From contig CALSRX010000002.1 of NCBI GenBank assembly GCA_943788865.1, positions 186,001-250,000 of the forward strand: a stretch of DNA of 64,000 nt, in the 5' to 3' direction. The notes below the pieces were generated by a model. It was not told the origin of the DNA, ran no database searches, and worked only from the letters and a program-made list of their open reading frames with translations. Numbering within the stretch: position 1 is the first letter of the stretch; every line of letters begins with the position of its first letter. Source of the stretch: an uncultured Polaribacter sp. Lineage in GTDB: Bacteria; Bacteroidota; Bacteroidia; Flavobacteriales; Flavobacteriaceae. A program made the translations under genes and the position numbers. Shown piece after piece: positions 1 through 64,000 of this stretch.

Positions 1-441
1 AGGCAAAAGAACTGTTGTACCTGACCAAACAAAAGCAACAATGATAACTTTTAAATAACTGATGTTGCGTAAGTTTTTTTGAAATCCGCTTAACAAAGGA
101 ATCGCATATAAAACAGTTAAAAAACCAAAGGGAATAAATAAAATTAGAATTTGTATTGGCAATTGATATGCATAATAACACATCAATAAAAAACACAAAA
201 ACGAAAAAATTTGAATAATTTTTAAATCCTTCGTTAAACTTCTATGATGAAACTTTGCAATTCCAAAATACTTCACAAAATTATATCCAGTAATGGTAGC
301 AAAAAAGATGAAATAATTTAATGTCTCATTGTATTCTAAATCGTAATAAAACTCGGTTATTCTTACAAATGCATATGCTGCCAAAGCAACATGAATGCTT
401 GAGTTGATATAAAAATTTAAAAGCTTTTTTAGAAATGTCAT
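1..441 (-). CDS. integral membrane protein, partial (C-terminus beyond window start)
   Basis: An open frame runs from an ATG at 441 to the first base of the window without a stop, giving the first 147 residues. It begins MTFLKKLLNFYINSSIHVAL and has several strongly hydrophobic stretches (around residues 10-27, 42-60, 80-100 and 103-118), so it is a multi-pass inner-membrane protein. It is divergent from gcvP. The layout is reminiscent of UbiA-like membrane proteins of flavobacteria, but the visible part shows no Asp-rich prenyltransferase motif, so no function is assigned. The remainder lies outside the window. Confidence 0.7.
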   Translation of the reverse strand, partial: MTFLKKLLNFYINSSIHVALAAYAFVRITEFYYDLEYNETLNYFIFFATITGYNFVKYFGIAKFHHRSLTKDLKIIQIFSFLCFLLMCYYAYQLPIQILILFIPFGFLTVLYAIPLLSGFQKNLRNISYLKVIIVAFVWSGTTVLLP

Positions 442-595
442 TATACAAAAATAGCATTTATGTTAACAACCCAATTAATTGGTTCATAAAATGTTGCTTT
501 TAATTAATTTGTAGCATAAAATATTCTCTAATTTTAATTACTTTTGATACGCAAAATTTAAACGTGCAATTATCCAACATAAAACCACTATAATA

Positions 596-3481
596 ATGAA
601 CACAAATTCATTTCAAATAAGACATATTGGTCCAAATCCGCAGGAGCAAAAAGAAATGTTAGCAGCCATAAAAGCTGATTCTTTGGAACAATTAATTTCA
701 GAAACAATTCCAACTGATATTCGCTTAAAAGAGAATTTAGATCTAGAGCCAGCAATGAGTGAATATGAGTACTTAAATCACATTCAAGAATTGGCTTCAA
801 GAAACAAAGTTTTTAAAAGTTATATTGGTTTAGGATATCACGAAGCAATAGTACCAAGTGTTATACAGCGTAATATTTTAGAAAACCCGGGTTGGTATAC
901 AGCCTACACTCCGTATCAAGCAGAAATTGCTCAAGGAAGATTAGAAGCCTTATTAAATTACCAAACAATGATTTGTGATTTAACAGGAATGGAGTTGGCA
1001 AATGCTTCTTTATTGGATGAAGGAACGGCTGCAGCAGAAGCAATGGCTTTGTTATTTGACATCAGAGAGAGAGCACAGAAAAAAGCAGGTGTAAATAAGT
1101 TTTTTGTTACTGAAGAAATCTTACCTCAAACATTATCTGTTTTACTTACGCGTTCAGCTCCTATTGGGATTGAATTAGTATTAGGTAACCATAGAGAATT
1201 TGATTTCTCAGATGAATTCTTTGGAGCTATTTTACAATACCCAGGTAAATTTGGGCAAGTTTTTGATTATTCTGATTTTGTTGCCAAAGCAAATGAAAAA
1301 GATATTAAAGTTGCCGTTGCTGCCGATATTTTATCATTGGCAAAATTAAAAGCACCTGCAGAATTTGGCGTAGATGTAGTAGTTGGAACGACACAACGTT
1401 TTGGAATTCCGTTAGGATATGGTGGACCACATGCTGGATATTTTGCAACTAAAGAAGCTTACAAAAGAAGTATTCCAGGACGTATTATTGGAGTTACAAA
1501 AGATGTTGATGGTGGACGTGCATTGCGTATGGCTTTACAAACACGTGAGCAACATATTAAAAGAGAAAAAGCAACTTCTAACATTTGTACTGCGCAAGTG
1601 TTGTTAGCAGTAATGGCAGGAATGTATGCTGTGTATCATGGAAAAGAAGGAATTCAGTTTATTGCAAACTCTGTTCACAATAAAACAAAATTATTGGCAG
1701 ATTATTTAGACAAGTCTGGTTTTAAACAATTGAACACTTCTTATTTTGACACGCTACTTATAGAAGTAGATTGCTTAAAATTAAAACCAATTGCAGAGCA
1801 ACATAAGGTAAACTTCAATTTTATCAATGAGAAATACGTTTCAATTTCGATAAATGAGGCTACTACCCAGCAAGATTTAATGAAATTGTTTACAATTTTT
1901 GGGCAATTAAAAAAGCAACCAGATACGATTACTGCAGAAGCTTATGGAGAGTTTCATCAGATTTTAACTCAAGAATCTTTTAATTCTGATTTTGATGTAA
2001 TCCCTGAAAATTTAAAAAGAAACACCTCTTTCTTAGACAACGAAGTGTTTAACACGTATCGTTCAGAAACTGACATGATGCGCTATATTAAAAAATTAGA
2101 ACGTAAAGATTTAGCGTTAAATCATTCTATGATTTCTTTAGGATCATGTACCATGAAACTAAATGCAGCTTCAGAAATGTTGCCTTTAAGCAATCCACAA
2201 TGGGGAAATATTCATCCATTTGTGCCTTTAAACCAAGCGGAAGGTTATCAAACCGTTCTCAAAAAATTAGAACACCAGCTAAATATTATTACAGGTTTTG
2301 CGGGTACATCTTTACAACCAAACTCTGGTGCACAAGGAGAATTTGCTGGATTAATGACCATTAGAGCATATCATCTTTCTCGTAACGAAGAGCATAGAAA
2401 TATTTGTATCATCCCTGCTTCTGCACACGGAACAAATCCTGCCTCAGCAGTAATGGCTGGTATGAATGTAGTTGTAACGAAAACGGATGAAAAAGGAAAT
2501 ATTGATGTGGAAGATTTACGTGAAAAAGCAATTTTACACAAAGATAATTTAGCAGCTTTAATGGTAACCTATCCTTCTACTCATGGCGTTTTTGAAAGTG
2601 CCATTAGAGAAATTACACAGATTATTCATGATAATGGTGGACAAGTGTATATGGATGGTGCAAATATGAATGCACAAGTTGGATTGACAAATCCGGCTAC
2701 CATTGGCGCAGATGTGTGTCACTTAAACTTACATAAAACTTTTGCCATTCCGCATGGTGGTGGTGGACCAGGTGTTGGACCTATTTGTGTGGCTCCACAA
2801 TTAGTGCCTTTTTTACCAACAAATCCAATGATAGAAACAGGAGGTGAAAATGCAATTAATGCTATATCTGCAGCTCCTTGGGGGTCTGCATTGGCTTGTT
2901 TAATTTCTTACGGCTACATCACAATGTTAGGGTATAAAGGTTTAACAAACTCAACTAAAAACGCCATCTTAAACGCAAACTACATGAAAGATCGTTTGCA
3001 TGGACACTATGAAACGTTGTATACTGGTGAAATGAACAGAGCAGCGCATGAAATGATTTTAGATTGTAGAGATTTTAAAAATAACGGAATTGAAGTAGTT
3101 GACATTGCAAAACGTTTAATGGATTATGGTTTCCACGCTCCTACGGTTTCTTTTCCTGTTGCTGGAACGATCATGATTGAACCTACAGAATCTGAAAGCA
3201 AAGCTGAATTAGATCGTTTTTGTGATGCGTTGATTTCTATTAGAAAAGAAATTGCTGAAGCTTCAAAAGAAGATGCAAACAATCCGTTAAAAAATGCACC
3301 GCATACACAAGAGATGTTAACGAATGATGTATGGGCATTTCCATATTCAAGAAAACAAGCAGCTTTTCCGTTAGACTATATTGCCGAAAATAAATTTTGG
3401 CCATCAGTTAGAAGAGTTGATGATGCTTTTGGTGATAGAAACTTAATTTGTTCTTGTAACCCAATTGAAGATTATATTTAG
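596..3481 (+). CDS. gcvP: glycine dehydrogenase (aminomethyl-transferring), P protein
   Basis: PLP-dependent decarboxylase of the cytoplasmic glycine cleavage system. It decarboxylates glycine and passes the aminomethyl group to the lipoyl arm of H protein. The 961-residue length fits the single-chain form, in which an N-terminal half (GTTQRFGIPLGYGGPHAGYFA region) is fused to the catalytic C-terminal half. The latter shows SLGSCTMKLNA, the NSGAQGEFAG segment, and the PLP-lysine motif LNLHKTFAIPHGGGGPG with Lys near residue 714. The gene is complete and uninterrupted. It stands alone: gcvT and gcvH are not adjacent. A TACTTTTG box at 539-546 could be its -7 element, but no TTG was found at the expected -33 spacing. 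A hairpin terminator follows the stop. Confidence 0.97.
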   Translation: MNTNSFQIRHIGPNPQEQKEMLAAIKADSLEQLISETIPTDIRLKENLDLEPAMSEYEYLNHIQELASRNKVFKSYIGLGYHEAIVPSVIQRNILENPGWYTAYTPYQAEIAQGRLEALLNYQTMICDLTGMELANASLLDEGTAAAEAMALLFDIRERAQKKAGVNKFFVTEEILPQTLSVLLTRSAPIGIELVLGNHREFDFSDEFFGAILQYPGKFGQVFDYSDFVAKANEKDIKVAVAADILSLAKLKAPAEFGVDVVVGTTQRFGIPLGYGGPHAGYFATKEAYKRSIPGRIIGVTKDVDGGRALRMALQTREQHIKREKATSNICTAQVLLAVMAGMYAVYHGKEGIQFIANSVHNKTKLLADYLDKSGFKQLNTSYFDTLLIEVDCLKLKPIAEQHKVNFNFINEKYVSISINEATTQQDLMKLFTIFGQLKKQPDTITAEAYGEFHQILTQESFNSDFDVIPENLKRNTSFLDNEVFNTYRSETDMMRYIKKLERKDLALNHSMISLGSCTMKLNAASEMLPLSNPQWGNIHPFVPLNQAEGYQTVLKKLEHQLNIITGFAGTSLQPNSGAQGEFAGLMTIRAYHLSRNEEHRNICIIPASAHGTNPASAVMAGMNVVVTKTDEKGNIDVEDLREKAILHKDNLAALMVTYPSTHGVFESAIREITQIIHDNGGQVYMDGANMNAQVGLTNPATIGADVCHLNLHKTFAIPHGGGGPGVGPICVAPQLVPFLPTNPMIETGGENAINAISAAPWGSALACLISYGYITMLGYKGLTNSTKNAILNANYMKDRLHGHYETLYTGEMNRAAHEMILDCRDFKNNGIEVVDIAKRLMDYGFHAPTVSFPVAGTIMIEPTESESKAELDRFCDALISIRKEIAEASKEDANNPLKNAPHTQEMLTNDVWAFPYSRKQAAFPLDYIAENKFWPSVRRVDDAFGDRNLICSCNPIEDYI

Positions 3482-3509
3482 AGCATACAGTGTTCTTATT
3501 AAATATTTA

Positions 3510-3545
3510 AAACCGCTTCAAATAAATGAAGCGGTTTTTTATTAT
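3510..3545 (+). terminator. Rho-independent terminator of gcvP
   Basis: An 11-bp inverted repeat (AAACCGCTTCA at 3510-3520, TGAAGCGGTTT at 3527-3537) with a 6-nt loop is followed by a T-rich run. It lies 29 bases after the gcvP stop. Confidence 0.85.
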
Positions 3546-3622
3546 ATTTATGAAAAATTGAAAAACTTAATTCTCCCAAAAATAAATTGGGATAACCGGA
3601 TAAAATATACACTAATAAGGAG

Positions 3623-4650
3623 TTCTGTGCAACCTAAAAAACTGAATGAATAACGAACAAACTGCAATACGAACGACATATTTTAGCATAATTGGAAACA
3701 CCAGTTTAGCTTTGATTAAAGGGCTTGCAGGATTCTTTGGTAATTCATATGCACTTATTGCGGATGCAATAGAATCAATAACCGATATTTTCTCTTCTCT
3801 ACTTGTTCTATTTGGTTTAAAATACGCAAAACGACCAGCAGACGAAAATCATCCATACGGGCACGGAAAAATTGAACCGCTAATAACGTTCTTGGTAGTT
3901 GCTTTTCTTGTAACATCGGCAACCATAATTGCCTACGAAAGCATTCAAAATATTCAGACACCTCATAAAATTCCTAAATCTTGGACGTTAATTGTTCTTG
4001 GGTGTATCATTTTATGGAAAGAAATTTCATTTAGAATAGTTCTCAAAAAAAGTAAAGAGACCAATAGTTCCTCACTCAAAGCAGATGCCTGGCATCATAG
4101 AAGTGATGCGATAACTTCTATAATGGCATTTATCGGAATTTCTATCGCTTTAATTTTCGGTAAAGGCTATGAAACAGCTGATGATTGGGCTGCTTTGTTC
4201 GCTTCTGGTTTTATTCTTTATAATAGCTATTTGATTTTCAGACCAGCCTTGGGAGAGATAATGGATGAGCATCTATATGATGATCTTTTGGAAGAAATAC
4301 GAGAAGAATCTATAAAAGTCAAAGGTGTAGTTGAAACAGAAAAATGTTTTATTCGAAAAGCAGGAATGAAATACCACGTCGATTTACACGCAATAGTTGA
4401 CGGAGAAATTTCCGTTAAGGAAGGACACGATATTGCACATAAATTAAAGGACTATTTGCAAAATGAAATACCAAATTTAGGACACGTTTTAATACACATT
4501 GAGCCAGATAAATAAAAAAGGAATCACACAACCACGTATAAAATTAATTGCTAGTTATAGCCTACTTACGAAAGTCCTCGCGGACTTTCTATCTGTGATT
4601 TATTTGCTAACTTTAGTGCTTAAAACACGCAACTAATCTTATACAAACTG
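3623..4650 (+). mobile_element. putative integron-cassette-like unit carrying the CDF transporter gene
   Basis: The unit starts inside GTTCTGTG (3622-3629), 24 bases before the ATG of the CDF gene. It ends in the hairpin element that begins with CACACAAC (4525-4532) and closes at GTTA (4650). The reverse complement of CACACAAC is GTTGTGTG, matching the left box at 7 of 8 positions. In an integron cassette the left end and the 5' box of its attC site are likewise complementary. The gene stop is only 14 bases before the AAC of the element. No matching target site was found on the left flank, so this case is weaker than the one at 20.4-21.8 kb. No integrase is in the window. Confidence 0.4.
3646..4515 (+). 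CDS. cation diffusion facilitator (CDF) family divalent metal exporter
   Basis: Inner-membrane antiporter of the CDF family (289 residues), expected to move Zn2+, Fe2+ or similar ions out of the cytoplasm in exchange for protons. Family marks include the TM2 metal-site segment with Asp (ADAIESITDIFSS, about residues 39-51), the PYGHGKIEPL loop near residue 70, and the TM5 site HHRSDAITS near residue 150. A C-terminal cytoplasmic ferredoxin-like domain ends in GHVLIHIEP. The gene stands alone between the gcvP terminator and a 123-bp hairpin element 14 bases past its stop, and may be part of a mobile cassette. Substrate metal cannot be decided from the sequence. Confidence 0.9.
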   Translation: MNNEQTAIRTTYFSIIGNTSLALIKGLAGFFGNSYALIADAIESITDIFSSLLVLFGLKYAKRPADENHPYGHGKIEPLITFLVVAFLVTSATIIAYESIQNIQTPHKIPKSWTLIVLGCIILWKEISFRIVLKKSKETNSSSLKADAWHHRSDAITSIMAFIGISIALIFGKGYETADDWAALFASGFILYNSYLIFRPALGEIMDEHLYDDLLEEIREESIKVKGVVETEKCFIRKAGMKYHVDLHAIVDGEISVKEGHDIAHKLKDYLQNEIPNLGHVLIHIEPDK

Positions 4651-4653
4651 TTA
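4530..4653 (+). repeat. hairpin element copy A (attC-like, 123 bp from AAC to GTT)
   Basis: The layout is AAC (4530-4532), 3-nt spacer, outer arm GTATAAAATTA (4536-4546), central inverted repeat GAAAGTCC/GGACTTTC (4570-4577 and 4582-4589), outer arm TAATCTTATAC (4634-4644), 5-nt spacer, then GTTA (4650-4653). The second copy at 21.7 kb has the same spacers and nearly the same length. It also shares interior words such as GCCTACTT and AGTGCT and an ACGCAACTA segment. The outer arms differ between copies at four positions, all compensated on the opposite arm. Confidence 0.75.
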
Positions 4654-4670
4654 ATAAAAATCCAATAAAA

Positions 4671-4698
4671 AAAAGCTCCAACAAATGTTGGAGCTTTT
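4671..4698 (-). terminator. terminator of rpmE2
   Basis: A perfect 12-bp inverted repeat (AAAAGCTCCAAC / GTTGGAGCTTTT) with a 4-nt loop lies 25 bases beyond the L31 stop. A-rich sequence on the plus strand at 4661-4674 gives the T-run on the minus strand. Confidence 0.8.
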
Positions 4699-4723
4699 TA
4701 ATATGTTTAAAATTCTAAGAAAT

Positions 4724-4975
4724 TTATTTCTTGAATTTTGCGTATTTATTTTTGAACTTATCGATACGTCCTGCAGCATCAATTAATTTAGACTTACCTG
4801 TGTAAAACGGGTGAGATGTTCTAGAAATCTCTAATTTAATTAGCGGATATTCTACACCATCAACTTCTAAATTCTCTTTTGTATTAGCAGTAGACTTTGT
4901 TAAAAAAACATCTCCGTTAGACATGTCTTTGAAAGCCACCATTCTATAATTTTCTGGGTGTATACCTTTTTTCAT
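4724..4975 (-). CDS. rpmE2: 50S ribosomal protein L31, type B
   Basis: An 83-residue L31 of the longer type B form, bound at the central protuberance of the 50S subunit. It starts MKKGIHPENYR and contains the typical SRTSHPFYTGKSKLIDAAGR segment. It has no cysteine at all, so it cannot form the zinc ribbon of the short form and is the zinc-independent version. It is a single-gene unit with a clear promoter at 5083-5112 and a hairpin terminator. Confidence 0.97.
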   Translation of the reverse strand: MKKGIHPENYRMVAFKDMSNGDVFLTKSTANTKENLEVDGVEYPLIKLEISRTSHPFYTGKSKLIDAAGRIDKFKNKYAKFKK

Positions 4976-5082
4976 CTTACTATTACTTTTATAATCTTTT
5001 TAATATTTTGTTTATAAAAGAGTGAAGCTGGTAAATTCTTACTCTTATCTCTAAATAACGAGCATTAAGTTATTTGAGGCTG

Positions 5083-5112
5083 CAAATTTAACGATATTTT
5101 TAAGATTACAAA
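5083..5112 (-). promoter_or_regulatory. Bacteroidota-type promoter of rpmE2
   Basis: On the minus strand TTTG (plus 5109-5112) and TAAATTTG (plus 5083-5090) are separated by 18 nt, matching the TTTG / TAnnTTTG consensus of Bacteroidota sigma factors. It lies about 107 bases before the L31 start, leaving room for a leader. Confidence 0.65.
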
Positions 5113-5150
5113 GAAATAATTTATTTAATTTGTGTAAAATTACATCCACC

Positions 5151-6191
5151 ATGCGTTTATCAAAATATATTTCTTTAATAGCACTACTTTTAATCGTTTT
5201 TACTTCTTGTAATGATGCCTATAAATTTAAGTTAACTACAACTAAAAAAATAGTAATCAATCAAGTAGCTACAGCTACATTAACAGAAGTTAATAACAAA
5301 CCAATAGATTCTATTCAGTTTTTCGTAAACGGAAAAAGAGTTGCTTCTAATGGAAATTCCATAAATATAAACACAAAAGAATTAGGAGTAGGAAAGTTTA
5401 CGATAACGGCGCTGGCCTTTTATCCTGAGAAAACTAAAAAAGTAAATAATTCTATTGAAGTTTTATCAAATATAGAACCTTCAATCTACAGCTATAAATT
5501 AATCAACACCTATCCACACGATAAAACTTCGTACACACAAGGTTTAGAGTTTTACAATGGTTTTTTATATGAAACTACAGGGAAAAAAGGAAAATCTGTA
5601 TTGCGTAAAATAGCATTAAAAACAGGAAAAGTTTTACAAGAGACAAAATTAGATGCCAAATACTTTGGAGAAGGAATGACTATTTTAAATGGCAATATTT
5701 TTTGGTTAACATGGCAGGCTAGAAAAGGGTTTATATACGACTTAGAAACCTTTAAACAGAAAGGCGAATTTGCTTACACTTGGAGCGCTGAAGGATGGGG
5801 TTTGACAAATGACGGAACACACTTAATAAAATCTGATGGGACACATAAAATTTGGTTTTTAGATCCAGAAACACAAAAAGAGAAAAAATCAATTCAAGTA
5901 TATACCAATAAATATTCTTTAAAAGAATTGAATGAAATAGAATACATCAACGGAAAAATTTATGCCAATAAATGGCAGCAAAACTCGATTGTAATTATTG
6001 ATGCTAATACCGGAATTGTAGAAGGTGTTGCAAACTTATCAGGGTTGAAAAAAGAAATTGAAAAATCGCAAACCATAACCGATCAAGACGAAGTTTTAAA
6101 CGGAATTGCTTTTGATAAAGAAACAGGTAGAATTTTTGTAACCGGAAAACATTGGGGAAAGCTTTTTGAAATAGAGTTAGTAAAGCAATAA
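5151..6191 (+). CDS. glutaminyl-peptide cyclotransferase (glutamine cyclotransferase family) lipoprotein
   Basis: The protein belongs to the beta-propeller glutamine cyclotransferase family (plant/bacterial type, PF05096), which converts N-terminal Gln of peptides to pyroglutamate. The start is set at the ATG at 5151 (MRLSKYISLIALLL); a TTG seven codons upstream is possible but unneeded. A lipoprotein signal ends in VFTSCND, so export and lipid anchoring are expected. After an Ig-like stretch (about residues 25-105) the propeller has family marks such as SYTQGLEFYNGFLYETTG, LNEIEYINGKIYAN and LNGIAFDKETGRIFVTGKHW. It is monocistronic, about 50 bases before the next plus-strand gene. Confidence 0.88.
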   Translation: MRLSKYISLIALLLIVFTSCNDAYKFKLTTTKKIVINQVATATLTEVNNKPIDSIQFFVNGKRVASNGNSININTKELGVGKFTITALAFYPEKTKKVNNSIEVLSNIEPSIYSYKLINTYPHDKTSYTQGLEFYNGFLYETTGKKGKSVLRKIALKTGKVLQETKLDAKYFGEGMTILNGNIFWLTWQARKGFIYDLETFKQKGEFAYTWSAEGWGLTNDGTHLIKSDGTHKIWFLDPETQKEKKSIQVYTNKYSLKELNEIEYINGKIYANKWQQNSIVIIDANTGIVEGVANLSGLKKEIEKSQTITDQDEVLNGIAFDKETGRIFVTGKHWGKLFEIELVKQ

Positions 6192-6240
6192 TAACAATAT
6201 CTAAATCAATTAAAAGTTATATTTGTATACAAATTGAAGT

Positions 6241-7760
6241 ATGAGATATTTTGTTACCGTAATTTTGTGTTTGTTGTTGTTTTCTGTAAGCTCTTGCAGA
6301 AAAGATTTTAGCACTATTCCCAGTTTCGGTAAACTTACTTTTTCTAAAGACACCGTTTTTTTAGACACTGTTTTTACAAACATCGGTTCTAGCACTTACA
6401 ACCTCAAAGTTTATAATACTAGTAGCTCTGCAATTACAATTCCGTCTATACATTTAGAAAACGGAAATGCTTCTAATTACAGAATTAGTGTTGATGGAAT
6501 TCCAGCTAAAACCTTTCAAAATATCGATATTTTAGCCAAAGACAGCCTATATATTTTTGTTGAAACGACTATCGATTATGTTTCTGTCACAAATCCTATT
6601 TATACTGATAAAATAATTTTTGATACAGGAAATAACCAACAAGATGTAGATTTGGTAACACTTGTTCAAGATGCTACTTTTATTTATCCGGGGCGAAATG
6701 CTATTTCCATGAAAATAGATTCTCTTTCTTTAGACGGAAAACCAACCACCATTAAAGGGCGTTTTTTTAACTGATTCTGAATTAACTTTTACCAATACAA
6801 GACCCTATGTTATTTATGGCTATGCTGCTGTTCCAGAAAACAAAACAGCGACTATAGAAGCGGGTGCTAAATTGTATTTTCAATAACGATTCTGGTATCA
6901 TCGTCGATAAAAAAGCCAGTTTAAAAGTAAACGGAACCATCAATAATAAAGTTGTTTTTGAAGGCGACAGATTAGAACATCGTTTTAATGCTGTTCCTGG
7001 GCAGTGGGGAACCATTTGGATGCGTGCAGGGAGTAAAGAAAATGAAATTAATCACGCCATAATTAAAAACGGAATTATAGGTGTTTTAGTAGATTCGTTA
7101 GGATCTAACGCTCCTACTTTATCTATAAAAAAACACAGAGATTTACAACAATTCTAATTTCGGAATTTTAGGAAGAGAGACCAATATTAAAGGAGAAAAA
7201 TTTAGTCATCGGAAACACAGGGCAATCTGCATTAGCCTGTTCAATTGGCGGAACTTATAATTTTACACATTCAACTTTTGCTAATTACTGGAACAATGGC
7301 ATACGTCAATTACCAGCAGTTTTTAGTCAATAATTTTTTTACCTATGTAGATGCTAATAATCAAGAAATTACAGAAACAAGAGATTTACACGCTGCTAAT
7401 TTCACCAATTGTATCATTACTGGTAACAACAATATAGAGTTTGTGTTAGACAAAGTAACTGGGAGCTTGTTTAACTACTCGATACAAAATAACATGATTC
7501 AGTTTAACGATATTGACAATGCATTTGCAAATAATACAGAATTAGATTTTAATGATACTACTCATTATTCAAATACTATTCTTAATGGCACTCTTCATTT
7601 TAAAGATCCGTTTACCAATCAATTTAACATTGGTCAAAACAATGAAGGAATTAACAAATCATTAAACAGTGCTTCACAATTAATTCCTCTAGATATACTA
7701 GGAGTTAACAGAACAACTTCTCCAGATATTGGAGCCTATCAACACGTTACTTTTCAGTAG
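6241..7760 (+). pseudogene. frame-broken surface lipoprotein with right-handed repeat-type C-terminal region
   Basis: One gene of about 500 codons appears in several frames. It starts MRYFVTVILCLLL with lipobox SSCR, then a beta-rich domain (FSKDTVFLDTVFTNIGSSTYNL). It continues, after frame changes, through SGIIVDKKASLKVNG, GGTYNFTHSTFANYWNNG and the C-terminal TTSPDIGAYQH, typical of parallel beta-helix proteins of flavobacteria. Frame changes lie at 6762-6768 (seven T), near 6881, at 7127-7133 (seven A), 7196-7200 (five A) and about 7319-7323 (five T). Four are readable as one extra base in a homopolymer. Removing those bases restores a single good frame, so sequence error is more likely than decay. 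Function is unknown. Confidence 0.7.
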
Positions 7761-7771
7761 TTTTTATAATT

Positions 7772-9061
7772 TTATTGCACTTCTTTTTTATAAACCTTTC
7801 CTTCTTTCATTACAAAAACCACATTTTCCATGGTTTTAATGTTTTTTGTAGGATCATCATTTACTGCAATAATATCTGCAATGAATCCTTTTTGAATTTG
7901 ACCTATTTCGGTTGACATGTTTAAGATTTTTGCATTGGTTATTGTTGCAGACTGTATTGTTTCCATTGCCGGCATTCCTGCTTCAACCATAAATCCGAAT
8001 TCTTTTCCGTTTTCTCCATGTTTAAAAACTCCTGCATCTGTTCCGAATGCAATTCCGACTCCAGCTTTATACGCTTTACCAAAAGTACCTTGTATTTTTG
8101 GACCAATATCTAAAGCTTTAGGAACAATAATAGCTGGGTAATATCCTTTTATCTTTGCTTTTTCAGTCACCTCTTTTCCTGCTGTGATGGTAGGCACTAT
8201 ATAGGCGTCGTATTTGACCATTAATTTCATGGTAGCTTCACTCATCAACGTTCCGTGTTCAATGGTTTTTACACCTCCTAAAATTGCTCGTTGCATTCCT
8301 TCATCACCATGTGCGTGTGCTGCAACATGCATTCCGTAATCTTTTGCTGTTTCGCAAATTGCTTTAATCTCTTCTAGAGTAAACTGTGGATTTTGACCAC
8401 TTTTAGCAACACTTAAAACACCACCTGTTGCGGTTATTTTAATCACATCTGCTCCATTTTTATAGCGTTGTCTTACCGCTTTTTTTGCATCGTCTACACT
8501 GTTTACAACTCCTTCTTTTGGCCCTGGATCTCCCGTTAATTTATTACTCATTCCGTTTGTTGGATCTGCGTGACCACCAGTTGTTGCCAATGATTTTTCA
8601 GCAGTAAAAATTCTTGGGCCAATAATTTTTCCAGCATTAATGGCATTCCGTAATGAAACATTTACGCCACTCCCCCCTAAATCTCTAACGGTTGTAAAAC
8701 CTGCTTCTAAAGTTACTTTTGCATAATTTACAGAGTTGTACGCAATATCTGCATCATCATTCGTAAAACGCTCAATATATGCAGAAGGATTTGATTCAGA
8801 TTCTAAATGAACATGCATATCAATCAAACCTGGCATCACAATTTTATCTTTTAGATAGATAATTTTATCTACTTTGCTTTTGGGTTGCACATATCCATTG
8901 TGGATATTGACAATCTTATTTCCTTCTACAACAATGGTTTTTCTGTTTTCAATTTTACCTGTTTTTGTATCAACCAATTTACCACATAAGATATATGTTT
9001 TTTGAGCAGATACAACTGCAACAGATAATATTAAAATAATAGACAGCAATACTTTTTTCAT
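7772..9061 (-). CDS. exported metal-dependent amidohydrolase (imidazolonepropionase/Xaa-Pro dipeptidase type)
   Basis: A 429-residue amidohydrolase with a Sec signal peptide (MKKVLLSIILILSVAVVSAQ). Metal-site marks in order are PGLIDMHVHLES (HxH, about residue 82), a GGVLSV segment before the metal-bridging region, HVAAHAHGDEGMQRA, GVKTIEHGT and AFGTDAG. The metal-dependent TIM-barrel family includes secreted imidazolonepropionase-like and prolidase-like enzymes; the substrate cannot be named. It is expected in the periplasm. It is convergent with the preceding lipoprotein gene (stops 11 bases apart) and has no same-strand partner. Confidence 0.9.
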   Translation of the reverse strand: MKKVLLSIILILSVAVVSAQKTYILCGKLVDTKTGKIENRKTIVVEGNKIVNIHNGYVQPKSKVDKIIYLKDKIVMPGLIDMHVHLESESNPSAYIERFTNDDADIAYNSVNYAKVTLEAGFTTVRDLGGSGVNVSLRNAINAGKIIGPRIFTAEKSLATTGGHADPTNGMSNKLTGDPGPKEGVVNSVDDAKKAVRQRYKNGADVIKITATGGVLSVAKSGQNPQFTLEEIKAICETAKDYGMHVAAHAHGDEGMQRAILGGVKTIEHGTLMSEATMKLMVKYDAYIVPTITAGKEVTEKAKIKGYYPAIIVPKALDIGPKIQGTFGKAYKAGVGIAFGTDAGVFKHGENGKEFGFMVEAGMPAMETIQSATITNAKILNMSTEIGQIQKGFIADIIAVNDDPTKNIKTMENVVFVMKEGKVYKKEVQ

Positions 9062-9150
9062 GATTCTTGTTTTTAGATTTTATAAATGTATTAAAAAATG
9101 AGTAGATTGCTTGCTTAATTTAAAGCTTTCAAAAAAGAATACGAGTTTAG

Positions 9151-9831
9151 ATGAAAAATGTTATAATTACAGGAACTAGCAGAGGAATTGGTTTTGAATT
9201 GGCGCAATTATTTGCCAATGCAAATCATAATGTATTGGCAATTTCTAGAAATACTGAAACGATATCAAAATTAAACCACCCAAAAATAAAGGCTTTATCG
9301 GTTGATATCTCTGATGAAATAGATACTAAAAAAGTGATAGATTTTGTTTCAACTACATGGAAAAGTGTTGACATTATCATTCATAATGCTGGCATGTTAG
9401 TAAACAAACCTTTTGCAGAAATCACTTCTAAAGATTTTTTAGAGGTATATAAAGTAAATGTTTTTGGTGTTGCTGAATTGACAAAAAGTATGATTCCTTT
9501 TTTACAAAAAGGAAGTCATGTTGTTACAATTAGCAGTATGGGTGGAATTCAAGGTAGTATAAAATTCCCTGGATTAGCCGCTTATAGTTCATCAAAAGGA
9601 GCTGTTATTACACTATCAGAATTATTAGCAGAAGAATACAAAGAGCAAGGAATTGCTTTTAATGTATTAGCACTTGGAGCAGTACAAACAGAAATGTTAG
9701 AAGAGGCTTTTCCTGGCTATCAAGCACCAACAAGTGCCAAAGAAATGGCTTCATATATTTTTGATTTTTCATTAACTGGAAATCAATTATACAACGGTAA
9801 AGTATTGCAAGTTTCAAGTACAAATCCATAA
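9151..9831 (+). CDS. short-chain dehydrogenase/reductase (SDR)
   Basis: A 226-residue classical SDR. The dinucleotide-binding motif TGTSRGIG lies at residues 7-14. IIHNAGML is the NAG motif, ISSMGG carries the catalytic Ser region, and YSSSKGA gives the Tyr-x3-Lys pair near residues 150-154. It is a cytoplasmic NAD(P)-dependent oxidoreductase; no neighbour fixes the substrate. The start ATG is preceded by an A-rich leader, and a 96-bp palindromic repeat lies just after the stop. Confidence 0.9.
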   Translation: MKNVIITGTSRGIGFELAQLFANANHNVLAISRNTETISKLNHPKIKALSVDISDEIDTKKVIDFVSTTWKSVDIIIHNAGMLVNKPFAEITSKDFLEVYKVNVFGVAELTKSMIPFLQKGSHVVTISSMGGIQGSIKFPGLAAYSSSKGAVITLSELLAEEYKEQGIAFNVLALGAVQTEMLEEAFPGYQAPTSAKEMASYIFDFSLTGNQLYNGKVLQVSSTNP

Positions 9832-9844
9832 AACAACAAAGAGC

Positions 9845-9940
9845 TGTCACTTCGAGTGATTTTCTGAAAAGAAAATTGTATCGAGAAGTGTTAAGTTCTC
9901 GATACAAAAATTTTATTCAAAATTTTCACTCGAACTGACA
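9845..9940. repeat. 96-bp palindromic intergenic repeat
   Basis: Outer arms TGTCACTTCGAGTGA (9845-9859) and TCACTCGAACTGACA (9926-9940) pair at 14 of 15 positions. Inside, TTGTATCGAGAA (9876-9887) and TTCTCGATACAA (9896-9907) pair perfectly around an 8-nt loop. It lies between the SDR gene and the SprT-like gene and ends nine bases before the latter's start codon. No second copy was noticed in this window. It looks like a dispersed flavobacterial intergenic repeat and could also act as a bidirectional RNA hairpin. Confidence 0.75.
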
Positions 9941-9949
9941 AATCATATT

Positions 9950-10543
9950 TTGCAACACCACTATCAAACATACATTCCAGAGAAAGCAATTCCGATTGTT
10001 CAGTATTTAATTGAGCAACATTATTTTACATTAAAAATTGTCAATCAACGTCAAACCAAACATGGAGATTTTAGAAAAATGCCTGATGGCAGATTTCAAA
10101 TCACTATCAATAACAGCCTTAATCCTTATCAATTTTTATTAACCTTAATTCATGAAATTGCGCATCATGTAACTTATCAAAAATTTGGAAGAGTTCAACC
10201 TCATGGAAAAGAATGGAAAACCATTTTTCAGCATTTAATGTTGCCATTTTTACAACCAGATATTTTTCCAAATCATTTGCTACCAATTTTAGCTAATTAT
10301 TTAAAAAACCCGAGAGCTAGTACAGATGCTGATGTAAAATTGTCGTTAGCTTTTAAAGAGTATAGCAAAGAAATCGGAAAGAATTATATCTTCGAAGTAC
10401 CTTACGGAAGTTTATTTAAATTTAAGAAAGGGGTTTACAAACGAGGAAACAAAAGAAGAACGCGTTTTGAATGTTTACACACCACAAACAAAAGAGTGTA
10501 TTTATTCAATCAAAATGTAGAAGTTGAAATCTATAAAGAGTAG
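9950..10543 (+). CDS. SprT-like zinc metalloprotease-domain protein
   Basis: A 197-residue protein with a SprT-like domain. The zinc motif HEIAH is at residues 68-72 (HEIAHHVT), preceded by KHGDFRKMPDGRFQI and a segment typical of SprT proteins. The C-terminal part is basic (FKKGVYKRGNKRRTRFEC), as in DNA-associated SprT/Spartan relatives, but no substrate is known for bacterial members. No upstream ATG is in frame, so a TTG start at 9950 is used. This places the start immediately after the 96-bp repeat, whose hairpin may affect its expression. Confidence 0.85.
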   Translation: MQHHYQTYIPEKAIPIVQYLIEQHYFTLKIVNQRQTKHGDFRKMPDGRFQITINNSLNPYQFLLTLIHEIAHHVTYQKFGRVQPHGKEWKTIFQHLMLPFLQPDIFPNHLLPILANYLKNPRASTDADVKLSLAFKEYSKEIGKNYIFEVPYGSLFKFKKGVYKRGNKRRTRFECLHTTNKRVYLFNQNVEVEIYKE

Positions 10544-10600
10544 CTATTACCCTTACAAAAACTAAGCAAGAAGTTATTTTCAAAACTAAAAAACCGAAAC

Positions 10601-12064
10601 TTACTGTTCTCTTTTAATAAATAAAGTATCTAGTTTTAGTTCGACTTGCATCCATTTTCTTAACTCCAATTCTTTTAAATTAACAACACTGTCTTTAGTT
10701 TTAGAATTCCATTTAACAATCGCTAAAGGGATTGTATCTATTTTAATAAAATCGCTAGAAGAAAGCACTTTAGAAAAACCTATTTTCTCAATATCTAAAT
10801 ACCGAATTTTTGCTTCTTTAGCAATTCTGCTAAACGCAATGGCTTTTTCATTATTTAGTGCTGCTTTTTTCTCAATATTTTGATTCAAAAGTGTAACTGT
10901 GTTTTTTAAATCTTCAATTTCACTTCTTAGACCTTCAATAACCTTTTTACTATCTTCTAATTCTTGCCTTTTTTCTTTGTAAGCAGTAGTAATTAACTCA
11001 AAACTTTTGGTATCACTTCCTTTTATTTTTAGATGAAACTCTTTTAAATTTCTGTAATTATTGTTGCTTAACAACTGATTTGTTAATGCATTCTTTGTTG
11101 CATCATCAACTTCATTAAAAAAGTTCAAACGTATTTCTTTTTTATTTAAATCTCTTTCGTATTCTATTAATTGTAGATACTGATTCGATTTAACCTCATT
11201 TTTAATAAATGCCGATATTTCGTTATTCATTTTACTTTCCTCATATACAGTAATAAAAGTAAAAAATGCTGGAATCATTACAATTATTGCCAAAACAGAT
11301 GCCAATTGCGCAGTACGTTTTCTTTTTGCTGAGTTCACATATTTTAGCATCGGAAAACTGAGTAATTTTAACACCAAGAATGTTGCTAAAGCAATAAAGA
11401 TGGTGTTAATTGTAAATAAATACATGGCACCAAAAAAATAGCTCCAATTTCCTTGTGCCAATCCATAACCGGCTGTACATAAAGGAGGCATTAAGGCTGT
11501 TGCAATTGCAACCCCGAAAATCACTGACGCTACAGTTCCTTTTTTAGTTCTTGCAACCATTAATGCCAATCCACCAAAAAAGGCAATTAAAACATCTCTA
11601 ATGTCTGGCCGAACACGTCCTAATAATTCTGAATTATCTTCACTAAGTGGAAAAATATAAAAGAATAAAAATGCTGTAATCAAACTTAGCACAATCATCG
11701 TTGCTAAATTAATTAATGATTTTTTTAAAGTGTCAATATCATTAATAGCAATTGACATTCCAATTCCTAAAATTGGCCCCATCAAAGGAGAAATTAACAT
11801 GGCTCCAATTACAACTGCAGTCGAATTAGCATTTAATCCAATAGATGCCACAAAGACTGCAAAAATTAAAATCCATGCTGTAGCGCCTTTAAACGGAATA
11901 TCAATTTTTATAGCTTCTATTGTTGCTTGATGATCTGTATCATCTCGAAAGTCTAATAGCTCTAATAAAAACTTCTTAATTCCCGCTAATAGACCTTTAG
12001 CATCTTTTTGAATATCTTGCTTTGCTTGCTCTACAGCTTCATCTTTTTCGATATTTTCACCCAT
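10601..12064 (-). CDS. DUF389 family membrane protein with C-terminal coiled coil
   Basis: The 487 residues match the DUF389 (TIGR00341-type) family of uncharacterised inner-membrane proteins. After an acidic N-terminus, about six hydrophobic helices cover residues 58-275. They carry the family segments GLNANSTAVVIGAMLISPLMGPI and GVAIATALMPPLCTAGYGLA. The C-terminal 200 residues are soluble, with a coiled-coil stretch around residues 365-410 (KKVIEGLRSEIEDLKN). It is monocistronic, 55 bases from the CIA30 gene on the same strand. Molecular function is unknown. Confidence 0.88.
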   Translation of the reverse strand: MGENIEKDEAVEQAKQDIQKDAKGLLAGIKKFLLELLDFRDDTDHQATIEAIKIDIPFKGATAWILIFAVFVASIGLNANSTAVVIGAMLISPLMGPILGIGMSIAINDIDTLKKSLINLATMIVLSLITAFLFFYIFPLSEDNSELLGRVRPDIRDVLIAFFGGLALMVARTKKGTVASVIFGVAIATALMPPLCTAGYGLAQGNWSYFFGAMYLFTINTIFIALATFLVLKLLSFPMLKYVNSAKRKRTAQLASVLAIIVMIPAFFTFITVYEESKMNNEISAFIKNEVKSNQYLQLIEYERDLNKKEIRLNFFNEVDDATKNALTNQLLSNNNYRNLKEFHLKIKGSDTKSFELITTAYKEKRQELEDSKKVIEGLRSEIEDLKNTVTLLNQNIEKKAALNNEKAIAFSRIAKEAKIRYLDIEKIGFSKVLSSSDFIKIDTIPLAIVKWNSKTKDSVVNLKELELRKWMQVELKLDTLFIKREQ

Positions 12065-12119
12065 TGATTAAGTTCTTTTTAAATAACTACGGAAATATAC
12101 AAAAAGAAATTGTTTTAAA

Positions 12120-12653
12120 TTAAAGACTTAGCTCAATCCTATCAATCTCTAACCTAAAACTTTCATTTTTTTTATTTCCTATAAGAAAAGCAATTTCTTC
12201 TAGTTGCTTTCCTTGATACTTTTCCATATTTAACTTTCTTCCTCTAAAAGCCGGATACATTTCTGAAAAAGGAACCTCTATAGTTTGCCATTCTGTGGTG
12301 GTTTGAAAAGTAAAAATATAAGAATGATAATCGTAACGATTTGTTTTTACTCTAAACTGATATGCTTTTCCGTCACCTCTAATTTTAAGTACAAATTTCG
12401 AGTAATTTTCGATATCATCTTTGTTTAACCGATATCTTACCGAAGAAAAACCTCCATTATTCTCTAAAGAAACATCTCCTGTAAACTCTCCATGACCGCT
12501 TTTGTTTAAAGAAAAACTTCCAAACGATTTTCCTCCCATAACCACATCATCAACAATTACCCATTTAGAGATATTACTTTGTTGATTAAAATCAAAAACT
12601 AAATCATTAGTTATCATAGAAGAAAATATTAGAATTAGAATTATATTTTTCAT
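12120..12653 (-). CDS. CIA30 family protein
   Basis: A 177-residue protein matching the CIA30 domain, a beta-sandwich first named for a mitochondrial complex I assembly factor and widespread in bacteria. Visible marks are WVIVDDVVMGGKS, GEFTGDVSLENNGGFSSVR and YKFRVKTNRYDYHSYIF-like residues. A short hydrophobic N-terminus (MKNIILILIFSSMI) suggests export. It follows the TonB-dependent receptor gene by 9 bases on the same strand, so the two are likely cotranscribed. The complex I role known from mitochondria should not be assumed here. Confidence 0.85.
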   Translation of the reverse strand: MKNIILILIFSSMITNDLVFDFNQQSNISKWVIVDDVVMGGKSFGSFSLNKSGHGEFTGDVSLENNGGFSSVRYRLNKDDIENYSKFVLKIRGDGKAYQFRVKTNRYDYHSYIFTFQTTTEWQTIEVPFSEMYPAFRGRKLNMEKYQGKQLEEIAFLIGNKKNESFRLEIDRIELSL

Positions 12654-12662
12654 GTATTTTGA

Positions 12663-15065
12663 TTAAAAATCAACAATAAACCCAAAACGAGGCAATACAT
12701 TTCCACCTGAGTTTTCTATTTCTTCTAAAACATATCTAGAAGAGTCGTTTGCATTAATCACTTTGTTTCCGTTTGCATCTAGGGATGGTAACAAAATAGA
12801 TTGAGCATTTGATTTACTTGCTGTTAAATTTTGCACATCAATATAAAAATTCAAAGAGAATTTACTCCAAAACCATGTTTTATCGACTCTAACATCAAGT
12901 TGTGTGTAAGTTCCAAAACGTTCAGAGTTTAATGATGCATAATCTAAAATACCTCTGTTTGCCACATCATAATTTGCAATTACTGACGAAGCATTCAAAT
13001 CATATGGTGTATATGGTTTTCCTCCAACCAATCTAAATTTTGTGCCGATTTCCCAATTCTTATTCAATTTTTTCCCGGCTGTTATGGTTAACAAATGTTT
13101 GTTATCCCAAGAAGATGGAATGTATTGATTTAATTGATTCTGAAATTCACTTCTTACAAAAGTATATGAAAAGATCCCGTACAAACCTTCATAAGATTTC
13201 TTCTGAGCAAAGATTTCAAAACCATATGCTTTTCCTTTTGACGTAGAGGTTACTTCTTCACTTCCAACAACACCAAAATCTGCTCCTAAGTTTGCCAAAC
13301 TAATTTGATTTCTTACAGAAAACGGATAGTCTGAATAAGATTTGTAAAAACCTTCAACTGTTATTTTTGAGCTCGAATCTGGCTTAAAATCTAGTCCAGA
13401 AACCAAATGATTGGATTGGATGTATTTTAAATTTTGTTGATTTACCAATACGTTTGCATTATTTCTAAAACCTAAAGATGTATAGGTTGGCAGTTGATAA
13501 TAAGTCCCTATTGAAGAATTGATCGACCATTTATCAGTAAGTGAAAAGGTTGCAGAAAGTCTTGGAGAAAACTGATTGAAGACATTCTTCATTGAAGCAT
13601 TGTAATTATTCCCATCTAATCTAAAGCCAAAAGAAAGGCCTAATTTAGAATTGAAATAGTTTTTAGATACTTGCCCAAATAAGGCATATTTAAAAATAGC
13701 TAAATCAGATGAAAAATTTCGAGTAATCACACCTTGAGAATTTACTTCTTTTTGAAAAGTTGTATTCGAATAATTTGCTTGTTCTAAACCAACACCATAA
13801 TTAATACGAAAATCATTTACATTACTATTGTTTTCAAATCTAAATTTATTTTCAATTTCCTTAGAGGTATAGTCTAACAATAAGTCATTTGCATTTCCTG
13901 TGTTGTTAAAATATTTAGTCGAATTATTATTCCACACACTTCTACTCAGAACATATTGCTGATTTGAGTTTTCTCCAAAGTGTTTATATCTTGCACCAAC
14001 AGTATAATTCCATTGTTCTTGCACCGGAATATTACTTAATATAAAACGATTCCTTTTAATTGTTTCTTCGTCAGTAACACCATCATTAACACTTTCATTC
14101 AATTCAAAATTATCTATTGCTCCCAAGGCAATAAAAGATATTTCATCATTGTTTTCTAATTCAGTTTTTACATTGATTTGAAAGTCGTTATAGGTTGGTA
14201 AAAACGGTAACTTTATCAACTTAAACAAGTATTGTAAATACGATTGCCTTACCGACGCAATAAATGTTGTGTTTGATCCAATGGGCCCATCTAATGTAAT
14301 TCCTGCATCAGAAGTTCCTATTGTTGCTCTTGTGTTTAAGGAAGTTGGGTTTCCGTTTTTCTGAGTAAATTCTATCACAGAACTTAAGGCGTTTCCTCTA
14401 TTTGCAGGAAATGCACTTGAATAAAAGTCTACTTTTCTAATTAAATCTGCATTGATAATTCCAACCGGACCACCAGAAGCTCCTTGTGTTTGAAAATGAT
14501 TTATTACTGGAACTTCGATTCCGTCTACATAAAATTTGTTTTCAGAAGTCGCTCCACCACGAATAATGATATCGTTTCTAAAACCTGGGTTAGAAGCAAC
14601 TCCTGGCAATGATTGTATCACTTTTAATATATCTCTATTTCCACCAGGATTTTTTTCTATTTCTACAACACTAAGTGTTTGTAATGACAAAGGGCTTACT
14701 AGAGATTTTTTAAACAACTTACTTCTAACTAGCACCTCATCTAAGGTAGCTGTTGTTTCGAAAAGCTCTATGGTTACAAACGGAATTTTATCATTTGTCA
14801 CTAAATAATCATCCGTTACAATAGTTTCATACCCTACAAAAGAAGCTTGTAATTTAAAATATCCTAAATCTGTATTCGTAATAGAAAAGTTTCCTTCTTC
14901 ATCTGTAGTAGCACCTTTTTGTGTATTTAAAATTAGAATTGACACAAAAGGCAATGCTTCTCTTGTTTTACCATCTATAACTTTTCCTTTGATGGTTCCT
15001 TGTGAAAATAGCTGAAATGAGCAGACAACTAATAGTACAGTTAAAACTATTTTTTTCATTTTCAA
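12663..15065 (-). CDS. TonB-dependent outer-membrane receptor with CarboxypepD_reg-like domain
   Basis: An 800-residue receptor. A signal peptide (MKMKKIVLTVLLVVCSFQLFSQ) is followed by a carboxypeptidase-regulatory-like domain (about residues 24-105). The plug domain comes next (residues about 110-240; LPGVASNPGFRNDIIIRGG). A 22-strand type barrel then ends in the aromatic terminal residue of IVDF. It lacks the SusC signature and has no SusD partner, so it is a general TonB-dependent transporter for an unknown substrate. The CIA30 protein follows directly in the same operon. A TAATTTTG box at plus 15098-15105 could be the -7 element, without a clear -33. Confidence 0.93.
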   Translation of the reverse strand: MKMKKIVLTVLLVVCSFQLFSQGTIKGKVIDGKTREALPFVSILILNTQKGATTDEEGNFSITNTDLGYFKLQASFVGYETIVTDDYLVTNDKIPFVTIELFETTATLDEVLVRSKLFKKSLVSPLSLQTLSVVEIEKNPGGNRDILKVIQSLPGVASNPGFRNDIIIRGGATSENKFYVDGIEVPVINHFQTQGASGGPVGIINADLIRKVDFYSSAFPANRGNALSSVIEFTQKNGNPTSLNTRATIGTSDAGITLDGPIGSNTTFIASVRQSYLQYLFKLIKLPFLPTYNDFQINVKTELENNDEISFIALGAIDNFELNESVNDGVTDEETIKRNRFILSNIPVQEQWNYTVGARYKHFGENSNQQYVLSRSVWNNNSTKYFNNTGNANDLLLDYTSKEIENKFRFENNSNVNDFRINYGVGLEQANYSNTTFQKEVNSQGVITRNFSSDLAIFKYALFGQVSKNYFNSKLGLSFGFRLDGNNYNASMKNVFNQFSPRLSATFSLTDKWSINSSIGTYYQLPTYTSLGFRNNANVLVNQQNLKYIQSNHLVSGLDFKPDSSSKITVEGFYKSYSDYPFSVRNQISLANLGADFGVVGSEEVTSTSKGKAYGFEIFAQKKSYEGLYGIFSYTFVRSEFQNQLNQYIPSSWDNKHLLTITAGKKLNKNWEIGTKFRLVGGKPYTPYDLNASSVIANYDVANRGILDYASLNSERFGTYTQLDVRVDKTWFWSKFSLNFYIDVQNLTASKSNAQSILLPSLDANGNKVINANDSSRYVLEEIENSGGNVLPRFGFIVDF

Positions 15066-15129
15066 AAAATGTTTAATAATTTTTAATTTTAATTAAACAA
15101 AATTACGCTTTATTTTCCATATAATAAAA

Positions 15130-15157
15130 AAAGCAGCTTACAAAAGTAAGCTGCTTT
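15130..15157 (-). terminator. terminator downstream of tRNA-Tyr
   Basis: A perfect 12-bp inverted repeat AAAGCAGCTTAC / GTAAGCTGCTTT with a 4-nt loop begins 9 bases past the tRNA-Tyr 3' end. A-rich plus-strand sequence gives a T-run on the minus strand. Confidence 0.8.
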
Positions 15158-15166
15158 ATAAAAATG

Positions 15167-15248
15167 TGGTGAGAGCAGGATTCGAACCTGCGAAGACGTA
15201 GTCAGCGGATTTACAGTCCGCCCTCGTTGGCCGCTTGAGTATCTCACC
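15167..15248 (-). tRNA. tRNA-Tyr (anticodon GTA)
   Basis: The minus strand reads GGTGAGATACTCAAGCGGCC and so on, with acceptor GGTGAGA pairing TCTCACC and discriminator A. Anticodon GTA sits in the loop CTGTAAA, there is a long class II variable arm, and the T loop is TTCGAAT. At 82 nt it fits class II. CCA is not encoded. Confidence 0.95.
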
Positions 15249-15260
15249 AAAATTTCAAAT

Positions 15261-15289
15261 AAAAAGCCTCTCAAAATGAGAAGCTTTTT
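15261..15289 (-). terminator. hairpin between the two tRNA genes
   Basis: AAAAAGC-C-TCTCA and TGAGA-A-GCTTTTT pair as 7+5 bp around one mismatch. T-rich runs on both sides (plus 15285-15299, minus 15261-15265) make it usable in either direction. It separates tRNA-Lys from tRNA-Tyr. Confidence 0.55.
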
Positions 15290-15322
15290 GTCTTTTTTTC
15301 ACCAAATGCTTGTGAAAATTAG

Positions 15323-15395
15323 TGACCGGGCTGGGGCTCGAACCCAGGACCCTCTCCTTAAAAGGGAGATGCTCTACCAACTGAGCTACCAGGTC
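15323..15395 (-). tRNA. tRNA-Lys (anticodon TTT) with an acceptor-stem mismatch
   Basis: A 73-nt class I tRNA with D arm GCTC...GAGC, anticodon stem TCTCC/GGAGA, loop CTTTTAA (anticodon TTT) and T loop TTCGAGC. Acceptor strands GACCTGG and CCCGGTC pair except for position 5 against 68 (T opposite C; plus bases 15391 and 15328). CCA is not encoded. The mismatch may be a base error or a real change. Confidence 0.93.
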
Positions 15396-15458
15396 AATTT
15401 TCTTTTGTCTTAGCGGGTGCAAATATAGTAGCAATATCTAAATAAACAAATCTTTTTT

Positions 15459-16226
15459 TTAATTTGTTTCGTTTAAATATGCCTCACGGACTTTCTTAAA
15501 TAAATTAGAACTATACACAAAGTTTACAACCGCTTCATTGTCAGTTTTAAATATCTCTTCTTTGCTTCCTTCCCAAGCTTTTTTTCCGTTTTTTAAGAAG
15601 ATGATTTTTTCACCAATTTCCATTACAGAATTCATATCATGTGTATTAATTATTGTTGTAATTTGATATTCTTCTGTAATTTCTTTGATTAAATTGTCAA
15701 TTAGAATTGCAGTCTGAGGGTCTAAACCAGAGTTTGGCTCATCACAAAACAAGTATTTAGGATTCATTACAATGGCTCTTGCAATGGCAACTCTTTTTTG
15801 CATTCCTCCAGAAAGTTCTGCAACATATTTTTTATTAGAACCCACCAAATCAACTCTTTTTAAGACAAAATTTGCACGTTCTAACATTTCTTTATCAGGT
15901 TGTTTTGTAAACATTTTTAGAGGAAACATTACATTTTCTTCTACAGTTTGAGAATCAAATAAGGCACTTCCTTGAAAAACCATTCCAATTTCTTGACGTA
16001 ATTGTCTTCTCTCATCAGAATCCATTTCAATATTTACTCTACCATCAAACTCTATGGTTCCTTTTTCTGGTGTATGTAAACCAATTAAGGATTTTAAAAA
16101 AACCGTTTTTCCAGAACCACTTTGCCCAATTATTAAATTGGTCTTTCCGGTCTCAAATTTTGCAGAAATCCCCTTTAAAATTTCGTTTCCATTAAATCCT
16201 TTATATAAACTTTTTACTTCTATCAT
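15459..16226 (-). CDS. Mla-type ABC transporter ATP-binding protein
   Basis: A 255-residue ABC ATPase of the MlaF/TTG2A type, which energises lipid transport between the membranes of Gram-negative bacteria. Walker A GQSGSGKT is at residues 34-41. The signature LSGGMQKR lies near residue 140, Walker B and D-loop read LFCDEPNSGLDP, and the H-loop is NTHDM. It directly follows the permease gene: its start is one base after the permease stop, so the two are co-expressed. The periplasmic MCE-domain partner is not adjacent. The cargo is inferred from the family to be phospholipid or a related lipid. Confidence 0.92.
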   Translation of the reverse strand: MIEVKSLYKGFNGNEILKGISAKFETGKTNLIIGQSGSGKTVFLKSLIGLHTPEKGTIEFDGRVNIEMDSDERRQLRQEIGMVFQGSALFDSQTVEENVMFPLKMFTKQPDKEMLERANFVLKRVDLVGSNKKYVAELSGGMQKRVAIARAIVMNPKYLFCDEPNSGLDPQTAILIDNLIKEITEEYQITTIINTHDMNSVMEIGEKIIFLKNGKKAWEGSKEEIFKTDNEAVVNFVYSSNLFKKVREAYLNETN

Positions 16227-16967
16227 TTAGGTTAATAGCATTTGAGTTAATAAATAATTGGTAATTACAATTAAAACTGTTGTCCACACCACAGATTGTG
16301 TACTTGCTTTTCCTACTTCTAAAGACCCCCCTTTTACATAATAACCATGAAAAGAAGGCACCGTAGCAATGATAAAGGCAAAAACTAATGTTTTTATAAT
16401 TGAATATTGTATTAAATAAGGATCAAAATCTGTTTGCAACCCTTCTATATAATCTACTCCAGAAAACAATCCCGTTAAGGTTCCTGCAACCCAGCCACCA
16501 AAAATAGCTAAGACCATTCCTAATATTATTAAAAAAGGATAAAATAAAACTGTTGCTATTATTTTTGGTAATACCAAGTAATTTAGAGAATTAATTCCCA
16601 TTACTTCTAATGCATCAATCTGCTCTGTAACCCTCATTGTACCAATACTTGAGGTAATATATGAACCCACTTTACCTGCTAAAATAATAGAACAAAATGT
16701 TGGCGCAAATTCTAAAATAATCGATCTTTTTGCTGCAAATCCTATTAAAGATTTTGGTATTAACGGGTTGCTTAAATTTAGTGCTGTTTGTAAAGCAATT
16801 ACTCCTCCTATAAAAAAAGAGATAAATGCAATTATACCAATAGATTTTACACCAAGCTCTTCTATTTCTCTAGTTAAAGCTTCTTTAAAAACTCGAGCTC
16901 TTTGAGGCTTTCTAAAAACCAGTTTCAGCATCAAAAAGTACTTACCTATTTCGTGTAGATAATTCAT
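16227..16967 (-). CDS. MlaE family lipid ABC transporter permease
   Basis: A 246-residue permease of the MlaE/TTG2B family with an amphipathic N-terminus and about five membrane segments. Family marks are FISFFIGGVIALQTALNL, GKVGSYITSSIGTMRVTEQIDALEVMG and the loop PSFHGYYVKGGSLEVGKAST. It forms the inner-membrane channel part of the lipid-trafficking complex with the ATPase encoded next to it. It is first in the two-gene unit and divergent from pafA. Confidence 0.93.
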   Translation of the reverse strand: MNYLHEIGKYFLMLKLVFRKPQRARVFKEALTREIEELGVKSIGIIAFISFFIGGVIALQTALNLSNPLIPKSLIGFAAKRSIILEFAPTFCSIILAGKVGSYITSSIGTMRVTEQIDALEVMGINSLNYLVLPKIIATVLFYPFLIILGMVLAIFGGWVAGTLTGLFSGVDYIEGLQTDFDPYLIQYSIIKTLVFAFIIATVPSFHGYYVKGGSLEVGKASTQSVVWTTVLIVITNYLLTQMLLT

Positions 16968-17020
16968 TAATTACAATTCTTTTTGCTAAAGTATTAAAAT
17001 ATCGTTAACAGTCCTTAAAA

Positions 17021-17053
17021 TTGTAGTATTCTTAATTAAAATATTTATTTTTG
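17021..17053 (+). promoter_or_regulatory. possible promoter of pafA
   Basis: TTG at 17021-17023 and TATTTTTG at 17046-17053 are 22 nt apart. This is within the wider range of Bacteroidota promoters and 20 bases before the ATG. Confidence 0.4.
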
Positions 17054-17073
17054 ATATTCTTAAAAGCCATCAA

Positions 17074-18714
17074 ATGAAAAAAAATATCGCTTATATATTA
17101 CTACCATTATTAATTTTATCAAGTTTTAACCTAAAAGCACAATCAGTTAAAAAACCAAAATTAGTCATTGGAATTGTAATTGACCAAATGCGTTACGATT
17201 ATTTAACAAGATTTGCTGATAAATATGGAGATGATGGTTTTAAAAGAATAATAAATGGTGGTTTTTCTTTAGAAAATGCAAATTACAACTACATCCCAAC
17301 TTATACTGCAGTTGGGCTTACTTCAATATATACGGGAACCACACCTGAAAATCATGGAATCATTGGAAACAATTGGTACGATAAGTTCGCTAAAAAATTT
17401 ATTTATTGTGTAGATGATGCAAATTATAATTCGATAGGTGTTGCTTCAAATGGCGGAAAAAAATCTCCTTATAGAATGCAAACTTCAACCATAACCGATC
17501 AATTACGCTTGGCTCAAAACATGAATGGAAAAACGATAAGCATTGCCATCAAAGATAGGTCTGCGGTTTTGCCTGGTGGACATACAGCTAATGGTGCTTA
17601 TTGGCTAGAAGGTTATACTGAAGGAAAATGGATTACCAGTTCTTATTATATGAATGATTTGCCAAGATGGGTGAAAAAATTTAATAGATCTGGAAAAATA
17701 GATGCTTATTTATCTAAACCTTGGAACACCTTATATGATATTAAAACCTATACAGAAAGCATAGATGATGATAATGCATTTGAAGGAACCTTTAGAGGGA
17801 AAGAAAAACCAGTTTTCCCGTATGATATACCAAACTTAAAAGCGCAAAACGGAAACTATGAAATGATAAAAGCGATTCCTGCTGGAAATTCATTTACTAC
17901 TGATTTTGCAAAAGCTGCTATTGTTGGAGAAAAATTAGGGAAATCTGAATACACAGATTTCTTAGCATTGAGTTATTCTACTCCAGATTATGTGGGACAT
18001 CAATTTGGGGTTGCTTCAAAAGAAGTTGAAGATACCTATTTGCGTTTAGACAAAGATTTAGCGAGCTTATTTTCATTTTTAGACGCGGAAGTTGGAAAAG
18101 GGAATTACACGCTGTTTTTAACAGCAGATCACGCAGCAGTTCAAGTACCTGCTTATTTGCAAACAGAAAAGATTCCTGCGCACTATATTAGAGTTGGAGA
18201 ATTAAGAAAGTATGTAAATTCAATTACTTTAAAATATTTTAAATCTGATAAATTGGTAGAAAATATTTCTAATTTTCAACTCTTTTTAAATAAAGAAAAA
18301 TTAGAAGAATTAAATTTAGATGCAAACATAGTTGCTCAAAAACTAGCTGATGAAATTGTCAATTTTGATAGAATTTACAAAGCTGTAACAGCAAGAACAA
18401 TGCAAACAACTCATTTTACTGACGGGATTTTGCAAAAATTACAAAAAGGATACAATCAAAAGTTTTCTGGCGATGTATTATTAATTCCGTTGCCATCTAC
18501 CATTAGCAGTAATAGTAGAAAAGGAACCACGCATGGTTCTGGATATAGCTACGACACACATGTGCCCATTATTTTTTACGGAAACGGAATTAAGCAGGGA
18601 GCTTCTAAAAAAGCATATAACATTACCGATATTGCTCCAACGATTGCCAATTTATTACAAATAGAATTTCCTAACGGAACTACTGGGAAGATAGTTGGTG
18701 AAGCCTTAAAATAG
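17074..18714 (+). CDS. pafA: alkaline phosphatase PafA
   Basis: A secreted phosphomonoesterase (546 residues) of the PafA branch of the alkaline phosphatase superfamily, known in Bacteroidota as a broad, phosphate-insensitive enzyme. The signal peptide is MKKNIAYILLPLLILSSFNL. Active-site marks are the metal ligand in IVIDQMRYDY (Asp37), the nucleophile region IPTYTAVGLTS (Thr78), GIIGNNWYD (Asn100) and the PafA-specific AIKDRSAVLPGGH (Lys160, Arg162). Further metal ligands are YSTPDYVGHQFG, TADHAA and GTTHGSGYSYD. Length and motifs are complete. It is monocistronic, and the convergent PrsW gene ends 15 bases away. Confidence 0.92.
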   Translation: MKKNIAYILLPLLILSSFNLKAQSVKKPKLVIGIVIDQMRYDYLTRFADKYGDDGFKRIINGGFSLENANYNYIPTYTAVGLTSIYTGTTPENHGIIGNNWYDKFAKKFIYCVDDANYNSIGVASNGGKKSPYRMQTSTITDQLRLAQNMNGKTISIAIKDRSAVLPGGHTANGAYWLEGYTEGKWITSSYYMNDLPRWVKKFNRSGKIDAYLSKPWNTLYDIKTYTESIDDDNAFEGTFRGKEKPVFPYDIPNLKAQNGNYEMIKAIPAGNSFTTDFAKAAIVGEKLGKSEYTDFLALSYSTPDYVGHQFGVASKEVEDTYLRLDKDLASLFSFLDAEVGKGNYTLFLTADHAAVQVPAYLQTEKIPAHYIRVGELRKYVNSITLKYFKSDKLVENISNFQLFLNKEKLEELNLDANIVAQKLADEIVNFDRIYKAVTARTMQTTHFTDGILQKLQKGYNQKFSGDVLLIPLPSTISSNSRKGTTHGSGYSYDTHVPIIFYGNGIKQGASKKAYNITDIAPTIANLLQIEFPNGTTGKIVGEALK

Positions 18715-18729
18715 AAGTTATTGAAATTT

Positions 18730-19413
18730 TTAATGCTTAAACTGAGATCTCGCTTGGTGTTTTTTAATCGCTTTTCTAGACAATAGAATTCCAATCACCA
18801 AAGAAGCAAGTGCTCCTAAAGAAATTCCGGGAATAAAATTGATGAATAGAAAGAAATCATAGGCTCCATGAAAAATGGTAGCCGCTAACAAACCTGTTAA
18901 ATTTAATCTAATTTTGTCTTTTTTGGTGGCAGCAAATTTAGCTTTCCCCATATAATAGCCCATGAGTATTCCGAATGTTGCATGTGCAGGAACTGCTGTA
19001 AACGCTCGTACAATTCCGTTTGCCATTCCAAATTGAAATACATACATGATATTTTCTAGAGCGGCAAAGCCCATAGAAACCATGACTGCATATACAATTC
19101 CGTCAAAAGGTTCGTCAAATTCTGTATTGCGTTGTGCATAATACCGAACAATAATGTATTTAGAAAACTCTTCAACCAACGCAACAACCACAAAGGCTTT
19201 AAAAAATTGTTGTGAAATACTTAATGGATCTGCCGTTGGGAAGATTATTTTTAAAATAGCTCCAATAAGTAAGGTAATAATGATACTTGCGCTTGCACCT
19301 AAACCAAAATTCTTTAACAGCAATTTTATAGGCTCTCTTTCATATTTATCTTTAATATAAATATAAATCATAATTACAAATGCTGGCGCTAATGCCAATG
19401 CTAATAAAACCAT
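18730..19413 (-). CDS. PrsW family intramembrane metalloprotease
   Basis: A 227-residue multi-pass membrane protein of the PrsW/CPBP-related family. The motifs are VVALVEEFSKYIIVRYY (EExxK), GFAALENIMYV (ExxEN type), VPAHATFGILMGYYMG and FHGAYDFFLF, whose Glu and His residues form the predicted intramembrane metal site. About seven hydrophobic helices are visible. In Bacillus the founder cleaves an anti-sigma factor; no anti-sigma gene is adjacent, so the substrate is unknown. It follows the CtlX gene by one base and is probably translated from the same mRNA. Confidence 0.88.
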   Translation of the reverse strand: MVLLALALAPAFVIMIYIYIKDKYEREPIKLLLKNFGLGASASIIITLLIGAILKIIFPTADPLSISQQFFKAFVVVALVEEFSKYIIVRYYAQRNTEFDEPFDGIVYAVMVSMGFAALENIMYVFQFGMANGIVRAFTAVPAHATFGILMGYYMGKAKFAATKKDKIRLNLTGLLAATIFHGAYDFFLFINFIPGISLGALASLVIGILLSRKAIKKHQARSQFKH

Positions 19414-19414
19414 A

Positions 19415-20353
19415 TTAACTGTTTTTTGGTAAAAAAACTTCTGCCATCATACAACGTGCGCTTCCGCCACCACACGTTTCAATAGTTTGCAAGGAGCTTT
19501 GAATAATCGGGTTGTATTTTTCTATCTTTTGAAGTTGATCTTTTCTCAACGACTGATAAGCCGCTGAACTCATTACTAAAAAACGTTGGTTGTTTTTCCC
19601 AATCACTTGCAACATATTTCCTGCAAACGCATTTACTTGTTGTTCTGTAATATCAATGACCTCTTTTCCTGATTCTCTTAAATGTTTGACAACATTTTTT
19701 CGTTCTTTTTTATCATCTATAGCAGCCAAACAAATAATTGCAAATTGTTCTGCTACACACATCATTACATTGGTATGATAAATTGCTTCTCTTTGATTAT
19801 TTACCGTTTGATTTGCAGTAAATAACACAGGAGTATATTCAAAATCTTCACAAAACTCGATAAACAATTCTTCATCAGCCCTAGGTGATAAGGCACAATA
19901 CGCAATGCTGTGCTCTCTGTCTAAAATCATACTTCCAGTTCCTTCTAAGAAAATTTCTTCTTCTTCGGCTTCTGTATAATCAACAATATTTTCTATAACA
20001 AACCCTTTTGATTCTAAAATTTCTAGCACATCTTCTCTACGCTCTAATCTTCTGTTTTCTGCAAACATTGGGTACAAAGCCACATCACCATTTTGGTGAA
20101 ATGAAATCCAGTTATTCGGAAAAAGTGAATCTGGTGTGCTTGGAGTTTCAGTATCATCTACAACAATAACTACTACTCCATTATTTTGTAATTTGATCAC
20201 TAAATCATCAAACTCTCTTTGTGCTTTTGCATTAATGGTAGCTGGTAATGTATCAACTAATTCTTGTTGGTAATAATTATTTACCGCCGTTTGTTCGTTC
20301 ATTCTAAAACCAACTGGACGAACCATTAAAATAACATTTGTAGTTTGTTTCAT
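19415..20353 (-). CDS. ctlX: citrulline utilisation hydrolase CtlX (arginine deiminase superfamily)
   Basis: A 312-residue guanidine-group-modifying enzyme. It opens MKQTTNVILMVRPVGF and shows NNWISFH with the substrate-binding Asn/Asp region. FLEGTGSMILDRE is an acidic catalytic segment, YHTNVMMCV supplies the catalytic His, and CGGGSARCMMAE near the end supplies the Cys nucleophile. This matches the CtlX-type family used in flavobacterial citrulline/arginine breakdown. A TAACTTTG box ends four bases before the ATG, so its mRNA may be leaderless. An arginase gene lies 2.6 kb away on the same strand but is separately transcribed. Confidence 0.87.
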   Translation of the reverse strand: MKQTTNVILMVRPVGFRMNEQTAVNNYYQQELVDTLPATINAKAQREFDDLVIKLQNNGVVVIVVDDTETPSTPDSLFPNNWISFHQNGDVALYPMFAENRRLERREDVLEILESKGFVIENIVDYTEAEEEEIFLEGTGSMILDREHSIAYCALSPRADEELFIEFCEDFEYTPVLFTANQTVNNQREAIYHTNVMMCVAEQFAIICLAAIDDKKERKNVVKHLRESGKEVIDITEQQVNAFAGNMLQVIGKNNQRFLVMSSAAYQSLRKDQLQKIEKYNPIIQSSLQTIETCGGGSARCMMAEVFLPKNS

Positions 20354-20357
20354 GCTG

Positions 20358-20365
20358 CAAAGTTA
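20358..20365 (-). promoter_or_regulatory. -7 box of ctlX, possibly giving a leaderless mRNA
   Basis: TAACTTTG on the minus strand matches TAnnTTTG and ends only four bases before the ATG at 20353, so transcription should begin at or next to the start codon. No TTG was found at the usual -33 distance. Confidence 0.45.
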
Positions 20366-20402
20366 AGAATTTGGTTTGTTTCTTAACTCGTTTTTCGCTA
20401 CC

Positions 20403-20453
20403 TTTCGCTAACTCTTGATATAAAACATTAAAACGTTCGATATCATAAAAGTT
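20403..20453 (+). repeat. short attC/attI-like site left of the serine hydrolase gene
   Basis: TTTCGCTAAC (20403-20412), 3-nt spacer, arm TGATAT (20416-20421), 18-nt interior, arm ATATCA (20440-20445), 5-nt spacer, then GTT (20451-20453). The AAC-N3-arm and arm-N5-GTT spacing is identical to both 122-123 bp hairpin elements of the window. TTTCGCTAAC is the exact complement of GTTAGCGAAA at 21812-21821, beyond the far end of the gene, not of the GTTGGCAAA now next to it. Confidence 0.6.
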
Positions 20454-21812
20454 GGCAAACATTAAACTAACATGAACCATTCAATTATGAAACAATTACT
20501 ATTTACACTAATTATTATTTCAATATTAACTGGTTGTAAAACTGAAAAACAAGAAAGTAAAAAAGGAATTAATCCATTGCCAATTAATACTTATTTTCAA
20601 AATAGTGAGCTTCCTGCTGCCATTATGGGATACAGTAACAAAGAGGGGCAAATGAAATGGTATGCATATGGACCATCTGTTTGGGGTGGAAAAGACACAA
20701 TAAATGAAAACAATATTTTCCGAATTTATTCAATGACCAAAGCCATAGCTTCAATTGCAGCCATGCAACTCGTGGAACAAGGGAAAATTGGACTAGATGA
20801 CCCTTTAGACGACTTAATGCCTGAAATGACATCTATTCCAATACTAACTAAAGAAGGAGAATTAGTTAAAGGTAGTAAATCAATAACATTAAGACACTTA
20901 CTGACCCATACTGCAGGTTTTGGTTATGATTTCACGTCATCAAGACTTCAAAGCTTTCAACCAGATAATTGGGAATATGAGGATAAACCTAGACTTTTTG
21001 AAGCAGGTACCAATTGGCGCTATGGAACTAACACGGATTGGGTTGGTAAAATCGTAGAAAAAATAAGTGGTAAAAATCTAGAACAGTATTTTAGAAATTA
21101 TATCACAGGACCACTGCAAATGGATGCCACATGGTTTAACGTACCGGATAATTTGAAAGATAGAATTGTATCATATGGAGTTAAAGATTCAACTGGTTTT
21201 AATGAATACCCTCGAATTCCCCAAAAACCAGTGACATCATTTAATGCAGGAGGTGGATTATTTGGGTCACCAAAAGATTATATGACATTTCTACAATGTA
21301 TGTTGAATTATGGTAAATATGAAGGAGGGCAATTATTAAAAAGAGAAACTTTTGAACTCATGTTAAAAGATAATTTGCCAAAAGAAGTAAGACTGAACTA
21401 TGAACAATTTGATAACGATGTAATGGGTTATACAGGAGGATTTGGCGATGAATCTGACAGGTGGGGATTAGCATGGGCAATTGAAGCAAATAAAAGCGAA
21501 TTATTTAGACCCATTGGGTCAGTATATTGGGCAGGTGCTGCGAATTCTTACTATACCTTGGATGTTGAGAATAAAATCGCCATAGTGTATTTCACTCAAT
21601 ACTTTCCATTCAATGACAAAGAAAGTTTTGATTTCTATAAATTATTTGAACAAGAAGTTTTCCAAGGCTTTGATAATTAAAAACGATTTGCCAACAATGG
21701 CTATAAGTAATTGCTTGTTCTCGCCTACTTTGGAAATTCCTGCGGAATTTCCAACTTGGTGTGTCCTTGTAAAGTTAAGTGCTAACCCACGCAACTACTC
21801 ATAGCCGAGACG
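20452..21812 (+). mobile_element. putative integron-cassette-like unit carrying a serine hydrolase gene
   Basis: A 1361-bp unit that starts TTGGCAAA right after the G of the left site and ends at the G of GTTAGC in hairpin copy B. Its left end GTTGGCAAA is the exact 9-base complement of TTTGCCAAC (21687-21695) at the 5' side of copy B. The flanks, TTTCGCTAAC on the left and GTTAGCGAAA on the right, are exact 10-base complements of each other. This double pairing is what integration of a circular cassette between G and TT of a GTT core would leave. The single gene starts 21 bases after the left GTT and ends 12 bases before the AAC of copy B. No integrase is in the window. Confidence 0.6.
20472..21680 (+). 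CDS. beta-lactamase-family serine hydrolase lipoprotein
   Basis: A 402-residue member of the class C beta-lactamase/PBP4* fold family. A lipoprotein signal ends in ILTGCK; the ATG at codon 6 (20487) is an equally good start. Catalytic motifs are YSMTKA (Ser87-x-x-Lys90) and RYGTNTDW (Tyr-x-Asn). The late GGGLFGSPKDY segment is typical of the esterase/peptidase-like members. Such proteins hydrolyse esters, D-peptides or beta-lactams; which one cannot be told. It is expected to be tethered in the periplasm or at the outer membrane. It appears to be the cargo of an integron-like cassette and has no operon partners. Confidence 0.88.
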   Translation: MNHSIMKQLLFTLIIISILTGCKTEKQESKKGINPLPINTYFQNSELPAAIMGYSNKEGQMKWYAYGPSVWGGKDTINENNIFRIYSMTKAIASIAAMQLVEQGKIGLDDPLDDLMPEMTSIPILTKEGELVKGSKSITLRHLLTHTAGFGYDFTSSRLQSFQPDNWEYEDKPRLFEAGTNWRYGTNTDWVGKIVEKISGKNLEQYFRNYITGPLQMDATWFNVPDNLKDRIVSYGVKDSTGFNEYPRIPQKPVTSFNAGGGLFGSPKDYMTFLQCMLNYGKYEGGQLLKRETFELMLKDNLPKEVRLNYEQFDNDVMGYTGGFGDESDRWGLAWAIEANKSELFRPIGSVYWAGAANSYYTLDVENKIAIVYFTQYFPFNDKESFDFYKLFEQEVFQGFDN

Positions 21813-21821
21813 TTAGCGAAA
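21687..21821 (+). repeat. hairpin element copy B (attC-like, 122 bp from AAC to GTT)
   Basis: TTTGCCAAC (21687-21695), 3-nt spacer, outer arm GGCTATAAGTA (21699-21709), central inverted repeat GGAAATTCC/GGAATTTCC (21732-21740, 21744-21752), outer arm TACTCATAGCC (21796-21806), 5-nt spacer GAGAC, then GTTAGCGAAA (21812-21821). It parallels copy A at 4.5 kb in length, spacer sizes, interior words and mismatch positions. It lies between the serine hydrolase stop and the next gene, whose ATG is 22 bases after the GTT. Confidence 0.8.
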
Positions 21822-21833
21822 CTTAAAAAAATC

Positions 21834-22961
21834 ATGAAAAACTTATTCGTCTTTAGTGCATTCTTCATTTGTTTTTCTATACAGGCTCAGATAGAGAATA
21901 TTATTGAAAAATATGATTTACCGGCTACCATTTCTGAAACTTCTGGGTTACTGTTTTTTAATGGAAAATTAATTACGCATAATGACTCTGGAGATGCTGC
22001 TAACTTATACGAACTAGATACCATTACAGGAAATATTACAAGAACAATCAATATCAACAATGCAACAAATGTAGATTGGGATGATGTTACTCAAGATGAC
22101 ACCTACATTTACATTGGAGATTTTGGAAACAACAGCAACGGAAATAGACAAGATTTAAAAATATATCGAATTTTAAAGTCTGACTTTACAAATAGCACCA
22201 GTATTACTTCAGAAACGATTGCATTTAGTTATGAAGACCAAACAGATTTTACATCGCAACCAAACAATACTAATTTTGATGCAGAAGCTATGTCAGCTTA
22301 CAAAGACAAGTTGGTAATTTTTACAAAAAACTGGACTGATAATACCGTACATGCATACACGATTCCGAAAACAATTGGAACTCATTCTGCTAAAAAAGTG
22401 AGTTCTTATAATTCTAACGGATTGATTACTGGCTCTACTTACAATAAAGAGGATGATAGTTTTTTATTGTGCGGATATACAAATCCAACTGGTCAACCTT
22501 TTTTAGTTCACATCAAAGTCAACGCAATAACAAATGATGCTATTTTTATTGGAGTCATTGAAAGAACAGATATCAATCCAACTTTAAATCCGAGTCAAGT
22601 TGAAGGAATTACAGTTATAAGTGGTAAAAAATATTTTCTATCTCGTGAAAAAGTAGAAATAGGTGCTACCGTTTTAACTCAGAAATTATATCGATTTGAA
22701 AATGGCTCCTTTAGTCCTTTACATATTGATGATATAGAGTTGACTCATTTACAAGTCTATCCAAATCCAACAGATACCGTTTTATATATAAAAGGAATTG
22801 AAGTTCAAAATATAAAGGTTATCAACGCTAACGGAAAAACTATTTTAGAACAAAATAGTGGTAATGCTATTTTAATAAATGATTTTGCAAGTGGTGTTTA
22901 TTTTATAAAAATAAAAACTATTACGAATAAAACAGTTACCAAAAAAATTATAAAATCTTAA
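21834..22961 (+). CDS. secreted protein with T9SS type A sorting domain
   Basis: A 375-residue protein with a Sec signal (MKNLFVFSAFFICFSIQAQ), a propeller-like body (SETSGLLFFNGKLITHNDSG, VDWDDVTQDDTYIYIGDFG) and a C-terminal type A sorting domain (HLQVYPNPTDTVLYIKG to KKIIKS, about the last 75 residues). It is therefore expected to cross the outer membrane through the type IX system. The body resembles secreted esterase-like/SMP-30-like propellers, but no catalytic residue is claimed. Its stop codon overlaps the stop of the convergent arginase gene by four bases. Before the inferred cassette insertion upstream, its promoter would have been near 20.4 kb. Confidence 0.88.
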   Translation: MKNLFVFSAFFICFSIQAQIENIIEKYDLPATISETSGLLFFNGKLITHNDSGDAANLYELDTITGNITRTININNATNVDWDDVTQDDTYIYIGDFGNNSNGNRQDLKIYRILKSDFTNSTSITSETIAFSYEDQTDFTSQPNNTNFDAEAMSAYKDKLVIFTKNWTDNTVHAYTIPKTIGTHSAKKVSSYNSNGLITGSTYNKEDDSFLLCGYTNPTGQPFLVHIKVNAITNDAIFIGVIERTDINPTLNPSQVEGITVISGKKYFLSREKVEIGATVLTQKLYRFENGSFSPLHIDDIELTHLQVYPNPTDTVLYIKGIEVQNIKVINANGKTILEQNSGNAILINDFASGVYFIKIKTITNKTVTKKIIKS

Positions 22962-23917
22962 AGTGATTTTGAGATGGTTTTAGTAATATCATCCAAAATT
23001 TCAAAAGCAGTTTCTGCCATGACATTTCCTTTTAAATCTAATAACGGATTTACCTCCACAAACTCTACACAAACCACTTTTTTTGTTTCAATAAATTGGT
23101 TCATTATTTGAGTAACTTCTTGCTGATCAAATCCTTTGTTAACTGGTGTTCCTGTACCGTATGAAACCATGTCACAATCCATCGAATCGACATCAAAAGA
23201 AATGTAAATAACATCACAATTAGATAATTTATCGATGGCTTCACTCACACATTGTTCTAGTCCTTTATAACGAATTTCTGAAACGGTGTAATTTTTAATT
23301 TGAAGATTTTTAATTTGGTTTTCTTCAGGCTCTTCGGTGTCTCTAACTCCAAAATACACCACATTTTCTGCAGCGACTTTAGGTCCAAGAACACCTATAT
23401 TTTTCATTCGTTCCCACAAATCTGAAGTTTCTCGAGTAACTTCATTTATTTGAAAATCAAGATTATCTTCAGATAATACTGCTGCTAATGGCATTCCATG
23501 AATATTACCAGAAGGAGATGTATATGGTGAATGAATATCTGCATGCGCATCAATCCAAACAACACCCACGGTTTGTTTTGAGAAAGCTGCTTTTACACCA
23601 CTAATGGTTCCTAAAGCAGAAGAATGATCTCCAGATAGAACAATTGGGAACGTTTTTTCTTGTAGCGTAACCTTCACATGATTGCTCAATCTTGTACACT
23701 GTACTAAAACACTGTCTATTCTTTTAGCAAAAGAATTCTTTACTTTATTGTAAATAGATTCATTCGCTGTAGATACATCTGTAAATTCAAACTGTTCAAA
23801 ATAATTATTATTCTTGTTTATTGCAGCTATTTCAATAGCATCAATTCCCATATCAGAGCCACGCGTTCCTGCTCCAATATCAGACCTATTTTTAATTATT
23901 TTAATTGAATTTAACAT
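22958..23917 (-). CDS. arginase family protein
   Basis: A 319-residue ureohydrolase. Manganese-site motifs are LSGDHSSALGT (His ligand), WIDAHADIHSP (DAHxD) and ISFDVDSMDC (SxDxDxxDP-like). These identify the arginase/agmatinase/formimidoylglutamase fold; the overall flavobacterial type fits arginase, giving ornithine and urea. With CtlX nearby it may serve arginine/citrulline breakdown, though the two genes are not in one operon. A TACATTTG box overlaps the end of gltA and ends four bases before the ATG, as at ctlX, suggesting a leaderless transcript. Confidence 0.88.
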   Translation of the reverse strand: MLNSIKIIKNRSDIGAGTRGSDMGIDAIEIAAINKNNNYFEQFEFTDVSTANESIYNKVKNSFAKRIDSVLVQCTRLSNHVKVTLQEKTFPIVLSGDHSSALGTISGVKAAFSKQTVGVVWIDAHADIHSPYTSPSGNIHGMPLAAVLSEDNLDFQINEVTRETSDLWERMKNIGVLGPKVAAENVVYFGVRDTEEPEENQIKNLQIKNYTVSEIRYKGLEQCVSEAIDKLSNCDVIYISFDVDSMDCDMVSYGTGTPVNKGFDQQEVTQIMNQFIETKKVVCVEFVEVNPLLDLKGNVMAETAFEILDDITKTISKSL

Positions 23918-23921
23918 ATAG

Positions 23922-23929
23922 CAAATGTA
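23922..23929 (-). promoter_or_regulatory. -7 box of the arginase gene
   Basis: TACATTTG on the minus strand matches TAnnTTTG and ends four bases before the ATG at 23917. It begins inside the last bases before the gltA stop. The -33 element is not clear. Confidence 0.45.
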
Positions 23930-23931
23930 AA

Positions 23932-25212
23932 CTATCTTTTATCAATAGTTTTAAAACTTCTTAAGTTTTCTCCAGTATAAATTTGTCTTGGTCTACCAAT
24001 TGGTTCTTTTCCTAAGCGCATTTCTCTCCATTGAGCAATCCAACCTGGCAATCTACCTAAAGCAAACATCACTGTAAACATTTCAACAGGAATTCCCATA
24101 GCTCGATAAATAATTCCTGAGTAGAAATCTACATTTGGATACAATTTTCTATCTACAAAATAGGGATCATTTAAAGCTTCTTGTTCTAAGCCTTTTGCAA
24201 TATCTAATATTGGATCTTCAATTCCTAAATCATTTAATACTTCATCAGCTGCGACTTTTATAATTTTAGCTCTTGGATCAAAGTTTTTATAAACTCTATG
24301 CCCGAATCCCATCAAACGGAAAGGATCATTTTTATCTTTAGCCTTAGCCATGTATTTTTTAGTATCTCCACCATCTTCTTTATCGCTTCTAGCATTTCTA
24401 ATACTGCTTGGTTTGCACCACCGTGTAATGGTCCCCAAAGCGCAGATATTCCTGCTGATAACGATGCAAATAATCCTGCATGAGATGAACCTACAATTCG
24501 TACTGTAGAAGTAGAACAGTTTTGTTCGTGATCTGCATGTAAAATTAATAATTTATCTAATGCATTTTATACTATTTGATTTGTAACATACTCTTCATTT
24601 GGCTTCTTCAAACATCATTTTCATAAGTTTCTCTACATATCCTAAAGATTCATCACCATAATCTAAAGGTAACCCTTGTTTTTTACGCATTGCCCAAGCA
24701 ACTAAAACAGGAAATTTCCCAATATCTTAACAATCGCTTTATACATATCTTCTTCTGAATCTACGTTTACAGATGATGGATTAAATGCTGTCAAAGCACT
24801 TGTCAATGAAGAAATACTCCCATTGGATGTGCTGCTTTGGAAAGCATCTATAATTTTCTTAATATCTTCATCTACTAAGAGATTGCTTTAATATCTGCTA
24901 TGAAATTTTTCTAATTGTTCTGTTGTTGGTAATTCTCCAAAAATTAATAAATAAGCAACTTCTAAAAAATCTGCTTTTTCAGCCAATTCTTCAATCGAAT
25001 ATCCTCTATATCGTAAAATTCCTTTTTCACCATCTAAAAATGTAATTGCACTTTCACAAGAACCTGTATTTTTATAACCTGGATCAATTGTTATACTCCT
25101 CCAGTAGCCGCTCTTAATGCTTTAATATCAATTGCTACTTCATTCTCTGTTCCTGTAATTAATGGAAATTCATACTCTTTCCCTCAATTTTAATAGTAGC
25201 TTTATCTGACAT
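23932..25212 (-). CDS. gltA: citrate synthase (frame interrupted by apparent indel errors)
   Basis: Type II citrate synthase of the TCA cycle, condensing oxaloacetate and acetyl-CoA. It starts [11 protein letters not shown] at 25212; the clean final part (23932-24438) holds [15 protein letters not shown] with catalytic His. Upstream, [14 protein letters not shown] and [14 protein letters not shown] are readable only by switching frame. Indels seen include one missing A near 25182, one missing A near 25092, a +1/-1 pair near 24882-24895, further losses near 24831-24858 and 24722, and one missing A near 24390. An apparent in-frame stop lies near 24569. The total of 1281 nt fits an intact gene of about 427 codons. 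Terminal gene of the carA-eno-gltA group, with its own promoter. Confidence 0.88.
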
Positions 25213-25243
25213 TATTTCTATTTTTTTTATTTATAAGTGATTA

Positions 25244-25277
25244 CAAAGATACCAATTTTCAACGATTTAAAAGTCAA
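25244..25277 (-). promoter_or_regulatory. promoter of gltA
   Basis: TATCTTTG (plus 25244-25251) lies 31 bases before the gltA start, with TTG (plus 25275-25277) 23 nt upstream, the upper end of the usual spacing. Confidence 0.5.
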
Positions 25278-25324
25278 CCAATAGATTTATGTATTTAACA
25301 TAGATTTAACTTATATTTCAACAT

Positions 25325-25358
25325 AAAAAAAACCTTATAAAAAAATTTATAAGGTTTT
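25325..25358 (-). terminator. terminator of eno
   Basis: A perfect 13-bp inverted repeat AAAACCTTATAAA / TTTATAAGGTTTT with a 4-nt loop and a minus-strand T-run lies 17 bases after the enolase stop. Confidence 0.8.
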
Positions 25359-25374
25359 ATTTTTATAAAAAGAC

Positions 25375-26682
<1,308 letters not shown>

Positions 26683-26789
26683 TTATGTTCTCTTATTTTG
26701 ATCTGCAATTTACTAAAACCACTGTTCGTTTGCTCGAGGACTTACAAAACATTTCTAAATAGTCTTATGAAACGACTTTTTATGTTTTT

Positions 26790-27878
26790 TTATATTTCTA
26801 TAAATTGATCGAAAAAGTATGCTGCATCGTGTGGTCCAGGACTAGCTTCTGGATGGTATTGGACAGAAAAACATTTTTATTTTTCATTCTAATCCCTGCA
26901 ACGGTATTGTCATTTAAATGTACATGTGTAATTTCTACATCTGCATGAGCTTCTGTTTCTTCTCTATTAATAGCAAAACCGTGGTTTTGAGAGGTAATTT
27001 CTCCTTTTCCTGTTAAGAATTTTTAACGGGATGATTAATTCCTCTGTGACCATTATGCATTTTATAGGTAGAAATTCCGTTTGCCAATGCAATCACTTGA
27101 TGTCCCAAACAAATTCCAAACAAGGTAAATCTCTTTTATGATTTCTTTTGCCGCTTCTTGTGCATCAACTAAAGGTTCTGGATCTCCAGGTCCGTTTGAT
27201 ATAAAATATCCATCTGGATTGAAAGCAGCCAACTCTTCAAAAGTGCATTGTAAGGAAACACTTTAATGTAAGCGCCTCTTTTTACAAAGTTTCTTAATAT
27301 ATTCTTTTTGATACCAATATCTAAGCAGCAATTTTATAGGTTGCATTTTCATCTCCTAAAAAGTAAGGTTCTTGTGTAGATACCTTTGAGGCCAACTCAA
27401 GTCCTTCCATATTGGGAGTTAGCTTCTAATTGTTTCTTTAAGCATCAATATTATCAACCTCAGTAGATATGATCGCATTCATAGCGCCATTGTCTCTAAT
27501 ATAAGCAACCAATGCTCTGGTGTCTACATCTGAAATAGCCACTACATTGTGTTTTGTAAACCAATCTTTTAGATTGTCCATCAGAATCTACTCTAGAATG
27601 TGTAAACTAAAGTTCCTACAGATAAGCCCTGATATTTTAATACTATCAGATTCAACTTCAGTTGTCATTGACACCATAATTCCCAATATGTGCATTGGTG
27701 GTAACCATGAATTGACCAAAATAAGAGGGATCTGTAAAAATTTCTTGATAACCAGTCATTCCTGTATTGAAACAAATTTCACCTGTGGAAGTGCCTTCAA
27801 TACCAACAGATTTCCCATAAAAAATTGTTCCGTCTGCGAGTAAAACTAATGCTTTTTGTTCTTGTATTGATATTTCAT
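26790..27878 (-). CDS. carA: carbamoyl-phosphate synthase small (glutaminase) subunit (frame interrupted by apparent indel errors)
   Basis: Glutamine amidotransferase subunit feeding ammonia to CarB for pyrimidine and arginine synthesis. The reconstructed start is ATG at 27878 ([17 protein letters not shown]), needing one missing A near 27855. A longer TTG-started frame also exists. The N-domain shows [12 protein letters not shown] and [17 protein letters not shown]. The GATase domain shows [28 protein letters not shown] with the Cys nucleophile, and GHRGINHP. It ends [13 protein letters not shown]. Indels occur near 27663 and 27600 and at several places in 26860-27470. It lies downstream of rplQ beyond a terminator hairpin. 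Confidence 0.85.
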
Positions 27879-27913
27879 TTAGTAGTGTAATCTTTGTTAT
27901 TGTCAAAAATGAT

Positions 27914-27948
27914 AAAAAAAGGGATAAACATTAACTGTTTATCCCTTT
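27914..27948 (-). terminator. terminator at the end of the ribosomal block
   Basis: A 13-bp inverted repeat AAAGGGATAAACA / TGTTTATCCCTTT (27918-27930, 27936-27948) with a T-rich minus strand lies 24 bases after the rplQ stop and ahead of carA. Confidence 0.8.
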
Positions 27949-27971
27949 ATATGATTTTAAAATTTTCATTA

Positions 27972-28442
27972 TTATTCTTCAGATTTTTCTTCTGTTGCTG
28001 GTGCATCTACTTGAGGAGCTTCGGCTTTTTGCTTCTACCTCTACGAGTAGTTTTCTTAGCTTTCTTTCCTTTAGGGTTGTAGAATTCGTTGTAATCAACT
28101 AATTCTACCATTGCCATAGGAGCGTTATCTCCTTGACGATTTCCTAATTTGATGATACGTACATATCCTCCTGGTCTATCTGCTACTTTTACAGATATTT
28201 CTTTGAATAATTCTGTAACAGCATATTTGTCTCGTAAGTAACTAAATACAATACGACGGTTGTGCGTAGTATCGTTTTAGATTTTGTAATAAAGGCTCTA
28301 CAAATCTACGTAATGCTTTTGCTTTTGCTACTGTTGTGTTAATACGTTTGTGCTCTATTAAAGAACAAGCCATATTAGCTAACATTGCTTTTCTGTGCGC
28401 TGTTTTTCTTCCTAAATGGTTAAATTTCTTTCCGTGTCTCAT
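27972..28442 (-). CDS. rplQ: 50S ribosomal protein L17 (frame interrupted by apparent indel errors)
   Basis: L17, a large-subunit protein near the tunnel exit. It starts [20 protein letters not shown] (the frame can be extended seven codons upstream, but the family begins here). The frame breaks near 28265-28285, where two A bases seem missing ([12 protein letters not shown]). It resumes with [15 protein letters not shown] and [20 protein letters not shown], and breaks again near 28028 before a low-complexity acidic tail (PATEEKSEE). The tail is typical of Bacteroidota L17. Confidence 0.9.
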
Positions 28443-28501
28443 GACTTTTGTTTTTACTCTCATCTTGCATCAACCCATTATGAGGAGCAAAATATGAAAG
28501 G

Positions 28502-29496
28502 TTAATCTTTATCTAATTTGTATTTGCTTAAATCCATTCCGAAATTTAAGCCTTTATCAATCACTAACTCTTCTAATTCTGTTAATGATTTTTTACCGAA
28601 GTTACGGAACTTCATTAAATCACTTTTATTGAAAGATACTAAGTCTCCTAAAGTATCTACTTCTGCTGCTTTTAAACAGTTTAAAGCTCTTACAGATAAA
28701 TCCATATCGATCAATCTTGTTTTTAATAACTGACGCATGTGTAATGATTCTTCATCATATGTTTCAGTTTGTGCAATTTCATCTGCCTCTAATGTGATAC
28801 GCTCATCTGAGAATAACATAAAGTGGTGAATTAATATTTTAGCAGCTTCAGTTAATGCATCTTTAGGGATTGATTGAACCATCTGTATCGATATCGAAAA
28901 CTAATTTTTCATAATCCGTTTTTTGTTCTACACGAAAATTTTCAATCGTGTATTTTACATTCTTTATTGGAGTGTAAATAGAATCTGTAAAAATTGTTCC
29001 TAATGGTGCAGCAGATTTTTTATTTTCTTCAGCTGGTACAAATCCTCTACCTTTTTCTATAGTAATCTCGCATTTAATTTCACAGATTTATCCATATTAC
29101 AGATCACTAAATCTGGATTTAACACTTGAAAACCAGAAATAAACTTTTGTAAATCACCTGCAGTTAATTGCTCTTGACCAGAAACATGATACGATACTGT
29201 TTCTCTGTCAGTCTCTTCAATTTGTTTCTTAAAACGCACTTGTTTTAAGTTTAAGAATAATTTCTGTTACATCTTCTACAACTCCATTAATTGTAGAAAA
29301 CTCATGCTCTACTCCATCAATTCTTAATGATGTAATTGCAAAACCTTCTAATGAAGATAACAATACTCTTCTTAATGCATTACCAACTGTTAAGACCAAA
29401 ACCTGGTTCTAATGGTCTAAATTCAAATCTACCAGAAAAATCTGTAGATTCAATCATTATTACTTTATCGGGCTTTTGAAAATTTAAAATTGCCAT
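28502..29496 (-). CDS. rpoA: DNA-directed RNA polymerase alpha subunit (frame interrupted by apparent indel errors)
   Basis: The alpha subunit scaffolds RNA polymerase assembly. The N-terminal domain begins [14 protein letters not shown] with [12 protein letters not shown] and [13 protein letters not shown]. The C-terminal domain shows [18 protein letters not shown] and [13 protein letters not shown]. Four indels are visible: one extra base near 29388, one extra A near 29250, one missing A near 29066 and one extra C near 28876. Their sum is +2, and the span of 995 nt equals 993 (330 codons plus stop) plus 2. This arithmetic supports single-base errors in an intact gene. Confidence 0.95.
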
Positions 29497-29591
29497 ATTT
29501 TTCTTCGTTTTAATTGTTATTAGGTTGCGCGGTTTAATGTGTGAAGAAATACAAATAAACCCTTTGGCTCAATACCAATATGATTAATTTA

Positions 29592-30199
29592 TTATTTAGA
29601 ATATAATTCTACAATTAATTGCTCTTTGATGTTTTCTGGAATTTGTAATCTTTCTGGAGCTTTAACAAAAGTTCCTGTCTTTATATCAGCGTTCCAAGTT
29701 AACCATTCGAAAACATTGCTATTAGAAGCTAAAGCACTTTCAATTGCAACTAAAGATTTAGATTTTTCTCTAACAGCTACAACATCTCCATCTTTTAAAG
29801 AGTAAGAAGGAATGTTAACAATTTCTCCGTTCACAGTAATGTGTCTGTGAGAAACTAATTGACGAGCTCCACTTCTAGAATTTGAAATACCCTAAACGGT
29901 ATACTACATTGTCTAAACGAGATTCACATAATTGTAATAAAACCTCACCGGTAATTCCATCAGCTGCTTGAGCTTTTTTAAATAAGTTACTGAATTGACG
30001 CTCTAAAATACCATAAGTATATTTTGCTTTTTGCTTTTCCATTAATTGGATAGCATATTCAGATTTTTTTCCTCTTCTTCTTTGCGTTTCCATGTTGTCC
30101 TGGAGGATAATTTCTTTTTTCAAAGTTTTTATCATCTCCGAAAATTGCTTCGCCAAATTTACGAGCAATTTTAGTTTTTGGTCCTGTATATCTTGCCAT
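29592..30199 (-). CDS. rpsD: 30S ribosomal protein S4 (frame interrupted by apparent indel errors)
   Basis: S4 nucleates 30S assembly by binding 16S rRNA. It starts [20 protein letters not shown], passes YPPGQHG and ends [12 protein letters not shown]. Two single extra bases, near 30076 (A in GCAAAGAAG) and 29889 ([13 protein letters not shown] restored), account for the 608-nt span against the expected 606. The S4 RNA-binding domain ([14 protein letters not shown]) is in the clean C-terminal part. Confidence 0.94.
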
Positions 30200-30280
30200 T
30201 TCTTAGTTATTAAAGTAGGGATTATGAATTAAGGCTAACTCCTTCGATAATCTAGAATCCTACTTAGTTAAAATATTTAA

Positions 30281-30667
30281 TTATACTCTTCTTCTCTTTG
30301 GAGGTCGACATCCATTGTGTGGTATTGGAGTTACATCAATAATTTCTGTAACTTCAATTCCGCATTATGTAATGATCTTATTGCAGACTTCTCTACCATT
30401 ACCTGGTCCTTTAACATAAACCTTTACTTTTCTAAACCAGCTTCATTAGCAACTCTTGCACAATCTTCTGCAGCTAGTTTGAGCAGCATATGGAGTATTC
30501 TTTTTAGAACCTCTAAATCCCATTGCTTACCTGCAGACGACCATGAAATTACGTCACCTTTTTTGTTTGTTAATGAAATAATAATGTTATTAAAAGATGC
30601 AGTGATAGTGTGCTTCACCAACAGATTCAACAATTACTTTACGCTTTTTTGTGCTTGCTTTTGCCAT
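30281..30667 (-). CDS. rpsK: 30S ribosomal protein S11 (frame interrupted by apparent indel errors)
   Basis: S11 forms part of the 30S platform. The frame starts MAKASTKKRKVIVESVGEAH, then FNNIIISLTNKKGDVISWSSAGK and [36 protein letters not shown] and TPIPHNGCRPPKRRRV follow. About six compensating indels lie between 30355 and 30625. The span of 387 nt equals 128 codons plus stop, so they sum to zero. Confidence 0.93.
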
Positions 30668-30713
30668 AATTATCTAGTTTTAGTTTATTTAGTCTTAGAT
30701 CTAACTTACTAAC

Positions 30714-31079
30714 TTATTTTTTCTTGTTAGCTACTGTTTTTCTTTTACCTTTTCTTGTTCTAGAGTTGTTCTTAGTTCTTTGTCCTCTTAAAGGAAGACC
30801 AGTTCTATGACGGATACCTCTGTGACATCCAATATCCATCAAACGTTTGATGTTTATTTGAACTTCAGAACGTAACTCTCCCTCGATAGTGAAAGATCCA
30901 ACTTGTTCTCTAATTGCTGCGATTTGATCATCAGTCCAATCTTGAACTTTAATACTTTCGTCAACTTTTGCGTTTGCTAAAACTTCTTTAGCTCTACTTT
31001 TTCCTATACCAAAGATGTAAGTTAAAGCAATAACTCCTCTTTTATTCTTTGGAATATCAATACCTGCTATTCTTGCCAT
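30714..31079 (-). CDS. rpsM: 30S ribosomal protein S13
   Basis: 121 residues, intact. It starts [20 protein letters not shown] and shows [14 protein letters not shown], the [19 protein letters not shown] signature and a basic tail. S13 sits in the 30S head and contacts P-site tRNA. Its ATG overlaps the rpmJ stop (TAATG), implying translational coupling. Confidence 0.98.
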
Positions 31080-31195
31080 TACCCTTGTCTTTGTTTAAAT
31101 CTAGGATTTTGTTTATTTATTACATATAATCTACCTTTTCTGCGCACTATTTTGCAGTCGGCACTTCTTTTCTTAACTGATGCTCTAACTTTCAT
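31079..31195 (-). CDS. rpmJ: 50S ribosomal protein L36 (zinc-free form)
   Basis: A 38-residue L36 ([20 protein letters not shown]...FKQRQG). Of the four zinc ligands of the C+ form only Cys14 remains; the others are Ser11, Asn27 and Phe33, so it cannot hold a zinc ribbon. It is too short for many ORF callers but is clear from its sequence and its place between infA and rpsM. The stop overlaps the rpsM start by one base. Confidence 0.96.
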
Positions 31196-31210
31196 CTGTT
31201 TCTTGTTTTT

Positions 31211-31426
31211 TTAATATCTATAAGTAATTCTGGCCTTACTTAAATCATAAGGACTCATTTCTAATTTCACTTTATCTCCAGGTAATAATTTAATATAATG
31301 CATACGCATCTTACCAGAAATGTGTGCTGTAACAATATGCCCATTCTCTAACTCTACACGAAACATAGCATTTGATAATGCTTCTGTAATAGTTCCGTCT
31401 TGTTGTATTGCTGGTTGCTTAGCCAT
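31211..31426 (-). CDS. infA: translation initiation factor IF-1
   Basis: A 71-residue S1/OB-fold protein ([20 protein letters not shown]...RITYRY) that binds the 30S A site during initiation. It carries the family segment [20 protein letters not shown]. It lies one base after secY in the spc part of the block, the usual place in Bacteroidota. Confidence 0.98.
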
Positions 31427-31427
31427 A

Positions 31428-32747
31428 TTATTTTAATGATTTTCTACTAGTTCCTGTTTTCATTAAACCATCATAATGACTGTTTAATAAATACGAGTTA
31501 ATTTGTTGAATGGTATCAATTGCAACTCCTACCATAATGATCAATGATGTTCCACCATAAAACATTGCCCAACTTTGTTGTACTCCAAACTGAACAATGA
31601 TTGCTGGTAAAATAGATAGCCCTGCTAAGAATAACGATCCTGGGAACGTAATTCTAGACAAAACAGAATCTAATCTTTCAGCAGTATCAATACCTGGTTT
31701 GATTCCTGGTATAAAACCTCCGCTTCTTTTTAAATCATCGGCCATTTTATTTGTTGGAATTGTTATTGCTGTATAAAAATAACTGAATATAATTATCAAT
31801 ACTGCAAATAACACATTGTACCACAATCCATTCATATCTTGCAACTCACTTAATGCTGGAAATTTTCTTGCTAATGCTACCGGTAAAAACATAATTGCTT
31901 GTGCAAAAATGATTGGCATTACTCCCGCTGCATTTAATTTTAACGGAATGTATTGTCTTGCTCCAGCTACATCTTTAATATCTCCAACAACAGTTCTTCT
32001 AGCGTATTGTACAGCAATTTTTCTTACTGCTGTTACTAATAAAACTGATAATAAAATCACAACAAACCAAACAAAAATTTCTAACAGAATCATCATAAAA
32101 CCTCCTGCTCCTGCATTGGTAGTTTTAGATACCAATTCTTGCATAAATGCCCCAGGGAAATTTGCGATAATACCTACCGTAATTAATAATGATATACCAT
32201 TACCAACTCCTTTGTCTGTAATACGCTCTCCTAACCACATTGCAAAAATAGTTCCTGCTGTTAACAATATAATTGATGAAAACCAAAAAGCTCCACCAGA
32301 CACTAAAAATGCTTGCTCTGGTAAACCAAATTGAGTTTTAATCGCTGTAATATAGGTTGGTGCTTGCACCAATGTAATACCTATTGTTAACCAACGTGTA
32401 ATTTGTGTAATTTTCTTTCTTCCACTTTCTCCATCTTTTTGTAGTTTTTGTAAATAAGGAACCGCAATTCCCATTAATTGAACTACAATAGAAGCAGAAA
32501 TGTATGGCATAATTCCAAGTGCCATAATAGACGCTCTAGAAAATGCTCCTCCAGTAAATGCATTTAATAATCCTAAAAGACCTTCGGAAGTTTGAGATTT
32601 TAAAGCTGTTAATTGTAATGGATCAATTCCTGGTAATGGAACTTGAGCCATAAAACGATATACAACAATTAAACCTAAAGTTAAAATAAGCTTTTGTTTA
32701 AGCTCTTCTATTTTCCAGATGTCTCTTAAAGTGTTTATCAACTTCAT
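31428..32747 (-). CDS. secY: preprotein translocase subunit SecY
   Basis: A 439-residue channel subunit of the Sec translocon with ten membrane helices. It starts [20 protein letters not shown]. Marks include VPLPGIDP after TM1, the plug region [32 protein letters not shown] and the cytoplasmic loop with [13 protein letters not shown] before TM9. It is encoded between rplO and infA. Confidence 0.98.
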
Positions 32748-32759
32748 ATTTACCTAATC

Positions 32760-33209
32760 TTATAATGCAACTGCTTCACCTCCGGCAGCTTCAATAGCAG
32801 CTTTTGCAGTAGCAGTAAATTTGTGAACAGTAATATTTAATTTAGCTTTAAGCTCTCCACGACCTAGTATTTTTACTAATTCGTTTTTACTAACTACTTT
32901 ATTAGCAACTAAGATGTCTAAAGTTACAGTATCTGTAATTCTACCTTCGTCAACTAATGTTTGTAATTTATCTAAATTAACTCCAACATACTCCTTACGG
33001 TTTATGTTAGTGAATCCAAATTTAGGAACACGTCTTTGAAGTGGCATTTGCCCTCCTTCGAATCCTACTTTTTTAGAATACCCTGATCGAGATTTTTGAC
33101 CGTTGTGACCTCTAGTAGCAGTACCACCTTTACCAGAACCTTCACCTCTTGCGATTCTTTTTTCCTTTTTTACAGATCCTTCTGCGGGTTGTAAGTTATG
33201 TAAACTCAT
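32760..33209 (-). CDS. rplO: 50S ribosomal protein L15
   Basis: 149 residues. The basic Gly-rich N-terminus (LQPAEGSVKKEKRIARGEGSGKGGTATRGHNGQKSRSG) and the C-terminal globular part match L15, a late assembly protein of the 50S. 12 bases precede secY. Confidence 0.98.
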   Translation of the reverse strand: MSLHNLQPAEGSVKKEKRIARGEGSGKGGTATRGHNGQKSRSGYSKKVGFEGGQMPLQRRVPKFGFTNINRKEYVGVNLDKLQTLVDEGRITDTVTLDILVANKVVSKNELVKILGRGELKAKLNITVHKFTATAKAAIEAAGGEAVAL

Positions 33210-33223
33210 TTCTATATATGTCT

Positions 33224-33406
33224 TTATTTAATTTCTTCGAAAGAAACTAAGTGTTTAACTGTATTTACCATACCAATAATAGAAGGAGTTGCCTCATGTT
33301 CTACTACTTGGTTCATTTTACGTAAACCTAATGCTTCTAAAGTTCTTTTTTGACTTTGAAGGCGTCCGATTTTGCTTTTTACTTGCTTAACTCTAATTTT
33401 TGCCAT
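33224..33406 (-). CDS. rpmD: 50S ribosomal protein L30
   Basis: 60 residues (MAKIRVKQVKSKIGRLQSQK), with the LGLRKMNQVVEH segment of L30. Located between rpsE and rplO as usual. Confidence 0.97.
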   Translation of the reverse strand: MAKIRVKQVKSKIGRLQSQKRTLEALGLRKMNQVVEHEATPSIIGMVNTVKHLVSFEEIK

Positions 33407-33417
33407 CGTTCCTAGAT

Positions 33418-33942
33418 TTATCCGTTAAATACTTTTTCTAAAGAAATTCCTCTTTGTTTTGCAATTGTAACTGCACTACGTAATTGTAATAAAGCATCTA
33501 ATGTTGCTTTTACTACATTATGAGGGTTAGAAGAACCTTGAGATTTTGATAATACATCATGTACTCCTACAGATTCTAATACCGCACGTACAGCACCACC
33601 AGCAATAACTCCGGTACCATGTGAAGCAGGCTTTAAAAACACTTTTGCTCCACCAAATTTCCCTTTTTGCTCATGAGGTAATGTTCCATTTAAAATTGGA
33701 ATTCTTACTAAATTTTTCTTCGCGTCTTCAATTGCTTTTGCAATTGCAGATGCAACATCTTTAGATTTACCTAATCCATGACCAACTACTCCGTTTCCAT
33801 CTCCTACAACAACAATTGCAGAAAATCCGAAAGCTCTACCTCCTTTTGTTACTTTAGTAACACGTTGTACGCCTACTAAATGATCTACAAGTTCTAATCC
33901 GCTAGGCTTTACTCTTTCTACGTTTTTATAATTTTGATACAT
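33418..33942 (-). CDS. rpsE: 30S ribosomal protein S5
   Basis: 174 residues. The RNA-binding N-domain carries [24 protein letters not shown]-type sequence and [17 protein letters not shown]; the C-domain contains [15 protein letters not shown]5 lies at the mRNA entry site and affects decoding fidelity. Confidence 0.98.
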
Positions 33943-33952
33943 AATAAACTTC

Positions 33953-34303
33953 TTAAAATTTTAAACCAGCTTCTCTAGCAGCTTCTGCTAATACTTTTAT
34001 TCTACCGTGATATAAATATCCATTTCTATCAAAAGAAATAGTTTCTATACCAGCCTTAACAGCTTTTTCTGCTATTGCTTTTCCTACTGATGCAGCAGTT
34101 TCTAATTTTGATCCTGTTGCAACCTCTTTATCTCTAGAAGAAGCAGCTACCAATGTAACACCAGTAACGTCATCTACTAATTGAGCATAAATTTCTTTAT
34201 TACTTCTAAAAACAGATAACCTTGGCTGAGCCGCAGTACCAGAAACAACTTTTCTGATTCTGTTTTTAATTCTTTGTCTTCTTTCAAGCTTTGATAATGC
34301 CAT
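33953..34303 (-). CDS. rplR: 50S ribosomal protein L18
   Basis: 116 residues. Basic N-terminus ([19 protein letters not shown]), the [14 protein letters not shown] segment and [22 protein letters not shown] at the end match L18, the 5S rRNA-binding protein. Confidence 0.98.
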
Positions 34304-34314
34304 AATGCTATATA

Positions 34315-34860
34315 TTATGCAGATTTACCTGCTTTTCTTCTTAATTGTTCTCCTACAAATTTAACTCCTTTACCTTTGTATGGTTCTGGTGCACGGAAAG
34401 AACGAATCTTTGCGGCAATTTGACCAACCAATTGTTTGTCATAAGAAGTTAATTTAACGATTGGATTTTTTCCTTTATCTGATACAGTCTCTACCTTAAC
34501 TTCTGGAGCTAATTCTAAAACAATATTATGAGAAAATCCTAATGCTAAATCTAATTTTTGTCCTTGGTTTGAAGCTCTATAACCTACACCAACTAATTCT
34601 AATTCTTTAGTCCAACCTTTACTTACTCCTTCAATCATATTAAATACTAATGATCTATATAATCCGTGAGCAGCTTTATGTGGTTTACTTTCTGATGGTC
34701 TGTTTAAAATAACAGTCTCACCTTCTATTCTTACAGTAATATCGCCAGAAATCTCTTGAGACAATTCTCCTAATTTTCCTTTTACCGTTACTACATTTCC
34801 ATCGATGTTTAATTCAACTCCGGTTGGAATGCTTATTGGGTTTTTTCCTATTCTTGACAT
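34315..34860 (-). CDS. rplF: 50S ribosomal protein L6
   Basis: 181 residues with two repeated L6 domains: [20 protein letters not shown] at the start and [23 protein letters not shown] at the end. It binds near the GTPase centre where EF-G (fusA, same block) acts. Confidence 0.98.
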
Positions 34861-34872
34861 CTTACTATAGTA

Positions 34873-35271
34873 TTAATAAACGTAACAAATTACTTCCCCT
34901 CCAACATTCTCTTGACGTGCTTTTTTGTTAGTCATCACACCTTTAGATGTTGAAACGATTGCAATACCAAGACCGTTTAATACTCTAGGCATTTCTAATG
35001 CACTAACGTATTTACGTAAACCTGGTGTACTGATTCGTTCTAGTTTTCTAATTACCGATTCTTTTGTTTCTCTATCATACTTTAAAGCTATTTTGATAGT
35101 TCCTTGAATTTTTTCGTCATTGAACTGGTAGCTTAAAATATACCCTTGATCAAACAAAATTTTTGTCATTTCCTTCTTCAAGTTTGAAGCTGGAATTTCG
35201 ACAACTCTGTGTCCTGCTGCGATTGCATTTCTAACTCTCGTTAAAAAATCCGCGATTGGATCTGTATACAT
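34873..35271 (-). CDS. rpsH: 30S ribosomal protein S8
   Basis: 132 residues ([21 protein letters not shown]-terminal [20 protein letters not shown]). S8 binds the central 16S domain and in other bacteria represses its own operon. A 151-base gap to rpsN upstream holds a promoter-like TATCTTTG box. Confidence 0.98.
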
Positions 35272-35387
35272 ATTTATTTAAAATTGCGATTTTGGTTTTT
35301 AATTACCTCTATTTATGCTACAGATTACTCTGTGATAATTAAACCTGAAATCAGTTAATGTTTATTTACTCAAAAAAATAGAGCGTG

Positions 35388-35395
35388 CAAAGATA
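35388..35395 (-). promoter_or_regulatory. candidate internal promoter between rpsN and rpsH
   Basis: TATCTTTG on the minus strand, 116 bases before the rpsH start, fits TAnnTTTG and is followed by CA as at many flavobacterial promoters. No TTG is at the standard -33 distance. It lies in the only sizeable gap (151 nt) of the spc section. Confidence 0.4.
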
Positions 35396-35422
35396 CACAT
35401 TCTATTTTATTCTTTACGGTTT

Positions 35423-35692
35423 TTACCAACTTGCTTTTTTAACACCTGGTATTAACCCTTGGTTTGCCATTTCACGGAATGTTACACGAGAAATTCCGAA
35501 TTGACGCATGTACCCTTTTGGTCTTCCAGTAAGTTTACATCTATTGTGCATACGTATTGGAGAAGCGTTTTTTGGTAACTTTTGTAATGCTTCATAATCT
35601 CCAGCTTCTTTTAAAGCTTTTCTTTTCTCAGCATATTTAGCTACTACTTTTGCTCTTTTTACCTCACGGGCTTTCATTGATTCTTTAGCCAT
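35423..35692 (-). CDS. rpsN: 30S ribosomal protein S14
   Basis: 89 residues of the zinc-free S14 type: it has one Cys only ([20 protein letters not shown]) and lacks the paired CxxC of the 61-residue zinc form. The C-terminal VKKASW is typical. It is last in the tight rplN-rplX-rplE-rpsN run. Confidence 0.98.
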
Positions 35693-35695
35693 GTC

Positions 35696-36247
35696 TTAAT
35701 TTTTTTTAAATGGTAAACCTAATTCTCCTAATAATGATTTAGCTTCTTTATCGGTAGCTGCAGATGTTACAAAAGTAATGTCCATACCTCCAATTTTATT
35801 TACTTTATCAATATTAATTTCTGGATAGATAATTTGTTCAGTAATTCCTAAATTATAATTACCTCTTCCATCAAAACCATTTGCTTTAATACCGTTAAAA
35901 TCTCTTACACGTGGTAAAGATGCGGTAACCAATCTATCTAAAAATTCGTACATTTTTTCTCCTCTTAACGTAACTTTCACACCAATTGGCATTCCTTTAC
36001 GTAGTTTGAAGTTTGCAACGTCTTTTTTAGATAAAGTAGCAATTGCTTTTTGTCCTGTAATTGTAGTTAACTCTTCTAGAGCATAATCTATCAATTTCTT
36101 ATCTGCTATAGCTGCACCAACACCTTTACTAACTACAATTTTTTGTAATTTAGGCACTTGCATTACATTGCTATAACCAAATTCTTCTGTAAGAGCGCTG
36201 ATAACTCTGCTCTTATATTCTGCTTTTAATCTTGGTACGTAACTCAT
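35696..36247 (-). CDS. rplE: 50S ribosomal protein L5
   Basis: 183 residues ([51 protein letters not shown]). L5 binds 5S rRNA and the P-site tRNA elbow. Three bases from rpsN. Confidence 0.98.
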
Positions 36248-36249
36248 GA

Positions 36250-36558
36250 TTATATTGCTTTTTTAGTTTTCTTAGAGATTCTTGTTTTCGTATCTCCTTC
36301 TACTGTATATCCAACTCTTACTGCTTTTCCTCCTTCTACTAACGATAAGTTAGAGATATGAATTGAAGCTTCTTTCTTTACAATTCCTCCTTGTGGACTT
36401 TGAGCGCTTGGTTTTGTGTGTTTTGAAATCATGTTCACACCTTCTACAATAGCTCTATTTTTATCTCTAAGGATTTGCAATACTTTTCCTTCTGATCCTT
36501 TATGATCTCCTGCGATTACTGTAACAGTATCTCCTGATTTGATTTTAAACTTTGTCAT
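36250..36558 (-). CDS. rplX: 50S ribosomal protein L24
   Basis: 102 residues with the KOW motif near the N-terminus ([21 protein letters not shown]) and [12 protein letters not shown]. It is an early assembly protein near the tunnel exit. Confidence 0.98.
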
Positions 36559-36571
36559 CGTCGTTTCTCTT

Positions 36572-36940
36572 TTAAAGCACTTCAGGTGCTAATGATACTA
36601 TTTTCATGAATTGTTTCTCACGAAGCTCACGAGCAACAGGACCAAATACACGTGTTCCTCTCATTTCCTCTGTAGGATTTAAAAGTACACAAGCATTGTC
36701 ATCAAATCTGATGTAAGACCCGTCTTTACGTCTAACTTCTTTCTTTGTACGAACAACTACTGCTCTAGAAACTTGACCTTTCTTTACAGTACCATTTGGA
36801 GTTGCTGCTTTTACTGTAACAACAATTTTATCTCCAACTCTAGCGTAACGCTTTTTTGTTCCTCCTAAAACGCGGATTACTAAAACTTCTTTGGCTCCAG
36901 TATTATCTGCTACTTTTAATCTTGATTCTGTCTGTAACAT
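36572..36940 (-). CDS. rplN: 50S ribosomal protein L14
   Basis: 122 residues ([40 protein letters not shown]). Intact; one base separates it from rpsQ. Confidence 0.98.
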
Positions 36941-36941
36941 A

Positions 36942-37199
36942 TTATTTAGCTCTTTCTAGGATTTCTACTAATCTCCAACGTTTAGATTTACTTAAAGGTC
37001 TTGTTTCCATGATCTTTACAGTATCTCCAACATTACAATCGTTTGTCTCATCGTGTGCAACATACTTTTTCGTTTTTAATACGAACTTTCCGTACATTGG
37101 GTGCTTTACTCTTTTTACCTCTGCAACAACAATAGATTTCTCCATTTTGTTACTAGATACTACACCAATTCTCTCTTTTCTAAGATTTCTTTTTTCCAT
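36942..37199 (-). CDS. rpsQ: 30S ribosomal protein S17
   Basis: 85 residues ([27 protein letters not shown]-type OB-fold core; [16 protein letters not shown]). S17 is a primary 16S rRNA-binding protein. Confidence 0.98.
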
Positions 37200-37217
37200 C
37201 TTTAAAACTGACTACAA

Positions 37218-37409
37218 TTATTGTAAATCTCTTTTTGTTAACTCTGTAGCAATTCTTGCAACAGATTTTCTTAAGGCTCTTAACTGTATTGGATTTTCCA
37301 ACGGAGAAATCGCGTGAGCCATTTTTAAATCAGTATAGTTTTTTTTCAACGTAGTAAGATTTTCTTGTAAATCTTCTGTTGATAATTCTTTAATTTCTGA
37401 CTGTTTCAT
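37218..37409 (-). CDS. rpmC: 50S ribosomal protein L29
   Basis: A 63-residue helical protein (MKQSEIKELSTEDLQENLTT) with the L29 pattern LKMAHAISPLENPIQLRALRK. It sits at the tunnel exit near the trigger factor and SRP docking site. Confidence 0.97.
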   Translation of the reverse strand: MKQSEIKELSTEDLQENLTTLKKNYTDLKMAHAISPLENPIQLRALRKSVARIATELTKRDLQ

Positions 37410-37420
37410 TTTCTTATCAA

Positions 37421-37849
37421 TTAAGCGTTATCATAATCTCTAGCGATTATAAACTTAGTTTTTACTGGAAGTTTTTGAGCGGCCAAACGCAATGCTTCTT
37501 TTGCAACATCAATTGACACACCACCAACTTCAAATAAAACTCTTCCTGGCTTTACAACAGCAACGAAATATTCTGGAGCTCCTTTACCTTTACCCATACG
37601 AACTTCTAATGGCTTTTTGGTAATAGGCTTGTCTGGAAAAATTTTAATCCATAACTGACCCTCTCTTTTCATATAACGAGTTGCCGCAATACGAGCTGCT
37701 TCTATCTGACGAGAAGTAAGTAAATTCTGATCTAAGGATTTAATTCCAAACATTCCGTTTGAAAGTTGAGTCCCTCTACCAGAGTTACCATTCATGTTCC
37801 CCTTCGCTTTCTGTACCTTACGGTATTTTACTCTTTTAGGCTGTAACAT
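37421..37849 (-). CDS. rplP: 50S ribosomal protein L16
   Basis: 142 residues ([43 protein letters not shown]-type segment). L16 contacts the A-site tRNA and is needed for peptidyl transfer. Confidence 0.98.
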
Positions 37850-37871
37850 TTTTAATTTCTACTTTTAAAAA

Positions 37872-38579
37872 TTATTTTCTTCTACGAGATTGTTGTTTCT
37901 TATTAGCTCCAACTTGTTTTTTTGATAAACCAACTAACGGAGATAATTCTCTTTTTCCATAAACCTCGCCCTTCATAATCCATACTTTAACTCCGATTCT
38001 ACCGTAAGTTGTATGAGATTCTACAAGTGCATAATCTATATCTGCTCTAAAAGTAGAAAGAGGAATTCTACCTTCTTTATAGTGTTCAGAACGTGCCATT
38101 TCAGCTCCATTTAAACGACCTGAAATTTGAATTTTAATTCCTTCAGAGTTCATTCTCATTGCAGCAGCTATAGCCATCTTAATTGCACGTTTGTACGAGA
38201 TTCTATTTTCTATCTGACGCGCAACACTAGCTGCAACTAATTTTGCATCTAATTCTGGACGTTTAATTTCGAAAATATTAATTTGTACTTCTTTACCAGT
38301 AATTTTATTAAGCTCTTCTTTTAACTTGTCTACCTCTTGACCGCCTTTACCAATAATGATACCTGGACGAGCCGTTGTGATAGTAACGATTACAAGTTTA
38401 AGCGTACGCTCAATAATTACTCTAGATACACTTGCTTTAAATAATCTAGCATTTACATACTTTCTTATTTTATCATCTTCAGCAATTTTATCTCCGTAGT
38501 CATTTCCACCATACCAGTTAGATTCCCAACCTCTGATGATTCCTAAACGATTTCCTATTGGATTAGTTTTTTGTCCCAT
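37872..38579 (-). CDS. rpsC: 30S ribosomal protein S3
   Basis: 235 residues. The N-terminal part ([20 protein letters not shown]) is followed by the KH domain with [18 protein letters not shown]. The C-terminal S3 domain (RPGIP-like [20 protein letters not shown]) ends in a basic tail. It forms the mRNA entry helicase with S4 and S5. Confidence 0.98.
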
Positions 38580-38590
38580 TTCTACTTCAA

Positions 38591-38998
38591 TTATTTGCTT
38601 TCAATATTTTTACTACCTAACTCTAAAGTAACGTGATTAGAACGCTTACGAATTCTATGAGCACGCCCTTGTGGAGCTGGTCTTAATCTTTTTAACATAC
38701 CCGCGCTGTCTACACAAATAGACTTTACGTATAACCCAGCTTCTTCAATAGGAGCATCTTCATTTTTAGCTTGCCAGTTTGCAATTGCAGACAACAACAA
38801 TTTCTCTAAATTTATAGACGCTTCTTTTGAGCTGAATTTTAAAATTTGTAGTGCTTTTTCTACTTCTACACCTCTTACTAAATCCGCAACTAAGCGCATT
38901 TTTCTTGGTGATGTAGGACAGTTAGTTAGCTTAGCAAAAGCTTTGCTTTTTCTAGCTTCTTTTAACTGTTCTGCCATGTTATGTTTACGAACTCCCAT
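38591..38998 (-). CDS. rplV: 50S ribosomal protein L22
   Basis: 135 residues with [17 protein letters not shown] near the N-terminus and [19 protein letters not shown], the loop that lines the exit tunnel. An internal ATG eight codons in ([10 protein letters not shown]) is an alternative start. Confidence 0.97.
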
Positions 38999-39004
38999 TT
39001 CCTA

Positions 39005-39283
39005 CTATTTTTTACCTTTATTTTTTGCACCTGCATGCCCTCTAAAAGAACGTGTTGGTGAAAACTCTCCTAATTTATGCCCTACCATGTTTTCAGTAAC
39101 ATATACTGGAACGAATTGCTTTCCGTTGTGAACTGCAATTGTTTGTCCAACGAAATCAGGAGTAATCATCGTTGCTCTTGACCAAGTTTTAATTACTGAT
39201 TTACTATCTGATGCTACGTTAGCTAAAACTTTCTTTTCTAACTTGTAGTGAACGTAAGGTCCTTTTTTTAATGATCTTGCCAT
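39005..39283 (-). CDS. rpsS: 30S ribosomal protein S19
   Basis: 92 residues ([49 protein letters not shown]-type signature, here AVHNGKQ). Partner of S13 in the 30S head. Confidence 0.98.
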
Positions 39284-39289
39284 AACTTA

Positions 39290-40114
39290 TTATTTCTTTC
39301 TACGTTCTAAAATATACTTATTACTAGCTTTTGTTTTAGATCTAGTTTTGAATCCTTTAGCAGGAATTCCGTTTCTTGATCTTGGATGTCCTCCAGAAGA
39401 TTTACCTTCTCCACCTCCCATAGGGTGATCAACAGGGTTCATTACTACTGGTCTAGTTCTTGGACGTCTACCTAACCATCTACTTCTACCTGCTTTACCA
39501 GATACTAGTAATTGATGATCTGAGTTAGAAACAACTCCAATCGTTGCCATACATGTTAACAAGATTAATCTTGTTTCACCTGATGGTAACTTTACTGTTG
39601 CATATTTTCCGTCTCTTGCCATTAACTGTGCAAAAGATCCCGCAGAACGAGCCATTACAGCTCCTTGTCCTGGACGTAATTCAATACAAGAAATTGTAGT
39701 TCCTAATGGTATCTCACTTAACAACATTGTGTTTCCAATTTCTGGAGCCACACCTGTTCCTGATACAATTGTTTGTCCTACTTGTAATCCGTTTTGTGCA
39801 ATCACATAACGTTTTTCTCCATCAGTATAACTAACTAAAGCAATAAATGCTGTACGATTTGGATCGTACTCAATAGTTTTTACTGTTGCTGGGATACCTG
39901 TTTTATCTCTTTTAAAATCGATAATACGGTATTTTTGTTTATGACCTCCTCCAATATTACGAGTTGTCATTCTACCCTGATTGTTTCGACCTCCAGATCT
40001 TTTTTTCGGAGCTAATAAGCTTTTTTCCGGCTTGTCAGTAGTAATGGTGTCGAACCCGTTTACTACTCTAAAACGCTGACCTGGTGTTACTGGTTTTAAT
40101 TTTCTAACTGACAT
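39290..40114 (-). CDS. rplB: 50S ribosomal protein L2
   Basis: 274 residues. The peptidyl-transferase-proximal C-terminal segment [20 protein letters not shown] with its essential His is present, as is [20 protein letters not shown]. It is one of the most conserved 23S rRNA-binding proteins. Confidence 0.98.
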
Positions 40115-40127
40115 TCTGTCTTTTTAC

Positions 40128-40418
40128 TTAAAGATTGTTATAAAAATCAATAGTTTCTCCTTCTGCTAACTGAACAATTGCTTTCTTGTAAGCACCTTTC
40201 ATACCTGTTACCATACCTTTCTTTGTGAATTTAGTATTTCTTTGAACAGGATAATTCATAGTTCTTACAGCTGTAATTGCAACTCCATAAGCAGCTTCAA
40301 TAGCTCCTTTGATTTCCAATTTGTTAGCTCTTTTATCTACAACAAATGCATAACGGTTATTTAACTCGCTATCGTTTGTTGCTTTTTCCGTAATAATAGG
40401 TTTTATTAAAATATTCAT
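40128..40418 (-). CDS. rplW: 50S ribosomal protein L23
   Basis: 96 residues (MNILIKPIITEKATNDSELN; KLEIKGAIEAAYGV). L23 is the trigger-factor docking site at the exit tunnel. Confidence 0.98.
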   Translation of the reverse strand: MNILIKPIITEKATNDSELNNRYAFVVDKRANKLEIKGAIEAAYGVAITAVRTMNYPVQRNTKFTKKGMVTGMKGAYKKAIVQLAEGETIDFYNNL

Positions 40419-40423
40419 TTCTA

Positions 40424-41053
40424 TTATTTGCTAAAATTTGCTTCAACTCCTTCTAAAGAACCTTCAGTAAATACAACTTTATTTGCATTTAAAACTCCGT
40501 AAGTACTTAAATCTGAACTACTTACGACTTTAGTTCTTTTTAAATTTCGTGATGACAAATATACATTATTATTTGACTCGCCCAACACAAACAAAGATTT
40601 TTTGTTTTCTAACCCTAATGCTTTCAATACATTAACAAAATTCTTAGTCTTTGGAGTTTCAAAATCGAAGTTCTCTACAACTACTAAATTTTTATCTTTT
40701 GCTTGTGTACTTAATGCAGATTTACGAGCTAATCGCTTTAAATTTTTGTTTAATTTGAAAGAGTAATTTCTTGGTCTTGGTCCGAATATACGTCCTCCAC
40801 CTCTAAAAACACCAGACTTGATAGAACCTGCTCTAGCAGTACCAGTTCCTTTTTGTTTTTTTATCTTTCTTGTACTTCCAGTGATCTCAGCTCTCTCTTT
40901 AGATTTGTGAGTTCCCTGTCTTTTATTTGCCAAATGTTGCTTTACATCTAAGTAAATAGCGTGATTGTTTGGCTCTATTCCGAATACATCGTTAGAAAGT
41001 TCAACTTTTCTACCTGTATCTTTTCCTGTAATATCTAAAACTGCTACTTTCAT
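40424..41053 (-). CDS. rplD: 50S ribosomal protein L4
   Basis: 209 residues. The basic tunnel-lining loop [19 protein letters not shown]-type sequence lies near residues 70-90, followed by [20 protein letters not shown]. In E. coli L4 also represses the S10 operon through its leader. Here the structured gap just upstream of rplC is the only comparable site. It overlaps rplC by one base. Confidence 0.98.
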
Positions 41054-41670
41054 TATTTCTGAATAGTTACGTAAGCATTTTTGTGTCCAGGAACTGCTCC
41101 TTTAACAACAAGTAGATTTTTATCTGCTACTACTTTTAATACTTTTAGATTCTGTACTTTAACTGTATCTCCACCCATTCTTCCTGCCATACGCATTCCT
41201 TTGAATACTCTCGCTGGATAAGATGCTGCACCAATAGATCCTGGCGCTCTTAAACGGTTATGTTGCCCGTGTGTTGCTTGACCAACTCCGGCAAATCCAT
41301 GACGTTTTACAACTCCTTGGAAACCTTTACCTTTAGAAGTTCCAGATACATCTACGAACTCACCTTCTTCAAAGTGCTCAACAGTAATTGAATCTCCTAA
41401 TTTATACTCTTTTTCAAATCCTTGGAATTCTATGACTTTTCTTTTAGCAGATGTACCAGCTTTTTTAAAGTGTCCATCTAAAGCTTTATTAGAGCTTTTT
41501 GCTTTTTTGTCATCGAAACCAAGTTGTAAGGCGCTGTAGCCGTCAACCTCTTCGGTTCTGACTTGGGTAACAACGCAAGGACCTGCTTCGATTACTGTAC
41601 AAGGAATATTCTTCCCGTTTTCATCGAATAAGCTGGTCATTCCTATTTTTCTTCCTATTAACCCAGACAT
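41053..41670 (-). CDS. rplC: 50S ribosomal protein L3
   Basis: 205 residues ([66 protein letters not shown]). L3 reaches the peptidyl transferase centre. It is the first gene after the 299-base structured gap that separates it from rpsJ. Confidence 0.98.
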
Positions 41671-41969
41671 TCTGTTTAAATTTAAGACGTTAGATATATA
41701 TCCATCGCGTCTATTATTAATAATTAATTATTTGAAACTTCCGTTTCTGTAATCCTTCTAGAAATTCGTTCAAAAAAAACAGCGTTAAACATCTTCAACG
41801 CTGAATATGTTTTACCGTTTTTCCTTCGCGAAACCCTCCGGACATGTGTATTCTGATATATTTCAGAATAATTATTTTTTCTCTTTACAGAGATCCTGAA
41901 ACAAGTTCAGGATAAATTCAACTAAACCCTTTCAACTTATAAATAAGTTGAAAGGCTAGTTTCATTTAG
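41671..41969 (-). promoter_or_regulatory. structured spacer between rpsJ and rplC with a terminator/attenuator-like hairpin
   Basis: This 299-base stretch holds no gene. In transcription order it contains: (1) a perfect 13-bp hairpin CCTTTCAACTTAT/ATAAGTTGAAAGG (41928-41955), 14 bases after the rpsJ stop; (2) a perfect 8-bp hairpin ATCCTGAA/TTCAGGAT (41893-41913), whose sequence resembles a short flavobacterial dispersed repeat; (3) TATTCTGA/TCAGAATA (41849-41870); (4) CAGCGTT/AACGCTG (41780-41803) followed by eight T on the minus strand. No TAnnTTTG box was seen before rplC. The last hairpin should stop or attenuate transcription from the str part. Confidence 0.6.
41772..41803 (-). terminator. 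intrinsic terminator or attenuator upstream of rplC
   Basis: The stem CAGCGTT/AACGCTG with a 10-nt loop is followed by eight T on the minus strand (plus A-run 41772-41779). It lies 102 bases before the rplC start, inside what is usually one operon. Confidence 0.65.
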
Positions 41970-42275
41970 TTATACTTTGATCTCAACTTCTACACCGCTT
42001 GGTAACTCAAGTTTCATTAAAGCATCAATAGTTTTCGAAGAAGAACTATAAATGTCTAATAATCTTTTGTAAGCAGATAATTGAAATTGCTCTCTCGATT
42101 TTTTGTTTACGTGTGGTGAACGTAATACTGTAAAAATCTTTTTATTTGTTGGTAAAGGGATTGGACCATTTACTAATGCTCCTGTACTCTTTACAGTCTT
42201 TACGATTTTCTCAGCAGATTTATCTACTAAGTTGTAATCATAAGATTTTAATTTAATTCTAATTTTTTGGCTCAT
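41970..42275 (-). CDS. rpsJ: 30S ribosomal protein S10
   Basis: 101 residues ([48 protein letters not shown]). S10 is part of the 30S head and a NusG/NusB partner in antitermination. 12 bases after fusA, with no tuf gene between, as in other Bacteroidota. Confidence 0.98.
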
Positions 42276-42287
42276 CTTAATATCTTA

Positions 42288-44405
42288 TTAACCTTTAGCT
42301 TTTGCAATTACATCTTCCGAAACATTTGATGGAGTTTCTGCGTAATGAGAAAATTCCATTGTAGATGTTGCTCTACCAGAAGACATTGTTCTTAACGCTG
42401 TAACATACCCAAACATTTCTGATAAAGGAACCGTAGCTTTCACTACTTTAGCTCCTGCACGATCGCTCATGTCAGAAACTTGTCCTCTTCTTCTATTTAA
42501 ATCTCCTACGATATCTCCCATGTTTTCTTCAGGAGTAAGCACTTCTAACTTCATAATAGGCTCCATGATTTTAGCTTTTGCAGCTTTTGCAGCAGCTTTG
42601 TATCCTAACTTAGCAGCAATCTCAAAAGATAATTGATCAGAATCCACTGCGTGGAAAGACCCATCTTTAAGTGTTACTTTTAAAGAGTCCATTTCGTATC
42701 CTGCTAAAGGTCCGTTTTTCATTGCCATTTGGAATCCTTTCTCAATAGAAGGAACAAATTCTTTCGGCACGTTTCCACCTTTAATAACAGATTCAAAAAC
42801 CAATCCATGAACACCTTCATCTGCAGGCTCCATCGTAAATACGATGTCTGCAAATTTTCCACGTCCACCAGATTGTTTCTTATATACCTCTCTGTGATCC
42901 GCAGAAGCAGTAATTGCTTCTTTGTACTCAACTTGAGGTTGACCTTCGTTCACTTCTACTTTAAATTCACGTTTTAAACGATCAACAATAATGTCTAAGT
43001 GTAACTCACCCATTCCAGAAATAATAGTCTGTCCTGAAGCTTCGTCTGTTCTTACTTGAAAAGTTGGATCTTCTTCTGCCAATTTAGCTAAAGCCATTCC
43101 TAACTTATCTACATCTGCTTTTGTTTTAGGCTCAACCGCAATACCAATTACTGGATCTGGAAAATCCATCGATTCTAAAACAATTGGATGTTTTTCATCT
43201 GATAAAGTATCTCCTGTTTTGATAGATTTAAATCCAACAGCTGCTCCAATATCTCCTGCTTCGATAAAATCGATCGCATTTTGTTTATTCGCATGCATTT
43301 GGTAGATACGAGAAATACGCTCTTTTTTACCTGAACGGTTATTTAAAACGTAAGATCCAGCATCTAATCTACCAGAATAAGATCTAAAGAATGCTAAACG
43401 ACCAACAAAAGGGTCTGTAGCAATTTTAAATGCTAAAGCAGCAAAAGGCTCTTTAACATCTGGTTTACGAAGAATTTCTTCTCCTGTTTGAGGATCTGTT
43501 CCGATAATTCCTTCTTTATCCATTGGAGAAGGTAAATAACGACATACAGCATCTAATAAGAACTGAACACCTTTATTTTTAAACGCTGATCCACAAATCA
43601 TAGGAATGATTGCCATATCCATTACAGCAGCTCTCAATGCACTATGCACTTCTTCTTCTGTAATAGAATCTTCATCTTCCATGAATTTTTCTAAAAGATC
43701 CTCGTCATAACCTGCTACTTCTTCAATTAAAAGTGCACGATACTTACGAGCTTCTTCTTTCATATCCTCAGGAATTTCGATTACATCGAAAGTTGCTCCT
43801 TGAGTTTCATCATGCCATATAATAGCACGGTTTTTTACTAAATCTACAATACCTCTAAAGTTTTCTTCGTCACCAATGTTTAAAACGATTGGCACCGCAT
43901 TAGACTTTAACATATCTTTTACTTGCTGACAAACCATCATAAAATCAGATCCTTGACGGTCCATTTTATTAACGAAACCAATTCTAGGCACTTTATAGTT
44001 ATCAGCTAATCTCCAGTTAGTTTCAGACTGAGGTTCAACACCATCAACAGCACTAAATAAGAAAACCAATCCATCAAGAACTCTTAATGAACGATTTACT
44101 TCAACAGTAAAATCTACGTGACCAGGAGTGTCAATAATATTAAAATGATATCCTTGAGTTTCTGGAGTTGGTAGCGCATTCTCTAAAGGAAATTGCCATG
44201 TACAAGTTGTTGCAGCAGACGTAATTGTAATACCTCTTTCTTGCTCTTGCTCCATCCAGTCCATTGTAGCTGCTCCATCATGCACTTCTCCAATTTTATG
44301 AGAAACACCTGTGTAGTACAATACACGCTCTGTAGTTGTGGTTTTACCAGCATCAATGTGTGCTGCAATACCAATATTTCTTGTTAATCTTAAATCTCTT
44401 GCCAT
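42288..44405 (-). CDS. fusA: elongation factor G
   Basis: A 705-residue translocase GTPase. G1 [12 protein letters not shown] is near residue 15, G3 DTPGHVDF near 90 and G4 NKMDRQG near 145. A bacterial insert and domains II-V follow, including [18 protein letters not shown] and the C-terminal [15 protein letters not shown]. It is encoded between rpsG and rpsJ. Confidence 0.98.
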
Positions 44406-44408
44406 TTC

Positions 44409-44885
44409 TTAGAATCTAAAGTGTGAGAATGCTTTATTAGCTTCTGCCATTTTATGAACATCTACTCTTTTCTTAACAGCAGCTCCTTCTTCTTTAGATG
44501 CAGCTAATACTTCTGCAGCTAAACGTTGTGCCATTGTTTTTTCGTTTCTCTTACGTGTGTGCAAGATTAACCATTTGATAGCTAAAGAAACTTTTCTATC
44601 TGGTCTAATTTGCATTGGAATTTGGAATGTTGCTCCACCCACACGCTTAGATCTAACTTCTACGTGAGGCATTACATTTGATAATGCTTCTTTCCAAATT
44701 TCTAATGCTGATTTTTCTTCTTCACCTTTTCTTTCCTCTACGATGTCTAACGCATCATAAAATACTTTAAAAGCTACTGATTTTTTACCGTCCCACATTA
44801 AGTTGTTTACAAAACGTGTAACTAATTGATCGTTAAATTTTGGATCCGGTAAAAGAATTCTTTTTTTCGCTCTTCTTTTTCTCAT
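44409..44885 (-). CDS. rpsG: 30S ribosomal protein S7
   Basis: 158 residues ([40 protein letters not shown]). It nucleates the 16S 3' domain; three bases before fusA. Confidence 0.98.
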
Positions 44886-44912
44886 GTCTTTACATTAAAA
44901 AAGTTAATAAAA

Positions 44913-45287
44913 TTACTTCTTCGGGCGTTTTGCACCATACTTTGATCTACGTTGAGTTCTTCCCTCAACTCCCGCTGTATCTAAAGCTCCACGTACTACG
45001 TGATACTTTACTCCTGGCAAATCTTTTACCCTTCCTCCTCTAACTAATACTATCGAGTGCTCTTGCAAATTATGCCCTTCTCCAGGGATGTATGCGTTTA
45101 TCTCATTACCATTTGTTAATCTTACTCTGGCTACTTTACGCATCGCAGAGTTAGGTTTTTTAGGTGTTGTAGTATAAACACGTGTACATACTCCTCTTCT
45201 TTGAGGACATGATTTCAAAGCAGCCGATTTACTCTTCTTAGTTATTTTGGTTCTTCCTTTACGTACTAATTGTTGTATCGTTGGCAT
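44913..45287 (-). CDS. rpsL: 30S ribosomal protein S12
   Basis: 124 residues ([59 protein letters not shown]). Both lysines at the streptomycin-resistance sites (in TPKKPNS and RVKDLPG) are wild type. It is the first gene of the block and has a consensus promoter 57 bases upstream. Confidence 0.98.
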
Positions 45288-45343
45288 ACTAAATTGTTAA
45301 TAATTACGTTTTTATTTATAATTTGTCTCTTTTTAAGAGTTTG

Positions 45344-45374
45344 CAAATGTACAATTAATTTCTAATTATTCAAA
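45344..45374 (-). promoter_or_regulatory. main promoter of the str-S10 ribosomal block
   Basis: On the minus strand TTTG (plus 45371-45374), a 19-nt spacer and TACATTTG (plus 45344-45351) match the Bacteroidota consensus at every defined base. It lies 57 bases before the rpsL start. Confidence 0.8.
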
Positions 45375-45439
45375 TACCAGCAAGTTATTTTTTAAACATT
45401 AATTTTTTATTGCTTTTAATAAATTTCAACTTACTTTTA

Positions 45440-47113
45440 ATGGCTATAGATTTTTTAATTTTGAATAAAAAAATTACACCTTATATATATATACTTTTTT
45501 TTAGCCTCTTTTTAAATAGCTTATATGGTCAAACTAACTACAGCTATCGTTTAAAAATGAGAAGTGTCGATAGCATTGAAAATAGCATACTAAAAAACAT
45601 TCGCTATAAAAATCGATTCGAAAAAAAAGAACATCTAAGCAAAACCAAAGATAGTGTTATCAATATCCTAAAAGAAGAAGGTTACTATACTTTACTTATT
45701 GATAGCATCAAGCAACAACAAAAAACAAATACCTACTTTTTAAAATTAGGTACAAAAATTAAAACTACCTATATTAAGGTACACTCTAAAGATTCAGAAA
45801 TTTTTCAAGCACTAGGTTTCAACATCGAAAATGGATCTATACTTCTTAAAAACAAAAGTTTAAAATTATTCCTAAATTCTATTAGTAATTACTTATTAGA
45901 AAACGGACAGTTGTTTTCTAAAGTTAAATTGAAAAATTTCAAAGTAATTAACCAATCGCTTTTTACAGAATTACAAATTAGTACTTCTAAAAAAAGAAGC
46001 ATCAATAAAACAATCGTTAAAGGGTATGCAAATTTTCCTTCTGCTTACATCAATCATTATTTAAATTTAAATGACAAGAAATTACTGAATGCAGATAAAA
46101 TTGAAGAAGTTTCTAAAAAAATCAATCAATTAAGCTTTGCAACAGAAATTAAAAAACCAGAAATATTATTCAGTAAAGATTCTACAATTCTTTATCTCTA
46201 TTTAAAAAAGAAAGCGTCGAATAGTTTTGATGGATTGATTAATTTTTCGAATGAAAACAAAAAACTGAACTTTAAAGGATACCTAGATTTAAATTTGGTC
46301 AATATTTTTAATACAGGTGAAGAAATTAAAATTAATTGGAGAAACAATAGCAACAATAAACAAGATGTTACTCTAAAAGCTAAAATCCCTTATGTTTTTA
46401 ACAGCAAAATAAGCACTGCCTTTTCATTTAACTTATATAGAAACGATTCTACTTTCACAAACACAAACGCAAGCATTTTATTAAGTTACCCTATCAATAG
46501 GTTTACAGATTTTTCTTTTTTGTTAACGAGCGAGAGTTCTACTGTAAATTCAGTAGCGACTAACATTTCTAATTATGATAAAAAAATGCTTGGAATTGGT
46601 GTACAATACAACTCATTAAAAAGTAGTGAATTTAGTTTTGATACTTCTATTTCTTATGGAACAAGAAATACCCATTTAAAAACCAATCAGTATCTAATAC
46701 ATCTTACAACTTCGGGGTTGATAAAAACGTCTAATAGAACAGCTATATATATAAGGAGTAAAAACGGACTCTTGTTTTCTGACTCTTATTTAGAGAATGA
46801 GTTGTTTAGAGAAGGAGGAGCAAACAGTATAAGAGGCTTTAATGAACAATCAATATTTACCTCTAAATTTTCATATTTAAATAGTGAACTTAGATTTATA
46901 TCTGAAAATAGGTCGTACTTATATAGTATTCATGATGTAGGAATATTTTCTTTAAATAATAAAAACAATATTCTTTACTCTATTGGAGTTGGCTACAATT
47001 ACATAAAAAACAACAATTCAATTGACGTTTCATATATCTATGGTAGCTCTAACCAAGCTGTATCCTCATTAAAATCGTCTTTTATATCTGTTAAACTCTT
47101 AACATTATTTTAA
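45440..47113 (+). CDS. Omp85 (BamA/TamA-like) outer-membrane protein
   Basis: About 557 residues from the ATG at 45440; a TTG ten codons upstream is less likely. A hydrophobic signal (PYIYILFFSLFLNSLYGQ) is followed by a POTRA-like region (about residues 35-240) and then a beta-barrel rich in alternating strands. The motif FREGGANSIRGFNEQSIF carries the RGF signature of Omp85 barrel motif 3, and the protein ends in Phe. This size and motif fit TamA-like or surface-lipid-associated Omp85 proteins of Bacteroidota rather than the housekeeping BamA. No partner gene is adjacent. It is divergent from rpsL and upstream of two SusC/SusD pairs. Confidence 0.8.
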   Translation: MAIDFLILNKKITPYIYILFFSLFLNSLYGQTNYSYRLKMRSVDSIENSILKNIRYKNRFEKKEHLSKTKDSVINILKEEGYYTLLIDSIKQQQKTNTYFLKLGTKIKTTYIKVHSKDSEIFQALGFNIENGSILLKNKSLKLFLNSISNYLLENGQLFSKVKLKNFKVINQSLFTELQISTSKKRSINKTIVKGYANFPSAYINHYLNLNDKKLLNADKIEEVSKKINQLSFATEIKKPEILFSKDSTILYLYLKKKASNSFDGLINFSNENKKLNFKGYLDLNLVNIFNTGEEIKINWRNNSNNKQDVTLKAKIPYVFNSKISTAFSFNLYRNDSTFTNTNASILLSYPINRFTDFSFLLTSESSTVNSVATNISNYDKKMLGIGVQYNSLKSSEFSFDTSISYGTRNTHLKTNQYLIHLTTSGLIKTSNRTAIYIRSKNGLLFSDSYLENELFREGGANSIRGFNEQSIFTSKFSYLNSELRFISENRSYLYSIHDVGIFSLNNKNNILYSIGVGYNYIKNNNSIDVSYIYGSSNQAVSSLKSSFISVKLLTLF

Positions 47114-47231
47114 AAAGAGTACTTCAAATACTACATTTTATTTTAATTTATTTAACATTTTTTTGCATTTTAGTTGTGTAATTAACTTTTATTTATGATT
47201 TTTGGCTCTAATTAATTCAAATAATTACACA

Positions 47232-50200
47232 ATGAAAACAAAGTTTAATGGAATTTTAACGCTATTACTAGCGTTGGTGGTGCAAATTTCTTTTGCACAG
47301 GAAAAAACTGTATCAGGTACAGTTTCTGACAATTCAGGAGCTTTACCAGGGGTTAGTATTCTTATCAAAGGAACAACTACAGGTACTGAAACAGACTTTG
47401 ATGGTAAGTATTCTATCAAAACTAAAGCAGGAGATGTTCTTAGTTTTAGTTATTTAGGATACAAAACTGTTGAAAGAACTGTTGGCTCTTCTAGTACTAT
47501 TAATGTAACAATGGTAGAAGACGCAAATGTTCTAGATGAAGTAGTAGTTACTGGTCTAGGTATTAAAAGAGACAAAAAAGCCTTAGGTTTCTCTCAACAA
47601 TCTGTAAAAGGTGAGGCTTTAACTAAAGCAAAAGAGGTAGATATCTCTAATGCTTTAGCAGGTAAGATTTCTGGGGTACAAATTGTTGGTAACAACAGTT
47701 CTACTTTCGGATCGTCTCAAATTAAATTAAGAGGTGAATCAAATGTATTGTATGTAGTTGATGGTGTAAAAGTATACGCTTCTTCAGACATTAACACAGA
47801 CAACATTGCTGATATCTCTGTACTTAAAGGTGGTGCTGCAACAGCGATCTATGGTCCTGATGGTAGAAACGGAGTTATTGTAATTACAACAAAGCAAGCA
47901 GAAAAAGGTGCGGCTAGTATAGATGTAGATTATGCTACAACTGTAAACTCTGTAACCAACTTAGCTGAATATCAAAATGAGTATGGTGGAGGTTACTCTC
48001 AAACGTTCCCTACATTTACATACAATCCAGCAACAGACCCTGCATCTTGGGCGGCTTTTAACGGACATAAAATTCCTGAGTATTATGCAGATGAGTCTTG
48101 GGGTCCTAAATTAGATGGAACACCTGTTCGTCACTGGGATTCATGGATTCAAGGAGCTTCAACTTTTGGAGAATTAAGACCTTGGTCTCCTACAACAAAT
48201 GATATCGATACGTTTTATGATGTTTCTTTAACTCAAAATGCTACAGTAGCATTTAACAAGGCAGATGAAAACTATTCTATTAGAACAGCGGTTTCTTATT
48301 TAGAGCAAAATGGTGTAATACCAAATTCTAAAAGAGATCAAACAAGAATCTCATTGAACGCTACGTACAATGTTTCTGAAAAGTTAGAGTTTTACGCAAA
48401 CTTCAACTATGAACAAAGATCGTTCTTAAACAATCCTGAGCAAGGATATGCAAACTTAGGATCTAACTTTAACCAATGGTGGCAAAGACAATTAGATTTC
48501 ACTAGATTAAGAAATTACGAACAACAAGGAAATCTTGTTTCTTGGAACATCAATAGTCCACGTAACACAAAACCATTATATTGGGACATGCCTTACTTGC
48601 ACTCTTATGAAAACTTAAAACATAATGATAAGAATGCTGTATATGGTAAAGTTGGAATAAACTATACGTTTAATGACAACCTTAATTTCAAAGCAGAGTT
48701 TAGAAGAACGTTTAACTCATATGCAAATGATGATAGAGGTACAACAAAGAGTTTATTAGATCAATCTTTTTACTCTGAGTCTATGCAAAGAACTTCTCAA
48801 AAAGAATTTTTCGCAATCGCTAACTACAACAAAAAGTTTATGGATGACACTTTTGATGTTACTGTTTCTGTGGGAACTGAAATTACAGAATTTGACAGTA
48901 AATCATTAAGCTCTAGCACTGTTGGAGGATTAACCATTCCTTTATTCTATAACTTAGCAGGTTCTAAAGATCCAGCTTCTACAAGTACTGGAATTACGCA
49001 ATGGGAATCTAGAGGTATTTTCTCTAAAGCTTCTGTTGGATACAAAGACATGGCGTATTTAGACGGATCATACAGATTAGACTGGAGATCTACGGCTAAC
49101 CCATCAGCTAACAGAATTGAAACTTATGGATTTTCTGCAAGTTTCTTAGCGCATAAAATATTACCTAAAAATGATATTTTAAACTTTGCGAAATTAAGAG
49201 CTGGGTATTCTACTTCTCCTTTCTTCCCAAATCCATACCAAATTTCTAGCATCTACAACGTAGGTAGCTTATATAATGGTGAAGGTAGATTATATGTTTC
49301 TGGAACTCAAGCAAACCCTCTTTTAGAAGGTGGTGTGAGAAAAGAAATGGAAATAGGAACAGAGTTGTATTTATTTAACAACAAGATCTCTTTAGACTTA
49401 ACCTACTTTAACAGAAAAGATGAAGGTATTCCTGTAGGAGTTCCTTTAGATGGAGCTACTGGATATTCTAGTGTTACTGTAAATGCAGGTAAAACAACTT
49501 CTTCTGGGGTTGAATTAGGATTGTCTGGAGATGTTATCAGAACTGAAGACTTTACATTTAACATGGCATTGAACTTAGCAACACTATCTAAAGTTGTAGA
49601 CTTTATTTATGATGGGGTAACTGCAAGAGATATTAGTTCTTATACTTCTAACATGAGATTACAAGAAAGAGTTGGTGAAGAGTGGGGTCTTTTTTACGGA
49701 ACAGGTTATGCACGTGGAGCGAATGGAGAGATTATGTTTAGATCTAATGGTCGTTATGCTTTACAACCTAACAAATTCTTAGGGTCTTTATTACCAGATT
49801 TAACAGGAGGTATTACAACAAACTTTGATTATAAAAACATGAGCTTAAGCTTAGGTTTTGATTTCCAAATTGGAGGTAGATACTACTCTAGAACAGAAAG
49901 ATATATGGATCACTCAGGTTTATCTTCTTATACAGCAGGTTTAAACGACAAAGGAAATCCTAAAAGAGATCCTGTAGCTTCTGGTGGTGGTGTTCACATT
50001 AAAGGTATTTTACAAACTGGTACTGATGCAGATGGTAACCCAACTTCTGATGGAACTGTTGTTGATAGATATATTGACGCTCAAGATTACTATTATTTAG
50101 GAAACTTAGGTAATGTGTACGAAAACAACCTACACGATGCAACCTATGCTAAATTAAGAACGATTAGATTTAACTATACTTTAAATAAAGATTTTGTTAG

Positions 50201-50381
50201 CAAGTTTAACATCAAATCTGCTTCTATCGGAGCTTTTGCAAACAACGTATGGTTAATTTACTCTGATCTTCCTTGGATTGATCCTTCAGAAATTGAAAAA
50301 AGATCTGGTATCAACTGGGCTGAAGCAGGAACTTTACCTCAAACGAGATCTTTCGGATTAAACTTAAAATTAACATTTTAA
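47232..50381 (+). CDS. SusC/RagA family TonB-linked outer-membrane transporter (first of two)
   Basis: The start is set at the ATG at 47232 (1049 residues) because this ATG and the 22 bases before it match the second SusC gene. A signal peptide (MKTKFNGILTLLLALVVQIS) is followed by a carboxypeptidase-like domain (TVSDNSGALPGVSILIKGTT) and the TonB-box region VLDEVVVTGLG. The plug (LYVVDGVKV, AATAIYGPDGRNGVIVITT) and the large barrel come next; the end is LKLTF. It pairs with the SusD-like lipoprotein 12 bases downstream to import an oligomer, sugar or peptide of unknown nature. No glycoside hydrolase is nearby to indicate the substrate. Confidence 0.93.
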   Translation: MKTKFNGILTLLLALVVQISFAQEKTVSGTVSDNSGALPGVSILIKGTTTGTETDFDGKYSIKTKAGDVLSFSYLGYKTVERTVGSSSTINVTMVEDANVLDEVVVTGLGIKRDKKALGFSQQSVKGEALTKAKEVDISNALAGKISGVQIVGNNSSTFGSSQIKLRGESNVLYVVDGVKVYASSDINTDNIADISVLKGGAATAIYGPDGRNGVIVITTKQAEKGAASIDVDYATTVNSVTNLAEYQNEYGGGYSQTFPTFTYNPATDPASWAAFNGHKIPEYYADESWGPKLDGTPVRHWDSWIQGASTFGELRPWSPTTNDIDTFYDVSLTQNATVAFNKADENYSIRTAVSYLEQNGVIPNSKRDQTRISLNATYNVSEKLEFYANFNYEQRSFLNNPEQGYANLGSNFNQWWQRQLDFTRLRNYEQQGNLVSWNINSPRNTKPLYWDMPYLHSYENLKHNDKNAVYGKVGINYTFNDNLNFKAEFRRTFNSYANDDRGTTKSLLDQSFYSESMQRTSQKEFFAIANYNKKFMDDTFDVTVSVGTEITEFDSKSLSSSTVGGLTIPLFYNLAGSKDPASTSTGITQWESRGIFSKASVGYKDMAYLDGSYRLDWRSTANPSANRIETYGFSASFLAHKILPKNDILNFAKLRAGYSTSPFFPNPYQISSIYNVGSLYNGEGRLYVSGTQANPLLEGGVRKEMEIGTELYLFNNKISLDLTYFNRKDEGIPVGVPLDGATGYSSVTVNAGKTTSSGVELGLSGDVIRTEDFTFNMALNLATLSKVVDFIYDGVTARDISSYTSNMRLQERVGEEWGLFYGTGYARGANGEIMFRSNGRYALQPNKFLGSLLPDLTGGITTNFDYKNMSLSLGFDFQIGGRYYSRTERYMDHSGLSSYTAGLNDKGNPKRDPVASGGGVHIKGILQTGTDADGNPTSDGTVVDRYIDAQDYYYLGNLGNVYENNLHDATYAKLRTIRFNYTLNKDFVSKFNIKSASIGAFANNVWLIYSDLPWIDPSEIEKRSGINWAEAGTLPQTRSFGLNLKLTF

Positions 50382-50393
50382 AAGATAAATAAA

Positions 50394-51815
50394 ATGAAAA
50401 AAACAATTAAAAAAATAGCTGTCTTTATGTTCGCCGCTAGTATCATCAGTTCATGTAATACTGTTGATTTTGGAAACATAAATGATAACCCTAATGGACC
50501 TACAGCTGCCATTACATCTCAATTGTTGCCCGCAGCTCAAGTATCTGTATCTACAATTATTACTGATGTAACTGGTATAAATTATGTACAGCAAATTACA
50601 GAAGGACAGTATCCAGGACCTTCTAGATATGCTTCCTTAACGTTTAGTTATAATGGTTGGTACACAGGACCAATTCAAAATTTAAACAGAATTATTGAAG
50701 TAAACGAAGATGCTGCTACAGCACCTGTTGTAGCTGCCTTTGGTAACAACAACAATCAAATTGCGGTTGCAAAATTATTAAGAGCATATTTCTTACAGTA
50801 TATGACAGACACTTGGGGAGCATTACCTTGGACTGAAGCCTTTAAAGGTATTCAAGGAACTCAACCTAAGTTTGACTCTCAGCAATCATTATACACGTAT
50901 ATGTTTGCAGAAGTAGATGATGCATTAAGTAAAATTAATGCGGGTGCTGGACCTCAAGGAGATCTTCTTTTTGGTGGAGACATGGCAAAATGGGCTTCTT
51001 TTGGTAACATGTTAAAAATGACCATGGCATTAAGAATTTCTGATGCTGATGCAGGTACTGCGAAGACTAAATTTGAACAAGCAGTTGCTTCTGGTAAATT
51101 AGTAACTACCAATGCTCAAAATATCAGATGGAACTACGGTTCTGATGAAACTAGTGATAATCCTTGGGAAGATAGATTCTTTTCTCGTGAAGATTATTTA
51201 ATGTCAGAAACTTTAATGGGATTCTTAAATGCTAAAGCAGATCCTAGAAAAACGAAGTACACAAAACCAGCTCAAAACTTAGCAGTTCCAGATATTTATG
51301 CTGGAGCTCCTAATGGTAAAGTAAATGGTAACACAAAAGATTTTGCGTTTATTACAGATACTGTAATTGGAGACAAAACATACAAAGTTGCTATTTATAC
51401 AGCTGCTCAAACACACTTCGCATTAGCTGAAGGTGCATTGAAAGGTTGGAATGTTGGTGGTGGAACAGCTGCTGCACATTTTAAATTGGGTATTGAGGCT
51501 TCTATGATGGACTGGGGTGTTACTACTACAGATATGAATATATATACTGCTGCAAACACTAGTGCTACTATCGCTGATATCGCTTACGAGAAATATATGG
51601 CATTGTATTTAAATGGACCTGAATTGTGGGCTGAATGGAGAAGATTGGATGTACCAGTATTGACTCCTTCTACTTTTGCTCTTGACCCAAGAATTCCTGT
51701 AAGACATGCTTATGATGGATCTGTAGGTGATAACAACCCAACAAATTATGCTGCTGTTGTTGCTTCGCAAGGACCAGATAATTTACACACTAAATTATGG
51801 TGGGATAAAAACTAA
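50394..51815 (+). CDS. SusD/RagB-like surface lipoprotein (SusD-2 type)
   Basis: A 473-residue lipoprotein with lipobox IISSCNT near residue 21. The helical body is typical of SusD-like lids: an N-terminal NDNPNGPTAA segment, a TPR-like core (LLRAYFLQYMTDTWGALPWTEAF) and a C-terminal YEKYMALYLNGPELWAEWRRL. It forms the substrate-capturing lid of the SusC barrel encoded immediately upstream. A terminator follows, so the pair is one unit. Confidence 0.9.
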   Translation: MKKTIKKIAVFMFAASIISSCNTVDFGNINDNPNGPTAAITSQLLPAAQVSVSTIITDVTGINYVQQITEGQYPGPSRYASLTFSYNGWYTGPIQNLNRIIEVNEDAATAPVVAAFGNNNNQIAVAKLLRAYFLQYMTDTWGALPWTEAFKGIQGTQPKFDSQQSLYTYMFAEVDDALSKINAGAGPQGDLLFGGDMAKWASFGNMLKMTMALRISDADAGTAKTKFEQAVASGKLVTTNAQNIRWNYGSDETSDNPWEDRFFSREDYLMSETLMGFLNAKADPRKTKYTKPAQNLAVPDIYAGAPNGKVNGNTKDFAFITDTVIGDKTYKVAIYTAAQTHFALAEGALKGWNVGGGTAAAHFKLGIEASMMDWGVTTTDMNIYTAANTSATIADIAYEKYMALYLNGPELWAEWRRLDVPVLTPSTFALDPRIPVRHAYDGSVGDNNPTNYAAVVASQGPDNLHTKLWWDKN

Positions 51816-51848
51816 ATTATAGCAATTATAATTTAACTTTTAAAGTTA

Positions 51849-51883
51849 AAAGCTGTAAAGAGAGATCTTTACAGCTTTTTTTT
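51849..51883 (+). terminator. terminator of the first SusCD pair
   Basis: A 12-bp inverted repeat AAAGCTGTAAAG / CTTTACAGCTTT with a 6-nt loop is followed by nine T. The rest of the 211-base gap up to the second SusC start is AT-rich and shows nothing else except the conserved 22 bases before the ATG. Confidence 0.85.
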
Positions 51884-52026
51884 TGCAAAAAATGAACTGT
51901 TAAAAATTATGATAAATTAATTAATTGTATTTAAAATGTTAAAATAAATAATAATAAATGTTAAAAAATTGGGATAATTAAAATTAAATTAAGATTTTTG
52001 TAACAATTAATTCAAATAATTATACA

Positions 52027-55000
52027 ATGAAGACAAAGTTTAATGGAATTTTGACGCTTTTATTGGCGTTCATTGTGCAAATAAGTTTTGCACAAGACAA
52101 AGCTATTTCAGGAACTGTTAAAGATGCATCCGGTGCATTACCTGGAGTAAGTATTTTAATTAAGGGAACAACAACTGGTACAGAAACAGATTTTGATGGG
52201 AAGTATACCCTGAGAGCTTCATCTGGAAATGTGTTAGTTTTTAGCTACCTTGGTTATAAGACGGTAGAAAGAACTGTTGGAAATGCAGCTGTAATTAATG
52301 TTACTTTAGCAGAAGACGCTAATGTACTTGATGAAGTTGTTGTTTTAGGATATGGTTCTCAAAAGAAGACAGAACTTACTGGATCTACAGTTCAAGTAAA
52401 TTCTGAACAGATTGAAATGGTTCCTGTATCTACAGTTGACCAAGTTTTACAAGGTAAAGTAGCTGGTTTGGTATTTAATGGTGATTCTGGTACACCAGGA
52501 TCTACTACAGATATTAGAATTAGAGGTGTAAGTTCAATTACAGCAGGTAATGAGCCTTTATATGTAATTGATGGAGTGCCGATGAATAATGATAACGTAT
52601 CTGCAACAGGTTCGGGTTCATCTTTATCTGCTTTATCATCTATCAATAGTAACAACATTGCAAGTATTACAGTACTTAAAGATGCTTCTGCAACAGCTGC
52701 CTATGGAGCTAGAGGAGCAAATGGGGTAATTTTAATTACTACAAAATCTGGTAAAGCTGGTAAAACAACGTTTAGCTTTAGCTCTTCTGTTGGTTTTTCT
52801 AATGACGCAACACCAGGACCAACTCCTTTAACAGGTGCTGAAAGAGAAATGTTATTTTATGAAGCATTGTACAATACGTATGGAGCGGGATACAATTTAA
52901 GTAATGTTGCTGATGCTAAAAACTGGTATAATGTTACTGGATTTTTTGGTGATGATTACAAAAAATGGAACGATGCTGGAAGACCAGAAGCACATTGGGA
53001 AAATGTTATTGTAAATAAAGATGCTTTATTTCAAGAATACAACGTAAGTGCTCAAGGTGGTGATGAAAATCACAACTTCTTTGCTTCTTTAGGATATTAC
53101 AATCAAGAAGCTACCGTTATTGGTTCTACTTTTGATAGAGTTTCTGGATCAATCAACTTTTCTAAAAACTTAAGTGATAAATTAAAGTTTTCTACAAAGA
53201 ATAGTGCTTCACATACGTATCAAGATGGTTTATTAGAAGCTAGTGCTTATTTTTCTTCACCACGTTCGGTAAAGTTCTTTATGCCTGCAATCGATCAACC
53301 ATATAATCCAGATGGAACTATTAACTTAAATACTACGTTACCAAATCCATTATGGATTGCTCAAAACGATATTGATGATTCAAAGTTTACTAGAATTATT
53401 TCAAATAACTTATTTGAGTGGGAAACTCCAATCGAAAATTTAAGAATGGGTTCTAGAATCAATATCGATTATCAAGTTTATAACTATAAAAGATATAGAA
53501 ACAGAATTAGTGGAGATGGTAGAGGTTCAAACGGATATGCTTGGGCTGCACACAGAAACAATGTAACGTATGTATTTGCAAATACATTAGATTACACGTA
53601 TAACCTCAATGAAGATCACCAATTTGATTTTACTTTGGTACAGGAGTATCAAAAAAATAGAAGTTTATACTTAGATGGAGATGGAGATAACTTTGCAACA
53701 GATGGATTGACAAACTTAGCTTCGGCTGGTAACCCAACTTCTGCATCATCTTCTTTCTCTGATTGGGCAGTAGCTCGTTACTTAGGTTTGATGCACTATT
53801 CAGGTTTTCAAGGACGTTATGTTTTTGACGCAACATATACACGTGAAGGAAACTCAAGATTTGCTCCGGCAAAAAGATGGGGTAACTTCTGGTCTGTAGG
53901 TTCTGCTTGGAACATTCACAAAGAAAGCTTTATGGAAAATTTTGAATATATCAATAATTTAAAAGTAAGAGCTTCTTATGGGGTAACAGGTAACGCTAAC
54001 ATCGGGTTAAACTCTTACCAAGCATTGTTTGGTTTTGGAGGAACTTATGGTGGTGGTGGTGCTATCAACCCTGCTAGTTTTGGGAATAACGATTTATCTT
54101 GGGAAACTTCACATACATTTGATGTAGGTATTGATATCGGATTATTCCAAAACAGAATTAGTACTTCTATTGGATACTACAGAAGAGAATCTAAAGACTT
54201 ATTATTAAACGTTCCTCTTTCTCTAACTACTGGTTTTACTTCTCAAACGAGAAATATTGGTAGAATGGAAAACAAAGGGATTGAAGTTGAATTCAATGGA
54301 GACATTGTTAGATCTGAAGACTTTAACGTATCTGTTGGAGGTAACTTTGCAACCACTCAAAACGAAGTGTTAGAATTAGCTGTTGATGGTAATGGTCAAG
54401 TTATCAATATTAGTGGTGGTTCAAGACAAAGAACAGAAGTTGGACAACCAGTTTGGGCATGGCACATGCAAAAATGGGCTGGAGTAGATCCTGCTAATGG
54501 AGATGAATTGTATTACATCAATGGTAAAGACGGCGCTACAACAAACAACTTTAACCTTGCTGAAAGAGCATTTCAAGGTGGTAGTGCAATTCCAACCTTT
54601 ACAGGTGGATTAAATGTACACGTGGATTATAAAGGATTTTTCTTAGACCTTAACGGATATTATGCTACTGGACATAAAGTGTATGAAGACTGGCATAGAT
54701 ATACAAATGGTACAGACTTCTTTTCTACGTTGTACTATCAAGGTGTAGATGCTATTTTAGATAGATGGCAAAAACCTGGAGATACAGGAACAAGATTTGG
54801 TAGAATGAAAGCTACCACAGTTCCATGGCAAAGCCATTCTAAATTCTTATACGATGGAACTTATTTCAGATTGAAGAACTTAACCTTTGGTTACGATATG
54901 GATTCTGAAGCTTTAGAGTCTATAGGAGTTTCTTCTGCAAGATTTTTCGTAAGAGGTACCAACTTGTTTACTTGGGTTAAAGATGACTTATTAAAGTATG

Positions 55001-55086
55001 ACCCTGAGGTAGATGCTAGAGGTACTGCATCGTTAACAACACCTGCGGTAAAATCTATCATTTTTGGTATTAACATTAAATTTTAG
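52027..55086 (+). CDS. SusC/RagA family TonB-linked outer-membrane transporter (second of two)
   Basis: 1019 residues. The signal peptide, carboxypeptidase-like domain and TonB-box region (VLDEVVVLGYGSQKKTELTG) are close to those of the first SusC. The plug (PLYVIDGVPMNND, ASATAAYGARGANGVILITTKSG) and barrel diverge, so the substrate is likely different. It ends FGINIKF. The SusD-like partner starts 5 bases after its stop. The two tandem pairs probably arose by duplication, or share a conserved N-terminal module by gene conversion. Confidence 0.95.
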   Translation: MKTKFNGILTLLLAFIVQISFAQDKAISGTVKDASGALPGVSILIKGTTTGTETDFDGKYTLRASSGNVLVFSYLGYKTVERTVGNAAVINVTLAEDANVLDEVVVLGYGSQKKTELTGSTVQVNSEQIEMVPVSTVDQVLQGKVAGLVFNGDSGTPGSTTDIRIRGVSSITAGNEPLYVIDGVPMNNDNVSATGSGSSLSALSSINSNNIASITVLKDASATAAYGARGANGVILITTKSGKAGKTTFSFSSSVGFSNDATPGPTPLTGAEREMLFYEALYNTYGAGYNLSNVADAKNWYNVTGFFGDDYKKWNDAGRPEAHWENVIVNKDALFQEYNVSAQGGDENHNFFASLGYYNQEATVIGSTFDRVSGSINFSKNLSDKLKFSTKNSASHTYQDGLLEASAYFSSPRSVKFFMPAIDQPYNPDGTINLNTTLPNPLWIAQNDIDDSKFTRIISNNLFEWETPIENLRMGSRINIDYQVYNYKRYRNRISGDGRGSNGYAWAAHRNNVTYVFANTLDYTYNLNEDHQFDFTLVQEYQKNRSLYLDGDGDNFATDGLTNLASAGNPTSASSSFSDWAVARYLGLMHYSGFQGRYVFDATYTREGNSRFAPAKRWGNFWSVGSAWNIHKESFMENFEYINNLKVRASYGVTGNANIGLNSYQALFGFGGTYGGGGAINPASFGNNDLSWETSHTFDVGIDIGLFQNRISTSIGYYRRESKDLLLNVPLSLTTGFTSQTRNIGRMENKGIEVEFNGDIVRSEDFNVSVGGNFATTQNEVLELAVDGNGQVINISGGSRQRTEVGQPVWAWHMQKWAGVDPANGDELYYINGKDGATTNNFNLAERAFQGGSAIPTFTGGLNVHVDYKGFFLDLNGYYATGHKVYEDWHRYTNGTDFFSTLYYQGVDAILDRWQKPGDTGTRFGRMKATTVPWQSHSKFLYDGTYFRLKNLTFGYDMDSEALESIGVSSARFFVRGTNLFTWVKDDLLKYDPEVDARGTASLTTPAVKSIIFGINIKF

Positions 55087-55091
55087 AGATC

Positions 55092-56468
55092 ATGAAAAAA
55101 ATAAATAAATTATTTACAACACTTTTCATCTTTACGTTAATATTTTCTTCATGTAATACTGCTGATCTAGACCCTAGTTTAGAACAAGCTAAATCAGTTG
55201 AAGGAAGTATAAAGACTATATCGGATGTAGAAGGTATTATTAAAGGAGCCTATAATGTGTTTACAGGTTCAGGATATTATGGTAGAGATTTTATCATAAA
55301 TGGTGAAGTTCGTTCTGACAACTGTTTTTCTAACGGTAACTCTGGACGTTTTACAACACAAGCATCTTTAGCATATAACGCCAATTCTGGTTTTATGTTT
55401 GATGATGCATATCGTGCAATTGCAATTGCAAATATTGTTATTGCAACAGATATATCTAAATTAACAGGAGATGCAGCTTATGGTGCTCACTTACAAGGTC
55501 AAGCTTATGCAATTAGAGCATTAGCACATTTTGACTTAGTGAAGACCTACGGTCAACAACACGCAGGTGGTACTTTAGGTGTTCCTTATGTAAAGGAGTT
55601 TAAAGGAGATGATTTATTTCCATCACGTGCAACTGTAGACTCTAACAAGGCTGATATTTATGCTGATTTAGAATCGGCGTACACTAAGATGAAGCCTGCA
55701 TATTTTAATAGCTCAAGAGAATACATGTCTCAAATGACAGCGAAAGCTTTAGAATCTAGGGTAGCAATTTATTTTGGAGATTATCCAAGAGCAAAAAGTG
55801 CTGCGCAAATAGTGATAAACTCTGGTTTATATCCAGTGATGTCTGCTGCAAACTATGTGTCTTCATGGGCTGGTAAAGGTAATGGAAATTCAATTTTTGA
55901 ATTGGCTTTTAGTCCTACTGACAACTTAGGTGGTAATGGTTTAGCATATATCTACAGAACAACTGGTGGTGGAAGCTACGGTGATGTTCAAGTGTTAGAT
56001 GGTGTTGATGCTATTTATGCTGCTGGCGATGTTAGAAAAGGTATTTTAGGTATGGAAGGAACGATGCTTAGAAATATCGGTAAATGGCCAGAAAACCAAG
56101 GATATGACAACGTTGTTGTGATTAGAATTGAAGAAGTTATTTTAAATTATGCAGAAGCATTATTTGAAGAAGGAGCTGCTTCTTACCCTGCTGCTATGGC
56201 GCAATTAAATGCAATTACGAGCAAAAGAGGTGCTGCCGCTTATACTTCAATTACTAAAGCAGATATTTTAAATGAAAGAAGAAAAGAATTGATGTTTGAA
56301 GGTTTCCGTTTTGATGACTTAATGAGAACTGGAGCTGGATTGGTTAAATCTTCTCCACAACAAAACTTTACTACTACATTTACATATCCTAACAATGCAT
56401 TTGCATGGCCAATTCCACAAAGTGAAATTGATGCAAATTCAAATATGACTCAGAATACTGGGTATTAA
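55092..56468 (+). CDS. RagB/SusD family nutrient-uptake lipoprotein
   Basis: A 458-residue SusD homologue with lipobox IFSSCNT. The body shows GQAYAIRALAHFDLVKTYGQ, the QMTAKALESRVAIYFGDY TPR segment and the diagnostic C-terminal ILNERRKELMFEGFRFDDLMRTG and AWPIPQSEIDAN. It forms the extracellular lid for the SusC directly upstream. It belongs to a different SusD subfamily from the first pair's lipoprotein, supporting distinct substrates. Confidence 0.95.
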   Translation: MKKINKLFTTLFIFTLIFSSCNTADLDPSLEQAKSVEGSIKTISDVEGIIKGAYNVFTGSGYYGRDFIINGEVRSDNCFSNGNSGRFTTQASLAYNANSGFMFDDAYRAIAIANIVIATDISKLTGDAAYGAHLQGQAYAIRALAHFDLVKTYGQQHAGGTLGVPYVKEFKGDDLFPSRATVDSNKADIYADLESAYTKMKPAYFNSSREYMSQMTAKALESRVAIYFGDYPRAKSAAQIVINSGLYPVMSAANYVSSWAGKGNGNSIFELAFSPTDNLGGNGLAYIYRTTGGGSYGDVQVLDGVDAIYAAGDVRKGILGMEGTMLRNIGKWPENQGYDNVVVIRIEEVILNYAEALFEEGAASYPAAMAQLNAITSKRGAAAYTSITKADILNERRKELMFEGFRFDDLMRTGAGLVKSSPQQNFTTTFTYPNNAFAWPIPQSEIDANSNMTQNTGY

Positions 56469-56490
56469 TTAATTATTAGAATTAGAAAAG

Positions 56491-56518
56491 AAACCACCTC
56501 AATTGAGGTGGTTTTTTT
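56491..56518 (+). terminator. terminator of the second SusCD pair
   Basis: A perfect 10-bp inverted repeat AAACCACCTC / GAGGTGGTTT with loop AATT is followed by a T-run. It lies 22 bases after the SusD stop. Confidence 0.88.
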
Positions 56519-56539
56519 ATTTATAATTACATTTGCAGC

Positions 56540-57292
56540 ATGGAAGTAAAAACAGAAATCATCTTTGGAATTAGAGCTATTATAGAAGCAATTCATAGCG
56601 GCAATACAATTAGTAAGGTTTACTTACAAAAAGACCTAAAAGGAAGCTTATTTTCTGAATTGAATGGTTTGATAAAAGCCAACGGCATTTCTACAAGTAA
56701 TGTTCCGGTAGAAAAATTAGACCGCTTATCAAAACACAACAATCACCAGGGTGCTGTTGCGCAAATTTCTCCAATTGATTTTTACGATTTAGAAACCTTG
56801 ATAGAAAAGGTTGTTGATGAAGATAAAGTTCCTTTGTTTTTATTACTTGATCAGTTATCTGATGTGAGAAATTTTGGTGCGATCATAAGAACTGCAGAAT
56901 GTACTGGAGTAAATGGAATAATCATTCAAAAAAACGGAAGTGCTCCTGTAAATGCAGAAACCATTAAAACTTCTGCTGGTGCAGCTTTTAAAGTACCTAT
57001 TTGTAAGGTAGATCATATTAAAGATGCACTCTTTATTTTACAAGCTTCAGCTATTAAAACGGTTGCAGCAACTGAAAAAACAGAAGACTCTATTTTTGAT
57101 ATCAATTTTAATCAGCCTATTGCAATTATTATGGGTTCTGAACACAGAGGTGTAAATCCGTCTATCTTAAAAATGGTTGATTATAAAGCCAAATTACCTT
57201 TATTAGGAGAAATTGAATCTTTAAATGTTTCTGTAGCTTGTGGTGCCTTTTTATATGAAACTGTTAGACAGAGGTTAGTGATTAGTGATTAG
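56540..57292 (+). CDS. rlmB: 23S rRNA (guanosine-2'-O-)-methyltransferase RlmB-type (SpoU family)
   Basis: A 250-residue TrmH/SpoU methyltransferase. The N-terminal substrate-binding domain (IIFGIRAIIEAI) is followed by a knotted SAM domain with motif 1 VRNFGAIIRTAE, motif 2 IAIIMGSEHRGV and motif 3 LNVSVACGAFLYE. The family methylates G2251 of the 23S P loop; the related tRNA enzymes are shorter. The last codons and stop lie inside a 7-bp tandem repeat (57274-57315), so the C-terminus depends on repeat number. Confidence 0.88.
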   Translation: MEVKTEIIFGIRAIIEAIHSGNTISKVYLQKDLKGSLFSELNGLIKANGISTSNVPVEKLDRLSKHNNHQGAVAQISPIDFYDLETLIEKVVDEDKVPLFLLLDQLSDVRNFGAIIRTAECTGVNGIIIQKNGSAPVNAETIKTSAGAAFKVPICKVDHIKDALFILQASAIKTVAATEKTEDSIFDINFNQPIAIIMGSEHRGVNPSILKMVDYKAKLPLLGEIESLNVSVACGAFLYETVRQRLVISD

Positions 57293-57315
57293 TGGTTAGT
57301 GGTTAGTGGTTAGTA
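57274..57315 (+). repeat. tandem heptamer repeat overlapping the rlmB stop
   Basis: Six consecutive 7-mers of the form (G/A)TTAGTG, in order G, A, A, G, G, G, the last ending in A. The rlmB stop TAG (57290-57292) is in the third unit. Because 7 is not a multiple of 3, gain or loss of a unit would move the reading frame at the very C-terminus. Confidence 0.85.
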
Positions 57316-57330
57316 AGATTATAAAAAGTT

Positions 57331-58017
57331 CTAATCGTCACCTTCTCCTTTTGCAAACTCCTCTTCTTCTTCTAGTTTTGGTGGATTAAAATTACCTTCT
57401 TCGTCAAAAAGTAAATCGAATTCTGTTTGTCTAAATTCATAGTTTTCTTTAACTATTCCTTTTTGTTTAAAGACAAATGCGAAAAGCAAACCAACCAAGA
57501 AACCAGACAAATGTCCTTCCCAAGAAATACCCTCTTTTATAGGAAACACATACCAAACCATACTTCCATATAAAAAGATTACAATTAAGGAAACGGCAAC
57601 CAATTGAAATTGTTTTTTTATGATTCCTGAAAAGAAAACGAAACTAAAAAGCAAATACACAATTCCGCTTGCACCAATATGATAGGCTTCTCTAGCAATG
57701 ATCCAAGTTAAAAACCCAGATAAAACTCCACCCAAAACCAACACTTTTAAATATACTGACCTATAAAAGTAGATTAAGAACGCTAATAAGACGAATAGCG
57801 GGACTGAATTATTAAATAGATGGTTTGTGTTACTGTGAATAAAAGGAGAGAGAAAAACCCCTTTTAAACCACTCAAACTTCTTGGAAAAATACCTGCTTT
57901 TGTGAAATTCAATTCAAAACGTATTTCTACCCAATACACAAACCAAATTATAAAAATAAAAAGAAGAGGAATAAATACCACATCTTTTGTATACTTGAGT
58001 TGATTGCTTGTTTTCAT
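57331..58017 (-). CDS. rhomboid family intramembrane serine protease
   Basis: A 228-residue six-helix rhomboid. The motifs are FIHSNTNHLFNNS (HxxxN oxyanion region), HIGASGIVYLL (GxSG, catalytic Ser) and SWEGHLSGFLVG (catalytic His). An acidic cytoplasmic tail follows (LEEEEEFAKGEGDD). It cleaves membrane-anchored proteins within the bilayer; its targets are not indicated by the context. It is divergent from rarA. Confidence 0.93.
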   Translation of the reverse strand: MKTSNQLKYTKDVVFIPLLFIFIIWFVYWVEIRFELNFTKAGIFPRSLSGLKGVFLSPFIHSNTNHLFNNSVPLFVLLAFLIYFYRSVYLKVLVLGGVLSGFLTWIIAREAYHIGASGIVYLLFSFVFFSGIIKKQFQLVAVSLIVIFLYGSMVWYVFPIKEGISWEGHLSGFLVGLLFAFVFKQKGIVKENYEFRQTEFDLLFDEEGNFNPPKLEEEEEFAKGEGDD

Positions 58018-58093
58018 CCGTTTAAAAATAGCAAAAATTTAACCAATTAAAATTTACTGAAATTCTGTCATAAAACTTTCCTATTTTTACTTT

Positions 58094-59368
58094 ATGAATG
58101 AGCCATTAGCAGAACGAATTAGACCCAAAAATTTAGACGACTATATAAGTCAACAACATTTAGTTGGTAAAAAAGGAATTCTTACACATCATATCAAACA
58201 AGGAATCATTCCTTCGTTAATCTTATGGGGGCCTCCTGGAATTGGAAAAACCACATTAGCAAACATTATTGCAAAAGAATCTGAAAGACCTTTTTATACA
58301 TTAAGCGCCATAAGTTCTGGCGTTAAAGACGTTAGGGATGTTATTGAAAAAGCAAAAAATAGTGGTGGATTGTTTACGAGTAAAAACCCCATATTATTTA
58401 TTGATGAAATTCATCGTTTTAGCAAATCTCAGCAAGACTCATTATTAGGTGCTGTAGAAAAAGGTTGGGTTACTTTAATTGGTGCTACTACAGAAAACCC
58501 AAGTTTCGAAGTAATTCCTGCCCTCCTTTCTCGTTGTCAGGTGTATATTTTAAATTCATTTGACAAGGAAGATTTAATTGCTTTGATAGATAGAGCCATT
58601 AAAAAAGATGAGTTGATTTCTAAACGAAAGATTCAATTATTAGAGACAGATGCTTTAATCCGTGTTTCTGGAGGTGATGCTAGAAAGCTTTTAAATGTGT
58701 TTGAACTATTGGTGAATTCTTCTGAAGATCCTGTAAAAATTACAGATAAATTTGTCTTAGAAAAAGTTCAAAAAAACACTGTTCATTATGATAAAACAGG
58801 TGAACAACATTACGATATTATTTCGGCCTTTATAAAATCTATTCGAGGGAGCGATCCAAATGCTGCTGTGTATTGGCTAGCAAGGATGATTGAAGGCGGA
58901 GAAGATGTTAAGTTTATTGCCAGACGATTATTAATTTTAGCCTCAGAAGACATTGGTAATGCAAATCCTACAGCATTAATTTTAGCAAACAATACATTTC
59001 AGGCTGTATCTGTTATTGGGCATCCAGAGTCAAGGATTATTTTAAGCCAATGTGCTATTTATTTAGCAAATTCTGCCAAAAGTAACGCATCTTACGAAGC
59101 TATTGGAAATGCGCAAGAACTGGTTCGTAAAACTGGCGATTTGTCTGTACCTCTAGCTCTAAGAAATGCTCCAACAAAATTGATGAAAGATTTAGACTAT
59201 GGTAAAAATTATAAATATTCTCATAATTATGAGAATAACTTTATCAATCAAGAATTTTTACCTGATGAAATTAGCAATACAAAATTGTATGAGCCCGGAA
59301 ACAATTCTAGAGAAAATGCGTTTAGAGAACTGCTAAAGAATAGATGGAAAGACAAGTATAATTACTAA
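58094..59368 (+). CDS. rarA: replication-associated recombination protein A (MgsA/RarA AAA ATPase)
   Basis: 424 residues. It opens [20 protein letters not shown]. Walker [12 protein letters not shown] is near residue 50, Walker [10 protein letters not shown] near 105, sensor 1 [10 protein letters not shown], and the C-terminal RarA domain carries [25 protein letters not shown]. The ATPase acts at stalled forks with SSB. Its stop overlaps the convergent neighbour's stop by four bases. Confidence 0.96.
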
Positions 59369-60144
59369 AACTTTACTTGATATTCTTTCTGAACGAGCAC
59401 ATTGTTTTCGTAGAATTCGGCAATCCATTTAGCGTTCATTTTATATAGAATTCCGTTTTTATTTTCTATAATAAAAAGATTTTCCTGATTTGTTTTTAAA
59501 ACTTTAAAAATCAATTTGGGTGTAGTGTCTACTAATTGAAAGCCGTTTTCAATTGCTTGCGCATAGAGTACATTTGTTATTACAGTTGCTGGCTTTTCTG
59601 CCTTTGTTATTATTGGGGTATTAACAACTTTTTTTTCTGCGATAACTTTATTTACTTTAGGCAACACTTTAGGGGTTTCAGCAACATTTACAATCGCTTT
59701 TTTAACACTATTTTGTGGTTCAAAAGTGTAGTTATTTATAATTGGATTTTTAAACGCATTTCTAATTGCTTCATGAAAAGATTTCTGATAATTTTTTTCT
59801 TTACTTTTCCCAATTGGGCTCTCGTAAATCACTTTATCATTACAATCTTTTAGAACCAAATGTACTTTGGTTGTCAACATTGAAGATGCATCTTTTATCG
59901 TAGCAAATAAAGAGGAACATCTATTGTCTCTTATTTCTTGTGGTAAATTTTCAGTGTTTAAAAAGGAGGTAAATCCGTATTTATTAAAAAGGAACTTGGT
60001 TAATGAGCTTGTTTTGTATTGATCTACTTTTTTTAAAAAATCAAACTTATTTGCAACCACTACATATTTATAATTGTTTACTGTCTGTTGTCCAAAAATT
60101 GAAAAACTACTAATTACAAATCCTAAAAAAATTATTTTCTTCAT
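59365..60144 (-). CDS. uncharacterised exported protein
   Basis: About 259 residues from the ATG at 60144 (MKKIIFLGFVISSFSIFGQ, a Sec signal); a TTG three codons upstream would overlap the previous gene. A mixed N-terminal domain (YKYVVVANKFDFLKKVDQYKT) and a Lys/Val-rich linker (about residues 150-195) precede a small C-terminal beta domain (FIIENKNGILYKMNAKW). No catalytic motif was recognised. It lies one base after the DUF5723 gene, so it is third in a compact envelope operon and may act with it. Confidence 0.7.
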   Translation of the reverse strand: MKKIIFLGFVISSFSIFGQQTVNNYKYVVVANKFDFLKKVDQYKTSSLTKFLFNKYGFTSFLNTENLPQEIRDNRCSSLFATIKDASSMLTTKVHLVLKDCNDKVIYESPIGKSKEKNYQKSFHEAIRNAFKNPIINNYTFEPQNSVKKAIVNVAETPKVLPKVNKVIAEKKVVNTPIITKAEKPATVITNVLYAQAIENGFQLVDTTPKLIFKVLKTNQENLFIIENKNGILYKMNAKWIAEFYENNVLVQKEYQVKF

Positions 60145-60145
60145 C

Positions 60146-61549
60146 TTAATCAAAAATTAAATTAAACCCAAATTGAACAGAAGCGCTTTTAGCTTTTGCT
60201 AAATTAGTCATATTAAATATATTATCAACCAAACCGTACATATGGAATATTCCAACCTGAGTAGAAACCCCTACCCCAATATTAGACATTGAATAATCGT
60301 TAGCCGTATATGTTAGTTTAGCGTGAAATTTTTCGCTAATGCTTTTTTCAAAAAATAGTGTTGCCGCAACTTGAGTACTTAAAGGTCTTGTAATGGCATA
60401 TAACTGAACACCTACCGAATTACTGTAATATTCTTTATAAGTTTCATCATAGCATTCTTTAATTGATCTTGCTCTACCATAACTATATTTTACAGCTCCA
60501 TTAAATTTTATGGGTCTCCAAGAAACAAAAGAATTTGTGTTTGTTTCACTTGGAACATTTGCTTTAGCCTCATTATACAGTTCTTCCAAATAATCTTTAT
60601 TGATAGGCGACCAATAATCCGTATTAGTTTCATCAAATAATACTTCTACCCCATCAAATTGATGGCTACCAATTATTGATATATTATTAATATTTTTAGT
60701 ATAGCTAACAAAACCAATATCTAAAACGCTTCCTGTAAATTCAATTTGGGGTGTATAATGATACGTAAAACCTACATCTATACCTACTCCAATATTTTTA
60801 CTCAAAAAAAAGTTACCAATAGTTTCTGTTGCATCAATATTTACGTTATTGTCTTCATCTAAAAGTCCAGAAGAATAAAAATTAAGATTAAGATTGCTTA
60901 AATACTGTTTATAAATATTTGTATCTCCGTTTACAGTAGTTATAGTCCCTGAATTATTATTAGAAGACAAATGCAAACTTCCAGAGTAGAGTTTAAATCG
61001 ACCACCAATATTTAATTTTTTATTTACTTTATAAGACACCCCAGCATGTAAAACTCCTAAAGCATCTCCTTTGTATTTTATTTCAGAAAAATGAATGGTT
61101 TTGTACACATTATTTCCGTTTCCATAATATAACGAATTTACAATATCATCAGGAAAATATCCAATGAAATCAATTTCTTGATACAAACCAAAGCTTACAT
61201 ACATTTTTTTATTCAATCGAAAACCTCCATTTAAAATTTCAATCTTTGTGTTAAAGTCTACAAAATCTCTTTCTGTTAGTTTTCCTAATAAATTTTTAAA
61301 TTTTGTTGTAAAATCTATTTTATCATTCAAAAAAAGGTCTGCAATTGTTGCTTCAGAAGACCCTATGTTAAATGACAAACCAGATAAGCCTGGAATACCG
61401 GCATGAAATTTAAAGTTAGTTTCAGCTCCTGGGTTAGAGAGTAACGTATTTGGCATTTCTGCAAAACCATATAACAGCTGTTTATTTTGGCTGTATCCAA
61501 AACAACTAAAAAGCAACACAAAAACAATAACAAACGTTCTACAATTCAT
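60146..61549 (-). CDS. DUF5723 family outer-membrane protein
   Basis: A 467-residue predicted beta-barrel with a Sec signal (FVIVFVLLFSCFGYSQ) and repeated amphipathic strands such as MYVSFGLYQEIDFIGYFP and KLNIGGRFKLYSGSLHLSS. The C-terminal SVQFGFNLIFD matches the DUF5723 family, whose members are outer-membrane proteins related in shape to PorV-like or FadL-like barrels. Role unknown. It lies two bases from the preceding lipoprotein gene and one base from the next gene. Confidence 0.85.
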   Translation of the reverse strand: MNCRTFVIVFVLLFSCFGYSQNKQLLYGFAEMPNTLLSNPGAETNFKFHAGIPGLSGLSFNIGSSEATIADLFLNDKIDFTTKFKNLLGKLTERDFVDFNTKIEILNGGFRLNKKMYVSFGLYQEIDFIGYFPDDIVNSLYYGNGNNVYKTIHFSEIKYKGDALGVLHAGVSYKVNKKLNIGGRFKLYSGSLHLSSNNNSGTITTVNGDTNIYKQYLSNLNLNFYSSGLLDEDNNVNIDATETIGNFFLSKNIGVGIDVGFTYHYTPQIEFTGSVLDIGFVSYTKNINNISIIGSHQFDGVEVLFDETNTDYWSPINKDYLEELYNEAKANVPSETNTNSFVSWRPIKFNGAVKYSYGRARSIKECYDETYKEYYSNSVGVQLYAITRPLSTQVAATLFFEKSISEKFHAKLTYTANDYSMSNIGVGVSTQVGIFHMYGLVDNIFNMTNLAKAKSASVQFGFNLIFD

Positions 61550-61551
61550 TT

Positions 61552-62106
61552 TTATGTTTTAAGAAAAAAAGTACCAGCCGTCTTAAAAACTAAGTTTTTT
61601 TCAATATTAGGGTCAATAACAGATCCAGAAGTACTTGGTGCTAATTGCACCAATACTTTAATTTTTGTAGAAGATAAAAACAGTTGATTGTTGGCAACCA
61701 TTATTTCTTCACTGTGTAAATACTTTAAATTGTTAGCGCCAATATTAAAGGTCTGAAAACTATGTGTAATCGCATCATTATCATCTAGAAACTGAAAGGT
61801 TACGTTAAAATCTCTATCAAATTGATTGTTAATCTCGAAATCTAATTGCACTTTAACTAAATTGTTTCTAACAAACGAGCTATTCAAAGATAAAAACTTT
61901 GAATTTTTACTAATGGGTGTAACAATTTCTAATGAATTTATTCGGTCGAAGAAAGTAATTTGGTTTAAGGTAAAGTATACCAAAGAAGATTTAAATACAG
62001 GCTCTGCAGTAAGATCTTCTACTTGATTAAAATCTAGATTTTGAATACATGAAGAGAACAAACATACAAAGAGTAAAAATATTGGATTTTTTCTAATGCT
62101 TTTCAT
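61552..62106 (-). CDS. uncharacterised lipoprotein
   Basis: 184 residues with a lipoprotein signal (IFLLFVCLFSSCIQ). The mature part is beta-rich (VKVQLDFEINNQFDRDFNVTF), ending KTAGTFFLKT; no known domain was recognised. It is first of the three-gene set with the DUF5723 barrel and an exported protein, all within 1-2 bases of each other. A joint envelope role is an inference from that spacing. Confidence 0.7.
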   Translation of the reverse strand: MKSIRKNPIFLLFVCLFSSCIQNLDFNQVEDLTAEPVFKSSLVYFTLNQITFFDRINSLEIVTPISKNSKFLSLNSSFVRNNLVKVQLDFEINNQFDRDFNVTFQFLDDNDAITHSFQTFNIGANNLKYLHSEEIMVANNQLFLSSTKIKVLVQLAPSTSGSVIDPNIEKNLVFKTAGTFFLKT

Positions 62107-62141
62107 GTATTTAAGTGTTCATTAACAACAACGACTAGGGT

Positions 62142-62825
62142 TTAAAGATATTGCTTTATTTCTAAAAGATGAGAAACAGATTTGTATTTTTTATCTGCAT
62201 ATTTTAAGTTTTCTAGATTAAAATGAATGCTTGTAATTCCGCACTGAATAGCACCTATGATATCGGCTTCTAAATTATCTCCAATCATAATACTATTCTC
62301 AGCTTTTGCATTGGCTTTGTCTAAAGCATATTTAAAAACTCTTGGATTCGGTTTTTTGACCCCTACAGATTCTGATGTGATTATGCTATTAAAATATTTT
62401 TCGATTCCAGATTTTTCTAATTTCAAATTCTGAACTTCTTCAAATCCGTTTGTAATAATATGCAACTCGTATTTTGGATGCAAATACTCTAACAACTCTA
62501 TCGCTCCATCAAACAAATGATTATTAGAGGGTAAAACACGTATATATTCTTCTGACAATAGATGTATCAAATCATCTGTCACCGAGAAACTTAATTTATC
62601 AAACGTTTCTTTTAATCTGCCATATCGCAAATTCTCTTTACTCACTTTTTCTTCCCGATAAAGTTTCCAATATTGAAAATTTATAGGAACATACTCTGTT
62701 AAAAAATCTTGCAAGTCCAACTCAACATTATGCGTTTTAAACAGTTTTTCAAATGTTAAATTTGAGTTTTTTTCAAAATCCCATAAGGTGTGATCTAAAT
62801 CAAAAAATACATGCTTTATCTCCAT
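62142..62825 (-). CDS. HAD family hydrolase, YjjG-type nucleotidase
   Basis: A 227-residue HAD phosphatase. Motif I is FFDLDHTLWDFE (nucleophile Asp), motif II IITNGFEEVQ, motif III Lys in GVKKPNPRVF, and motif IV IGDNLEADIIGA. The DHTLWDFE form and length fit YjjG-like pyrimidine 5'-nucleotidases, which clear non-canonical nucleotides. It is probably monocistronic. Confidence 0.9.
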   Translation of the reverse strand: MEIKHVFFDLDHTLWDFEKNSNLTFEKLFKTHNVELDLQDFLTEYVPINFQYWKLYREEKVSKENLRYGRLKETFDKLSFSVTDDLIHLLSEEYIRVLPSNNHLFDGAIELLEYLHPKYELHIITNGFEEVQNLKLEKSGIEKYFNSIITSESVGVKKPNPRVFKYALDKANAKAENSIMIGDNLEADIIGAIQCGITSIHFNLENLKYADKKYKSVSHLLEIKQYL

Positions 62826-62874
62826 TTGGTAAAAATATAAATATAAACCAAACTTTAAAACTCTTTTAAGTCTT

Positions 62875-62882
62875 TATATTTG
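62875..62882 (+). promoter_or_regulatory. -7 box before the glycosyltransferase gene
   Basis: TATATTTG matches TAnnTTTG and lies 19 bases before the TTG start. No clear -33 TTG. Confidence 0.4.
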
Positions 62883-62901
62883 TAACTAAAGTTATTGGTT
62901 T

Positions 62902-64000
62902 TTGACTAAAAAATTACACATCCTTTTTCTATGTAGTTGGTTTCCCTCAAAGGAATTTCCAACAAATGGAGATTTTATTCAAAGACATGCAAAAGCGATA
63001 AGCTTGAAGCATAGCGTTTCTGTTTTACATATTGTATCTAGCAAACAAAATGCTAAAACCACCATTGAAAAGAGTGTTGAAAAAAACGTGACCACTTATA
63101 TTGGCTATGTTAAACACACTAAAAACCCCATTTTAAAAGCTATTCGTTTCTACAAAGCGTACGTTCAAATTTTAAAATTGATTGGCAATTACGATTTGAT
63201 GCATGTAAACACATTGTATCCTTTTGGGTTGTTTGCATTGCATCAAAAAATAATTAAAAGAAAACCGTATATCATTTCAGAACATTGGACAGGTTATTTG
63301 AAATCCAGAAAATACAGCATTCCTTTTTTTCAAAAAATGTGCTCAAAATTGATTGTAAAAAAAGCAACTTTTGTGTGTCCCGTTAGCAATGAATTGAAAA
63401 AAGAAATGCAAGATCTTGGGTTGAAAGGAAATTATATTCCTGTCGGAAATGTGATTGATACCGCTCTTTTTATTCCTTCTAATGAAAAAAATATAGAATT
63501 TACAATTGTTCATGTTTCTGGTTTAAATAATGCTCAAAAAAACATATCAGGCATGCTACAAGTAGCAAAGCTTTTAGAAAACAGCATACCTGGTTTTACT
63601 TGGAAATTTATTGGTGGAAGCTCTGAGAAGTATCAAAAAATAATAGATAAACTGGAGTTTAAAACTGCTAAAATTGAGTTTCTCAATCATGTTTCTCAAA
63701 AAGAATTAGCAAAACATTTACAAAAAGCAACCGTTTGTGTATCCTTTAGCAATTATGAAACATTTGGTATTGTGTCGCTTGAGGCAATTGCCTGTGGAAC
63801 CTATACAATCACAACAAATACTGGGATTTTAAACGAGTTAGAATTGCAAGATTTCTTTTCTATAATTCCTGTAAAAGATAAAAATACTTTGACTAAAGAA
63901 ATTATGACTCAGTATAACAACCCAACAAAACTAGAGGTTGAAAAAATGCATTTATTTGTAAAAGATCAATTTAATCAAGATATTATTGCCGAGGCTTTTT
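62902..64000 (+). CDS. glycosyltransferase family 4 protein, partial (C-terminus beyond window end)
   Basis: An open frame of 366 codons runs to the last base. A TTG start at 62902 gives MTKKLHILFLCSWFPSKEFP, the usual opening of this group, with NGDFIQRHAKAIS next. Later marks are HVNTLYPFG, ISEHWTGY, VCPVSNELKKEM and YIPVGNVID. The GT4 donor-site segment is SFSNYETFGIVSLEAIACG with the E-x7-E pair. It transfers a sugar from a nucleotide donor in GT-B fold fashion, probably for surface polysaccharide or glycolipid. The remainder is outside the window. Confidence 0.88.
   Translation, partial: MTKKLHILFLCSWFPSKEFPTNGDFIQRHAKAISLKHSVSVLHIVSSKQNAKTTIEKSVEKNVTTYIGYVKHTKNPILKAIRFYKAYVQILKLIGNYDLMHVNTLYPFGLFALHQKIIKRKPYIISEHWTGYLKSRKYSIPFFQKMCSKLIVKKATFVCPVSNELKKEMQDLGLKGNYIPVGNVIDTALFIPSNEKNIEFTIVHVSGLNNAQKNISGMLQVAKLLENSIPGFTWKFIGGSSEKYQKIIDKLEFKTAKIEFLNHVSQKELAKHLQKATVCVSFSNYETFGIVSLEAIACGTYTITTNTGILNELELQDFFSIIPVKDKNTLTKEIMTQYNNPTKLEVEKMHLFVKDQFNQDIIAEAF

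Follow-up and report, generated by a model that had tools for sequence, protein, structure and literature searches.

Integrons are gene-capture devices that, in their textbook form, have one attI site and one promoter. Their presence in the Flavobacteriaceae, a major family of marine bacteria, is our subject. A RefSeq survey with IntegronFinder 2 reports integrons as rare in the Bacteroidetes, its passage on that phylum naming only In0 elements and one complete integron in Salinibacter (PMC9024848), and passages of two other papers name Bacteroidota among the integron-bearing phyla without detail (PMC9668308, PMC8618304). A Polaribacter phage is described in a portion of PMC9892861 as carrying attC sites, at least one of them active with IntI1. 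Besides chromosomal integrons, two departures from the textbook plan come closest to the present locus. In the reverse integron of Treponema denticola, according to the relevant section of PMC7691350, integrase and cassettes are co-directional, the array lies downstream, and the integrase is called IntI. Insertions by IntI1 into attG sites are reported by Loot 2024, as cited in a passage of PMC12901181.

Here we analyse a window of 64,000 nucleotides from an uncultured Polaribacter sp. (contig CALSRX010000002.1, positions 186,001 to 250,000) together with the rest of its genome and with related genomes. "Outpost", for a short hairpin docking site with a promoter-like sequence in front, and "IntX", for a tyrosine recombinase of the same genome, are labels coined in this analysis. 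As in chromosomal integrons, the IntX gene adjoins an attI-like site and tandem cassettes, the attC-like hairpin has a folding bottom strand (by computed fold), the predicted crossover follows the first base of GTT, boxes are exchanged on insertion, and the gene lies near the cassette boundaries. Unlike in chromosomal integrons, the IntI-specific insertion is absent from IntX, whose score stays under the IntI cut-off, the boxes rarely fit RYYYAAC/GTTRRRY, attI lies downstream of the IntX gene, and there are many dispersed secondary sites with a predicted promoter. With the reverse integrons of Treponema denticola the system shares the common direction of integrase and cassettes (8/8 genomes) and the downstream array; it differs in its dispersed promoter–hairpin sites, of which the section of PMC7691350 on Treponema makes no mention. 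Like attG insertions as that literature outlines them, it involves single cassettes outside the integron platform, probably inserted in trans; unlike attG sites, which are said in the passage of PMC12901181 to diverge from classical att sites, outposts form a conserved family with a hairpin, a loop motif and a promoter-like sequence. We found no description of this system in the open-licence literature, a search in which subscription papers lay mostly outside coverage.

Results

Organization of the hydrolase locus

The preliminary description placed two hairpin sites around one gene, and the sequence reads as it claimed. The left site, a short hairpin docking site (positions 20403–20459, plus strand; 82 bits with the covariance model R1), runs from the left box TTTCGCTAAC (20403–20412) through TCT, TGATAT, the loop CATTAAAACG, ATATCA and TAAAA to the right box GTTGGCAAA (20451–20459); its stem covaries in an alignment that was itself fitted to the stem. 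The right site (21687–21821, plus strand; 120.4 bits with the model R2) is a long attC-like hairpin that extends from TTTGCCAAC (21687–21695) to GTTAGCGAAA (21812–21821). Across the gene the boxes pair exactly, 20403–20412 with 21812–21821 at 10/10 and 20451–20459 with 21687–21695 at 9/9. The predicted inserted cassette comprises 1,361 bp (20452–21812, plus strand), with crossovers after G20451 and after G21812, and the right box GTTGGCAAA of the left site is accordingly cassette-derived from G|TT onward.

The serine hydrolase gene (20472–21680, plus strand) matches Pfam PF00144, the beta-lactamase family, at 1.7e-49; its top NCBIfam match, methyl acetate hydrolase AcmB, falls far under the cut-off. 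Its open reading frame starts 21 bases from the start of the GTT box and stops 12 bases ahead of AAC, again as described, and the likelier start is ATG 20487, which would open a predicted lipoprotein signal. A DDAH-family gene and a gene for a protein with a secretion sorting tail are its neighbours. A promoter-like sequence (20376–20407, plus strand) consists of TTG at 20376–20378, a 20-nt spacer and TACCTTTCG at 20399–20407, and overlaps the left box.

A second candidate cassette gene in the window encodes a cation diffusion facilitator transporter (3646–4515, plus strand). A long attC-like site lies directly 3' of it (4520–4658, plus strand; R2 129.5 bits) and no outpost lies upstream; the left junction of this cassette is perhaps GTTCTGTGC near 3621. 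At the window sites no Rfam family reached its gathering threshold.

An empty site at the window's own position, which was to be sought in relatives, did not turn up: R1 found no outpost upstream of the same gene at any of the 16 other loci of the genus, one of which (L255) ends early at a contig edge. Features beyond the preliminary description are the conserved upstream promoter-like sequence, the 12 dispersed copies of the site and a candidate integrase in the genome.

Outposts are dispersed and conserved

As read from its sequence, an outpost is a unit of about 100 bp that joins a flavobacterial-type promoter-like element, TTG-N20-TAnnTTCG, to a short hairpin. Scanning the entire genome for the inner hairpin gave four copies, and R1, built on nine copies, gave 12 outposts. 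The nine aligned copies share a stretch resembling TTGTTTCTAAAC...TAACTTCG directly ahead of the left box, weakest in L028, and the hairpin loop CATTAAAACG or a near-identical one. Two of the 12 are empty, their right box complementing the left (9/10 at C1:63.5 kb, 8/10 at C2:143.4 kb); at the other ten, the right box does not match the left. Taken alone, the 10-mer TTTCGCTAAC is no commoner in the genome than its reversed control (10 copies of each): the signal is the placement of the copies, not their number.

Outposts of relatives were collected by scanning a pattern of 24 fixed bases over 84,980 species genomes, which returned 98 stretches. Among the 80 loci listed, every genus or family name belongs to the Flavobacteriaceae, and three records are named to order, class or phylum only. 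The genera listed include Algibacter, Polaribacter, Tenacibaculum, Lacinutrix, Winogradskyella, Hyunsoonleella and others; those named we take to be placed in the Flavobacteriaceae. TTG stands 18–21 nt ahead of TAnnTTCG in 75/81 of the relatives' outposts and exactly 20 nt ahead in at least 67, against 7.3% when the upstream 32 nt were shuffled; the search pattern had fixed TAACTTCG beforehand. Flavobacterial promoters are of the type TTTG, about 20 nt, TAnnTTTG, a type that the predicted element TTG-N20-TAnnTTCG fits. Transcription from it would begin near the hairpin and run into the cassette. Since the promoter-like sequence stands directly ahead of the short hairpin, a promoterless cassette that enters the site would draw its transcription from the putative outpost promoter.

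Paired columns of the short site covary, with 39 both-side changes among 33 short sites against at most 17 with slid partners, counts that lean towards structure because the alignment, like that of the attC-like sites, was fitted to it. As a single strand the window's short site alone gives no convincing fold (z -1.6 and -1.1), its boxes having been exchanged, and an empty site of the same genome folds well (z -4.7 and -3.6). Some attC sites in arrays are short (about 54 nt) and built like outposts, with a loop resembling theirs (CATTGAAACG in L375), so that an outpost may be a short attC site of this kind preceded by a promoter.

Box exchange and crossover point

The exchange of boxes was scored at 33 short sites (12 from the genome itself, 21 from relatives), each required to have downstream a hairpin of 105–160 nt with crosswise complementary boxes, and 1,056 decoys were made with boxes from other sites. 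A score of at least 18/20 was reached by 12/33 real sites and 25/1,056 decoys, and at least 17/20 by 20/33 and 117/1,056, respectively; the window's score of 19 was reached by five of the 1,056 decoys. Because many boxes resemble one another, the decoys set a conservative baseline, and the test is weak when the hairpin length is not limited. A few accepted pairs look accidental (L078; L083, which appears twice on one attC).

The expectation that box complementarity is kept at other copies of the hairpin was borne out: 9/10 non-empty outposts of the genome score at least 17/20. The outpost at C4:276.9 kb is filled, yet has no attC. L028 is the cleanest independent swap (20/20), around a three-gene cassette that encodes a Crp/Fnr-type regulator (weak NCBIfam match) and two open reading frames without assignment; the last of these looks pirin-like, again without a family match. 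Four left sites end in ATT (C1:94.2, C2:495.0, C4:567.5 and C4:622.7 kb) and the right end of their inserts is still GTTAGCGAA; ATT left sites combined with GTT right ends are what a crossover directly after base 1 of the triplet would produce.

attC-like hairpins

The model R2, derived from alignment A3 of nine attC-like sites of the genome, finds 13 such sites there. It also has matches in 106/120 Flavobacteriaceae genomes, each of which bears the label of another genus. A hairpin of about 130 nt lies downstream of nine of the ten non-empty outposts. The bottom strand of the window's attC forms one hairpin from box to box, closed by AAC/GTT (-22.7 kcal/mol, z -3.6); the top strand folds differently (-19.1 kcal/mol, z -2.8). 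Across 130 attC sites, 371 cells are altered on both sides of a pair, against at most 103 with slid partners, in an alignment that likewise favours structure. Several attC-like sites have GC-rich inner stems. The poor fit to RYYYAAC/GTTRRRY that had been pointed out extends to the family: among 129 array sites the left box fits in 11 and the right box in 6, a lower bound because 14 right boxes end at the model's edge, and both boxes conform in one of the 124 sites with AAC...GTT.

IntX is a candidate integrase linked to cassette arrays

The preliminary description mentions the absence of an integrase, which is true of the window and untrue of the genome. Eight phage-integrase-family matches were found there, including XerD (L013), an XerC-like protein (L014) and the candidate integrase IntX, a tyrosine recombinase of 387 aa (L032:7513–8676 on contig C3, minus strand). 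The IntX stop is followed by CTATATAACTAGTTTGCATTA, then a 256-aa open reading frame, then an attC-like site whose box TAATGCCAAC pairs 9/10 with the start of CTATATAACTAGTTTGCATTA; the locus reads as a one-cassette integron.

In eight one-contig genomes of other genera, R2 was run at E ≤0.1 on stretches of 20 kb either side of IntX. Downstream of IntX and on its strand lie 2, 5, 11, 14, 21, 21, 23 and 27 attC-like sites (about 19 kb each; 8/8 genomes), and upstream there is none in the eight stretches; four opposite-strand matches overlap same-strand ones. The median spacing of sites in the six longest arrays is 661–1,199 nt. The attI motif ATATAACnAGTT occurs within about 200 nt after IntX in the genome itself and in 5/8 of the others; it is exact in 5/5 clade-A and 0/3 clade-B genomes, with one extra A in the clade-B genome G087.

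With IntX called at E ≤1e-38, 83 of the 120 genomes are positive and 37 negative. At least 10 attC matches occur in 60/83 IntX-positive genomes, compared with 9/37 IntX-negative ones (p 1e-6). These nine carry 26 (G071), 25 (G019), 25 (G066), 19 (G097) and, in five genomes, 10–14 attC-like sites, which a different enzyme or arrays left over as relics may account for. Outposts are tied to attC, at least five matches being present in 23/24 outpost genomes vs 60/96 others (p 0.001), and show no significant co-occurrence with IntX (19/83 positive vs 5/37 negative genomes, p 0.32). Viral contigs gave only distant relatives of IntX, at 40 loci whose identity across most of the protein does not exceed 34%; among these loci, L297 reaches 62% identity over residues 213–363.

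A tyrosine recombinase of the IntI group was to be sought in the complete genome. IntX is a tyrosine recombinase, and it stands apart from that group in lacking the IntI-specific insertion. NCBIfam scores it at 201.4 bits for the integron integrase TIGR02249 (cut-off 265) and at 201.3 for the XerA-type NF040815 (cut-off 220); TIGR02249 gives 133.6 bits on the XerD and 116.3 on the XerC-like protein of the same genome. The IntI-specific insertion is found in 4/4 aligned IntI (IntI1 and three from other classes of the phylum) and is absent from 8/8 IntX-type rows, our own included, and from TnpF; residues 181–242 of 2A3V align with just 19 IntX residues. A C-terminal S-P-x-D, SPLD in IntX, is common to IntX and IntI and not found in Xer. 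A 38-row tree separates 19 clade-A IntX (100/99) from 13 IntI (100/100), each as a clade of its own, and two clade-B rows, a Chryseobacterium plasmid protein and TnpF sit near the base with weak support; the rooting is unsure because the Xer rows are very long.

These data bear on the proposal that XerC/XerD or another resident recombinase moves the cassettes at dif-like sites, with IntX a bystander. The genome does encode XerC-like, XerD and other phage-integrase-family proteins, and 5/24 R1-positive genomes lack an IntX-level match. Against this stand the attC-like sites that follow IntX on the same strand in 8/8 genomes, the attI motif in the genome and 5/8 others, and the SPLD of IntX, which matches IntI and not Xer. 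Moreover, dif sites are short and conserved, whereas the sites described here form long hairpins that pair imperfectly and whose box sequences are free. In view of the IntX-linked attC arrays, the attI motif, the hairpin form and SPLD, we reject the dif/Xer explanation, which we consider improbable.

A somewhat slighter chance goes to a visiting IntI that placed ordinary cassettes at genomic attG, the short hairpin being merely a preferred target. IntI1 insertions of this kind are on record in the passage cited above (Loot 2024, in PMC12901181), and the window's cassette with the attC at 4520–4658 has no outpost. Yet TIGR02249 exceeds its cut-off in 57/198 genomes of the phylum, one of them of our own class (G205; the share of that class in the 198 was not given) and none of our own family, and outposts are a family of conserved promoter-like sequence and hairpin rather than anonymous GTT sites.

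Empty, filled and refilled outposts

Where outposts stand at orthologous positions, they differ mainly in the cassette. Eight pairs were compared, and four are clean empty/filled pairs. The empty outpost of uncultured Tenacibaculum 4-973 (L217) and the filled one of Tenacibaculum sp. L6 (L218) are identical over 56 nt up to the crossover, where 808 bp are inserted at CTTG|ATAGCG; the right flank is 94% identical. The other clean pairs are L207/L189 (Algibacter), L216/L174 (Hyunsoonleella) and L185/L176 (Gaetbulibacter/Algibacter), the last with a flank match that resumes about 200 nt beyond the site. L207/L188 is more diverged, L143/L148 are both filled, L145/L162 match at the site only, plus weakly to the right, and L178/L212 is left out of the comparison because L212 ends 153 nt past the site.

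Within the genus, the empty outpost at C1:63.5 kb is filled in G151 by a cassette of about 1.0 kb with an exact box swap. Of the eight same-genus genomes with this locus, five gave no outpost with R1, G130 has a remnant under the R1 threshold, and G120 has an outpost match (43.8 bits) inside a longer interval. Polaribacter sp. HJF.25 has, as L191, the same outpost as the one at C4:699.9 kb (left flank 96%, right flank 93%), with a different cassette (288 aa, against 139 aa at C4:699.9 kb) and a different attC. Over 1,575 nt, one outpost flank of the genome shares 99.5% identity with that strain.

Around the relatives' 81 outposts, attC matches were counted with R2 (E ≤0.05, within 4 kb; a site with at most one mismatch was called empty). 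Downstream there are 43 on the same strand (at 39 outposts) and 0 on the opposite strand; upstream there are 5 and 0, respectively. L144, with two outposts, supplies 5 of the 43, and L144, L171 and L220 supply the 5 upstream. Eleven of the 81 outposts are empty and four more are too short to judge. Where at least 2.5 kb lies downstream, attC is present at 29/42 non-empty vs 0/6 empty outposts (Fisher p 0.002). No attC match was found at 13 of these 42, possibly through decay or because the attC is too divergent for R2.

The hydrolase cassette in other genomes

Relatives of the hydrolase at E ≤1e-100 occur in three others (G034, G109, G095) among 249 family genomes. The G034 relative (67% aa identity, from another genus) is found some 10 kb downstream of the IntX match of G034, itself a shorter frame (306 aa), and sits between attC-like sites at 11640–11774 and 13004–13135 of L374. 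DNA similarity between the window and G034 begins at 20451, the predicted crossover (27/30 nt after it, 13/30 before). The G109 relative (58%) likewise lies within an attC array (L375); around the G095 relative (52%) there is no R2 or R1 match in 3.9 kb.

That the hairpins are terminators or REP-like elements, with the box pattern a by-product of duplication, would suit the GC-rich inner stems and is very improbable, since it is contradicted by the exact empty/filled junctions with altered boxes, the strand bias of 43:0 and the cassette homology that begins at the crossover base; we reject it.

Discussion

Taken together, these observations make it very probable that the hydrolase gene is an integron-type cassette in a dispersed outpost, docked by recombination between an attC and a short hairpin, with IntX in trans as the most likely enzyme. 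Exact box swaps, orthologous sites found empty, filled and differently filled, the array position of the same cassette and the arrangement of IntX with its arrays are read directly from the genomes. The preliminary description had proposed that a circular cassette entered the left site between G and TT, and what this predicts was found in the form of empty sites, cassette-sized differences and the change from ATT to GTT.

In the mechanism that we propose, the cassette would be a circle with one gene and one attC-like hairpin of about 130 nt. This hairpin would recombine site-specifically with the short hairpin docking site, the attC presumably as a single strand, and a cut after the first base of the GTT (or ATT/GAT) core would exchange the outer boxes. 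IntX would act in trans from contig C3, where a primary attI (ATATAACnAGTT) and a single cassette lie beside it; in other genera the IntX gene has cassettes in tandem behind it, on the same strand. Promoter activity at the outposts is predicted from their sequence, as is their putative role as expression sites.

We read the whole as a divergent integron lineage of the Flavobacteriaceae with dispersed docking sites that carry predicted promoters, so that the earlier suggestion of a divergent cassette system of flavobacteria gains support from outposts and IntX arrays across the family. It would best be called an integron variant: by integrase signature and box consensus it falls outside the classical integrons, and its predicted working is integron-like, with extra docking sites. 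If this reading is right, the system would open to direct test the question of whether the IntI insertion is truly required for single-stranded attC recombination.

We also lean, by a narrow margin of belief, towards a two-tier organization of these non-IntI integrons, in which silent IntX arrays would be the store and a dozen outposts would be single-gene expression slots filled by IntX in trans. If so, several cassettes would be expressed at once, from sites in different surroundings.

If our reading is right, cassette arrays of the Flavobacteriaceae may escape tools based on IntI and classical boxes, because their integrase lacks the IntI signature and their boxes rarely fit. The expression limit of long arrays would then be met in this family by many docking sites and not by one.

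Variant outposts and a possible origin of these units

Outposts, the dispersed docking units of about 100 bp that combine a promoter-like sequence with a short hairpin, also occur in unusual forms. In a relative of the same genus (G151), an outpost at L326:2238-2342 contains a short inverted repeat (CTGAACTAGTTTCAG) that enlarges the hairpin loop; this outpost is nevertheless filled with a cassette, indicating that loop length may be free. The outpost at 276.9 kb of contig C4 of the Polaribacter genome itself (L027:6860-6965) has a non-matching right box and ORFs downstream, with no detectable attC-like site following it, and may hold a trapped or decayed cassette. Short attC sites of about 54 nt were observed within arrays (L375:9220-9273 and L374:16772-16824); they resemble the outpost hairpin, including in the loop, and are a possible source of outposts.

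attC-like sites in other settings

In the window, a strong attC-like site directly follows a cation diffusion facilitator gene (both within 3600-4658), and no outpost was found upstream of this gene. It was possibly inserted at an anonymous, attG-like site, or at a former outpost that has since decayed.

The lytic Polaribacter phage P12002L carries an attC-like site matching covariance model R2 (L305:14498-14628, 46 bits). The published attC sites of this phage that were tested with IntI1 are described together with methyltransferase genes (PMC9892861), and the present site may therefore be an additional one.

Four relatives' genomes (G071, G019, G066, and G097) contain 19-26 attC-like sites each without a match at the level of IntX, the candidate integrase; an integrase of another type or relic arrays are possible explanations.

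A plasmid relative and the N-terminal extension of IntX

TnpF, a 221-aa recombinase of pHH1107 (L368:652-1317), shares 45% identity with the catalytic part of IntX. Of the 25 matches listed for TnpF-like proteins, 15 were on Acinetobacter plasmids. In the recombinase tree, TnpF grouped close to clade B of IntX, a placement that received modest support.

IntX also carries an N-terminal extension of about 90 aa (L032:8407-8676) that IntI lacks. Its top Pfam match was HARP (PF07443), a weak hit under the cut-off (E = 0.011, 15.7 bits), and the corresponding stretch of a Chryseobacterium plasmid relative matched DUF5710, not HARP. In SMARCAL1, the HARP domain helps action on DNA junctions; a junction-acting domain of this type would be of interest in an enzyme that acts on hairpins, as proposed for IntX.
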